From NCBI GenBank assembly GCA_017399175.1, contig JAFQEE010000003.1:1-40506 (forward strand): 40,506 bases of DNA, read 5' to 3'. Under the pieces are notes generated by a model. It had not been told where the DNA came from and searched no databases. It saw only the letters and a list, made by a program, of their open reading frames with translations. Of this stretch, positions 1 to 40,506 are shown one piece after another. The position numbers and the translations under genes are program-made. How positions within the stretch are numbered: position 1 is the first letter of the stretch; the number at the start of each line of letters is the position of its first letter. The DNA is from Clostridia bacterium. Lineage in GTDB: Bacteria; Bacillota; Clostridia; Oscillospirales; Acutalibacteraceae.

Positions 1-6
1 AAACAT
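1..6 (-). CDS. Start of a gene running off the left edge (possibly tnpA)
   Basis: ATG at 6-4 is preceded by a strong AAGGAGG at about 8 nt spacing, so a gene almost certainly starts here. Only two codons (M, F) are in the window and no product can be read from them. The leader structure suggests an IS200-type transposase. Confidence 0.5.
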
Positions 7-180
7 GTTTTTAACCTCCTTGTATTTTAGTAATGCGGATGCCAAACCATCACTATTATACTTGGAGGTTAATCTTTTCTCTACTGCTTTTCGTGGCTTG
101 CCATTGCTCGCCACGTTTTATTTTTACTAAAGCTTTTTTATCCCCCGGTAGAACCGGGGGATTATATCTTTGCTAAAGAC
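1..180 (-). mobile_element. Probable left end of an IS200/IS605-type element, cut by the window edge
   Basis: This gene-free stretch leads into a start codon at position 6 (minus strand) and holds three inverted repeats. The hairpin at 141-161 has a perfect 9-bp stem and a 3-nt loop (TCCCCCGGT/ACCGGGGGA). The hairpin at 92-115 has CGTGGC/GCCACG arms. Positions 58-72 are complementary (13 of 15) to 11-25, which contains the ribosome binding site AGGAGG, so the leader RNA could hide its own Shine-Dalgarno sequence. Terminal hairpins and a sequestered tnpA ribosome binding site are known IS200 features. Without the transposase the family is inference, and the outer boundary (about 165-185) is not defined. 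Confidence 0.42.
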
Positions 181-185
181 CATGT

Positions 186-214
186 AAAAAGGACCTGCAT
201 TTCTGCAGGTCCTT
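186..214 (-). terminator. Rho-independent terminator of the 232-2061 gene
   Basis: An 11-bp perfect stem (189-199 with 204-214, four-base loop) is followed on the minus strand by five T residues. It lies 18 bp past the stop codon at 232. Confidence 0.85.
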
Positions 215-231
215 AATTCTTTTATTTGTAA

Positions 232-2061
232 TTATCTGAACAATGCGTCAAGAATTGGTTTAAGTGCCATTTCGCTGAATGCCTTATCACCATAGATGAA
301 GTAGAGAACATCACTTATTGTTCTTGTGATAATGTAAAGTGCGCGAGTAATACCTTTCATTGTCTTAGCTGAATCACCGCTTGTAATCTTGTTAAAGATA
401 TCATAGAAACGGTCATTTGCTGCCTTGAATTCTTCAGTATCAACAACTTTATTTTTAAGCATTTCGTCAACCTGTGCGATTGCTTCACTGAGTTCTTTTG
501 CATCTTCAGCAGTAAGAGTACTTGTATCGTAATCTCTCATATAATCAACATCTTCTCTTAATGTCTTTGTTTCTCTGCCGTAGTTGAACTGTGGGAACTT
601 ATCAGGGTATGAATGAACACTTGTGAAACCTTCATCAGTAAGAAGCTGAATGATAAGAGTCATAATAACATCGTTTGATGCTGTTGTTGCGTGGTTCTGT
701 CCGCTGAAATAGAATGTGTGTTCAGGAAGAAGACCTGAGCAAACATCCATAATACCTTCAGGGTCAGTATGGTCATGATTCTTAGGGTCAGTACAGTTAT
801 TGCGTGATGCAACATAGTTTTCAGGAAGCTTTGTTCCTACATTCACACTATATGCACCCATTGATGTTGAATCAACATGGATGATACCGTCACAATTCTG
901 TTTGTCGTGTGAAACTGCAAGCTGATAGAGTTCAACATTTGTATCAACGATGTCAAATACCTTAACACCATCTTCAATTGCTTCGAGAATATAATCCTCA
1001 GACTTAAGCTGTGCATCGTAGTACCAGTCAGCCTGTCTGCGGATTTCTTTCATATCGTCACCCATAAGGTACTTTTCACGACAAGCAGGATAGTCACCTG
1101 ATGGAATAAGACCCCAAAGAAGTGTTGAATATCTGAGATAATCATTAACCATTGCGCTTGCAATTTCATCAAGAAGAACATCAATATCAGCCTTTGGCAT
1201 AAGTCTCATAGCAATATTGATAATATAACCAAGATAGTTTTCGTAACCGATAACTGATGGCATTGCTGTTGTGTAAAGAGCTTCACTGTTCTTGTTGAAA
1301 CCATATCTGTAGCAGTCACCAAGAAGTGCTGCACCGTCAAGTGCAGGAACAGCAAATACGATTCTGTTGATATCTCTTGAAAGTGAGATATTCTGCTCGT
1401 CATAATATTTCATAAGACCGTTTGTGATTGAACCGCCCTGGCTTACAGGAATAAGGTTAACCTTTTCAGCCCCTGTATCCTTCTTAACGAACTGAATATA
1501 ATCATAAAGATCTTTTGATGTCTGAATCATATTGCCTGTTGAAACATAGTTGAAAACATAAAGGTTTTCTTCACCTGCAATATCGAAGAACTCTTCAACA
1601 GGGAAATTTCTGAGAACATGCTCTCTCTGAGAATCTGTAAGTGTTGCAAAACTACCCTCGTAAACCTGCGGACGAACATCGTCAATAAATTCACCGTTAG
1701 CATCTGAACGCTGTTTACCCATAAGAATTCCTGCAAGAATCTTTGAAACTTCTTTAGCCGCTAAACCATCTTTATCTTCCTGTGTAATAAACATTTTTGT
1801 AATAGGAAGAAGTGCTTTTGTAACAATGTCGGTAATTTCTTTTTCTCCGATTGATACATAGAATGGTGCTGCAAGAGGTGTGCCGTTAGCATCACAAGCA
1901 ATTTCACCATTTTCATAAGAATAAGTTTCGCACTGGAAAAGTCCCGGAATGATAATTGTAGGAACATATTCCTGTTTTGCTGAATAGCCAAGAACAGATA
2001 CACATGACAATGTAATAACTAATGCCAGCATAACTGCCATGGCTTTTCTCATCTTTTTCAT
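232..2061 (-). CDS. Secreted alpha/beta-hydrolase (lipase/esterase-like)
   Basis: A 609-residue protein with an N-terminal signal sequence: a basic stretch (MKKMRKAM), a hydrophobic core of about 18 residues and a likely cut near residue 27. It probably acts outside the membrane. A strand-turn motif (TIIIPGLFQ) about 15 residues later resembles the oxyanion-hole region of lipases. The nucleophile elbow reads PVSQGGS near residue 210, so the first Gly of the usual GxSxG is replaced. A late GQNHATTA segment is the best candidate for the catalytic histidine. The ATG at 2061 was chosen because AAAAGGGG lies 7-8 nt upstream; the longer TTG-initiated frame would place that site inside the gene. It has its own promoter and terminator. 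The substrate is unknown. Confidence 0.75.
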   Translation of the reverse strand: MKKMRKAMAVMLALVITLSCVSVLGYSAKQEYVPTIIIPGLFQCETYSYENGEIACDANGTPLAAPFYVSIGEKEITDIVTKALLPITKMFITQEDKDGLAAKEVSKILAGILMGKQRSDANGEFIDDVRPQVYEGSFATLTDSQREHVLRNFPVEEFFDIAGEENLYVFNYVSTGNMIQTSKDLYDYIQFVKKDTGAEKVNLIPVSQGGSITNGLMKYYDEQNISLSRDINRIVFAVPALDGAALLGDCYRYGFNKNSEALYTTAMPSVIGYENYLGYIINIAMRLMPKADIDVLLDEIASAMVNDYLRYSTLLWGLIPSGDYPACREKYLMGDDMKEIRRQADWYYDAQLKSEDYILEAIEDGVKVFDIVDTNVELYQLAVSHDKQNCDGIIHVDSTSMGAYSVNVGTKLPENYVASRNNCTDPKNHDHTDPEGIMDVCSGLLPEHTFYFSGQNHATTASNDVIMTLIIQLLTDEGFTSVHSYPDKFPQFNYGRETKTLREDVDYMRDYDTSTLTAEDAKELSEAIAQVDEMLKNKVVDTEEFKAANDRFYDIFNKITSGDSAKTMKGITRALYIITRTISDVLYFIYGDKAFSEMALKPILDALFR

Positions 2062-2093
2062 AAAGATACCCCTTTTCAAAATTTTATAGATAA

Positions 2094-2122
2094 ATTATAT
2101 CAATAATTCAACACTTTGTAAA
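2094..2122 (-). promoter_or_regulatory. SigA-type promoter of the secreted hydrolase gene
   Basis: On the minus strand TTTACA (2122-2117) and TATAAT (2099-2094) are separated by 17 bp, 33 bp upstream of the ATG at 2061. Confidence 0.7.
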
Positions 2123-2147
2123 TAAATTCCAACCATTAAAATCATAC

Positions 2148-2186
2148 AAAAAGGACCTGCGCATTTTTAACACTTTGCACAAGTCC
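2148..2186 (-). terminator. Terminator of nrdR
   Basis: On the minus strand an 11-bp stem (2186-2176 with 2163-2153, two G-U wobbles) is followed by five T residues. It starts 24 bp after the nrdR stop codon. Confidence 0.8.
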
Positions 2187-2209
2187 CCATTTTTATTAAT
2201 ATATTATCC

Positions 2210-2665
2210 TTATTTCTTGTCAAGGAATTTAGAAAGTTCCTCCATAAATGCGTTGACATCCTTGAATTGCTTGTAAACAGAAGCAAAACGAACATAAGCA
2301 ACCTCATCAATTTCCTTAAGTTTTTCCATTACAAGTTCACCAATATGAACACTTGTAACCTCGCGGTCAAGGGAATTCTGTAATGTTGTTTCGATTTCAG
2401 TAACTGCTCTTTCAATAGTTTCAATTGAAACAGGACGCTTTTCACATGCTGTAAGCATACCCTTAATAAGTTTACTACGGTCAAAAACTTCACGATTCTT
2501 GTCTTTTTTCACAACAACAATTGGTACATTTTCGATAATTTCATAAGTGGTAAATCTTTTTGCACACTTGATGCATTCGCGTCTGCGACGAATTTTTTCG
2601 CCTTCGTCTGTTGGACGAGAATCAATTACTTTACTTTCTTCAAAACCGCAAAAAGGACATTTCAT
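2210..2665 (-). CDS. nrdR: NrdR, repressor of ribonucleotide reductase genes
   Basis: A 151-residue protein of the usual family length. It begins with the NrdR zinc ribbon (MKCPFCG, with C3, C6, C31 and C34 as ligands, and the RRRREC segment), followed by an ATP-cone domain at roughly residues 46-136 ([17 protein letters not shown]). In the family, the ATP-cone senses ATP/dATP and the ribbon binds paired NrdR boxes upstream of nrd genes. The ATG at 2665 was chosen over longer frames because it gives the canonical N-terminus and has AAAGGAAG about 8 nt upstream. No nrd gene is nearby. The leader contains a large inverted repeat, described separately. Confidence 0.95.
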
Positions 2666-2680
2666 AAGAACACTTCCTTT

Positions 2681-2954
2681 AAGTTGGCGAAGATAATCCA
2701 AAATAGTTTTTTGAATACATATTTTCGCCAATCTATTGTTAAAATACTCGTAAATCCGTAAGGATTTACTGCGTTTTGTGCCTCAGCTTGACAAAAATCT
2801 GCTATCCAAAAAATCTTCGACCTTAAAACGAAGAATTTTTATTGGATTTTTGGTTGCTGAGAACGATGGAAGGCGGGTGCCTTTCGAGGGTGAAGCATCA
2901 AAAAGACTTAAAAATTATCGTTTTAAGGCTGTTTTGGATTATCTTCACCAACTT
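2681..2954. repeat. Large imperfect palindromic element forming the nrdR leader
   Basis: This covers most of the 337-bp gene-free gap 2666-3002. The outer arms 2681-2706 and 2929-2954 are complementary with about two mismatches. Directly inside the right arm, 2909-2928 is complementary to 2821-2841; in the left half these two blocks are separated by 114 bp. The left half also holds a local hairpin (2804-2819 with 2829-2847, with CTCAGC at 2782-2787 pairing to GCTGAG at 2856-2861). That hairpin uses the same bases as the long-range pairing, so the two folds compete. A perfect 8-bp hairpin sits at 2750-2769. It is either a dispersed repeat inserted between promoter and gene or a structured regulatory leader. 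Confidence 0.7.
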
Positions 2955-2968
2955 AATCTATATATGGT

Positions 2969-2998
2969 ATTTTACCATACTTTAGACCACAATGTAAA
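2969..2998 (-). promoter_or_regulatory. Probable nrdR promoter with an overlapping dyad
   Basis: On the minus strand TTTACA (2998-2993) and TAAAAT (2974-2969) are separated by 18 bp. The -10 box lies inside a perfect dyad, TATGGTA-TTT-TACCATA (2963-2979), a possible operator. Transcription from here would give an nrdR leader of about 295 nt. Confidence 0.5.
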
Positions 2999-3002
2999 GG
3001 TT

Positions 3003-3785
3003 TTATAGTAATTTTTTAAGTTTTTCAATGGCAAAAGTCAGTTCTTTATCTTTTTCGAAGCCATTTTCGTACAATTCAACGATAAAATCACCGGTATAAC
3101 CCAATGATTTCATCAAATCGAAAAACTTTTTGAAATCAAAAACACCGTTTTTACAAGGAACAATACAATCAAATTCATCATTATGGTCACTTATGTGAAT
3201 ATGACGGATATATTTATGAAGTTTTTCCGCAAACTCATAAGGATTTAATCCCGTTCTTATTGATTGCTTGATATCAAAAACCATATTGAAATCATCACCG
3301 ATATATTCACCCATAGAAGCGAGAAAATCAGGATTTTCGCTACGATAATGAACAACATTTTCCTGACAGACCAAAAGTCCCTCTGCTTTTCCCATTAAAG
3401 TCAATTCACCAAATCGGTCAAAATACTCTTCATCGGGAATACTGCCGGGTTTTTTTATGCCGTGAAGCACCAAATGCTTTGCACCAAGAGTGTGCATAAC
3501 ATCAAAATGGCGTTTGAAAGATGTATCCTTTGCCTCAAAAAATCGTCTTTTGTATGAGCTGAAAAGATGATATGACTCGGTAAATGAACCCATAGTATGA
3601 ACAGAAGAAACTTTCATACCATAGTAATTGCAGATGTCTGCCATATTCTTTACAAATGCAGGTTCGAACTCTGAATCGGCATTCATAAATATTTCAATTG
3701 TTTTTACACCTGTTTCCCCTGCTCTTACAATAGATTTTTCTGTTTCAAGAGGATAAAAACAAGCCGAAGATAAACCAATATCCAT
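3003..3785 (-). CDS. Sugar phosphate isomerase/epimerase-type TIM-barrel protein
   Basis: 260 residues of the xylose-isomerase-like (AP endonuclease 2) TIM-barrel family, apparently full length with no signal peptide. Plausible metal ligands lie on successive strands: Glu in CQENV, Asp in VFDIKQ, the histidines of HIHISDH and Glu in FIVELYE near the C-terminus. Such proteins isomerise, epimerise or dehydrate sugars; this one cannot be assigned a substrate. It starts 6 bp after the transglutaminase-like gene and is probably co-transcribed with the ATP-grasp and alpha-E genes, so it may act in the same pathway. RBS AAGGTAG precedes the ATG. Confidence 0.8.
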   Translation of the reverse strand: MDIGLSSACFYPLETEKSIVRAGETGVKTIEIFMNADSEFEPAFVKNMADICNYYGMKVSSVHTMGSFTESYHLFSSYKRRFFEAKDTSFKRHFDVMHTLGAKHLVLHGIKKPGSIPDEEYFDRFGELTLMGKAEGLLVCQENVVHYRSENPDFLASMGEYIGDDFNMVFDIKQSIRTGLNPYEFAEKLHKYIRHIHISDHNDEFDCIVPCKNGVFDFKKFFDLMKSLGYTGDFIVELYENGFEKDKELTFAIEKLKKLL

Positions 3786-3791
3786 AAAAAA

Positions 3792-4568
3792 CTACCTTTT
3801 TGTTACCTTTAATCCCACTGTCTGTGTCTGCATTCCGCCACCGGTCAAAAGGCCACGGTTAATACCACAATCGGCAAAATCTCTGCCACGACTGATAATA
3901 ATATAATTTTCGTCAGCAAGTCGATTGTTTGTAGGGTCAACACCGTGCCAGCTACCATTATGATAAACCTCAACCCAAGCGTGAGTTTCACCCTCACCAA
4001 CCATCATACCAACAACATAGCGACAAGGAATTCCTGCTTTTCGCAAAAGTGCCAACAGAATATGAGAATAATCCTGACAAACACCTGCACCATTCAAAAG
4101 TGCTTCTTCTGCTGTTGTAATAACACTTGTTGAACCCGATTTATAAACAATATTCGCACGAATTGCTCTTGTGAATTTAAGTGCTGTGTCAACTGCGTCG
4201 TTAGAAATGCCAATCTGAATACGGTCAAACATTCTGTTAAGTTCTGCACCACATTTTGTGTAGTTAGTAGGGTATCTGTAAACAGGATTAAGGTCACTTT
4301 CAGGAGTTATGTGTGCCCCTGTTGTTACTGTTCCCGATACATCAACCGTAAATTCATTGTGCATTGTCACAATTCTGTCTGTCACAAGAATATTGCCGAA
4401 TCCGTCACTTGAATATGTCAGTTCGTTTTCAGGAAAAACTGTCACCTTAATATCCTCGATATGCTGATTTTCACATTCAAGAGGTATGCAACGAAGCGTA
4501 TAACAATGTTTTACCACAGGAAGTGAAAACTTGATTGACATATTATATGTAAAATCCAATACTGCCAT
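3792..4568 (-). CDS. Transglutaminase-like cysteine peptidase/transferase
   Basis: 258 residues. An N-terminal beta-rich region (about 1-110) resembles the bacterial transglutaminase N-terminal domain. The catalytic core follows, with the triad visible as C164 (GAGVCQDYSH), H197 (ETHAWVEVY) and D211 (GVDPTNN). No signal peptide is seen, so it is likely cytoplasmic. The ATG lies one base past the stop of the alpha-E gene (TAAAATG) with GGAGTG upstream, so the two are translationally linked. The grouping ATP-grasp, alpha-E, transglutaminase is a known conserved neighbourhood predicted to make and process peptide-like products. In that model this enzyme would cleave or transfer amide bonds. The actual substrate is unknown. 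Confidence 0.88.
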   Translation of the reverse strand: MAVLDFTYNMSIKFSLPVVKHCYTLRCIPLECENQHIEDIKVTVFPENELTYSSDGFGNILVTDRIVTMHNEFTVDVSGTVTTGAHITPESDLNPVYRYPTNYTKCGAELNRMFDRIQIGISNDAVDTALKFTRAIRANIVYKSGSTSVITTAEEALLNGAGVCQDYSHILLALLRKAGIPCRYVVGMMVGEGETHAWVEVYHNGSWHGVDPTNNRLADENYIIISRGRDFADCGINRGLLTGGGMQTQTVGLKVTKR

Positions 4569-4569
4569 T

Positions 4570-5256
4570 TTATATCACTCCTGTTACAAATAATTGTGAC
4601 AATTCGTTCTGAATTGAAATTCTGTATGGTGTATAGTCCTCTTCTTCAAGAATCATTCTTGAAAGTCGTTCAATAGAATGAGAATTAAAGTCGATACCCA
4701 CCTTGTAAAGACGATTGAGCATAATTGAGAATTCTTTTCTCAATAATTCCACAGGATAATCAAGTCTTGTGTACAAATCAAGTCTTTCTACACTTCTGCC
4801 GAATTTTAAAATATTTCTTGAAACCTCTGCTTCAATATTATCATCAGCACTTCCCCAGAACGCAAAAATCCAGTCAGTTACCTCCTGAACTTTAAGAAGC
4901 GGTGCATTACTGCTACTGCTTTTTTCCATAATATCGACCGCAAGCTGAAGATACGCAAGTGTTTCCGAACTGATTACATTTCGCATTTCAACGGCATTGT
5001 CATAAGCGTGAAGAAGGCTTGAATAAATTGACGCAGGGTCATTGGAATCAAAAAGGAATGAACTTATAAACTCCTGACGACAAGAGTAATTGTTGGCAAT
5101 TCCAAGTCGGCGACAGAAATTTATGTATTCCTCGTCATTAACATCAATCATAATGTCATAACACTCGGTGAAAGCTTTAAGAGTAGTAAAAACTCGTTCA
5201 ACATATCGACCAAGCCAGAAAAGATTATCACTTGATTTTATCGAGATAACACCCAT
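4570..5256 (-). CDS. Alpha-E domain protein (DUF403)
   Basis: 228 residues, mostly helical, with the family's conserved start (SSDNLFWLGRYVERV) and a second characteristic helix (FGRSVERLDLYTRLDY). It ends at YTPYRISIQNELSQLFVTGVI. Typical alpha-E proteins are about 300 residues, so this is a short form that appears compact rather than frameshifted: no extra in-frame homology is visible downstream, because the next gene starts one base later. It overlaps the 3' end of the ATP-grasp gene by 19 bp. Alpha-E proteins accompany circularly permuted ATP-grasp enzymes; their biochemical role is unproven. Confidence 0.88.
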   Translation of the reverse strand: MGVISIKSSDNLFWLGRYVERVFTTLKAFTECYDIMIDVNDEEYINFCRRLGIANNYSCRQEFISSFLFDSNDPASIYSSLLHAYDNAVEMRNVISSETLAYLQLAVDIMEKSSSSNAPLLKVQEVTDWIFAFWGSADDNIEAEVSRNILKFGRSVERLDLYTRLDYPVELLRKEFSIMLNRLYKVGIDFNSHSIERLSRMILEEEDYTPYRISIQNELSQLFVTGVI

Positions 5257-6551
5257 GTGTCTTTAAAGCCTCCTCCCTGTGATGAATTAACTACGAATGA
5301 ATTTGCATCTTTTGAAAAACGAGTAAGACCGCTTTTCCATACAACAGGTTCTTCACCTGTAAGCACAAATGCTCGTAAATCTGCTTTTCGCTCTGTCCAT
5401 GCACCGTTTTCAACAACTTTAAGGTCATTGAATTGAATTACTTCCTGTGCAATAAATCGTCTTGCTTCTTTCTGTATAAGTTTCTTTAATTCATAAACCT
5501 TTTCCAAAGACAATTCACTACCGAAAACAACACCATAGCCACCTGATTCAGCAACATCCTTGATAACGAGCTTCTGAATATTATCAAGAACATATTTCAT
5601 ATCATCGGGATAAAATGGCAAATATGTCGGTGCATTTGACAAAATCGGTTCTTCACCAAGATAATACTTAATCATAGCAGGAACATAATAGTAAATTCCC
5701 TTATCATCGGCAACGCTGTTACCCGGTGCATTGACAAGAGCCACATTACCCGCTCTGTAAGCATCCATAATATGTGGAACACCAAGAAGTGAGTCAGCAC
5801 GGAATGTCATTGGGTCCATAAAGTCATCATTTATTCTGCGATAAACTGCACCAACTCGTTTTCTGCTACCTGAATACTCATTATAATAAAGAACATTACC
5901 CTCAACAAACAAATCCTGTGGCATTGCAAAAACTGCACCTGTTTTTTCTGCAAGATATGAATGTTCAAAGAATGCTGAGTTAAATCGTCCGGGAGTAAGC
6001 ACTACATTTATACCGCCTGTGTTAACATAGTCGAGTGCATCACGAAGTAAATCACCGTAATTACGATTATCAACAACAGTATTTGCACGGAAGGTGTCAG
6101 GACTAGCTCGTCGGCAAAGTTCCCTTGCAATCATAGGATAAGACGCACCTGATGGCACACGAAGATTATCTTCAAGTACATACCAACGCATATCATTACC
6201 CTGAACAAGGTCAATACCTGAAATATGAGCAAAAACATCTTTTGGCGGTACTGCACCCTCACATTCCATCATATATCCTGCTGCACCATAAACAAATTCT
6301 TCAGGAATAATCTTATCCTTTATAATTTGCTTTTTTGTATAAATATCTTTCAAGAAAATATTCAAAGCCTTTACTCGCTGTTTAAGACCTCTTTCGAGGT
6401 AGTCAAACTCGTCTTTTGAGATTATACGAGGTACTGCATCAAACGGAAAAAGACGCTCATTGAATACATTGTTTTTGTAAATACCAAACTTAACACCGTA
6501 TCGTGCCAAAAGTCGGTTTATTTCGTCTGTATGTTCTATAAGTCCGTACAA
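5238..6551 (-). CDS. Circularly permuted ATP-grasp protein (predicted peptide ligase)
   Basis: About 437 residues matching the circularly permuted type-2 ATP-grasp family (DUF404/DUF407), close to the usual 450-480. Family signatures include RIISKDEFDYLERGLKQR, WYVLEDNLRVPSGASY, VALVNAPGNSVADDKG, VIKDVAESGGYGVVFG and the C-terminal SSQGGGFKDTWVL. ATP-grasp enzymes activate a carboxylate as an acyl phosphate and join it to an amine; this subgroup is predicted to form amide bonds. First gene of its operon. Start: GTG at 6560 overlaps the ribosome binding site AGGGAG (6565-6560), whereas TTG at 6551 is 8 nt from it, so TTG is preferred. Confidence 0.9.
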   Translation of the reverse strand: MYGLIEHTDEINRLLARYGVKFGIYKNNVFNERLFPFDAVPRIISKDEFDYLERGLKQRVKALNIFLKDIYTKKQIIKDKIIPEEFVYGAAGYMMECEGAVPPKDVFAHISGIDLVQGNDMRWYVLEDNLRVPSGASYPMIARELCRRASPDTFRANTVVDNRNYGDLLRDALDYVNTGGINVVLTPGRFNSAFFEHSYLAEKTGAVFAMPQDLFVEGNVLYYNEYSGSRKRVGAVYRRINDDFMDPMTFRADSLLGVPHIMDAYRAGNVALVNAPGNSVADDKGIYYYVPAMIKYYLGEEPILSNAPTYLPFYPDDMKYVLDNIQKLVIKDVAESGGYGVVFGSELSLEKVYELKKLIQKEARRFIAQEVIQFNDLKVVENGAWTERKADLRAFVLTGEEPVVWKSGLTRFSKDANSFVVNSSQGGGFKDTWVLSR

Positions 6552-6585
6552 ATTCTTCACTCCCTGAATTTAAATAGAATTACAC

Positions 6586-6615
6586 ATTATAATTATAAAC
6601 TTTTTCTTTAACCAA
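6586..6615 (-). promoter_or_regulatory. Promoter of the ATP-grasp/alpha-E/transglutaminase operon
   Basis: On the minus strand TTGGTT (6615-6610) and TATAAT (6591-6586) are separated by 18 bp, about 35 bp from the start codon. A second TATAAT at 6597-6592 has only 12 bp spacing and is less likely. The rest of the gap 6561-6962 holds the two repeat features listed next and nothing else I can name. Confidence 0.55.
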
Positions 6616-6714
6616 GTAAATGAGAGAAATAAACAAATATATCGATGATTTTTTGACATTACATATAATACGCAGAGTTTTACAACCATATCAAGCAAAT
6701 CATAATTTATCGGG

Positions 6715-6822
6715 CCCCTCAGTCACCTTTCGGTGACAGCTCCCCATCAAGTGGGGAGCCTATTTTTGGCCTTCCCCCTGGAGGGGAAGGTGGCACGAGC
6801 AAAGCGAGTGACGGAAGGGGGG
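6715..6822. repeat. Palindromic repeat ends in R-L order
   Basis: Two hairpin-bearing modules. The R-type end (6715-6759) has a CAGTCACC/GGTGAC hairpin then CTCCCC/GGGGAG. The L-type end (6770-6822) has CCTTCCCC/GGGGAAGG, then TGGCACGAGC...GAGTGACGG. Their outer hairpins face each other across about 10 bp. Related modules occur at 8218-8342, 8900-9014 and 27761-28272, there in L-R order. Confidence 0.75.
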
Positions 6823-6900
6823 ATTATAATCGCGTCGCAGACCCTTCATTCTGCATTCAGCATTTTGCATTCTGCATTCAGTTCGACAAACTCCAATTTG
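6823..6900 (-). repeat. Dispersed repeat, copy 1 (second copy at 40266-40327)
   Basis: On the minus strand this reads from CAAATTGGAG through a GTTTGTC hairpin arm, GAATGCAGAATGCAAAATG and GAAGGGTCTGCGAC to an ATTATAA tail. The same order of blocks appears on the plus strand at 40266-40327. Copy 1 has an extra direct repeat of about 14 bp (GAATGCAGAATG occurs twice). Confidence 0.75.
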
Positions 6901-6936
6901 TCTGTCACTTTTACCTTTCTTGACAAGAATGAAACA

Positions 6937-6963
6937 ACCTCCCAAGTTAAAATCTTGAGAGGT
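6937..6963 (-). terminator. Possible weak terminator of the XRE gene
   Basis: The arms ACCTCCCAAG (6937-6946) and CTTGAGAGGT (6954-6963) pair with one mismatch at the end of the XRE reading frame. On the minus strand only a broken T run (TTGTTTC) follows, so termination may be inefficient. Confidence 0.35.
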
Positions 6964-7163
6964 CATTTTTTATCAGTTAATCCTAAAATATAATCTGTTG
7001 ATGTTTTATAATATTTTGCTAACGAAATTAAAATTGATGTTGGAATATCACGCTGTCCTAATTCATAATTGCTGTACACCTGTTGTGAACAATTTAATAT
7101 TTGTGCCATTTGTTTTTGTGTTAAATCGTTGTCTTCACGCAAATCACGAATTCGCCTATACAT
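6963..7163 (-). CDS. Small XRE-family helix-turn-helix regulator
   Basis: 66 residues, essentially a bare Cro/C1-type HTH: IRDLREDNDLTQKQMAQIL, the recognition helix region CSQQVYSNYELGQRDIP, then LISLAKYYKTSTDYILGLTD. The ATG at 7163 was preferred over the GTG at 7172, because AGGTG (7174-7170) would overlap the GTG but sits 6 nt from the ATG. It faces the VanZ-like gene. The shared 111-bp region holds a plus-strand promoter with a dyad in its spacer, the typical arrangement for an autoregulating repressor that also controls the divergent genes. Confidence 0.9.
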   Translation of the reverse strand: MYRRIRDLREDNDLTQKQMAQILNCSQQVYSNYELGQRDIPTSILISLAKYYKTSTDYILGLTDKK

Positions 7164-7206
7164 TATCATCACCTATGTATAGTATATGCTACAACAAAAT
7201 GCAGTA

Positions 7207-7235
7207 TTGACATTTACTGCAATTTGCGGTAGAAT
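7207..7235 (+). promoter_or_regulatory. Promoter of the VanZ-like gene with an operator dyad in the spacer
   Basis: TTGACA (7207-7212) and TAGAAT (7230-7235) are spaced by 17 bp. The spacer carries the 17-bp dyad 7215-7231 (TAC-t-GCAA-t-TTGC-g-GTA, seven of eight pairs matching), a likely site for the adjacent XRE repressor. A further TGTA...TACA dyad lies near 7176-7193 toward the regulator's start. Confidence 0.7.
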
Positions 7236-7274
7236 TGCCATAAGACAACAAATTGTGACAAAGGATTTCTAATT

Positions 7275-7688
7275 TTGAAAAAGAAAAATCTTTTTTTATA
7301 TGCAAATATAATTATTCCACTTTTTATTGGACTTGTTATATATCTGTTTTGTTATAGGAACACGTATATTAACTCTATTTTTGAAAATTATTTGGGTTTA
7401 TCTCTGCCCTATTTATATTTCGATAACATTATCTATCACTTTGTCACTTGTTGGGCTTGTGATATTTTATGGGCTTATTCACTAACATTTTCTCTTTACT
7501 TTTGTTTTAAGCCTTTCACCAAACCATTGAGAGTGACAAGTGTTTTATCAATTTTATTTGCTGTTAGCATTGAAGTCTTACAAGCAGTTCAAATAATAAA
7601 CGGAACATTTGATATATGGGATATTATTTTAGAAATTTCGGCAATTTCCCTTGCCGTTATAATAATAAAAAGGAGTTTTTTAAAATGA
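7275..7688 (+). CDS. VanZ-like membrane protein
   Basis: 137 residues with four predicted membrane helices: about 8-26 (LYANIIIPLFIGLVIYLF), 55-77, 85-103 and 113-132. The C-terminal motif SIEVLQAVQIINGTFDIWDI matches the VanZ-like family signature (Glu/Gln helix, then G-FD-WDI). Function is unknown; the namesake gives low-level teicoplanin resistance, which should not be transferred to this protein. The start is TTG with AAAGGA 9 nt upstream. Its stop overlaps the next start as ATGA, so the two are translationally coupled. Confidence 0.75.
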   Translation: MKKKNLFLYANIIIPLFIGLVIYLFCYRNTYINSIFENYLGLSLPYLYFDNIIYHFVTCWACDILWAYSLTFSLYFCFKPFTKPLRVTSVLSILFAVSIEVLQAVQIINGTFDIWDIILEISAISLAVIIIKRSFLK

Positions 7689-8203
7689 AAAAAATCTTAT
7701 CAGTTCTTATGGCAATTCTTGTTCTTGCTACCTTTGCATTGTTTGCAGTTGGTAGTAGCGACGACGATTCCGCAACAGTATCTCAAGGTGAAGGCACAAC
7801 AGCAAATGATACAGCAACATCAAATGGTAATGTTACTGTTAAAGTTGGCGATGTTCTTAAAACTTCAAATCTTGAAATTACTTATAATGAATGTGGCGAG
7901 CATAAAGGATATTCACAATATTCACCACCTAAAGATGGTTATAAGTACATTTATATTGACTTGGCTGCAAAAAACATTGCCGATTCCGATGCATATATTT
8001 CATATTTTGAATTTAATTGCTATGCTGATGATGTTGCTATGGAGTCACATTATGAAGATGACGGCATTTCTGCAACACTTTCAGCAGGTAGAAGCACATC
8101 TGGAAAAGTTTATTTTGAAGTTCCTAAAGATGCAGAAAAAATTGAAATTGAATATGAAACAGATTTCTGGGATAATCAAAAAGCAATTTTTGTTGTAGAA
8201 TAA
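7685..8203 (+). CDS. Exported DUF4352 (immunoglobulin-like) protein
   Basis: 172 residues: a signal peptide (MKKILSVLMAILVLATFALFAV), a Ser/Thr/Asn/Gly-rich linker to about residue 50, then a DUF4352 domain (VKVGDVLKTSNLEITYNE, DGYKYIYIDLAAKNIADSDA, LSAGRSTSGKVYFEVPKDA). The sequence after the hydrophobic core is GSSDDD, where relatives have a lipobox Cys. With no Cys it is probably secreted or held by an uncleaved anchor. The ATG at 7685 lies in the ATGA overlap with the VanZ-like gene and has AAGGAG upstream. It is probably regulated with that gene by the XRE repressor. Confidence 0.8.
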   Translation: MKKILSVLMAILVLATFALFAVGSSDDDSATVSQGEGTTANDTATSNGNVTVKVGDVLKTSNLEITYNECGEHKGYSQYSPPKDGYKYIYIDLAAKNIADSDAYISYFEFNCYADDVAMESHYEDDGISATLSAGRSTSGKVYFEVPKDAEKIEIEYETDFWDNQKAIFVVE

Positions 8204-8217
8204 ACTGATAAAAATGC

Positions 8218-8342
8218 GGCTCCCTCTGACGAGGGAGCTGTCGAACGATAGTGAGACTGAGGGAGAGATTGAGTCTGCGTATTAGCCTATCTCTCCCTCC
8301 GTCATTTTCTTGCGAAAATGCCACCTCCCTCGTCAGAGGGAG
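8218..8342. repeat. Palindromic repeat element, R-L pair in inverted orientation
   Basis: An R-type end (8218-8265: GGCTCCCTC/GAGGGAGC hairpin, then CTGTC...GAGACTGAGGGAG) and an L-type end (8292-8342: CTCCCTCCGTCATTTTC, GAAAATGCC, CCTCCCTC/GAGGGAGG) flank a 26-bp centre. It is the reverse orientation of the element at 8900-9014. Confidence 0.8.
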
Positions 8343-8351
8343 GCAAAGAGA

Positions 8352-8380
8352 AAAGGACGGTTCGTAACGAATCGTCCTTT
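8352..8380. terminator. Bidirectional terminator between convergent genes
   Basis: The arms 8352-8365 and 8368-8380 (AAAGGACG...CGTCCTTT, one mismatch) are followed by T-rich sequence on both strands. It lies between the DUF4352 stop (8203) and the YbaK stop (8411). Confidence 0.7.
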
Positions 8381-8410
8381 AATTTTGCACTTTGCGTTTT
8401 GCATTTTGCA

Positions 8411-8881
8411 CTATTCAATAGGTTTTGATACATCTACCCATTCTTTATAGTTTGAGTATTTTTCCAGTTCGGGAATTGTGAGTTCGATTGCACTATTACT
8501 GCCACCTACTGCAGGGAAAACTGTTTCGAATCTTTTCATTGATTCATCAAGGTAAACATCCACACCGTCTTTAATACCGAAAGGACAAACTCCGCCAATC
8601 TGATGACCTACATATTCTTCCAACTGTTCAGGTGACATCATTTTTGCTTTTGTGTGGAAAAATCCTTTGTATTTTGAGTTATCAACCTTGACATCCCCTG
8701 CCATAAGAATAAGGATTGGCTGTTCACCCACCATAAATGAAAGAGTTTTTGCAATTCTTGCACCCTCAACACCAAGTGCCTGTGCTGCAAGTTCAACTGT
8801 TGCACTTGAAACCTCGAACTCTTGTACTCTGTCTTCCATACCGAATTGACGGAAATATTCTCTGCCTTTTTCTATAGACAT
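8411..8881 (-). CDS. YbaK/EbsC-family aminoacyl-tRNA deacylase
   Basis: 156 residues covering the YbaK/ProX editing domain: TVELAAQALGVEGARIAKTL near the start, the conserved Lys in AKTLSF, GDVKVDNSKYK, and GHQIGGVCPFGI, which matches the family's GG-SP-G segment. Members hydrolyse mischarged tRNAs such as Cys- or Ala-tRNAPro. The exact substrate cannot be read here. It lies beyond iolG, separated by a palindromic repeat, and is unlikely to be part of inositol metabolism. Confidence 0.88.
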   Translation of the reverse strand: MSIEKGREYFRQFGMEDRVQEFEVSSATVELAAQALGVEGARIAKTLSFMVGEQPILILMAGDVKVDNSKYKGFFHTKAKMMSPEQLEEYVGHQIGGVCPFGIKDGVDVYLDESMKRFETVFPAVGGSNSAIELTIPELEKYSNYKEWVDVSKPIE

Positions 8882-8899
8882 AAATTTTCATTCCTTTCC

Positions 8900-9014
8900 C
8901 CTCCCTCCACGAGGGAGGTGGCATTTTCGCAAGAAAATGACGGAGGGAGTTTGTTGTTGTTTCTGTTTACTCCCTCAGTCACGCCTTGCGTGACAGCTCC
9001 CTCTAAGAGGGAGC
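8900..9014. repeat. Short palindromic element in L-R order (deletion-derivative-like)
   Basis: L end 8900-8949: CCTCCCTC/GAGGGAGG hairpin, ATTTTC/GAAAAT hairpin, GACGGAGGGAG. A 20-bp centre (8950-8969) follows. R end 8970-9014: CTCCCTCAGTCACGC/GCGTGAC hairpin, then GCTCCCTC/GAGGGAGC. Both ends match those around the DUF559 pseudogene at 27761-28272, with its 372-bp interior (27809-28180) missing. It sits just past the iolG stop and may trim or terminate the iol transcript. Confidence 0.85.
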
Positions 9015-9038
9015 GGATACGGAAACACAAATTTTATT

Positions 9039-10046
9039 TTACTGAATTTCTGCGAGTTTAACAGGTCTGCCTTCATTTGCTGATTTTTCAGCAGCAAGAG
9101 CAATCTTAACTGACTGTAAACCTGCGTGAATGCCAACAGGAGTTTCCTTGTCGTTTACACAACAGTCAACAAACTGTCTAACTTCTTCTGCGAATGAGCC
9201 CATATATCTTTCAAGGAAGAAATAGAGTGGTTTTTCACCTGTTACACCGTTAGCATCTGCGATAACTGCAGTTGAAAGTGTATCGTTAGCAGTTGCAACC
9301 ATACCCTTTGAACCGAAAAGTTCTGCCCTCTGGTCATAACCATACATAGCCTGACGGGAGTTGTCGATAACTGCAAGAGCACCATTAGCCATTTTCATTG
9401 AGATGATTGCTGTATCGAAATCACCGTATTCACGGATACCAGGATTGATAAGAGCATCTGCATAAACATAAAGTTCTTCAACATCACTGTTTGTAAGGAA
9501 GCAAGCCATATCAAAATCGTGGATTGTCATATCAAGGAAGATGCTTGCTGCACAGTAGCCAACAGGTGGTGCCTGTGGGTCACGAGATGTAATTTTAAGA
9601 ATCTGTGCTTCACCGATTTTGCCTTCATCATAAGCCTTGCGAACTGCTGCAAAGTTATGGTCAAAACGACGATTGAAACCTACCTGGAATTTGCATTCAG
9701 GATGAGCTTTAAGAGCATCTGCAATTTCAAGAATCTTGTCAACTGTGTTTGCAAGTGGTTTTTCACAGAAAACGTGTTTGCCTGCATTGATTGCTTCAAT
9801 AGAAATCGGAGCGTGAGTGTCAGTTGATGAACAAACAAGAACTGCATCAATGTCCTTATCTTCAATAATTTTTGTGTAATCTGTGTAAATTTTTTCCACA
9901 CCAAAGCCTTCACAGAAAGCCTTTGTTTCGTCATTCATAAATGGGTCTGCGATTGCAACAACTTCAGCACCCTTTACGTGATATGAAATTGATTCAAGGT
10001 GAACTTTACCAATACGGCCAGCACCGATAATACCGATTTTAAGCAT
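9039..10046 (-). CDS. iolG: Inositol 2-dehydrogenase
   Basis: 335 residues, a typical length for Gfo/Idh/MocA oxidoreductases. It oxidises myo-inositol to scyllo-inosose with NAD+, the first step of inositol catabolism. Visible features are the Rossmann motif GAGRIG (residues 8-13), the catalytic-site EKP (95-97, K96) and the substrate/catalytic segment DMTIHDFDM (D172, H176, D179). RBS AAGGAG precedes the ATG. It lies last in the iol operon, 21 bp after iolA. Assignment as inositol rather than another sugar dehydrogenase rests on family resemblance plus the surrounding complete pathway. Confidence 0.93.
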   Translation of the reverse strand: MLKIGIIGAGRIGKVHLESISYHVKGAEVVAIADPFMNDETKAFCEGFGVEKIYTDYTKIIEDKDIDAVLVCSSTDTHAPISIEAINAGKHVFCEKPLANTVDKILEIADALKAHPECKFQVGFNRRFDHNFAAVRKAYDEGKIGEAQILKITSRDPQAPPVGYCAASIFLDMTIHDFDMACFLTNSDVEELYVYADALINPGIREYGDFDTAIISMKMANGALAVIDNSRQAMYGYDQRAELFGSKGMVATANDTLSTAVIADANGVTGEKPLYFFLERYMGSFAEEVRQFVDCCVNDKETPVGIHAGLQSVKIALAAEKSANEGRPVKLAEIQ

Positions 10047-10067
10047 AATAATTTCTCCTTATGTTAT

Positions 10068-11576
10068 TTATATTGTTCCGTCCCATGTACTAACTGCAGT
10101 ATTTGATTTTTCCTCTTCATCGAACCAGTGGGTTGTAACTGACTTTGATTCTGTGTAGAAACGGTATGCGTCTTTACCTAAACAATGAAGGTCACCGAAG
10201 AATGACTGCTTGTGACCTGAGAATGGGAAGAAACCAACAGGTACAGGAATACCAACATTGATACCAACCATACCACCGTCTGTGTGACGAGCGAATTCAC
10301 GAGCAAAGTAACCACTCTGTGTATAGATAACAGAACCATTTGCATAAGGGTTACTATTCATAATCTTAAGGCCTTCTTCAAATGTCTTACAACGCTTGAT
10401 GCAAAGAACAGGTCCGAAAACTTCTTCCTGACCGATTGTCATTTCAGGTGTAACCTTGTCGAAGATTGTAGGGCCAACAAAGTAACCGTTTTCATAACCT
10501 TCCACCTTAACACCACGACCGTCAAGAACGAGTTCAGCACCTTCGTCAACACCCTTCTGGATATCAGCAAGAACTTCTTCGTAGTGCTTCTTATATGTAA
10601 TTGGGCCAAGCTTTGAATCTTTTTCCCATGATGGGCCAACCTTGATTTTTGATGCCTGTTTAACGAGTTCAGCAACAAACTTGTCAGCGATTGCTTCTTC
10701 AACAACACAGCAAGTAAGAGCCATACAACGCTGACCTGCACAACCGTAAGCAGAGTTAATAACACCTGCTACTGTTCTTTCAAGTGCTGCGTCAGCCATA
10801 ACAAGAGCATGGTTCTTTGCCTGTGTAAGAGCCTGACAACGCTTGCCAGCCGCTGCTGCACGAGAATAAATCTTAAGACCAACAGGAGTTGAGCCTACGA
10901 ATGTGATACCCTTAACATCAGGGTGGTCAAGAATTGTGTTAACTTCGTTTCTTGAACAAGTAATAACATTGATAACACCGTCAGGAACTCCTGCTTCTTT
11001 ATAGATAGCAGCAAGTTTCATAGCTGTTTTTGGTGTAAGAGATGCTGCTTTGAGAACCATTGTGTTACCTGTTGCAATACAAACAGGAGCCATCCAACCG
11101 AATGGAATCATTGCAGGGAAGTTAACGGGAACGATACCTGCGAAAACACCAAGCGGTTCACGATATTTAACTGTGTCATAACCTTTTGATGCGTCCATAA
11201 GGCTTTCACCCATCATAAGTGAAGGAACCTGAGTTGCAAGTTCTGTGCCTTCTTTTGCCTTGAGAACGTCGCCTTCTGCTTCGCCCCATACTTTACCGTT
11301 TTCACAAGCAACGCACATTGTGAGTTCTTCCATATCACGGATGATAAGTTCGCGGATTTTATAAAGAATCTGTGCTCTCTTGATTGCAGGAGTTGCACTC
11401 CAACCCGGGAATGCAGCCTTTGCTGCTGCGATTGCTTCAAGAACTTCATCATTTGTACAGCAAGGTGCCTGTCCTACAACTTCACCTGTACTTGGATTGT
11501 GAAGGTCATACCAAACATCAGTTTTTGAGTCCTTGAACTGACCGTTCACAAAATATTGTAATTTTTCTACTGCCAT
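10068..11576 (-). CDS. iolA: Methylmalonate/malonate-semialdehyde dehydrogenase (CoA-acylating)
   Basis: 502 residues, full length for the MmsA/IolA aldehyde dehydrogenase family. It converts malonate semialdehyde with CoA and NAD+ to acetyl-CoA and CO2, the last iol step. Signature segments are GIVPVNFPAMIPFGWMAPV, FVGSTPVG and the nucleophile C284 in CAGQRCMAL; a Met beside the Cys and the GFFPFSGHKQSFFGD C-terminal motif are typical of MmsA. Soluble. Separated from iolE by 186 bp containing a palindromic repeat, so expression may depend on read-through. RBS AAGGAG. Confidence 0.94.
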   Translation of the reverse strand: MAVEKLQYFVNGQFKDSKTDVWYDLHNPSTGEVVGQAPCCTNDEVLEAIAAAKAAFPGWSATPAIKRAQILYKIRELIIRDMEELTMCVACENGKVWGEAEGDVLKAKEGTELATQVPSLMMGESLMDASKGYDTVKYREPLGVFAGIVPVNFPAMIPFGWMAPVCIATGNTMVLKAASLTPKTAMKLAAIYKEAGVPDGVINVITCSRNEVNTILDHPDVKGITFVGSTPVGLKIYSRAAAAGKRCQALTQAKNHALVMADAALERTVAGVINSAYGCAGQRCMALTCCVVEEAIADKFVAELVKQASKIKVGPSWEKDSKLGPITYKKHYEEVLADIQKGVDEGAELVLDGRGVKVEGYENGYFVGPTIFDKVTPEMTIGQEEVFGPVLCIKRCKTFEEGLKIMNSNPYANGSVIYTQSGYFAREFARHTDGGMVGINVGIPVPVGFFPFSGHKQSFFGDLHCLGKDAYRFYTESKSVTTHWFDEEEKSNTAVSTWDGTI

Positions 11577-11613
11577 TGTTATTTCTCCTTATTGGATTTA
11601 ATTGTTTTATTGG

Positions 11614-11700
11614 TGTCATTCTGAGGAGTGTAACGACGAAGAATCTCTCAACTCCTATTATCTCATTAACAAGAGATTCTTCGCTACGCTCAGAATGACA
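11614..11700. repeat. TCATTCTGAG-family palindromic repeat, copy 1
   Basis: The arms 11614-11648 (TGTCATTCTGAG...GAAGAATCTCT) and 11672-11700 (AGAGATTCTTC...CTCAGAATGACA) form a long interrupted stem between iolE and iolA. Another member lies at 24389-24468. Just after it, 11704-11722 holds a separate small hairpin (GCAGGC/GCCTGC). Confidence 0.8.
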
Positions 11701-11762
11701 ATGCAGGCGTGGAAGCCTGCCACTACGCGTCACTATGTTCAGAATAACATATTCAAATTAAA

Positions 11763-12656
11763 TTATAAGCCAGATACTTCTGCAATATATTTACGAGCTT
11801 TGACTGCATATTCAAATGGATTTGCGATTGCAGGGTCCTGTTCAGCCTCAACAAGAACATATCCTTCGTATCCTGTTTCTTCAAGAACATCGAATACAGG
11901 TTTAAAATCGATTACGCCGTCACCCGGAACTGTGAATGCACCGGCACGAACACCCTGTAAGAAACTCATTTTTTCTGCCTTAACTTTTGCCACAACATCA
12001 GGACGGATATCCTTGAGATGTACGTGACGGATTCTCTTTGCATATTTCTTGAGAACTGCCATATAATCTTCACCACAGTATGCAAGGTGACCTGTATCAA
12101 AAAGAAGACCGAAAAGTTCAGGGTCTGTGTTTTCCATCATTCTGTCAATTTCTGCTGCAGTCTGAACAACCGTACCCATATGATGGTGGAAGCAAAGCTG
12201 GATACCCATATCCTTTGCAACTTTACCAAGCTTGTTGATACCTGTGCAGAGCATATCCCATTCTTCGTCATTCATAACATATTTGTCATCGAAAATTGAA
12301 AGGTCTGTACCCTGAATTGAATGTCCCTGTTCAGAGATACCAACAACTTTTGCACCCATTTCTTTAAGGAAAGTGATATGCTCGATAAAATCCTTTTCAA
12401 CTTCTTCGTAAGGCTTTGTGATAAGAAAACTTGAGAACCAAGCGTTGCAAATCTGCATACCGCGAAGTTTAAGTGCTTTTTTAAGAACCTTTGTATCTCT
12501 CGGGTACTTGTTACCAACTTCACAACCTGTGAAACCTGCAAGTGCCATTTCTGAAATACACTGTTCAAATGTGTTTTCTGCACCAAGGTCAGGCATATCG
12601 TCATTTGTCCATGCGATAGGTGCAATACCGAGTTTAACTTTTGACTTGTCGAGCAT
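11763..12656 (-). CDS. iolE: Inosose dehydratase
   Basis: 297 residues, a TIM barrel of the xylose-isomerase-like superfamily and standard IolE length. It dehydrates scyllo-inosose to 3D-(3,5/4)-trihydroxycyclohexane-1,2-dione using a divalent metal. Characteristic segments are [17 protein letters not shown] at the N-terminus, [49 protein letters not shown] and [10 protein letters not shown], which carry the Glu, Asp and His metal ligands. It begins one base after the iolD stop, so the pair is tightly coupled, which fits their consecutive reactions. Confidence 0.94.
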
Positions 12657-12657
12657 A

Positions 12658-14577
12658 TTAATATCTCCTTGCTTTATTTTTATTTTCTTCCTTCTCTAAG
12701 AAGGCGTTATTTACTTTTTCATTTGTTGAAACAGATGGAACACCTGTATGCCACCAAGCACCGTAACCGTCAGTCATTGATTTTGGAAGCACTTTAATAT
12801 CAATAAGTGTTGAAACTGTCTGTTTTTGTGAATCGATAAGAGCGAATTCGAGTTCTTCCATTGTTTTTGCTGTATATGTCTTACAACCGTATGCTGCAGC
12901 AGCCATAGCAAAGTCAATAGGAATAAGGTCACCTAAAAGTTCACCATTTTCGTTTCTGTAACGGAATTCTGTTGCAAGATTACCGATGCCGTTTGACATC
13001 TGAAGGTTGTTAATGCAACCGAAACCGCTGTTATCGAAAAGAAGAACATTGATTTTCTTGTTTTCCTGAATTGATGTTACAAGTTCAGAATGGAGCATAA
13101 GGTAACTACCGTCACCGCACATTGCATATGATTCACATTCAGGATGAGCCATCTTGCTACCAAGTGCACCTGCGATTTCATAACCCATACATGAATAACC
13201 GTATTCCATATTGTATGAATAACGCTTGTCAGAAGTCCACATTCTCTGAAGACATCCAGGAAGTGAACCTGCTGCACCTGTGCAAAGAGCATCTGCAGGA
13301 ATGAGTTTTCTAATCATAGCAAGTGCTGCTGTCTGTGTAATCACACCGCCGATTTTCTCAACGAACTCAGGAATTGTCTTTTCATCACGAGCAGCAATCA
13401 AAGGCTTAAAGTTTTCGTCATAGCTGTAATTTGCAAGGAATTCCATTTCCTTGTCCCAATCAGCTTTTGCATCTTGGATTTCAGTTGTGTATGCTGATTT
13501 GTAACCTGCTTTACGGAGTTCATCACCAAGAGCGAGAATACCAAGTTTAGCATCAGCAACCATTTTAACAGCATCAAGTTTGTATGCATCAAAACGAGAT
13601 GTGTTGATTGTTACCATCTTAACATCATCTTTGAAAAGGGACTTTGAAGCAGTTGTAAAGTCAGAGAAACGAGTACCGATACCGATAACAACGTCTGCAT
13701 CCTTTGCCATTACATTACCTGCGGAGTTACCTGTAACACCAAGACCACCAAGGTTATATTTATCTGATGAAAGGCAAGCAGTTTTACCACTTTGTGTTTC
13801 TGCGAAAGGAATGTTGAATTCTGCACAGAATTTTTCAAGTGCTTCGCCTGCTTCTGAATAACGAACACCTCCACCACAGATTACAAGCGGTTTTTTAGCA
13901 TGCTTAACTGCATTTACAACATCCTCAAGTTCTTCTGTTGCCACAGGCATACGAACAATTTTATGTACACGCTTCTGGAAGAATGAATCAGGGTAATCAT
14001 AACTTTCACCCTCAACATCCTGACAAAGACAAATTGCAACTGCACCTGCGTTTGCAGTATCTGTAAGTGCTCTCATTGCATTTATCATTGCTGACATAAG
14101 CTGTTCAGGACGAGTAATTCTGTCCCAATATCTTGTAACTGCCTTATAAGCATCGTTTGTTGTTGTAGCAAGTGAATTTTCCTGTTCAAATTGCTGAAGA
14201 ACAGGGTCGGGCTGACGAGTTGAGAAAGTGTCAGCAGGAAATAAAAGAAGTGGTACATTATTAACTGTTGCAGTTGCTGCCGCAGTAATCATATTAGCAG
14301 CACCGGGACCGATTGAAGATGCACATGCGATAATTTTTCGTCTGTTGTTCATCTTTGCAAAGGCTGTTGCAACATGAGCCATACCTTGCTCGTTCTTACC
14401 CTGATAAACTTTAAGTCCGCCCTTGTCAGAATCAAGTGCTTCACCAAGACCTAAAACAATACCGTGACCGAAAACTGTGAAAATTCCGTCAACGAATTTT
14501 GTTTCAACTCCGTCAAAAGACACATACTGATTATCAAGGAACTTAACAAGTGCCTGAGCCATTGTCATTTTTGCCAT
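12658..14577 (-). CDS. iolD: 3D-(3,5/4)-trihydroxycyclohexane-1,2-dione hydrolase
   Basis: 639 residues, a thiamine-diphosphate enzyme of normal IolD length. It opens the cyclohexanedione ring to 5-deoxy-D-glucuronate. The N-terminal pyrimidine-binding domain contains [20 protein letters not shown]; the central domain includes [16 protein letters not shown] and [13 protein letters not shown]; the C-terminal domain has the ThDP motif [13 protein letters not shown] followed about 25 residues later by [14 protein letters not shown]. It lies 31 bp after iolB and one base before iolE in the transcript. Soluble. Confidence 0.95.
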
Positions 14578-14608
14578 AATATCATCTCCTGTTAAAAAGG
14601 TAGTTTAT

Positions 14609-15376
14609 TTATACATCTAACAACCACTTATGTTTAGGGTCGTCAATTCGTGTTTTAATCCAAGGGTCATTGGGAAGATGTCTAATCATCCACACATAGC
14701 ACATTGAGTAACCGGGAGCAGCAACCTGCTGATGTGTTTTCATTGGTGTAATGCAAAGAACACCTTGGTCCTCCACCTTATAGCAATCATCACCGTTAAA
14801 TCCTACACCAAAGCCCTGTGGTTTATCAAATTCATAGTAATAAACTTCAGGCTGTGGGTGGTAGTGTGGTGGGTAACTTGACCAACAACCCGGTTTGTGG
14901 ATTACTTCACCTAAAACCATATTTGAATATGGTGCATTTTCGTAATCGAAAAGTGTAAGCACCTGTCTGTGTGCAGTACCGTTCCACTGGTCTTTACCGA
15001 ATTCTTGAAGAATTACATTTTCAGGACTGTACCAAACATAACCAAAATCATTTTCGTTATCTGTCTGCTGAATAAGAATTCGGGAATCTGCATTTGCAGT
15101 AACTGTTACTTCATTATTTTTTGAGAAATGAACACAGTATGGTCTGTCAACAAACTGATTTTCTCTTTTTGCTTTTTCTGTTTTACCATCAAATGAATAC
15201 TCAACATCACCTGAAAGCAAGAGGATTGCAGTTTCGTTATTCTCGTCACAAACTGTAACAGATTCACCTGCTTTTAACACCTTTGTTTTGATGTTCATAA
15301 GCATTTCGGCATTTTTGCCACCCATTTCACAAAGGATTTTTTCGTTGTTTTCATTAAAATTTGGATTTTCGTACAT
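14609..15376 (-). CDS. iolB: 5-deoxy-glucuronate isomerase
   Basis: About 255 residues of the KduI/IolB bicupin family, which converts 5-deoxy-D-glucuronate to 2-deoxy-5-keto-D-gluconate. The C-terminal cupin shows the metal-binding pattern YPPHYHPQPEVYYYEFDKPQG, and ITPMKTHQQVAAPGYSMCY supplies the last histidine. The start was moved to the ATG at 15376, because AAGGTG lies 6 nt upstream of it while the longer GTG frame (15385) overlaps that site. Upstream is a repeat-filled gap and the DUF218 gene, an interruption between iolC and iolB. Confidence 0.93.
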   Translation of the reverse strand: MYENPNFNENNEKILCEMGGKNAEMLMNIKTKVLKAGESVTVCDENNETAILLLSGDVEYSFDGKTEKAKRENQFVDRPYCVHFSKNNEVTVTANADSRILIQQTDNENDFGYVWYSPENVILQEFGKDQWNGTAHRQVLTLFDYENAPYSNMVLGEVIHKPGCWSSYPPHYHPQPEVYYYEFDKPQGFGVGFNGDDCYKVEDQGVLCITPMKTHQQVAAPGYSMCYVWMIRHLPNDPWIKTRIDDPKHKWLLDV

Positions 15377-15393
15377 ATATGTCACCTTATTTT

Positions 15394-15515
15394 CGGCGGG
15401 AGCAAGCCCCCTCCCTACACTATAACCAATTTGGTTTGTTGTAGGGGACGACGACTCGGCGTCCCGTTAGTTTCATTTTAGCTTATTTCGGGCTGCCGAG
15501 GTCGTCAGCCCCTAC
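15394..15515. repeat. GTAGGGG-family palindromic repeats between the DUF218 gene and iolB
   Basis: A short unit at 15394-15418 (CGGCGGGAG...CCTCCCTAC) is followed by a long inverted repeat: 15441-15466 (GTAGGGG..GACGAC.TCGGC..CCCG) against 15489-15515. They share the GTAGGGG terminus with the unit at 16229-16255. Confidence 0.75.
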
Positions 15516-15519
15516 ACAT

Positions 15520-16209
15520 TTACACTCTGACTTTATCATCCGTTAGTGAACCGTTAGCATAAATCGGAATTTTTTCACCTAAATATGTCGGTTCAGGCTG
15601 TACTATGCAATAGAAGAAATCTTTTGTTCTTGCCAATACCTCACGGATATCGTTGTAAATCGGATAACGAAGTTCGTCTGCGGCGAAACCATAAGCATCA
15701 ATTCCCAATTTTCTCGCATTATAAACAGCACGGTACAAGTGGTATTTCTGTGTTACAATCACCATTTTTTCAACCTGAAAAACATCACGAGCACGATACA
15801 TTGATTCATAAGTTGAGAAACCTGCGTGGTCCATAAAGATGTTATCGGCAGGAACACCGTTTTCGATTGCGACATCCTTCATTTTATTGACCTCATCGTA
15901 TTCTTCACGACCATGGTCACCACTCATAAGAAGTTTATCGGTACAACCTGTTTCGTAAGCCATAAGACCGAAATCAAGTCTTTCCTGAAGCATTGGTGAC
16001 GGCTCACCGTCCCAGAGTCCTGCACCAAGTACCATTACACAATCAAAACTGTCATTTTTCAAATCATCAACAGTTAAAATGTAATCATTCACATAAGAAA
16101 TCATATAGGCATTTATACCGACAACGGCTACCCCACCTATCAAACAAGCACAGAGCACCGCAATAATCATCCCCTTAACTGCTTTGTTTTTTAGTAATTT
16201 CTTAATCAT
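15520..16209 (-). CDS. SanA/YdcF-like DUF218 membrane protein
   Basis: 229 residues: a single N-terminal membrane segment (about 13-34, MIIAVLCACLIGGVAVVGINA) then a DUF218 domain likely facing outward. DUF218 marks are DCVMVLGAGLWDGEPSPMLQERL, KLLMSGDHGREEYDE, FMDHAGFSTYESMYRA and VTQKYHLYRAVYNARKLG. The relative SanA of E. coli is linked to envelope barrier function; the biochemical activity is unknown. It sits inside the iol operon between iolC and iolB, flanked on both sides by GTAGGGG-type palindromes. That suggests it is an insertion rather than a pathway gene. Confidence 0.85.
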   Translation of the reverse strand: MIKKLLKNKAVKGMIIAVLCACLIGGVAVVGINAYMISYVNDYILTVDDLKNDSFDCVMVLGAGLWDGEPSPMLQERLDFGLMAYETGCTDKLLMSGDHGREEYDEVNKMKDVAIENGVPADNIFMDHAGFSTYESMYRARDVFQVEKMVIVTQKYHLYRAVYNARKLGIDAYGFAADELRYPIYNDIREVLARTKDFFYCIVQPEPTYLGEKIPIYANGSLTDDKVRV

Positions 16210-16228
16210 TTTTGTTCACCGATTTTTA

Positions 16229-16255
16229 CGGGACGATGTGGGCATCGTCCCCTAC
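16229..16255. repeat. GTAGGGG-family hairpin between iolC and the DUF218 gene
   Basis: CGGGACGATG/CATCGTCCC arms around a short loop, ending in CCCCTAC, fill most of the 51-bp gap. Confidence 0.7.
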
Positions 16256-16260
16256 ATTAT

Positions 16261-17277
16261 TTACACTCTTGCGATTAACTCACCATATTCTTCTTTTTCT
16301 TTTTTGATAAATTCCTTAACAGCCTCAACTGTTGGCATATCCTGTGAACAAGCGTGACTTGCTACAAGCATAGCAGCAGAAGCTGAACCAAATTCAAGAG
16401 CATCAATGATTTCCCAGCCTTCAAAAATACCGTAAAGGAAAGCAGATGCGTATCCGTCACCGCCACCGAATGATTTGAGAAGTTTTACAGGGAATGGCTT
16501 GATTGAATAACTTTCGCCATCGTTTGTGTATGCTGTTGAGCCCTCTTTACCGTGTTTAATAATTACAATTTTTGCATTCTGTCCGTGCCAGTATGCTGCT
16601 GTTTCCTTGTCAGTCATACCAGGCTTAATGAATTTTTCTGTAAGGTCGTATTCTTCACGAGAACCGAGAATAATATCTGCTTCACGAGCAACTGAAGAAT
16701 AGTAAATTGCGATTTCGTCGCTGTTTTTCCAGTTGTATGCACGATAGTCAATGTCAAAAATAATCGGCACACCGTTTTTCTTTGCAAGAGCAACTGCTTT
16801 GAGTGCTGCTTCTCTTGACGGACTTTCGGCAAGTGCTGTGCCCGAAATCAAGATTGCCTTTGCCCTGTTGATATAATCTTCGTCGATGTCTTTGACATCT
16901 AACTTTAAGTCAGCTGCTTCATTACGGTACATAACGATTGAGCTTTCTGTTTCTGACTTGATTTCAGTAAATGTAAGACCGATTTTTTCACCATTTTCGC
17001 AACGCTTGATGTGAGATGTATCAATGCCCTCGTTGTCAAAATAGTCAGTTACAAAAGTGCCAAGCTGGTCATCAGAAACTCGTGCGAAAAATCCGCATTT
17101 TTTACCAAGACGAGCAAGACCTACTGCGATATTTGCCGGTGAACCGCCAAGATATCTTTTGAATGTTGTGCTTTCATTAAGTGGACAATAATAGTCAACA
17201 GGGTTAAGGTCAACTGCCACACGTCCCAAAAGGATTAAGTCAAATTCCTTGCTGTTATCAAATTCAATATATTTCAT
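16261..17277 (-). CDS. iolC: 5-dehydro-2-deoxygluconokinase
   Basis: 338 residues of the PfkB/ribokinase family. It phosphorylates 2-deoxy-5-keto-D-gluconate with ATP, the fifth iol step. Signature 1 is YLGGSPANIAVGLARLGKKCG near residue 40; signature 2 is the C-terminal SFGGGDGYASAFLYGIFEG, whose Asp is the catalytic base. The LGGSPANIA form and PVDYYCPLNES-like N-terminal region are usual for IolC. It lies 16 bp after iolJ in the transcript. Confidence 0.93.
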   Translation of the reverse strand: MKYIEFDNSKEFDLILLGRVAVDLNPVDYYCPLNESTTFKRYLGGSPANIAVGLARLGKKCGFFARVSDDQLGTFVTDYFDNEGIDTSHIKRCENGEKIGLTFTEIKSETESSIVMYRNEAADLKLDVKDIDEDYINRAKAILISGTALAESPSREAALKAVALAKKNGVPIIFDIDYRAYNWKNSDEIAIYYSSVAREADIILGSREEYDLTEKFIKPGMTDKETAAYWHGQNAKIVIIKHGKEGSTAYTNDGESYSIKPFPVKLLKSFGGGDGYASAFLYGIFEGWEIIDALEFGSASAAMLVASHACSQDMPTVEAVKEFIKKEKEEYGELIARV

Positions 17278-17293
17278 AATTACAACTCCTTAA

Positions 17294-18133
17294 TTATTCC
17301 ATAAAGCTGAACACTTTAATGTGTCTTTTTACATTTTCATATACACCCACAACCTCTGCGTGGCTTAATTCAAAGTAATTAGCCTTTTCAAGAGGTTTAC
17401 AGTATTCAAGAGCGTGTTTTGCAAGGTTATCAAAACTTGCAGTTGCAATATTGATTTTTCGCACACCTAGCATAATTGTCTGTTGGAACATTTCGTCTGA
17501 AATTCCCGTTCCGCCGTGAAGAACAAGCGGTGTGTCAACAATCTTGTTAATGTCGTCAAGAACATCATAACGAAGACTTGGTAATACAGGATAATTTCCG
17601 TGTGCGTTACCGATTGCCACAGCCAATGCGTCAACTCCTGTTTCATCACAGAAAAGTTTTGCATCGTCAGGGTTTGTACACTGAATTTCGTGTGCTGCAC
17701 CATCACCCTCATTCCCGCCAACAACACCAAGTTCAGCCTCAACTGTCGCACCGTATTTGTCAGCCATCTGACGAACCTGTTTTACTGTACGGATATTTTC
17801 TTCAAGCGGAAGTGTTGAACCGTCAAACATTACAGAAGTAAATCCAAGTTCAAGAGCTTTCTGTACAGTTTCAACTTTAAGACCGTGGTCAAGATGTACT
17901 GCAATATCGACTTTGGAATTCTTTGCAGCAGACACCATCATTGGTCCCATAAGTTCAAGTGGTGAATTTTTAAGTCTGCACTCTGCAATCTGAAGAATTA
18001 TGGGCATATTGAGTTCTTCGGCAGCAGCCACAGCACCCATAACCATTTCCATATTGCCAACACTGAATGCACCAACTGCAATGTTGTTTTTTTCGGCATA
18101 ATCGAGCAATTGTTTCATTGGAACTAAAGCCAT
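17294..18133 (-). CDS. iolJ: 6-phospho-5-dehydro-2-deoxy-D-gluconate aldolase
   Basis: 279 residues of the class II (zinc) fructose-bisphosphate aldolase family. In this operon it would split the phosphorylated keto-deoxygluconate into DHAP and malonate semialdehyde. Zinc-site and catalytic segments are visible: VHLDHGLKVE (His ligand), EAELGVVGGNEGD, GNAHGNY and LHGGTGISDE. First gene of the iol operon. The ATG at 18133 was chosen because TTGGAGTG lies about 8 nt upstream; the longer TTG-started frame would absorb that site. A fructose-bisphosphate aldolase role is possible by sequence but unlikely by context. Confidence 0.9.
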   Translation of the reverse strand: MALVPMKQLLDYAEKNNIAVGAFSVGNMEMVMGAVAAAEELNMPIILQIAECRLKNSPLELMGPMMVSAAKNSKVDIAVHLDHGLKVETVQKALELGFTSVMFDGSTLPLEENIRTVKQVRQMADKYGATVEAELGVVGGNEGDGAAHEIQCTNPDDAKLFCDETGVDALAVAIGNAHGNYPVLPSLRYDVLDDINKIVDTPLVLHGGTGISDEMFQQTIMLGVRKINIATASFDNLAKHALEYCKPLEKANYFELSHAEVVGVYENVKRHIKVFSFME

Positions 18134-18170
18134 AAAAGCACACTCCAATCCATTTTGTTATAATCAATTT

Positions 18171-18215
18171 ATTGTATCACTTTACACGCATAAAATCAAT
18201 GTTTTACAGGTAAAA
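18171..18215 (-). promoter_or_regulatory. iol operon promoter with an upstream dyad
   Basis: On the minus strand TTGATT (18199-18194) and TACAAT (18176-18171) are spaced by 17 bp. Two bases upstream of the -35 box lies the dyad TTTTAC-AG-GTAAAA (18202-18215), perfect in both 6-bp arms. It is a candidate binding site for the inositol regulator, which is not encoded in the window. Confidence 0.65.
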
Positions 18216-18242
18216 AATAGAAGTGTTTTTCTGTACAAAATA

Positions 18243-18283
18243 ACAAAAAAACAGTCCGCTCACACCATTGTAAACGGACTGTT
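18243..18283 (-). terminator. Terminator downstream of the 18330-19820 membrane-protein pair
   Basis: A 9-bp stem (AACAGTCCG/CGGACTGTT) with a 16-nt loop is followed on the minus strand by at least seven T residues. It separates this unit from the iol promoter. Confidence 0.85.
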
Positions 18284-18329
18284 AAAACAATTGGTTTTTT
18301 AGTAACCGCTGAATAAATCGGGTTGCAAT

Positions 18330-19004
18330 TTATTTAACCCATTTGAGTTTCCACATAGCGAACGCACCGAGTACAGATGCGATAATACCTGGGAAAAGAA
18401 GAGTTCCTGCGTCCAAAGTCGGAGCAAAAAGTAAAACAACAAGCATAATAAGGATTGGGAAAATTGAAATCTTCCAATGCTTTGAGAAATATCCTGCTGC
18501 CAATGCACCGAAAAGTGCAGGCTGAACCTGTTTGAAAGCAGGCATTAAAAGTTCGCTGTTTGTAAATGCAGGAAGGAAAGGTTTGAACACCAATACGCCG
18601 ATTGCAATAATAATTGTTGTAACGATAGAAGATGTTGCAATAGCAATTGTTGAAATAACTTCCCCTTCCTCGCTGTTTGCCTTTACCTTCGCATTTTCCA
18701 TAGAGCTGATTGCGCAAGGAAGTTTAAGGTTTGTAATATTTCCTGTCACGAATGAAAGATATGTACCACCTGCACCAAGCATTGGTGTGTAAACCAAAAC
18801 TTCAATAACCGCAAGTGACCAGTAAAGCGGAATAAGTTTCATAAGTCCACTCATAACACCGCTTAAAGATGGCCACACACCTAAGTACAAGCAAATTGAA
18901 AGCGGGAACATAATAAGTATACAAAGAGCTGTAATACTTGAAATTCTACCCCACGCATGGACACGGTCAAAATATGTTCTTTCTGCTTTATTAGTCTTTT
19001 TCAT
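18330..19004 (-). CDS. Multi-pass membrane protein, partner of the DUF5058-like protein
   Basis: 224 residues with about five to six hydrophobic helices (roughly 20-45, 50-75, 110-135, 150-170, 180-200, 203-220) and a short basic N-terminus. It is small for a transporter and probably pairs with the adjacent membrane protein, whose stop lies 3 bp upstream. I do not recognise a characterised family. Proteins of this shape are often annotated next to DUF5058 genes, and the pair may make up a split transporter or channel. No substrate can be read from the sequence. Confidence 0.7.
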   Translation of the reverse strand: MKKTNKAERTYFDRVHAWGRISSITALCILIMFPLSICLYLGVWPSLSGVMSGLMKLIPLYWSLAVIEVLVYTPMLGAGGTYLSFVTGNITNLKLPCAISSMENAKVKANSEEGEVISTIAIATSSIVTTIIIAIGVLVFKPFLPAFTNSELLMPAFKQVQPALFGALAAGYFSKHWKISIFPILIMLVVLLFAPTLDAGTLLFPGIIASVLGAFAMWKLKWVK

Positions 19005-19007
19005 AAA

Positions 19008-19820
19008 TTAACCCCTCCATTCCAAAACAGCAAGTTCAGGTGGTAAAACGTTGTATGCAACAACTGCAACCACCATTGCAATAATCATACCAATAGGCAT
19101 AACAAACGGTTCAAGCCAAGTAAGTTTAAATTTCTTTGCAACGAATTCAAGAATCAAAGATGCACCAACTGCAACAACCAATGTGATTACAGATAACACA
19201 CCTGCACCGTCACCGAATGTTTCAGGCTTACCCTTACCTGCAATAGCACGAGCAACGAATGCACCGATAAGACCGATAAATACAGCAGGAGTCAAAAGGT
19301 CAATAAAGCCTGCAATACCGCCTGATTTCTTTTCTGTTGTTTCCTCTTTTGCCTCGTCTTTCTTACCTAAATTAAGCATCTTTCTATGCAAAGGTTTTGC
19401 AACAAAAGGTAACAGAACAAGTGAGAAACAAATACCGAGAGTCATAACCCAAGCAACGCCTGCAAAAACTTCAGGGTCAGTAATTACTGATGAGATACCA
19501 CCCTCCTGACCGAATGCAGTCATAGCGTCACCTGCTGCTTTTGTTTCGTACAACAAGTTGCCGAGAACAGACAATCTTACCCAAGGGATTACCAAGCCCA
19601 ATGATGGTGCCAACACAATAACCGTAGCAAGAACTGATAATGCTGACGGAATTGTGAAAACAGCACTTGATGTAACAGCATCACGCAATTTTTTCTTGTC
19701 AATTCCTAATTTTTCGCCTTGTTTCCAAGCCTTAACAAGGAAGAAAACAGACTGCAAAAGAACAAAAAGAATAACGCCACCGGCAATCAGGTATAAGCCT
19801 GTGCTTTCTTTAAAGTCCAT
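19008..19820 (-). CDS. DUF5058-like multi-pass membrane protein
   Basis: About 270 residues with some seven hydrophobic segments (about 8-30, 48-75, 115-140, 170-190, 200-225 and 235-262) and a charged loop (GKKDEAKEETTEKKSGG). The composition and neighbour resemble DUF5058 family proteins, which have no established function. Start: AGGAG abuts the first ATG (19829) but lies 9 nt before the ATG at 19820, which is preferred. It lies directly downstream of the lipase gene but has its own possible promoter. Confidence 0.68.
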   Translation of the reverse strand: MDFKESTGLYLIAGGVILFVLLQSVFFLVKAWKQGEKLGIDKKKLRDAVTSSAVFTIPSALSVLATVIVLAPSLGLVIPWVRLSVLGNLLYETKAAGDAMTAFGQEGGISSVITDPEVFAGVAWVMTLGICFSLVLLPFVAKPLHRKMLNLGKKDEAKEETTEKKSGGIAGFIDLLTPAVFIGLIGAFVARAIAGKGKPETFGDGAGVLSVITLVVAVGASLILEFVAKKFKLTWLEPFVMPIGMIIAMVVAVVAYNVLPPELAVLEWRG

Positions 19821-19851
19821 ATCATTCATCTCCTAAAAACAATATACATAT

Positions 19852-19880
19852 ATTAAATCATTTTTCCATATCAAAATCAA
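19852..19880 (-). promoter_or_regulatory. Possible promoter of the membrane-protein pair
   Basis: On the minus strand TTGATT (19880-19875) and TTTAAT (19857-19852) are separated by 17 bp. A short hairpin (19879-19886 with 19895-19902) overlaps the lipase stop and has only a weak T run, so read-through from the lipase is also possible. Confidence 0.4.
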
Positions 19881-19894
19881 CAGTAATTTTTACT

Positions 19895-21067
19895 TTACTG
19901 TTCTTTTGACTCAATTCCGTTTAAAAGTTCCATAATACTGAGATAGAAATTTTGTGTTTCGTCTTTATCCGCCATCAATCCAATTGCTGTGCCGTGGTCA
20001 CCTGCACGAACAGGCATAACATTCCATATTCCCGGTTCGTAATCCATGCCCTCAGAATATTGAACACTCGGTTCATCAGGTGGAGAACAAGCAGCAATAA
20101 CATCAACAAGACCGTCATTACCGCCACTGTTATCAATACCCTTTTGTCTTGAATTGTGAAGCAAAAGGAATGATGTTAAATGCATTAAAGGAAGGTCAGT
20201 TTTTCTTGCCATTTCCTTTTTCTTGTTTTCGTCATATTCAACTGCATTGAACGGGAATGAGAAATAATAAATACTCGGTACAATTTCCACCATATCATTG
20301 AGTTTTGTAATCCCTTTTGGTGAAAGTCCAAAAACAATGTTATCATCAGTTTCCTTGTACTGTTTTCTCGCAAGTTTTCGTGCCTGATGACCTGACTCTG
20401 TATCCTTTTGTCCGGGTGTATTTGTAAGTCCGAAATGCTCTAAATGGAAGTCAACCGCTGTTCCGTTCAATGGTGAACGCCCCATTGCACAGGAATAGAA
20501 CACTGTTCCCGCCTTTATCGGTCGCAACAATTTATATTTTTCTGCTACCTCAAAAGTATCAACCACTCCCAATGGAGAACAAATCGCACTAAGGCTGTAA
20601 ATCAAATCTGCGTGACCGCCCTTGAAAAGCTCAGATGTTTCTTCACCTGTTACAGCAACTTCTCTTGGGTCACCATACGTAAGAAGATGTGAGAGAACAC
20701 GAATGCAAAGTCCACCGAAACTGTGACCGATAAGATGAACTTTTTTCTCTTTGCTCCAGCCCTCAAAAAGCGGCTTTTCATATGTTCTGCCATACCGTTT
20801 ATGGTCGTGACGCTGAGCGTGAGCTTCACCATAGTCAACCGTCGTACCCATAAGCTGAGCATAAAGCTGACAAGCCTGGTCCCACGCAGATGAAATAGGT
20901 CCAACCGACGCAGCATAACATTCATAACCTTTTTCGTTAAGAAAATCTGTCAAACTGCCTGTTGTTGCTCCCCAATATGGCATTTTCTTGTTTATACCCT
21001 CATTTTCACCCCAACCGAACATACCGTGGACGAAAATTATAGGATACTTCAATTTTTTGTTTTCCAT
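19895..21067 (-). CDS. Lipase of the Staphylococcus/Geobacillus (family I.5/I.6) type
   Basis: 390 residues, matching the mature catalytic domain of these lipases. Features: the oxyanion region YPIIFVHGMFGWG (8-20), nucleophile S116 in LIGHSFGGLC, a zinc-site set like that of Geobacillus lipases (D63 in AWDQACQLYAQL, H83 and H87/H89 in the VDYGEAHAQRHDHKRYG stretch, Asp in NDGLVDV) and a late GDHGTAIG giving the catalytic His. The family is normally secreted, but this protein starts MENKKLKYPIIFVHG with no signal peptide or propeptide, so it appears intracellular. It has its own promoter with dyads. Confidence 0.88.
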   Translation of the reverse strand: MENKKLKYPIIFVHGMFGWGENEGINKKMPYWGATTGSLTDFLNEKGYECYAASVGPISSAWDQACQLYAQLMGTTVDYGEAHAQRHDHKRYGRTYEKPLFEGWSKEKKVHLIGHSFGGLCIRVLSHLLTYGDPREVAVTGEETSELFKGGHADLIYSLSAICSPLGVVDTFEVAEKYKLLRPIKAGTVFYSCAMGRSPLNGTAVDFHLEHFGLTNTPGQKDTESGHQARKLARKQYKETDDNIVFGLSPKGITKLNDMVEIVPSIYYFSFPFNAVEYDENKKKEMARKTDLPLMHLTSFLLLHNSRQKGIDNSGGNDGLVDVIAACSPPDEPSVQYSEGMDYEPGIWNVMPVRAGDHGTAIGLMADKDETQNFYLSIMELLNGIESKEQ

Positions 21068-21112
21068 AATTTCACCCCATATTTTCTTTAAAAATGAACA
21101 TTTTTCCCTTTT

Positions 21113-21149
21113 ATGTTAAAATATTAACATTTTTTGACAAATTTTTCAA
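21113..21149 (-). promoter_or_regulatory. Lipase promoter overlapped by an 18-bp dyad
   Basis: On the minus strand TTGAAA (21149-21144) and TAATAT (21126-21121) are spaced by 17 bp. The dyad ATGTTAA-N4-TTAACAT (21113-21130) covers the -10 box, a position expected for a repressor. Confidence 0.65.
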
Positions 21150-21172
21150 GACTATTCATAAAAACTACAAAT

Positions 21173-21213
21173 ATGTTTATCTTTAAACATAATCATACTA
21201 TAGTGGTTAACCA
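21173..21213. promoter_or_regulatory. Second 18-bp dyad plus a TGGTTAACCA palindrome
   Basis: ATGTTTA-N4-TAAACAT (21173-21190) has the same design as the dyad at 21113-21130 and lies exactly 60 bp from it. A perfect 10-bp palindrome follows at 21204-21213. All lie between the divergent lipase and leu promoters. Confidence 0.55.
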
Positions 21214-21269
21214 TTATATGAACAACAAACAATCTCTATTTCGTTGAATTCTAACCTTATATTTGTATA

Positions 21270-21298
21270 TTGACAAAACGAGAAAAATACTATAAAAT
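21270..21298 (+). promoter_or_regulatory. Promoter of the leuAB operon
   Basis: TTGACA (21270-21275), a 17-bp spacer and TAAAAT (21293-21298). Transcription would start about 25 bp before the T-box leader. Together with the T-box and the lipase control region, this accounts for the 534-bp gene-free gap 21068-21601. Confidence 0.8.
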
Positions 21299-21330
21299 AT
21301 AACACAAATCAAATAGCCCCTATCAAAAAC

Positions 21331-21584
21331 AGTGAAGAAAACAAGACATAACTCACTCGCTTTCAGAGAGTTGCCGTTTGGTGAAAGGCAACACAGTGCT
21401 TATGTGTATAACTCATTTCGGAGTTGCACAGGTGAAATCATAGCCTGTGACGGTTGACCCCGTTATCAAGTCGGACTTTGTCAGAAGTCGCTAAGGTCGG
21501 TTTTTACCGATGAATTAGGGTGGTACCACGGTAGAATTTTTCCATCGTCCCTATCAACTAACTTTGATAGTGGGGCGATTTTTT
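21331..21584 (+). promoter_or_regulatory. Leucine T-box riboswitch
   Basis: A complete T-box leader. Stem I shows the conserved AGAGAG (21366-21371) and GGTGAAAGGCAAC region. The specifier loop reads AACTCATTTCGGAG with the Leu codon CTC at 21412-21414. The T-box core AGGGTGGTACCACG is at 21517-21530; its TGGT would pair with an ACCA tRNA end, consistent with the A discriminator of tRNALeu. The terminator stem (about 21544-21579) ends in TTTTTT. Uncharged tRNALeu should stabilise the antiterminator and switch on leuA and leuB. Confidence 0.94.
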
Positions 21585-21601
21585 ATTTGGAGGTAGATTT
21601 T

Positions 21602-23308
21602 ATGAAACAAGGATGCCAGAAATACATCCCATTTGAACCAATCAATATTCCCGACAGACAGTGGCCGTCAAAAACCATTGAAAAGCCACCAATATGGTGC
21701 TCCGTTGACCTTCGTGACGGTAATCAGGCACTTATTGACCCAATGAATCTTCAGGAAAAAATCGAATATTTCAAAACTCTTGTTAAAATCGGATTCAAGG
21801 AAATCGAAGTTGGTTTCCCGTCAGCATCCGAAACTGAATACGAAATTCTTCGTACACTTATTGAAAAGAATCTTATTCCTGATGATGTTACAATTCAAGT
21901 ACTTGTGCAGAGCCGTGAACACCTTATCAGAAAGACATTTGAAGCTATTGACGGTGCTAAAAATGTAATCATCCATTTCTATAACTCAACTTCAACTCTC
22001 CAGAGAAAAGTTGTTTTCAAAAAGGATATGGACGGTGTTATTGATATTGCTGTTAAAGGTGCTGAACTTATCAAGCAACTTACTGACGAATTGAAATCAC
22101 AGAAAGATGTTAATATCCGTTATGAATATTCACCTGAAAGCTTTTCAGGTACAGAAATGGACAACGCTGTTCTTATCTGTGAAAAGGTTATGGAAGCACT
22201 TGATATTAACGAAAATAACAAGATTATTCTTAATCTTCCTGCAACTGTTGAAGGTAGCACACCTAACGGTCACGCTGACCAGATTGAATATTTCTGTCGT
22301 AAACTTAAGAATCGTGAAAATGCAATTATCAGTTTACATCCACACAACGACAGAGGCACTGCTGTTGCTGCTGCTGAACTTGGTCTTTTAGCGGGCGCTG
22401 ACAGAATTGAGGGTACTCTTTTCGGTAACGGTGAAAGAACAGGTAATGTTGACATTGTTACACTTGCTCTCAATATGTACACACAGGGCATTGACCCGGG
22501 ACTTGATTTTTCTAATATGAACGAAATCAAGGAAATGTTTGAGCGTACTACAAAAATGCCTGTTGACCCAAGAAAGCCCTACGGTGGCGAGCTTGTTTTC
22601 ACAGCATTCTCAGGTTCACATCAGGATGCGATTAACAAAGGCAAGGAATATATGCGTACAAGCGGTACAGAATACTGGGAAGTTCCATACTTACCTATCG
22701 ACCCTGCCGATGTTGGTCGTGAATATGAACCAATTATTCGTATCAACAGCCAGTCAGGTAAGGGTGGCGTTGCATACATTATGGCAGAGTACGGTTACAA
22801 GATGCCAAAGGCTATGCATCCTGAATTTTCAAAGATTGTTCAGAAGGTTTGCGACGAAAAAGGAAAAGAACTCCAGAAAGAAGAAGTTTATTCACTTTTC
22901 CAGCAGGAATATCTCAATGTTACAGGCCCTTACAAATTGCTCAGTTACAAGTTCTTTGAAGAAAGAGAACACGGTGAAGAACAGTCACGAGTTCACTTTA
23001 TCGGTACAATTCAGTACAACGGTAACGAACCACAACAGATTGAAGGAATTGCTTCGGGTCCTATCGGTGCGTTCTGTCAGGCTATGAACTCCATCGGTCT
23101 TGGTGATTATCACTTCATTGACTACTCTGAACACGCATTCTCAGTTGGTTCAGACTCAAAGGCTGTCAGCTATATCCACATCACAGACCCACAGGGCAAG
23201 GATGTTTTCGGTATTGGTATTTCACACAACATCAACTATGCATCTATCAAGGGTATTCTTTGTGCAGTTAACCGCTGTATGCCAAATGTAGTTAGAGAGG
23301 AAAAGTAA
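21602..23308 (+). CDS. leuA: 2-isopropylmalate synthase (long form)
   Basis: About 568 residues of the LeuA type-2 branch found in actinobacteria and many Clostridia. It condenses 2-ketoisovalerate with acetyl-CoA, the committed leucine step. Segments: the N-terminal [14 protein letters not shown] with the metal-binding [15 protein letters not shown], the metal-binding [37 protein letters not shown] region, and a C-terminal regulatory domain from about residue 430 that would bind leucine as feedback inhibitor. The ATG at 21602 was chosen over an upstream frame because TTGGAGG lies about 8 nt before it. Controlled by the leucine T-box. Confidence 0.95.
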
Positions 23309-23309
23309 T

Positions 23310-24383
23310 ATGAAAAATTATAACATTGTAGTATTAAAAGGTGACGGAATCGGCCCTGAAATCGTTGACGAGGCTCTTAAAGTCCTTGATGCAACAGGTG
23401 AAAAATACGGTTTTAAATTCAATTATGATTATAAGCTTATGGGTGGCTGTGCTATTGACGCAACAGGCGAACCGCTTCCACAGGAAACAGTTGATGCTTG
23501 CAAAAATGCTGACTGTGTTTTCCTTGGTGCAGTCGGTGGCCCTAAATGGGACACTCTCCCCGGTAAACAGCGTCCCGAAGCAGGTCTTTTAGGCATTCGT
23601 GGTGCATTAGGACTTTATGCAAATCTCCGTCCTGCAAAGATTTTTGAACCACTTAAATCTGCATCACCTATCAAGGACAGCATTATCGGTGACGGTCTTG
23701 ACATTATGATTGTCCGTGAACTTACAGGCGGTATCTACTTCGGTGAAAGAGGTAGAAAAGAGGTTGACGGTAACCCTGCTGCTTACGATACAGAAATGTA
23801 TTCTGTTCCTGAAATTGAAAGAATTGCAAGAACGGCTTTTGAAATGGCTATGAAAAGAAATAAAAAACTCACAAGCGTTGACAAGGCAAACGTTCTTGAA
23901 AGTTCAAGACTCTGGAGAGAAACTGTTATTAAGATGTCAGCTGAATATCCTGAAGTTGAACTCAATCATATGTATGTTGACAACTGTGCAATGCAGTTGG
24001 TAAGAAATCCTGGTCAGTTCGATGTTATCGTTACATCAAACATTTTCGGTGACATTCTTTCTGACGAGGCATCTATGATTTCAGGTTCAATCGGTATGCT
24101 GGCATCTGCTTCATTGGCAACAGGTAAAATGGGACTTTATGAGCCTATTCACGGCTCTGCACCTGATATTGCAGGTCAGCAGAAAGCAAACCCACTTGCA
24201 ACAATCCTTTCAGCAGCAATGATGCTCCAGTATTCGTTTGATGAAAAAGATGCTGCAAAATCAATCGAAGATGCAGTTAACGAAGCACTCAAAGTTGCTC
24301 GTACTCCTGATATCTACGAAGAAGGATTTAAGAAGGTTACAACATCCGAAATGGGCGACCTTGTAGTTTCGTTACTTCAATAA
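23310..24383 (+). CDS. leuB: 3-isopropylmalate dehydrogenase
   Basis: 357 residues, a normal length. It oxidatively decarboxylates 3-isopropylmalate with NAD+. Visible motifs: [16 protein letters not shown] at the N-terminus, [34 protein letters not shown], the catalytic Lys/Tyr region and [30 protein letters not shown] near the C-terminus, which holds the NAD site. It starts one base after the leuA stop, so it shares T-box control. leuC and leuD are not in the window, so the isomerase step must be encoded elsewhere. Confidence 0.95.
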
Positions 24384-24388
24384 CAATT

Positions 24389-24468
24389 AATTTAGTGTCA
24401 TTCTGAGCAAAGCGAAGAATCTCTGCTGAGATACTTCGTCACATTCGTTTCTCAGTATGACACTAATT
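24389..24468. repeat. TCATTCTGAG-family palindromic repeat, copy 2
   Basis: The arms AATTTAGTGTCATTCTGAG (from 24389) and CTCAGTATGACACTAATT (to 24468) pair almost perfectly. A nested GCGAAGAATCTC / GAGATACTTCG pair lies inside. It fills the gap between leuB and the HAD gene. Without a T run directly after the stem it is not a classical terminator. Confidence 0.8.
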
Positions 24469-24487
24469 GACTTTTTAAGAGGTTTTT

Positions 24488-25318
24488 ATGAAAACACTTT
24501 ATATCAGTGATATGGATGGTACTCTTTTGCAGAGTAATGGCAAAATGAGTGAGTTCACAAAAGAAAAACTAAATGAATTTTACAATAAAGGTATTCCTTT
24601 TTCCGTTGCAACAGCAAGAAGTATGATTAGTGCCATGCCTATTCTTGAGGGAGTTCATTTTGCTGCACCAATTGTGCTTATGAATGGTGTTTTTGTCTAT
24701 GACACAGAAACAAAAAAAGCTGTAAAATATCACGAAATTGAGCATTCAGTATTGCAAAAAATTCTTGACCTGTTTTATGAGAAAAATCTCCATCCTTTTA
24801 TGTTTTTGTATAGTGATGATTATAAACTCTCTATCAAATACACAGAATTTGACAACGATGGAATGAAAGAATTTTATGACGAGAGAGTCGATTTGCTTGA
24901 TGGCAGATTTACACAGACCGATGATTTGACTATTATAGAAAAAAGTCAGCATCCTGTTTATGTCAATTACTATGCTTTGCCTGAATTCCTTGATGATGTT
25001 GTTGAAAAATTAAAGGATATTCCCGAAATTGACTTTGCATATTACAAAGACAGTTATTCTGATGACTGGCTTATTGAAATTTATTCGCACACAGCATCAA
25101 AGGCAAACGGAGCAAAGGAAGTTAAAGAAATTGTGGGTACAGATTATATTACCGCATTCGGTGATAACCTTAACGATATTATAATGCTCAAGGATGCTGA
25201 TGTTGCTGTTGCAGTCCAGAATGCAGTACCACAAGTAAAAGAAATTGCAGATATTATCATTGGAAATAATAATGATAACAGTGTAGTAAATTATATTATA
25301 CATAAAGAAAACGCTTAG
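24488..25318 (+). CDS. Cof-type HAD-IIB phosphatase
   Basis: 276 residues of the Cof/YidA group of HAD hydrolases, typical length. Motif I is YISDMDGTLL (nucleophile D and general acid D); motif II is the Thr/Ser of VATARS; the Lys motif is AKEVKEI or nearby; motif IV is AFGDNLNDIIML. A large C2B cap domain lies between about residues 85 and 190. These enzymes dephosphorylate sugar phosphates or cofactor precursors; the substrate cannot be told. It follows leuB on the same strand but is separated by the repeat. Its stop codon lies inside the terminator stem. Confidence 0.88.
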   Translation: MKTLYISDMDGTLLQSNGKMSEFTKEKLNEFYNKGIPFSVATARSMISAMPILEGVHFAAPIVLMNGVFVYDTETKKAVKYHEIEHSVLQKILDLFYEKNLHPFMFLYSDDYKLSIKYTEFDNDGMKEFYDERVDLLDGRFTQTDDLTIIEKSQHPVYVNYYALPEFLDDVVEKLKDIPEIDFAYYKDSYSDDWLIEIYSHTASKANGAKEVKEIVGTDYITAFGDNLNDIIMLKDADVAVAVQNAVPQVKEIADIIIGNNNDNSVVNYIIHKENA

Positions 25319-25341
25319 AGTTGACTCTCCAAGCGTTTTTT
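25308..25341. terminator. Bidirectional terminator between convergent genes
   Basis: AAAACGCTT (25308-25316) pairs with AAGCGTTTT (25331-25339), with an extra GAG/CTC inside, and TTTTTT follows on the plus strand. On the minus strand TTTTC follows. It serves the HAD gene and the Cthe_2159-type lipoprotein gene. Confidence 0.8.
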
Positions 25342-25344
25342 GAT

Positions 25345-26919
25345 TTATTCTTCTGTTGTTGTAACACAATAGAACTGATTTCCACCCTTAGTTATTGTAA
25401 AGGTTGATGACAAATTTTCAGAAATTATGTTTCCATTCATAGGATTTTTACCGCCCATAAGACCGTCAGGAGGAGTCATATTTTCAGGCATTTCAGGTCT
25501 TTCACCCATATTTTCAGGTGGTATCATATTTTCCATATCTTTTGGTGGCTCAAAATCATCCGGTTTTTCAGGTCTTTCACCTATGTTTTCAGGGTTTTCC
25601 ATTTCTTCAGGCATTGTCATATCCTCAGAAAATTCAGGTCTTGGCATCTGTCCACTACCCTGTTTCATTGTTGCAACGCTGATAACAGAATCTCCGTTCC
25701 ACAATGAGTATTCACCTTCTGTAAGATAATCACCTGCAACTAAAAGATATGTGAAATCGTTTATAGGTTTATATTCATCAATTTCTGTTCCATCAGACCA
25801 TTTCAATGTATATGTGCTGTCCCCTGACTGTTTTGAATCGAAAGTGAAAACTGCATAAGTCTGGTCACCACCTGCAATCCTGTCAAGCATATTTCCCGAT
25901 GCCATAACCGAACCGCCATTTATATAAATGCCTTTGTCAGAGTCAATGCCTGCATCACCGCTTACAGCACAAGCACAACAATTCACCGAACCTCCGTTGA
26001 TTACAAGCCATCCGTTAGAGTCAATTCCGTCACCCTCACCTGTACTACCTGTAACAAGAATATTCAAAAGTCCTCCATTAATTGTTGTTACAGACACATT
26101 ATCTTCATTGGTATTTATTCCATCATTACCTGATATAATGCTAATATTACCACCATTGATTGTAAGGTGTAGTTCACTATCAAGTCCTTCGTTGTCTGCA
26201 GTAATGCGAAGAATTCCGTCGCCTTTTTCTCCGCCTGAAACATTCATTGATTTCTTCGAATAAAAGGCTGCATCATATTTGTGGAGTTTTTTACTGTCAA
26301 CAACCTCTGTACCATCTTCACTTAATTCGTATGATTTATAAATTTTTGCAACATGAGAACCTTCAATATTATTTGTTGTGCCGTCTGCAATAATAACATT
26401 TGCACCCGCTTTACTTGTGTCAACATCTTTTGTTGCAGTTTCCTCATCAGTACTGCCACATTCATACACATTATAGAAAATGATTGCAGGAGCAACCGAA
26501 CAGGTAATATCAACATCATTTAAAATAAGAGTAACAACTGCATCAGGATTTGTTTCTGCATCTTCGCCAAGGTCAACAGCCACTTGTCCTGCAGAAAGTT
26601 TACCGCTCAACACATATCTACCCGGTTTTGTAATATGAACAACCGTGTGCAAGTCTGCTTCGGATTGTTCGTGCCCCTCATTTTCTTCACCTTCACCGTA
26701 AGTGAAGTCCTGTCCTGCAAGATAAAATACAATATCATCCGCTGAATATACTGCTTTTTCTATATCGTTGGTTATTTTTTCACCATCAACAATTATTTCG
26801 TTATCAGATAAATTGATTTTTGTGCCCTCAATCTGAACGGTATCTTCTTTTTTGCACCCTGTAAAACAAATAGTCAACAAAAGGACGCACACCAAAAAAT
26901 AAGAAACTATTTTTTTCAC
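25345..26919 (-). CDS. Lipoprotein with a Cthe_2159-type carbohydrate-binding beta-helix (DUF4353)
   Basis: 524 residues. A lipoprotein signal (VSYFLVCVLLLTICFTGCKK, lipobox FTGC) anchors it outside the membrane. After about residue 85 come parallel-beta-helix-like segments with recurring ING/DGI/NGG turns: LHLTINGGNISIISGNDGIN, VTTINGGLLNI, LVINGGSVNCC and GIYINGGSVMASG. This pattern matches the Cthe_2159 family, whose founder binds acidic polysaccharides with calcium. The C-terminal 90 or so residues contain a low-complexity tail of Pro-Glu-Met-Glu-Asn repeats (for example GERPEKPDDFEPPKDMEN). The start is GTG with GGAGG 8 nt upstream. The exact ligand is unknown; with hexuronate catabolism next door, a pectin-like ligand is reasonable but unproven. 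Confidence 0.83.
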   Translation of the reverse strand: MKKIVSYFLVCVLLLTICFTGCKKEDTVQIEGTKINLSDNEIIVDGEKITNDIEKAVYSADDIVFYLAGQDFTYGEGEENEGHEQSEADLHTVVHITKPGRYVLSGKLSAGQVAVDLGEDAETNPDAVVTLILNDVDITCSVAPAIIFYNVYECGSTDEETATKDVDTSKAGANVIIADGTTNNIEGSHVAKIYKSYELSEDGTEVVDSKKLHKYDAAFYSKKSMNVSGGEKGDGILRITADNEGLDSELHLTINGGNISIISGNDGINTNEDNVSVTTINGGLLNILVTGSTGEGDGIDSNGWLVINGGSVNCCACAVSGDAGIDSDKGIYINGGSVMASGNMLDRIAGGDQTYAVFTFDSKQSGDSTYTLKWSDGTEIDEYKPINDFTYLLVAGDYLTEGEYSLWNGDSVISVATMKQGSGQMPRPEFSEDMTMPEEMENPENIGERPEKPDDFEPPKDMENMIPPENMGERPEMPENMTPPDGLMGGKNPMNGNIISENLSSTFTITKGGNQFYCVTTTEE

Positions 26920-27025
26920 AAAATCAGCCTCCTAAAATCTTTATGTTACCATTATTATCCTTAAAAATGAACTCATTATGAATAGTTTTTAAAAGATTTT
27001 AAACATTTTCTTATTTTGTGTCAAT

Positions 27026-27050
27026 AAAAAGACAGGAATTTCTTCCTGCC
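27026..27050 (-). terminator. Terminator of the uxuA-uxuB-kdgK-eda operon
   Basis: A stem GCAGGAA/TTCCTGT with loop GAAA is followed on the minus strand by TTTTTATT. It lies 17 bp past the eda stop. Confidence 0.8.
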
Positions 27051-27066
27051 TTAATCAACTATTATT

Positions 27067-27723
27067 CTATTTGCCTGCAAGTTCTGCACGAGCAAGTTTA
27101 ATGTTTTCTACAAAGCGTTTACCTGTTTCAGTAATCTTCTTGTAGTCACCTGTCTTTGCACCTGCTGTAAGTGATGAGCCTGCACCAACCGCCACAGCAC
27201 CTGCTTTAATCCATTCACCAACATTATCAGCATCAACGCCACCTGTTGGCATCATTTTAGCATATGGAATTGGTCCTTTGATATCCTTGATAATCTTTGG
27301 TCCGAAAAGGTCTGCAGGGAAAACTTTAAGAATGTCTGCTCCGTTTTCCATAGCAAGTAAGCCTTCACGAACTGTCATAATACCAGGCATCATTGGAACT
27401 CTGTAACGATTACAAAGTTTAAGTGTTTCAATATCAAGAGCAGGGCTTACGATGTACTCTGCACCTGAAAGCATAGCAATTCTTGCTGTTGCTGCATCAA
27501 GAACAGTACCTGCACCAAGAATAATTTCTTCAGGAGTATATCTCTTTGCAAGTTCTTCGATAACTTTATCCGCGTGTGGAACTGTGAAAGTAAGTTCGAT
27601 AGCAGCAACTCCACCTTCGATACAAGCATCAGTAATTCTGATTGCCTGGTCAACTGTTTCCGCACGAACAACTGCTACGATACCGCAGTCCTGAATTCGG
27701 GTAATAATTTTTTCTTTATCCAT
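27067..27723 (-). CDS. eda: 2-dehydro-3-deoxy-6-phosphogluconate (KDPG) aldolase
   Basis: 218 residues, standard for the KHG/KDPG aldolase family. It splits KDPG into pyruvate and glyceraldehyde-3-phosphate, the last step of the hexuronate route here. Catalytic Glu is E43 in AAIELTFTVP, and the Schiff-base lysine is K133 in ADILKVFPADLFG; GAGTVLDA and MPTGGVDADN bind phosphate. The ATG at 27723 was chosen since GGAG lies 8 nt upstream, while the GTG at 27729 is too close. Separated from kdgK by a repeat unit with a broken DUF559 gene, but the same strand and pathway suggest one transcript. Confidence 0.94.
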   Translation of the reverse strand: MDKEKIITRIQDCGIVAVVRAETVDQAIRITDACIEGGVAAIELTFTVPHADKVIEELAKRYTPEEIILGAGTVLDAATARIAMLSGAEYIVSPALDIETLKLCNRYRVPMMPGIMTVREGLLAMENGADILKVFPADLFGPKIIKDIKGPIPYAKMMPTGGVDADNVGEWIKAGAVAVGAGSSLTAGAKTGDYKKITETGKRFVENIKLARAELAGK

Positions 27724-27760
27724 AGTCACATCTCCAAATATAAAAATTCAATGTATTTTT

Positions 27761-28272
27761 CCTCCCTCTTTGAGGGAGGTGTCAACGCCTTTGCATTGAC
27801 GGAGGGAGTTATTTGTTATCTGTTCTCATTTTCACTTCATTATCAATAACAGTACAAACATTATAAAAATTCTCATCAATATCCAGATTTGTAAATCTTA
27901 ATACCTTGAGATTATTTTCTTCTAAAATTTCAGTCCTTTTGCAGTCATAATTCATTTGTTTTTCAATAAAATGACCGCCACCATCAAGTTCGATAATTAA
28001 CTTTGCTTTATGACAATAAAAATCAACTATAAAATTGTCAATTACCTTTTGTCGTTGAAATCAAATTTCATAATCCTTCAAGAAATAAAACCATAACTTC
28101 TTCTCCCAAGGAGTTGCATTTTTACGAAGTTCTTTAGCATAAGGAATTAATTTTCCGTTATATGGTAATGACATATTTTACTCCCTCAGTCACCTTACGG
28201 TGACAGCTCCCTCAAAGAGGGAGCGTAAACTCCTTCAGTCTGCTTCGCAGACAGCTCCCTCAAAGAGGGAGC
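27761..28272. mobile_element. Palindrome-bounded unit carrying a DUF559 gene remnant
   Basis: The L end (27761-27808) has CCTCCCTC/GAGGGAGG and a TGTCAACGC...GCATTGAC hairpin, and ends GGAGGGAG. The R end (28181-28224) has CTCCCTCAGTCACC/GGTGAC and CTCCCTC/GAGGGAG. The DUF559 reading frame fills the interior almost exactly: its stop directly abuts the L end and its ATG is 6 bp from the R end. A second R-type module (28230-28272) is added in tandem. Shorter copies with the same ends but no gene occur at 8900-9014 and, inverted, 8218-8342. Mobility is inferred, not shown. Confidence 0.6.
27809..28174 (-). pseudogene. DUF559 endonuclease-like gene broken by an in-frame TGA
   Basis: Read from the ATG at 28174, the frame gives MSLPYNGKLIPYAKELRKNA, then TPWEKKLWFYFLKDYEI, a TGA at codon 38 (28063-28061), then FQRQKVIDNFIVDFYCHKAK, LIIELDGGGHF and VLRFTNLDIDENF, ending at TAA 27811-27809. 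This is the DUF559 domain (fold related to Vsr and restriction endonucleases), with the active-site-like IVDFYC and IELDGGGH strands intact. Relatives have Arg at the stop position, so a CGA-to-TGA change explains the break. The total of 121 codons is about the family length. TGA is a normal stop in this genome (for example mgtC and spoVAC end with TGA). Confidence 0.82.
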
Positions 28273-28281
28273 GGATTGATA

Positions 28282-29379
28282 TTATCTCTGTACACGAGCA
28301 CCTGAGCCTTTGACAATATTTTCGACCTCTTTGAGTGATGCCATTGATGTATCACCCGGAGTTGTCATTGCAAGTGCACCGTGAGCAACACCATAGTTAA
28401 CTGCTGTCTGTGCATCTTCTGTTGTCATAAGACCATAAATAAGACCTGATGCGAATGAGTCGCCACCACCAACACGGTCAAGAATTTCAAGTCCCGGAAG
28501 TTCAAGTCCTTTATAAACCTTACCATCTGCATAGCAGATTGCAGACCAGTCATTTACTGTTGCAGTTTTAACTGTACGGAGAGTTGTTGCAATTACCTTG
28601 AAGTTAGGATAAACCTTAACAACTTCTTCGAGCATCTTGTAATATCCCTCAATGTTGAGTTCTTTAAGGTTTTCGTCGTTACCTTCGATTTCAAAGCCAA
28701 GACAAGCTGTGAAATCTTCTTCGTTACCAATCATAACATCAATATATTTTGCGATTTCCTTATTAACAGCCTGTGCTTTTTCCTTACCACCGATGTCATT
28801 CCAGAGTGATGGACGATAGTTAAGGTCATAGGAAACAATTGTGCCATATTTCTTTGCAGTTTTAACAGCTTCGATAGCAACTTCTGCAGTTGACTCTGAA
28901 AGTGCTGCGAAAATACCGCCTGTGTGAAGCCAACGAACACCAAGAGTGCCGAAAATATAATCCCAGTCAATGTCCCCTGCTTTAAGCTGAGAAACCGCTG
29001 TATTACCACGGTCAGAAACACCAACTGCACCACGAATACCAAATCCGCGTTCAGTAAAGTTAATACCGTTTCTTACAGTTCTGCCGATACCGTCATATTT
29101 AACCCATTTGATAAGTGATGTGTCAACGCCACCCTGCATAATGAAATCTTCGATAAGGCGACCAACTTCATTGTCAGCAAACGCTGTTACAACTGCAGTT
29201 TTCATACCAAAGCAACGACGAAGTCCACGAGCAACGTTATACTCACCGCCGCCTTCCCAAGCACGGAATGAACGAGCAGTTTTAATTCTGCCTTCACCCG
29301 GGTCAAGACGAAGCATAATTTCACCAAGTGAAATCATATCAAATGTACATTCTTCTTTTTTTCTTAAATTCAAATTCAT
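28282..29379 (-). CDS. kdgK: 2-dehydro-3-deoxygluconate (KDG) kinase
   Basis: 365 residues of the PfkB family. It phosphorylates KDG to KDPG with ATP. N-terminal MISLGEIMLRLDP and the EGGGEYNVARGLRRCFG glycine motif are typical of KdgK; SYDLNYRPSLW is a family hallmark; the C-terminal GGGDSFASGLIYG contains the catalytic D307. It is a little longer than the usual 310-340 residues because of an insert near 230-260. It lies 14 bp after the SDR gene. RBS GGAGG precedes the ATG. Neighbours uxuA, the SDR and eda fix the role. Confidence 0.93.
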   Translation of the reverse strand: MNLNLRKKEECTFDMISLGEIMLRLDPGEGRIKTARSFRAWEGGGEYNVARGLRRCFGMKTAVVTAFADNEVGRLIEDFIMQGGVDTSLIKWVKYDGIGRTVRNGINFTERGFGIRGAVGVSDRGNTAVSQLKAGDIDWDYIFGTLGVRWLHTGGIFAALSESTAEVAIEAVKTAKKYGTIVSYDLNYRPSLWNDIGGKEKAQAVNKEIAKYIDVMIGNEEDFTACLGFEIEGNDENLKELNIEGYYKMLEEVVKVYPNFKVIATTLRTVKTATVNDWSAICYADGKVYKGLELPGLEILDRVGGGDSFASGLIYGLMTTEDAQTAVNYGVAHGALAMTTPGDTSMASLKEVENIVKGSGARVQR

Positions 29380-29393
29380 AATTGTACCTCCGA

Positions 29394-30242
29394 TTAAACA
29401 CCTGAGTAAGCTGAGAAACCGCCGTCAACGCAAATACTTGTACCTGTAATGAAACTTGAATATGCTTCATCACAAAGGAACAACAATGCACCTGAAAGTT
29501 CGTGTGCTTCACCAAATCTCTTCATTGGAGTAGCACCCAGAATCTTGTTTGTTCTCGCAGTAGGTGTTCCGTCATCGTTCCAGAGAAGTGTTTTATTCTG
29601 ATTTGTTGAGAAGAATCCCGGAGCAATAGCATTAACTCGGATTCCGACATCAGCAAAGTGAACAGCCATAAATTCTGTAAAATTCTTAACAGCTGCTTTT
29701 GCTGCTGAGTAAGCAGGAATTTTTGTAAGAGGACGATAAGCATTCATTGATGTTACCATAACAATGCAAGTATTTTCTTTTTCTGCCATATCACGGGCAA
29801 AAACCTGTGTAGGAATAAGTGTTCCCAAAAAGTTAAGGTTGAATACGAATGAAATTCCGCTTGCATCAAGGTCAAAAAATGTCTTGATATCGTCATTTTT
29901 CTCTATAAGGTCAATTTTTTCAAGAGTTTCTTTTGTTGTTGTGCCTTTTGGATTGTTACCGCCTGCACCGTTGAGAAGAATGTCGCAAGTACCAAGTTTT
30001 TCGTTGACGATTTCTCTTGCCTTCTCCATACTCTCTTTTTCAAGAACATTACAGCCAACTGCGATAGCTAAGCCACCGTCAGCCACGATTTCATCAGCAA
30101 CCTTCTGTGCAGCTTCTTCATTCAAGTCAAGAACAGCAACCTTTACACCCTGTTTTGCAAGAGTTTTTGCAAAATCACCGCAAAGCACTCCGCCACCGCC
30201 TGTGACAACTGCTACTCTACCTTTCAAGTTTTCGTGTAACAT
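29394..30242 (-). CDS. uxuB: SDR-type D-mannonate oxidoreductase (fructuronate reductase)
   Basis: About 282 residues of the short-chain dehydrogenase family, with the cofactor motif TGGGGVLCG (14-22), NGAGGNN, and the catalytic Ser, Tyr and Lys in MVTSMNAYRPLTKIPAYSAAKAA. Some Firmicutes (Bacillus YjmF) use an SDR in place of the classical long-chain UxuB to interconvert fructuronate and mannonate; the length and the insert around KTFFDLDASGISFVFNLN fit that group. The gene symbol is by function, not homology to E. coli uxuB. The ATG at 30242 is one base after the uxuA stop, with AAAGGAAG upstream. Confidence 0.85.
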   Translation of the reverse strand: MLHENLKGRVAVVTGGGGVLCGDFAKTLAKQGVKVAVLDLNEEAAQKVADEIVADGGLAIAVGCNVLEKESMEKAREIVNEKLGTCDILLNGAGGNNPKGTTTKETLEKIDLIEKNDDIKTFFDLDASGISFVFNLNFLGTLIPTQVFARDMAEKENTCIVMVTSMNAYRPLTKIPAYSAAKAAVKNFTEFMAVHFADVGIRVNAIAPGFFSTNQNKTLLWNDDGTPTARTNKILGATPMKRFGEAHELSGALLFLCDEAYSSFITGTSICVDGGFSAYSGV

Positions 30243-30243
30243 T

Positions 30244-31290
30244 TTACTTACTTCCTTTCTCAACTGCTTCAAACAAGCCGTTTATATATGTTGCACCAAG
30301 TGCACGGTCAAAAAGACCATAACCCGGTTTTCCTGTTTCGCCCCAAATCATTCTGCCGTGGTCAGGACGAACATAACCATCAAAACCTGTATCTACAAGT
30401 GCTTTAACTACCTCATACATATCAAGACTACCACAATTTGAAATATGTCCGCTTTCTTCAAAGCTTCCGTCTTCCATAATCAAAATGTTTCTGATATGCA
30501 TAAATGCAATTCGGTTCATTGCACTATATTTTCTAATCATTTTTACTACATCATTTGACTTTGCACAACCTAATGAGCCGGTACAAAGACAAAGACTATT
30601 TGCCTCACTATCAACAAGGGCTAACATTCTGTCAATGTTTTCCTCGCAAGTGATAATTCTTGGAATACCAAAAATCGGATACGGTGGGTCATCAGGGTGA
30701 ATTGCCATTTTAACGCCACACTCTTCAGCTACAGGAATAACCTTTTTAAGGAATTTTTCAAGGTTTTTCCAAAGTCCTTCTTCCCCAAGCTCACCATAAG
30801 CAGAAATTAATTCTCGGACTTCTTCCTGACTATAACTTGAATCCCAACCGGGAAGATGAATATCATCCTTGAGTGGGTCAAGACCTTTCATCTGCTCCCA
30901 ATACATAACAAGACTTGTTGAACCGTCTTCTGCCTCTTTATCAAGTTGTGTACGAGTCCAGTCAAAAACAGGCATAAAGTTATATGTTACACATTTAACG
31001 CCATATTTAGCACAACGACGAATGTTTTCACAATAAACCTCTAAAAGCTCGTCAACATTATCTCTACCAAGTTTAATGTTTTCGTGCACAGGAATTGATT
31101 CAACAACATCAAAAACAAGACCGTTTTCTTCGCACTGTTTTACCATTTTCTCGATTGACTCTTCCGGCCAAACCTCACCCGGTTTTACATCATAAACAGC
31201 ACTGACTATACTTTTCATATTTGGAATCTGGCGAATGTATTGCAATGATATCGGGTCACTTTCGCCATACCAACGGAATGACATTTTCAT
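30244..31290 (-). CDS. uxuA: Mannonate dehydratase
   Basis: 348 residues, normal for UxuA. It dehydrates D-mannonate to KDG using a divalent metal. TIM-barrel segments recognisable as UxuA: MKMSFRWYGESDPISLQYIRQIP, GLVFDVVESIPVHENIKLGR, VKCVTYNFMPVFDWTRT, MAIHPDDPPYPIFGIPRI, LCLCTGSLG, MHIRNI and VRPDHGRMIWGE, with the metal-binding His, Cys and Asp residues present. First gene of the operon, with RBS AAGGAGG. uxaC, which would supply fructuronate from glucuronate, is absent from the window. Confidence 0.95.
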   Translation of the reverse strand: MKMSFRWYGESDPISLQYIRQIPNMKSIVSAVYDVKPGEVWPEESIEKMVKQCEENGLVFDVVESIPVHENIKLGRDNVDELLEVYCENIRRCAKYGVKCVTYNFMPVFDWTRTQLDKEAEDGSTSLVMYWEQMKGLDPLKDDIHLPGWDSSYSQEEVRELISAYGELGEEGLWKNLEKFLKKVIPVAEECGVKMAIHPDDPPYPIFGIPRIITCEENIDRMLALVDSEANSLCLCTGSLGCAKSNDVVKMIRKYSAMNRIAFMHIRNILIMEDGSFEESGHISNCGSLDMYEVVKALVDTGFDGYVRPDHGRMIWGETGKPGYGLFDRALGATYINGLFEAVEKGSK

Positions 31291-31322
31291 AAGTTTTACC
31301 TCCTTATGTTTTCGTTATATTT

Positions 31323-31353
31323 ATTTTATCATTGAAAAAATTATCGTTCAATG
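31323..31353 (-). promoter_or_regulatory. Promoter of the uxuA operon with a spacer dyad
   Basis: On the minus strand TTGAAC (31351-31346) and TAAAAT (31328-31323) are spaced by 17 bp. CATTGA and TCAATG (31330-31335 and 31348-31353) form an inverted repeat across the promoter, a likely operator. On the plus strand the same stretch reads as two near direct repeats (TTATCATTGAA, TTATCGTTCAA). Confidence 0.65.
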
Positions 31354-31381
31354 TAAATTTTATAGTTATTATGGGAATTTT

Positions 31382-32104
31382 TTATTGCTCATCAGGAAAA
31401 TTCTCATCATTTTCCCAGTACGCAACATCAAATTCGTCCTTTTCAGGGTCATAAACATCCCACAGTTCGTGTTCAAAAACTTCAGGCTGACTGGGACATT
31501 CTGCTATTGCTTCAACCTTCATTCCTCGTGACCAGATTGACGGATCAATACGGATTGTGTAACCACAACAAGAAGGTGTTAACCACTCGTGCATAGGTGC
31601 TTCAGGAAGTGCATAGGTCTGCATAAGTGACATTATAACACCGCCGTGAGTAAAAACTGCTGTATTTTTCACCCCTGCCTTAATTACACCGTCAACTATT
31701 TTCTCAAAACAATCACATATTCTGTAATTGAATCTCACCTGACTGTCACCAAACGGTGCTGCTTTGTTAGGATTTGAACCGCTGAGCCATTCAGCAAAAT
31801 CTTCGTCATCCTGTAATTCTTCTGCTGTTTTGCCCTCAAATTCACCAAAATCGTATTCTCTTAAATCATCAAGCACAATAGGGTTTTTATCAGGATAAAT
31901 TACTTTTGCAGTTTCAATACATCTTTTTAACGGACTTGAAAAAACAGCATCAACCTCCGGGTATTCACCGTAGTTTTCCATTATATCTTTTAACTGTGCC
32001 ATACCTTCTTCGCAAACCGACTCGTCAGTATGACCGATATATCTGCCCTCAAGGTTACCCTTTGTAACAGCGTGGCGTATTAAATGAATTTGGTAAGTTT
32101 TCAT
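31382..32104 (-). CDS. Histidine phosphatase family protein
   Basis: About 240 residues. The branch-1 histidine phosphatase motif is LIRHAVTKGN (phosphorylated His in RHA), followed by RYIGHTDESVCEEGMAQL, VFSSPLKRCIETA with the second Arg, LREYDFGEFEGKTAEEL with the acid Glu, and VFTHGGVIMSLM with the second catalytic His. A C-terminal acidic tail (YDPEKDEFDVAYWENDE) is extra. Related to phosphoglycerate-mutase-like phosphatases such as CobC; the substrate is unknown. The ATG at 32104 has GGGGAG 7 nt upstream, which the longer TTG frame would absorb. No terminator separates it from the uxuA promoter. Confidence 0.88.
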   Translation of the reverse strand: MKTYQIHLIRHAVTKGNLEGRYIGHTDESVCEEGMAQLKDIMENYGEYPEVDAVFSSPLKRCIETAKVIYPDKNPIVLDDLREYDFGEFEGKTAEELQDDEDFAEWLSGSNPNKAAPFGDSQVRFNYRICDCFEKIVDGVIKAGVKNTAVFTHGGVIMSLMQTYALPEAPMHEWLTPSCCGYTIRIDPSIWSRGMKVEAIAECPSQPEVFEHELWDVYDPEKDEFDVAYWENDENFPDEQ

Positions 32105-32119
32105 ATTTGTTCTCCCCAA

Positions 32120-32167
32120 AATTTGTAAATTAATACAATATACAAATTGTTGAATATGTTATATAAT
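32120..32167. promoter_or_regulatory. Divergent control region of the phosphatase and XRE genes
   Basis: AATTTGTA (32120-32127) and TACAAATT (32141-32148) form an 8-bp-arm inverted repeat. TATAAT at 32162-32167 is a likely -10 box for the XRE gene; the matching -35 (near 32139) is poor and overlaps the right arm of the dyad. Confidence 0.45.
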
Positions 32168-32197
32168 CTTTATACTTTAAGTATAAGGAATGTTTTT

Positions 32198-32812
32198 ATG
32201 AGTACATCTGTTTCCACACGACTTGTGTCATTGAGAAAAGAAAAAAATTTAAGCCAAAAAGAAGCTGCCATTGAATTAGGTGTTTCACAGGCTTTGCTTT
32301 CACACTATGAAAAAGGAATCCGCGAATGCGGACTTGATTTTTTATGCCGTGCATCCACTTTCTATGATGTGAGTACCGACTATCTTTTGGGACTTACTGA
32401 AAACAGAATGATGTCTGACGCTCTTTTCGTTGAGCACGAAATCCCACAGGACAGCGAAATGCGTATGAGTACGGTTTTCCGTTCATCCGTCTATCTTATG
32501 GACAGACTCAGTGCATACAAAAGAAATTATTCAAGCAAAATCAGAACAATTTATGTTTTGACTATTTATAAAGTGTATCTTACCGCACTTGCTCAAGGTG
32601 CTGTTCCTAACCACGAATTAGCACGAAAAGAGTTAGCACCGTATCTCTCCACAACTTCAATTGACAATATTATAAATTCATTGGTCTTTGATGGTGATGC
32701 AAAACCAAAAAGAAATGAACAACTCCCAAAAACTATGGATACAATCATAAGGGAAGCATCACGAATAATCGAAAAGGAAGTAACAAGAGCATACAAAGTT
32801 GTATCAAAGTAA
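32198..32812 (+). CDS. XRE-family regulator with a helical C-terminal domain
   Basis: 204 residues. The N-terminal HTH (about 5-62) reads LVSLRKEKNLSQKEAAIELGVSQALLSHYEKG, then FYDVSTDYLLGLTENR, very like the short XRE protein at 6963-7163. The rest (about 75-204) is a helical domain of unknown type, possibly for dimerisation or ligand binding. The ATG at 32198 has AAGGAA 8 nt upstream and gives the usual HTH spacing. It faces the histidine phosphatase gene and probably autoregulates. Its 3' end overlaps the convergent rsmI gene by 9 bp. Confidence 0.88.
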   Translation: MSTSVSTRLVSLRKEKNLSQKEAAIELGVSQALLSHYEKGIRECGLDFLCRASTFYDVSTDYLLGLTENRMMSDALFVEHEIPQDSEMRMSTVFRSSVYLMDRLSAYKRNYSSKIRTIYVLTIYKVYLTALAQGAVPNHELARKELAPYLSTTSIDNIINSLVFDGDAKPKRNEQLPKTMDTIIREASRIIEKEVTRAYKVVSK

Positions 32813-33628
32813 TTCTTTATAAATAAGACTTTTTTTAATTCCTGTTTCAGCCGCTATCGTCTTTGACGCCTCATTAACGCTTACACCTTTATCCACAAGT
32901 TCTTTTGCAAGTAGCACAGCCTGTTCCAATGTGACGGGCTGTTTTTCTTTTGCTTTTTCCTGACCTGACAGTATCAGAACATACTCGCCTCTTGGATTTT
33001 CAACTTCAAAATAATCAATAGCACCTTTAAGGCTTGTCCTCATAACAGTTTCGTGAATTTTTGTAAGTTCTTTTACGATAGCAATCTGACGGTCACCGAA
33101 GTATTCATACATATCTTTAAGTGTTGCCTTTAATTTATGGGGTGCTTCGTAAAAAATCATTGTCCTTGTTTCATTTTTAAGTTCTTCAAGATGTTCTTTA
33201 CGACTTGGTTTGTTTGTACTTAAAAAGCCTTCGAAAGTGAATCTTCCGCTTTCCATACCGCTGATTGCAAGTGCTGTTGCAAAGGCTGTTGGTCCGGGAA
33301 CTGACTCAACGGGAATTCCTTTTTCGTGACAAAGGTAAACTAAATCTTGTCCAGGGTCAGAAATACAAGGCATACCTGCGTCTGTCACAATGGCACAGAT
33401 TTCACCGTTAAGCAGTCTTGAAACAATCATTTCACCGCGTTCACGACGGTTATGCTCATAATAGCTTACAAGCGGTTTTTTTATATCAAAAAAATTGAGT
33501 AATTTCTGTGTAACTCTTGTATCTTCTGCTGCAATAAAATCAACATATGCTAAAATTTCTTTTGCTCGTGGAGAAAAATCGGACAAATTTCCGATTGGTG
33601 TTCCTACAACATAAAGTTTTCCGTTCAT
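32804..33628 (-). CDS. rsmI: 16S rRNA C1402 2'-O-ribose methyltransferase RsmI
   Basis: 274 residues, standard length. It methylates the ribose of C1402 in the ribosomal P site, using SAM. Tetrapyrrole-methylase fold motifs: LYVVGTPIGNLSDFSPRA at the N-terminus, AAEDTRVTQKLL, SYYEHNRRERG, VTDAGMPCISDPG, VPGPTAFATALAISG and a C-terminal helical region ending TGIKKSLIYKELL. Last gene of the rlmB-led cluster, 16 bp after trmN6. The convergent XRE gene ends inside its final codons. Confidence 0.96.
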   Translation of the reverse strand: MNGKLYVVGTPIGNLSDFSPRAKEILAYVDFIAAEDTRVTQKLLNFFDIKKPLVSYYEHNRRERGEMIVSRLLNGEICAIVTDAGMPCISDPGQDLVYLCHEKGIPVESVPGPTAFATALAISGMESGRFTFEGFLSTNKPSRKEHLEELKNETRTMIFYEAPHKLKATLKDMYEYFGDRQIAIVKELTKIHETVMRTSLKGAIDYFEVENPRGEYVLILSGQEKAKEKQPVTLEQAVLLAKELVDKGVSVNEASKTIAAETGIKKSLIYKELL

Positions 33629-33644
33629 TTGTCCGTATCACTCC

Positions 33645-34388
33645 TTATTTTCTGTATTTTTCGGTAATTGACAGCATTTCCTCTGTCAAAGTACCGTCAT
33701 TATTATATGCTACGAGGTTTCCCAGAACTTTTAATCCGTTTTTAGCACCTCGTTTACCTTCAATCAAGACAAGCCAAGGCTGGGTATCTCCCTTTTTTGA
33801 AACAAAACGCAAAGTTTTCGGTTCAATTCCGTTTTTACGCATTGAATACATAACATCAAAAACTCTTTCAGGTCGTTGACAGATACAAAGTTTACCGCCA
33901 AACCGCAAAAGTCGTGATGCACTTTTTGCAATATCGTCCATATTACAGAAAGTTTCGTGTCGTGCAATAGTTGCAAAATCCTCGTCATTTTTAATTCCGC
34001 CATTTTCGATTTTATATGGCGGATTCATTGTAACAACATCAAAGTTACCTGCTTTTAAATCATCAATATTCTTTAAATCTCTGTTAAGCACGGTAATTTT
34101 GTCAGTTTCGTTGAGCAGGAGTGAACGAGTCATCTGATTACAGCCTGTTTCCTGAATTTCAATTGCAGTTATCTCTGAGCATTTTTTATCACGAAGCCAG
34201 AGAAATGGAATAATTCCGCAACCTGAACCGAAATCACAGGCAACATCATTTCTTTTGGGATTGGCAAAATTCGCAAGAAGCATAGCATCTGTACCGAAAG
34301 TATGTTGTTTCGACACCACAACTCCTACACCGTCACCTAAATCCTCAATATGTTCACCGTCAAAAAGAGTTATTTTATCAGTCAACAT
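33645..34388 (-). CDS. trmN6: TrmN6-type tRNA(Val) A37 N6-methyltransferase
   Basis: About 247 residues of the YfiC/TrmN6 class I methyltransferases. The SAM site is DFGSGCGIIP (about 52-61), and the N6-adenine signature NPPY is at 122-125 (MNPPYK). HTFGTDAMLLANFA near residue 30 is also typical. The predicted target is A37 of a tRNA; the exact tRNA is by family analogy. The ATG at 34388 has GAGGA 6 nt upstream and overlaps mgtC by 11 bp, indicating coupled translation. Confidence 0.88.
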   Translation of the reverse strand: MLTDKITLFDGEHIEDLGDGVGVVVSKQHTFGTDAMLLANFANPKRNDVACDFGSGCGIIPFLWLRDKKCSEITAIEIQETGCNQMTRSLLLNETDKITVLNRDLKNIDDLKAGNFDVVTMNPPYKIENGGIKNDEDFATIARHETFCNMDDIAKSASRLLRFGGKLCICQRPERVFDVMYSMRKNGIEPKTLRFVSKKGDTQPWLVLIEGKRGAKNGLKVLGNLVAYNNDGTLTEEMLSITEKYRK

Positions 34389-35121
34389 AAATATCCTCAA
34401 CATCTTCCATACTTCTGATAGTTGTTGTCATAAGTGAAAGGGAATCATCATTTTTAGGGAAAACAAGGACTTTAATAACAGATGTATCCTTACGACGCTT
34501 GAATTTCAAATCCTTTGTTTCTGTATAAACAACTTCCATTGAATGAATTGTACCGCCACATTGTTTGATAGTTTTTGTGATAAGCGGAATCTGTGTTCCC
34601 ACATCCTTGATTTCGATAAAAAGAAGTTTACCTGCTGAACCACGCACGATAAATCTTTTAAGTGAGTTAAGTGTAAGGTATATAACTATCGTTGCAACAA
34701 AGGCACCTGCGTAGAAACCTGCACCAACTGCAATACCGATACAAGCAACAGCCCAGAGAGATGCTGCAGTTGTAAGTCCCTTAACGGAGAAACCCTCACG
34801 AAGAATTGTACCCGCACCAAGGAAACCGATACCGCTGAGCACCTGTGCGCTCATTCGTGTAACATCGCCTGTCATTCCCTGTTCGTTATAAATATATACT
34901 GATGTAAGCATAACAAGAGCTGAACCGACAGCAACAAGAATATGAGTTCTGAACCCTGCAGGACGATGAGAATGTTCACGCTCAAAACCGATAAAACCGC
35001 TGAGAAGTGTTGTAATTAAAAGTTTTACAACAGCATCAACAGTAAATCTTAACTGGTCAAACTCCCAAAGCCACAAGGCAATATTTTTTACTGATTCCCA
35101 AAATTCAGCCACTAAGTTCAT
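34378..35121 (-). CDS. MgtC/SapB family membrane protein
   Basis: 247 residues: four to five N-terminal membrane helices (within about 15-135) and a C-terminal soluble ACT-like domain (about 145-247). MgtC signatures: LLSGFIGFEREHSHRPAGFRTHILVAVGSALVMLTS and RMSAQVLSGIGFLGAGTILREG, then TTAASLWAVACIGIAVGAG. MgtC proteins act in magnesium starvation, membrane potential or ATPase regulation rather than bulk transport. Start uncertain: AGGAG abuts the ATG at 35121 but lies 9 nt before a GTG at 35112. It follows the P-type-ATPase-like gene by 24 bp, a meaningful pairing since MgtC can modulate ATPases. Confidence 0.9.
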   Translation of the reverse strand: MNLVAEFWESVKNIALWLWEFDQLRFTVDAVVKLLITTLLSGFIGFEREHSHRPAGFRTHILVAVGSALVMLTSVYIYNEQGMTGDVTRMSAQVLSGIGFLGAGTILREGFSVKGLTTAASLWAVACIGIAVGAGFYAGAFVATIVIYLTLNSLKRFIVRGSAGKLLFIEIKDVGTQIPLITKTIKQCGGTIHSMEVVYTETKDLKFKRRKDTSVIKVLVFPKNDDSLSLMTTTIRSMEDVEDIYVD

Positions 35122-35145
35122 CTCCTGAATAAAGTTACTCTGTTT

Positions 35146-37896
35146 TTACTTTTTTCGTGTAAGTGCAGGGACAGAAAGTATAACTGCCCATATAATCTGA
35201 TAAATTCCTATCTGTAATGCGCCGATTTGTGCCATATCTGACATAAATGTGAAAAGGGCTATGATTATCGCACCTATACCTGATGCAATAAACTGAATAA
35301 GTCTTGATGAGTTTACAAAATTATTGATTATGAATGTACCGTGAAGTGCTGCCAACATAGATTTGATACTGCCGTTATGAATGATTTTCGCATCACTTCT
35401 GTCAGCAACTCTTGATTTTTCCTTTGAGAACATTTCACCCGCAACAGGGTTGATAATTTTAACCACATTTGATGGTAACTGGAATTCTCGTTCAAGGAAT
35501 TTTTCTGTAATATTCGCATCAGATGTTCGGAAGAAAATTGTAAGTCCGTCTTTTTCAAGTTCACGAAGATATCTTGCTGTTTCCTGATTTGCCTTATAAA
35601 CAACAACAAACATCGCTGCAATCTTACCTTCAATAGCAAGGTAAATAACATTTCTTCCGTTTGATTTGAATTTTTCTTCCAAATCCTTATCAGGTGTTTC
35701 AACATTGTGATGCACAAGAAGGTCACGGTTACCAACAAGGACTCTATGATTATGAATCCAGCATGAGCAACCTAATTTTTCCTCGTACGCCAATGACTCA
35801 ACAGGAAGCAAAAGTTCGCGTTTACCGATAATAACACCGTCAAAAACCTCTGCCATAACACCGCCTGATGCAATAACAACTGACGCAGTATAAAGAATAG
35901 CCTCATCAATTCGCATCTTATGGTAAGTTTTCATACCCTCGATGTTGCATCCACCCTGTTCAAAAGCATCACAAGCGTCGATAATAACACCGTTTGTATT
36001 AACAGCATCGTCAACTGCGCTGTAACCGTTAATAACAGCACCATCCTCGTTAATAAGCTTGTTTGTAGCACGAAGATTTATTGCTGACAAAAGTCCTGCT
36101 GAACAAGGTAATGTCATTAAAAGTGTTGCTGTGAGAGTGCTTATTCCTGCAAAGAAATTACCTGTTTTTATAATAGAAATAATACCGAGAATAAGTCCTA
36201 CACCTGCCATTACAGGTATTGTAATTTTACAAACAGGACCTGTAACCTCTGCAAGTCGTGAAAGCTCCACAAATTTCTGTGGAAAACCGATTTTTGCAGA
36301 ATACTTGATTTCAGGATTACCAAGCATAAGACCTCTTGCAATCTCATTTGCAGTATCTTCATCTGCAATATTTTCAACGCTGTAACAATTTTCAGTATCT
36401 TTTGTTATAACATTAAAGTTTTCGCTGTCATTCTTGGAACGGATAAATTCACCCGCAAGTTTCATAATCATAGGCACAACTGCGGCGCCCACAGTAAGTC
36501 TTGCAACAGATTCAATGCTGTCTGCTGCGAAGAAAGCCACAAAGCACTGAACAAATCCTGCAATTGCAGAAACCGCAACAACAGTATCCACATTAAGAAC
36601 CTTGCTCTTTATGTTTCTATATGCCTCGATGAATGAGTTGTAGTTGATTGCACTCGCTGTAACAAGCAACAACAACTGCACAAGAACATACACATATTCA
36701 TTGTTACCGTAAATCTCAAAATTACCGTTTTCCATACCTGCAACAAATGAAAGTATGGTCATAAGTAAACAGATTCCCGATACAAGAGCAAGTTTTATAA
36801 TAATTGATTTTTTCTCCATTGAGAAAACTTTTTCAACTGCGTCCTTATCCCTTGGTCCGAAATACTCACGGACAACGGAAACCTTTTGTCGTTCATATCG
36901 TCTTCTTATAGGTGGAGATTCCACTCTTTCCTTTATTTGCATTCCACCGTTGACAAATTTGTCAACAGCAATTTTTCTGTTTTCACGAAGTTCTTTTTCA
37001 GCCTCTTCTTCAGATTGCTGCATAATGATATCTTCGTCCGTGTCGAAACCATCAATCATAATCTGATTATCTGCTTTTTCCTGTGGAACAACTTTAGTGC
37101 CAAAATCTTCTCTTGTTTTTTCCTGTTCAAGCTCATATTCAGCAGGAACAATTGTTGGTACAGGTCTTATTCCGTCTGTGCTTTCTTCTGCTGAACCGCT
37201 TTTCACAACAAGTCCGGGAGTTTCAATAGTTTCCTGTGGGCGTTGCATTCTGATGGCTCTCTGCTCCATTGTGTTTTCAAGCTTTTGAACAGGCTTATTC
37301 ATAAAGTGCTTTCTGTACTTTTCGTCAGCCATTGTGCTTGAATAAACAGGTTGGGCATCACCACTTGTTGCCCTTGCAACCTTATTTCCAAGATTATGTG
37401 AAATGTTAGGATTATATGCACCGCGAATGTCAACTTCGTTAAACATTCTTGTTTTTTCAATGGAAATCTGACCTGTAACAGGCTTTACTTCTTCCTCATC
37501 GCTATAACTTTTTACATCTTCTAAAATTTCATCAATAACATCATCGGTAAAGCCTAATTGACCGTCATCATCAACAGAAACAGAAATTTCTTCCTTAACA
37601 GGTTCTACAATTTCTTCTTCATCGTCAAACTCATCAAAATCCTGAACCTTTGACATATCAAAAGTAAATGTTGATGCAACTCGTTCATTCTTTGCTGTTT
37701 CCGGCTTTTCATCTGAAGTTACAGAGCCATAAGCCGATGAGTATGAACCCACAGCCAAGTCCGTTCCGCCTATTTCTGCAAGAAGCGAATCAATATCATC
37801 AATAGAATATATTTCCTCTGAATCATCTTTAAGATTTTTTGCCTTTAAATCATCAAGAATCTCATCAATCAAGCTATCTGAAATTTTATCTGACAT
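35146..37896 (-). CDS. P-type-ATPase-like membrane protein lacking catalytic motifs
   Basis: 916 residues. Residues 1-350 are acidic, low complexity and probably disordered, with repeated IDEIL motifs at 10-14 and 121-125. From 360 on, the layout follows P1B metal ATPases: paired helices (about 365-387, 402-420, 437-458, 465-483), a soluble piece, helices at 555-578 and 582-600 ending TLPCSAGLL (like the CPC site), a P/N-domain-like region, and C-terminal helices 868-885 and 892-910. Where ATPases have DKTGT this has IDACDAF (D640); TGE, TGD and GDGxNDxP equivalents are missing. VLVGNRDLL and AIEGKIAAMFVVVYKANQETARYLREL resemble the N and P domains. Likely a pseudo-ATPase with a scaffolding or regulatory role. 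RBS GGGGGTG precedes the ATG. Confidence 0.75.
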   Translation of the reverse strand: MSDKISDSLIDEILDDLKAKNLKDDSEEIYSIDDIDSLLAEIGGTDLAVGSYSSAYGSVTSDEKPETAKNERVASTFTFDMSKVQDFDEFDDEEEIVEPVKEEISVSVDDDGQLGFTDDVIDEILEDVKSYSDEEEVKPVTGQISIEKTRMFNEVDIRGAYNPNISHNLGNKVARATSGDAQPVYSSTMADEKYRKHFMNKPVQKLENTMEQRAIRMQRPQETIETPGLVVKSGSAEESTDGIRPVPTIVPAEYELEQEKTREDFGTKVVPQEKADNQIMIDGFDTDEDIIMQQSEEEAEKELRENRKIAVDKFVNGGMQIKERVESPPIRRRYERQKVSVVREYFGPRDKDAVEKVFSMEKKSIIIKLALVSGICLLMTILSFVAGMENGNFEIYGNNEYVYVLVQLLLLVTASAINYNSFIEAYRNIKSKVLNVDTVVAVSAIAGFVQCFVAFFAADSIESVARLTVGAAVVPMIMKLAGEFIRSKNDSENFNVITKDTENCYSVENIADEDTANEIARGLMLGNPEIKYSAKIGFPQKFVELSRLAEVTGPVCKITIPVMAGVGLILGIISIIKTGNFFAGISTLTATLLMTLPCSAGLLSAINLRATNKLINEDGAVINGYSAVDDAVNTNGVIIDACDAFEQGGCNIEGMKTYHKMRIDEAILYTASVVIASGGVMAEVFDGVIIGKRELLLPVESLAYEEKLGCSCWIHNHRVLVGNRDLLVHHNVETPDKDLEEKFKSNGRNVIYLAIEGKIAAMFVVVYKANQETARYLRELEKDGLTIFFRTSDANITEKFLEREFQLPSNVVKIINPVAGEMFSKEKSRVADRSDAKIIHNGSIKSMLAALHGTFIINNFVNSSRLIQFIASGIGAIIIALFTFMSDMAQIGALQIGIYQIIWAVILSVPALTRKK

Positions 37897-37936
37897 AATA
37901 AAATTTCACCCCCGAAAATAATTTTGACTTCCCGTC

Positions 37937-38686
37937 TTATCGTTTGTACGAAAACTCGTACATTAAAATACCACCTGCAACAGATGCGTTGAGCGAATTG
38001 ATTTGTCCCTTCATTTTAAGTGACACAATAAAATCACACTTTTCACGGACAATTCTGCTCATTCCGTCACCTTCTGAACCGATTACAAGAACTACTGCAC
38101 CGTCAAGGTTGACTGAACGGATATCCTCACCGTCCATATCAGCACCGTAAACCCACAATCCTTTTTCCTTTAACTCATCAAGAGTTGAAGCAAGATTACT
38201 GACACGCGCAACCTTCATATATTCAAGAGCACCTGCACTTGTCTTGCCAACCGTGTAGTTAAGTGATGCACTTCTGCGTTTCGGAATAATGATACCGTGA
38301 ACACCCGCTGCTTCTGCTGTACGGATAATTGCACCAAGGTTATGCGGGTCTTCAATTCCGTCACAAGCCACAATAAATGGCTTTTCTCCTCTTTCCTCTG
38401 CAACCTGTAAAATTTCCTCAACTGTTGCATAATCATGAGCCGCACAGATTGCCACAACACCCTGATGATTACTGTGACCGCACATAAAGTCAAGTTTTTT
38501 CTTGTCAACTTCCTTTACAACGGCACCCCTATCACGGCATTGACCGATAATTTTGCCAACCGAACCACTTTTTTCTCCGCGAAGAACAAAAAGTGTATCA
38601 ATCTCGCGGCCTGACTTAATCAGTTCCGTTACGGCATTTCTACCGATTATTAAATCTTTCTTTTTTTCTTCATTGAATAAATCCAT
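37937..38686 (-). CDS. rlmB: 23S rRNA G2251 2'-O-methyltransferase RlmB
   Basis: 249 residues, SPOUT/TrmH family, usual length. It methylates the ribose of G2251 in the peptidyl-transferase P loop with SAM. An N-terminal substrate-binding domain starts at LIIGRNAVTELIKSGREID. The three SpoU motifs follow: CDGIEDPHNLGAIIRTAEAAG, VVLVIGSEGDGMSRIV and VSLKMKGQINSLNASVAGGI. A related RNA target is possible, but RlmB is the best fit. It leads a likely operand group with the ATPase-like gene (40 bp gap), mgtC, trmN6 and rsmI. RBS AAGGGG. Confidence 0.94.
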   Translation of the reverse strand: MDLFNEEKKKDLIIGRNAVTELIKSGREIDTLFVLRGEKSGSVGKIIGQCRDRGAVVKEVDKKKLDFMCGHSNHQGVVAICAAHDYATVEEILQVAEERGEKPFIVACDGIEDPHNLGAIIRTAEAAGVHGIIIPKRRSASLNYTVGKTSAGALEYMKVARVSNLASTLDELKEKGLWVYGADMDGEDIRSVNLDGAVVLVIGSEGDGMSRIVREKCDFIVSLKMKGQINSLNASVAGGILMYEFSYKR

Positions 38687-38736
38687 TTTGGAACCCCTTT
38701 TGAGTATAGTTATGGATAATAGTTTTTTAATAATTT

Positions 38737-38765
38737 ATTATAACAAATAAACCTTAATAATACAA
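38737..38765 (-). promoter_or_regulatory. Promoter of the rlmB-led operon
   Basis: On the minus strand TTGTAT (38765-38760) and TATAAT (38742-38737) are separated by 17 bp, about 50 bp upstream of rlmB. Confidence 0.65.
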
Positions 38766-38787
38766 GTAGAAAATCCTTGAAAATCAA

Positions 38788-38823
38788 CAAAAAAGAGACG
38801 ATTTGTCCGTCAAAATCGCCTCT
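38788..38823 (-). terminator. Terminator of the permuted NlpC/P60-like gene
   Basis: On the minus strand AGAGGCGATTT pairs with AAATCGTCTCT (one G-U pair), followed by six T residues. It lies 17 bp past the stop codon at 38840 and upstream of the rlmB promoter. Confidence 0.85.
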
Positions 38824-38839
38824 AATTAAATCATATTAT

Positions 38840-39706
38840 TCAAATGTCTGTTATATTGCCGTAAACCTGTACGATTTCAAGATTTTCACTCTCCAAAAAG
38901 TCCTTTGGAGTGATGATTTTTCCACATTCAGGAGCAATATCCACACCACAAGTTAAATACGCATACCACACAAGATGAGCACATTGTGTTGTCTTTAAAG
39001 GCTTATCGGGATTTCTGCCTGAAAAAATACCGCCAAGAAGTGAATAATAAAGTCCTTTCAGGTTTTCTTCTGCATACTGTCCTGCTTGATTTCGCACATC
39101 TTCACTTATATTTTTGGGCCTTAAAACAGCCACCAACGGATATTTTGTCCATGAACCGACAAATGATGTGTTTGACTTTTCGCCAACCATAACAGCCTGA
39201 ATACCTTTTCCGTTTTCAGCGTCAGTTATAATCGTTGCGTGACCGTGACGCCAGCCAAGAGAATGAATACTCAAAGTAATTATAATATCACCATTCTGCA
39301 AATCGGCAAATTCGGGATTGTAAATGTTTTCACCGTCTGTATCCGTTATATGTTCGTGACAAGCAAAAACACCTTTGCGATAACAATAAAAATCCTTATC
39401 CATCAGGTAATAATCCCTGTATTCCTCGATTTTGTCAGGTCTGCCGTCATTTAAAAGTTTATCAACTGCAGGTTTTCCAAGTCCTGATTGCAGGAAAATT
39501 TCTTCATAATCATTTTCAGTCAACGGAACATTATTTTCAATTTTTTCTGTAATTTTAACCCACTTTTCGTCGTTACCTATGGCATCTTCATAAGCCCATT
39601 TATCGGTTATTTCACTCAAAACAAAATCTGTGCTGAAAAACACAATCAACACAGCTAAAACAACCGTGATAACACGACAGATTTTATAAAAAATTCTATT
39701 CTTCAC
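38840..39706 (-). CDS. Membrane-anchored permuted NlpC/P60-like (YiiX-type) hydrolase
   Basis: 288 residues. One N-terminal membrane segment (about 10-32, CRVITVVLAVLIVFFSTDFVL) puts the rest outside the cell. The order of catalytic elements is His first, Cys later, as in circularly permuted NlpC/P60-papain proteins: LQNGDIIITL then WRHGHATII (H154 or H156), and C242 in TTQCAHLVWYAYLTCGVD. These enzymes act on peptide or ester bonds in cell wall or lipids. The start is GTG with AGGAG 8 nt upstream. It is divergent from spoVAC, so a role in sporulation or spore wall is possible but not shown by sequence. Confidence 0.75.
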   Translation of the reverse strand: MKNRIFYKICRVITVVLAVLIVFFSTDFVLSEITDKWAYEDAIGNDEKWVKITEKIENNVPLTENDYEEIFLQSGLGKPAVDKLLNDGRPDKIEEYRDYYLMDKDFYCYRKGVFACHEHITDTDGENIYNPEFADLQNGDIIITLSIHSLGWRHGHATIITDAENGKGIQAVMVGEKSNTSFVGSWTKYPLVAVLRPKNISEDVRNQAGQYAEENLKGLYYSLLGGIFSGRNPDKPLKTTQCAHLVWYAYLTCGVDIAPECGKIITPKDFLESENLEIVQVYGNITDI

Positions 39707-39821
39707 AAGTTTTCTCCTATGAATTTTGTCATTTATATTTTACCACAAATTACTTATCTTTTCAATCTTTGTAATAAAACCATTATTAAAGGGAAATCTA
39801 AATGTGATTGGAAGTGATTTT

Positions 39822-40265
39822 ATGTCCACAACAAATAACGAGTATAACAAAATGGCGGATAAAGCCTCTCCACCGTCACCAAAAATCAAAAACTGTATAA
39901 AAGCATTTCTATTTGGTGGCGGTATCTGTACATTCGGTCAGTTTCTTAACTGGAGTTTTGAAAAACTGAATTTCTCCGAAGATGCCGTCAAGGCACTCAC
40001 CCCTGCTGTCCTTATTGTGATTGCTGCAATTCTTACGGGTATAGGTGTTTTTGACAAAATCGCAAAACACGCAGGTGCAGGAACTATTGTGCCAATTACG
40101 GGTTTTGCAAATTCAGTTGTTTCCCCTGCCCTTGAATTCAAATCCGAAGGAATCGTTATGGGAACAGGTGCAAATATTTTTAAAATCGCAGGTCCCGTAA
40201 TCGCATACGGTATTTTTGCCGCAGTAATTTATGGTGTAATCTGTTACATTTTTCAGTTGTATTGA
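39822..40265 (+). CDS. spoVAC: Stage V sporulation protein AC
   Basis: 147 residues, full length. The SpoVAC pattern is clear: an N-terminal NEYNKMADKASPPSPKIKNCIKAFLFGG, GGICTFGQFLNW, then membrane helices at about 28-48, 62-85, 92-112 and 120-145, with AGAGTIVPITGFANSVVSPALEFKSEG and FKIAGPVIAYG. SpoVA proteins form the channel for dipicolinic acid uptake into, and release from, the forespore. The ATG at 39822 has GGAAGTG upstream. In other Clostridia spoVAD and spoVAE follow at once; here a dispersed repeat begins at the stop codon and the next gene points the other way. I could not identify a convincing SigG promoter in 39707-39821. Confidence 0.93.
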   Translation: MSTTNNEYNKMADKASPPSPKIKNCIKAFLFGGGICTFGQFLNWSFEKLNFSEDAVKALTPAVLIVIAAILTGIGVFDKIAKHAGAGTIVPITGFANSVVSPALEFKSEGIVMGTGANIFKIAGPVIAYGIFAAVIYGVICYIFQLY

Positions 40266-40327
40266 CAAATTGGAGGTTGTCGGATGAATGCAGAGTGCAA
40301 AATGAAGGGTCTGCGACACAATTATAA
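40266..40327 (+). repeat. Dispersed repeat, copy 2 (first copy at 6823-6900)
   Basis: The sequence CAAATTGGAG, GTTGTC, GAATGCAGAGTGCAAAATG, AAGGGTCTGCGAC, ATTATAA follows the same order as the complement of 6823-6900. It starts directly at the spoVAC stop codon. It contains a 16-codon frame (ATG 40284) with an RBS-like GGAGG, which is a by-product of the repeat. The rest of the gap up to 40421 shows only a small CCAAT/ATTGG hairpin. Confidence 0.75.
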
Positions 40328-40421
40328 ATATTAGCCAATGGGATTGGTTGTAAGGGCAGGTCTCCGTTGTCAAGCCTAGATTGTTTACAAAACGTTCGGG
40401 ATGATTGTTTACAGTTTTTAA

Positions 40422-40506
40422 TTATCTTCTGTAAATTTTTCTTGAAACAACAATTTGTTCATCAAGGTCAATTTTTGCAATACGGAAGTTACCATAATTC
40501 AAAGAC
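40422..40506 (-). CDS. C-terminal end of an unidentified gene
   Basis: A frame open at the window edge encodes 27 residues (SLNYGNFRIAKIDLDEQIVV then SRKIYRR) before TAA at 40424-40422. The composition looks like real coding sequence, and the end converges on spoVAC, but the fragment is too short to assign. Confidence 0.5.
   Translation of the reverse strand, partial: SLNYGNFRIAKIDLDEQIVVSRKIYRR

Follow-up and report, generated by a model that had tools for sequence, protein, structure and literature searches.

We analyzed a 40,506-nucleotide stretch of contig JAFQEE010000003.1 (hereafter the window) from a Clostridia bacterium of the order Oscillospirales, in which a minus-strand gene of 916 codons (35146..37896) encodes a protein that we judge, from sequence comparisons, to represent a branch of the P-type ATPases with the P1B fold that has become a pseudoenzyme. 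The gene has an open reading frame and belongs to an order-wide family with one match per genome. A single copy is kept in nearly all sampled genomes of the order, usually beside rlmB, and the dead pump has thus probably taken on another job. On balance, we favor the reading that the protein is a non-pumping membrane pseudoenzyme, the cytosolic head of which would serve as a putative receptor for a ligand or partner.

The protein starts with an acidic tail (residues 1–333; 36898..37896 on the minus strand, as for all features below), which contains 79 D/E and 40 K/R residues and, to judge by this composition, is probably disordered. Located near its start is the short motif DSLIDEILDDLKAK (37837..37878), the protein's own version of a peptide resembling S-[IL]-[DE]-[DE]-I-L-x-[DE]-[FVIL]. 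The tail is followed by membrane helices 1–4, assigned by hydropathy (residues 362–485; 36442..36813), a shrunken remnant of the A domain without TGE (residues 486–548; 36253..36441), and helices M3–M4 (residues 553–606; 36079..36240), in which LPC, as part of an LPCSAG segment, replaces CPC. The former phosphorylation loop (35953..35979) reads DACDAFEQG where DKTGTITTG stood. The N domain (residues 651–745; 35662..35946) has lost HP and kept G709 and G722. In the region that follows, the TGDN segment is replaced by TSDANIT (35506..35526), so that the TGD of CopA has become T-x-D-x-N-I-T, whereas the GDGxND segment has been deleted rather than mutated, with the junction at approximately 35392..35412. 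The last two membrane helices (residues 864–914; 35155..35307) carry the conserved W903. A motif scan of the window protein identified none of TGE, DKTGT, TGD, GDGxND or HP, and a Pfam search at E-values of up to 1 gave no match to an N-terminal HMA domain, which is usual but not universal in P1B ATPases.

The family-average hydropathy profile displayed eight membrane segments (369–387, 401–419, 439–457, 461–482 (two overlapping), 559–577, 585–603, 866–884 and 896–914), in an order that we take to be that of the P1B ATPases. Hydropathy is a rough test here, since the scan of the single window sequence also marked residues 666–691 and 748–769 within the N/P region and since two helices were missed when the scan was applied to a true CopA.

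Homology to P-type ATPases was evident at the level of profiles. No significant Pfam match was obtained for the window protein, and no model in Pfam, NCBIfam, PADLOC or PHROGs accepted it at its cut-off. The NCBIfam CopA model PRK10671 matched residues 555–807 with an E-value of 1.5e-15, the score being 56 bits as compared to a curated cut-off of 1316. LpCopA (3rfu) matched the single window protein at E=1.4e-9 and the family profile at E=7.1e-39, and hhalign aligned the family to true CopA over 540 columns (probability 100, E=9.8e-39). Searches with 42 family members against Pfam and NCBIfam gave weak superfamily matches and nothing more. Judged by the profiles, the core is a relative of the P-type ATPases beyond chance. 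In a FastTree tree of 48 sequences, all 23 sampled family members were placed outside the clade of Cu and Zn pumps, a position to which long-branch attraction may have contributed; the support values were 0.89 for the family and 0.93 for the Cu and Zn clade.

The loss of the motifs was examined in relatives selected from 150 open reading frames scoring above 150 bits; the true CopA of locus L053 was dropped and one sequence per genome was retained, which left 132. The loci at the order level were chosen mainly as one per genus. Alignment columns were read in 130 near-complete relatives against the true CopA of the genome studied here, excluding two that are broken into pieces (G057 and G046). 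All nine columns of the GDGINDAP segment were gaps in 130/130 relatives, and GDGxND was found nowhere in any of the 132 proteins. Similarly, DKTGT was found neither at the aligned columns (0/130) nor elsewhere in the protein (0/132). At the columns of this loop, the first Asp is present in 57 of the 130 relatives, the Lys has changed to Asp (74) or Ala (34), the Gly to Asp (89) or Glu (32), the Ile to Phe (117) or Tyr (11), and a Thr to Pro (80). CPC is missing from all 132 proteins, with the M4 proline alone kept in 104/130. The His of HP was observed in 0/130, TGD at the aligned columns in 0/130 (although its Asp is kept in 127 and the Thr in 96), the motif-III lysine in 2/130, and TGE at the aligned columns in 1/130, the A region being poorly aligned and this column the least certain one. 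Based on these motifs, the known pump cycle is excluded, and the pumping machinery is gone.

Other positions are kept or newly fixed, including G709 (128 of 130), G722 (130), D793 (127), N795 (113), T791 (96), F645 (117) and W903 (124), as well as Y767 (126), the column of which holds an Asp in CopA. Except for W903, the conserved columns are all located in the N and P domains, and those in the P domain occupy the former places of the catalytic motifs, suggesting that the old pocket has been rewritten and not left to drift. The conserved residues may meet in space. In the membrane part, P597 and W903 are the only columns that exceeded 75%. The original prediction had described an intact 916-codon frame, a long acidic N-terminus, a PCSAG segment, a DACDAF pseudo-phosphorylation loop and the lack of TGE, DKTGT, TGD and GDGxND, all of which were recovered at the same places; its proposal that a P-type ATPase core is kept agrees with the CopA profile matches and the hhalign result, and its view that the normal cycle is impossible is supported as well. 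It made no mention of the T-x-D-x-N-I-T form of TGD, of the deletion of the GDGxND segment or of the rlmB gene upstream.

We searched for the family in 147 Oscillospirales genomes that were at least 90% complete, using a threshold of E≤1e-45. One match per genome was obtained in 142 of these, including genome G324 of 1.2 Mb. The matches covered at least 525 of the 582 profile positions in 141 of the 142 cases (positions 7–339 in G246), and no stop was present within the match in 140 of the 142. At the same threshold, matches were found in 0/141 other Clostridia and in 0/295 other genomes of the phylum, two sets that have at least seven genomes in common. The Clostridia set consisted of 147 genomes, six of which belong to the order and include the genome studied here, with at most nine candidates scored per genome; the phylum set consisted of 299 genomes, with at most four candidates scored per genome, and the four that matched at 1e-45 were its four genomes of the order. 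With profile A1 (42 rows), the six Oscillospirales genomes of the Clostridia set matched nearly the full profile at E≤2e-119, as compared to 1.8e-38 for the best of the 141 others. The best matches listed for other Clostridia covered profile positions of about 218–500, and the 24 examined proteins from Clostridia outside the order all contained DKTGT, GDGxND and CPC. ATPase-superfamily matches were observed in 58 of the first 59 genomes, and it is profile A1 that tells the two kinds of protein apart. To judge by their titles, most of the 41 loci close to the window are from metagenome assemblies of animal guts. Two of the 41 are named Candidatus Fimenecus, which a passage of PMC8035907 places in Oscillospirales, Acutalibacteraceae (GTDB R95); the order sampled here is equated with Oscillospirales on this ground.

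No full-length relative was found at E≤1e-4 in the five genomes of the order that lacked a match (G203, G267, G232, G290 and G255), and four of the five had no clear rlmB. In G203, rlmB is located near a contig end and is followed by the first part of the pseudo-ATPase gene with the motif MEFSVEDILAEF, the contig ending inside the gene. No rlmB match was obtained at 1e-15 in G267, G232 and G290, and the search in G255 gave weak relatives alone, with 29–32% identity. Joint absences of the two genes may be assembly gaps. For G232 and G290, joint loss of rlmB and the pseudo-ATPase gene is likely, since both belong to one genus; for the other genomes without a match, an assembly gap is as likely as joint loss. 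As far as the distribution tells, the gene was probably established in the order's common ancestor and has since been passed on vertically.

The gene order in the window is rlmB, the pseudo-P1B-ATPase gene, mgtC, a gene for a TrmN-like methyltransferase and rsmI. The rlmB gene (37937..38686, minus strand), which encodes the 23S rRNA (guanosine-2251-2'-O)-methyltransferase (TIGR00186, 247 bits; cut-off 160), is located 40 bp upstream. The same neighbor was found directly upstream on the same strand in 122 of the 132 genomes, a count made up of 117 with direct adjacency, one across an assembly gap (G018) and four on longer loci (G031, G006, G014 and G029). The gap between the two genes has a median of 21 bp and is below 60 bp in 105 of the 117. 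Nine loci without rlmB have less than 50 bp of upstream sequence (G013, G199, G257, G231, G233, G244, G207, G224 and G274), and in G036, the one true exception, rlmB lies on a different contig. An RlmB fusion was rejected, as the two genes form one 1228-residue open reading frame in G018 only because a stretch of N in the assembly bridges them, which is read as adjacency. A phage or defence link was also rejected, there being no match in PHROGs or PADLOC.

On the downstream side, an EF-G-family gene is located within 1.5 kb in 23 of the 97 genomes from other genera, representing 9 of 24 families; one member was named by both Pfam and NCBIfam. Release factor 1, YebC and others were found downstream in smaller groups. 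In four genomes (G053, G228, G213 and G046), a second relative of the P-type ATPases, of P2/P3 type, is located directly upstream of rlmB, giving the order second dead pump, rlmB and pseudo-P1B-ATPase gene in families f12 and f19. Neither DKTGT nor GDGxND was found in these four second pumps, one of which, that of G213, runs off the end of its locus. For the second pump of G053, the best-matching model is TIGR01524, that of the magnesium ATPases (E=8.7e-18). A similar second-pump-like protein, classed by similarity and not by motifs, was observed near the gene in G241. A common pathway is only weakly indicated by the shared neighborhood, and in G036 the two genes lie apart.

Selective constraint was estimated from closely related pairs. 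The core displayed dN/dS values of 0.017–0.159 in 34 pairs with more than 68% identity, many wider pairs having dS above 1, and the tail values of 0.056–0.245 in 33 pairs. The gene had been taken to be under selection on account of its intact frame, which by itself would not prove this; the low core dN/dS does support it. The family combines the loss of catalytic motifs with purifying selection, as expected for a pseudoenzyme.

Regional constraint was compared by entropy, expressed as the deviation from the mean of the core. Among 17 CopA proteins, the values were −0.44 for M4, −0.50 for M5, −0.41 for M6, +0.51 for the N domain and −0.03 for P2 (residues 746–800). The corresponding values in the 130 relatives were +0.03, −0.17, −0.19, −0.22 and −0.31, with −0.27 for the loop at the place of DKTGT. 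In the genus of the window (17 of 35 sequences drawn, 200 times), the values were +0.21, +0.07, +0.19, −0.56 and −0.44, with −0.05 for the loop; the mean identity was 0.47 in these draws as compared to 0.58 for CopA. Neither set thus shows the extra constraint that M4 carries in CopA. The N domain has shifted from the least conserved region in CopA to one of the most constrained in the family, with the top conservation in the own-genus comparison, and purifying selection now acts most strongly on it and on P2, the P-domain segment that follows. Conservation of the loop was a feature of the wide set only and near average within the genus. The earlier suggestion of a sensor or regulator would fit the finding that constraint has moved to the cytosolic head.

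The membrane domain bears on an alternative that we consider unlikely, namely that the protein is a passive or partner-driven permease which uses the P1B membrane domain without ATP hydrolysis of its own. Consistent with this idea are the eight helices in the family average, the retained M4 proline and W903 (104 and 124 of 130), and the above-average conservation of M5–M6 in the wide set, which there is nearly as high as that of the N domain; the second pseudo-P-type ATPase at the locus in two families could be a partner. However, CPC is absent from all relatives, P597 and W903 are the only membrane columns to pass 75%, the mild conservation of M5–M6 is not seen within the genus, and M4 and M6 are there conserved less than the core average, which is the opposite of CopA. 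For the receptor reading, the M4 proline, W903 and the wide-set conservation of M5–M6 are points against, as are the near-average loop within the genus and the lack of the strict tail motif in most tails; with the first two retained, the membrane part may do more than anchor the protein.

Another alternative concerns the mgtC-family gene immediately downstream (34378..35121, minus strand; PF02308, 3.4e-40), the adjacency of which had been pointed out correctly in the original prediction. An mgtC gene was found within 1.5 kb downstream in 30 of the 35 genomes of the genus but in none of the 97 genomes from the rest of the order, with less than 400 bp of downstream sequence in five of the 132. 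The members of the genus without it are G027 and G033, where 7 kb are covered, and G023, G024 and G029, where about 6 kb are covered. Thus, mgtC is ruled out as an order-wide partner and is a genus-level neighbor, and the weight placed on it shifts to rlmB, the neighbor across the order; of the two traits for which homologs were to be compared, the missing motifs are common order-wide and the mgtC neighbor is confined to the genus. A role as a regulator of the neighboring MgtC and of ATPases is therefore very unlikely, although it would account for the association within the genus and would agree with the similarity of the extra pseudo-P-type protein in G053 to a magnesium ATPase model.

The P-domain columns offer some ground for supposing that a cryptic activity of the HAD type persists on residues that have migrated, given that Asp or Glu is present at the glycine position of DKTGT in 121/130 relatives and that T-x-D is largely kept. 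HAD phosphotransferases require the Mg2+-site segment and the motif-III lysine. The former is deleted in every one of the 130 relatives and the latter is present in two, and we give such an activity hardly any credence. That the gene has no function of its own, either as a pump gene in decay or because it travels along with rlmB as a passenger, would explain the lost motifs and the fast divergence (15–22% identity of the window core to other families) but is practically dismissed by the single match in 142/147 genomes, that of 1.2 Mb (G324) included, the match being stop-free in 140 of them and the core dN/dS at most 0.159. A recent local decay is ruled out by the same distribution and by the purifying dN/dS values.

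The length of the tail has a median of 287 residues and a range of 4 to 644 (n=130), the longest being that of the open reading frame across the N run in G018. It is net negative in 114 of the 123 relatives with a tail of more than 60 residues and is absent from complete genes in six genomes, all of family f10; the gene in G224 is cut by a contig end and was not counted as tail-less. A strict motif resembling S-[IL]-[DE]-[DE]-I-L was identified within the first 110 residues in 23 of 88 tails from other genera and in 11 of 35 from the genus, as compared to an average of 0.1 and a maximum of 2 in shuffled sequences; it is absent from the remaining 65 and 24 tails, respectively. Peptides resembling WSx-EIDALL were also found in tails of the genus, and presumably resemble the N-terminus of FliM. 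The idea of a peptide shared with other proteins was rejected: a DNA pattern for the motif gave four matches in seven genomes, all within the pseudo-ATPase gene, while weaker variants may be present elsewhere. Three of the seven genomes, including that of the window, had no motif match, and the reversed control pattern gave five matches in the same seven genomes, which makes the count of four uninformative.

To return to the receptor reading, the phosphorylation loop, the Mg2+-site segment, TGE, CPC and HP of a P1B ATPase are gone, while the eight helices appear to have been retained. The membrane part would then anchor the protein. Its N/P head, in which the acidic pocket has been rewritten (xDx[DE]hFPxG, Y767 and TxDxN[ILV]T), would be the receptor and bind a ligand or partner. 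Recruitment of a soluble partner is the probable task of the acidic tail and its short helix-like motif, in an accessory role given that six genomes of one family manage without a tail. The likeliest cellular context, as suggested by gene order, would be membrane-associated translation or the ribosome, since rlmB is nearly always adjacent and an EF-G-family gene is nearby in 9 of 24 families. A more elaborate version, which we regard as quite unlikely, is that of an order-defining membrane receptor derived from a dead copper-type pump, the N/P head of which would sense a nucleotide, Mg2+ or another ligand and, with RlmB and EF-G-like proteins as partners, link the state of the cell to translation or the modification of ribosomes, a second dead pump joining the locus in two families.

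In comparison with known systems, the family resembles the P1B heavy-metal ATPases (CopA, PRK10671/TIGR01525) in the eight-helix layout, the order of the N and P domains and the N-domain glycines. It differs from the CopA-type pumps by its shrunken A domain and long acidic tail, and in the window protein by the lack of an HMA domain. As in pseudoenzymes in general, the subject of the reviews PMC5106787 and PMC10211241, the catalytic motifs are gone while the fold and purifying selection are retained; among the pseudoenzyme matches listed, the titles and abstract openings named no bacterial family of P-type ATPase pseudoenzymes. The apicomplexan guanylate cyclases with a P4-ATPase-like domain (PMC6592433, PMC7858053) similarly contain a P-type-ATPase-like module within a signalling protein, but, by their titles, these are eukaryotic, P4-like and fused to a cyclase. 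The MgtC family adjoins the gene within the genus, but is another Pfam family, and this neighborhood is not conserved. In the open-licence literature, a scope that leaves most preprints and subscription journals outside, the titles and abstract openings among the matches listed contained no description of this family or of a bacterial P-type pseudo-ATPase.

P-type ATPases are defined by a single phosphorylated aspartate. In the family described here, the P-type chemistry has been removed and the Mg2+-site segment excised while the rest was kept, with one such protein per genome in almost all genomes sampled from a major gut order. The family may therefore provide a test case for what a P-type head does without catalysis. 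For the order itself, rlmB gains a near-constant neighbor, and the gene would serve as a sequence marker for the Oscillospirales.

Two families of the order, f19 and f12, include genomes that encode an additional pseudo-P-type ATPase 5' of rlmB. This second, P2/P3-like protein is encoded directly upstream of rlmB in four loci from relatives (L036:9551-11761, minus strand; L049:2970-5411, plus; L229:1441-3696, plus; L193:5625-7700, minus), and neither DKTGT nor GDGxND is present in the four proteins. Downstream of the pseudo-P1B-ATPase gene, an EF-G-family gene was observed within 1.5 kb in 23 of the 97 genomes outside the window's own genus, in nine families (for example L186:222-2462 and L036:4514-6565, both on the minus strand). 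In the window, the sporulation gene spoVAC (39726-40265, plus strand; TIGR02838, 179 bits) is located close to the pseudo-P1B-ATPase locus.

The N-terminal tail is absent from six complete pseudo-P1B-ATPases of family f10, which are 540-546 aa long (genomes G044, G208, G260, G282, G292 and G302). Tails from the window's own genus contain WSx-EIDALL-like peptides (e.g., L020 and L057), which we take to be reminiscent of the CheY-binding N-terminus of FliM. An in-frame TGA was reported within the gene at L031 (G057) and L203 (G243), and may represent either an assembly error or a broken copy.

Among the order genomes lacking the pseudo-P1B-ATPase gene, a clear rlmB is also missing in G267, G232, G290 and G255. 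Since G232 and G290 belong to the same genus, this result suggests that the two genes have been lost together in that genus.
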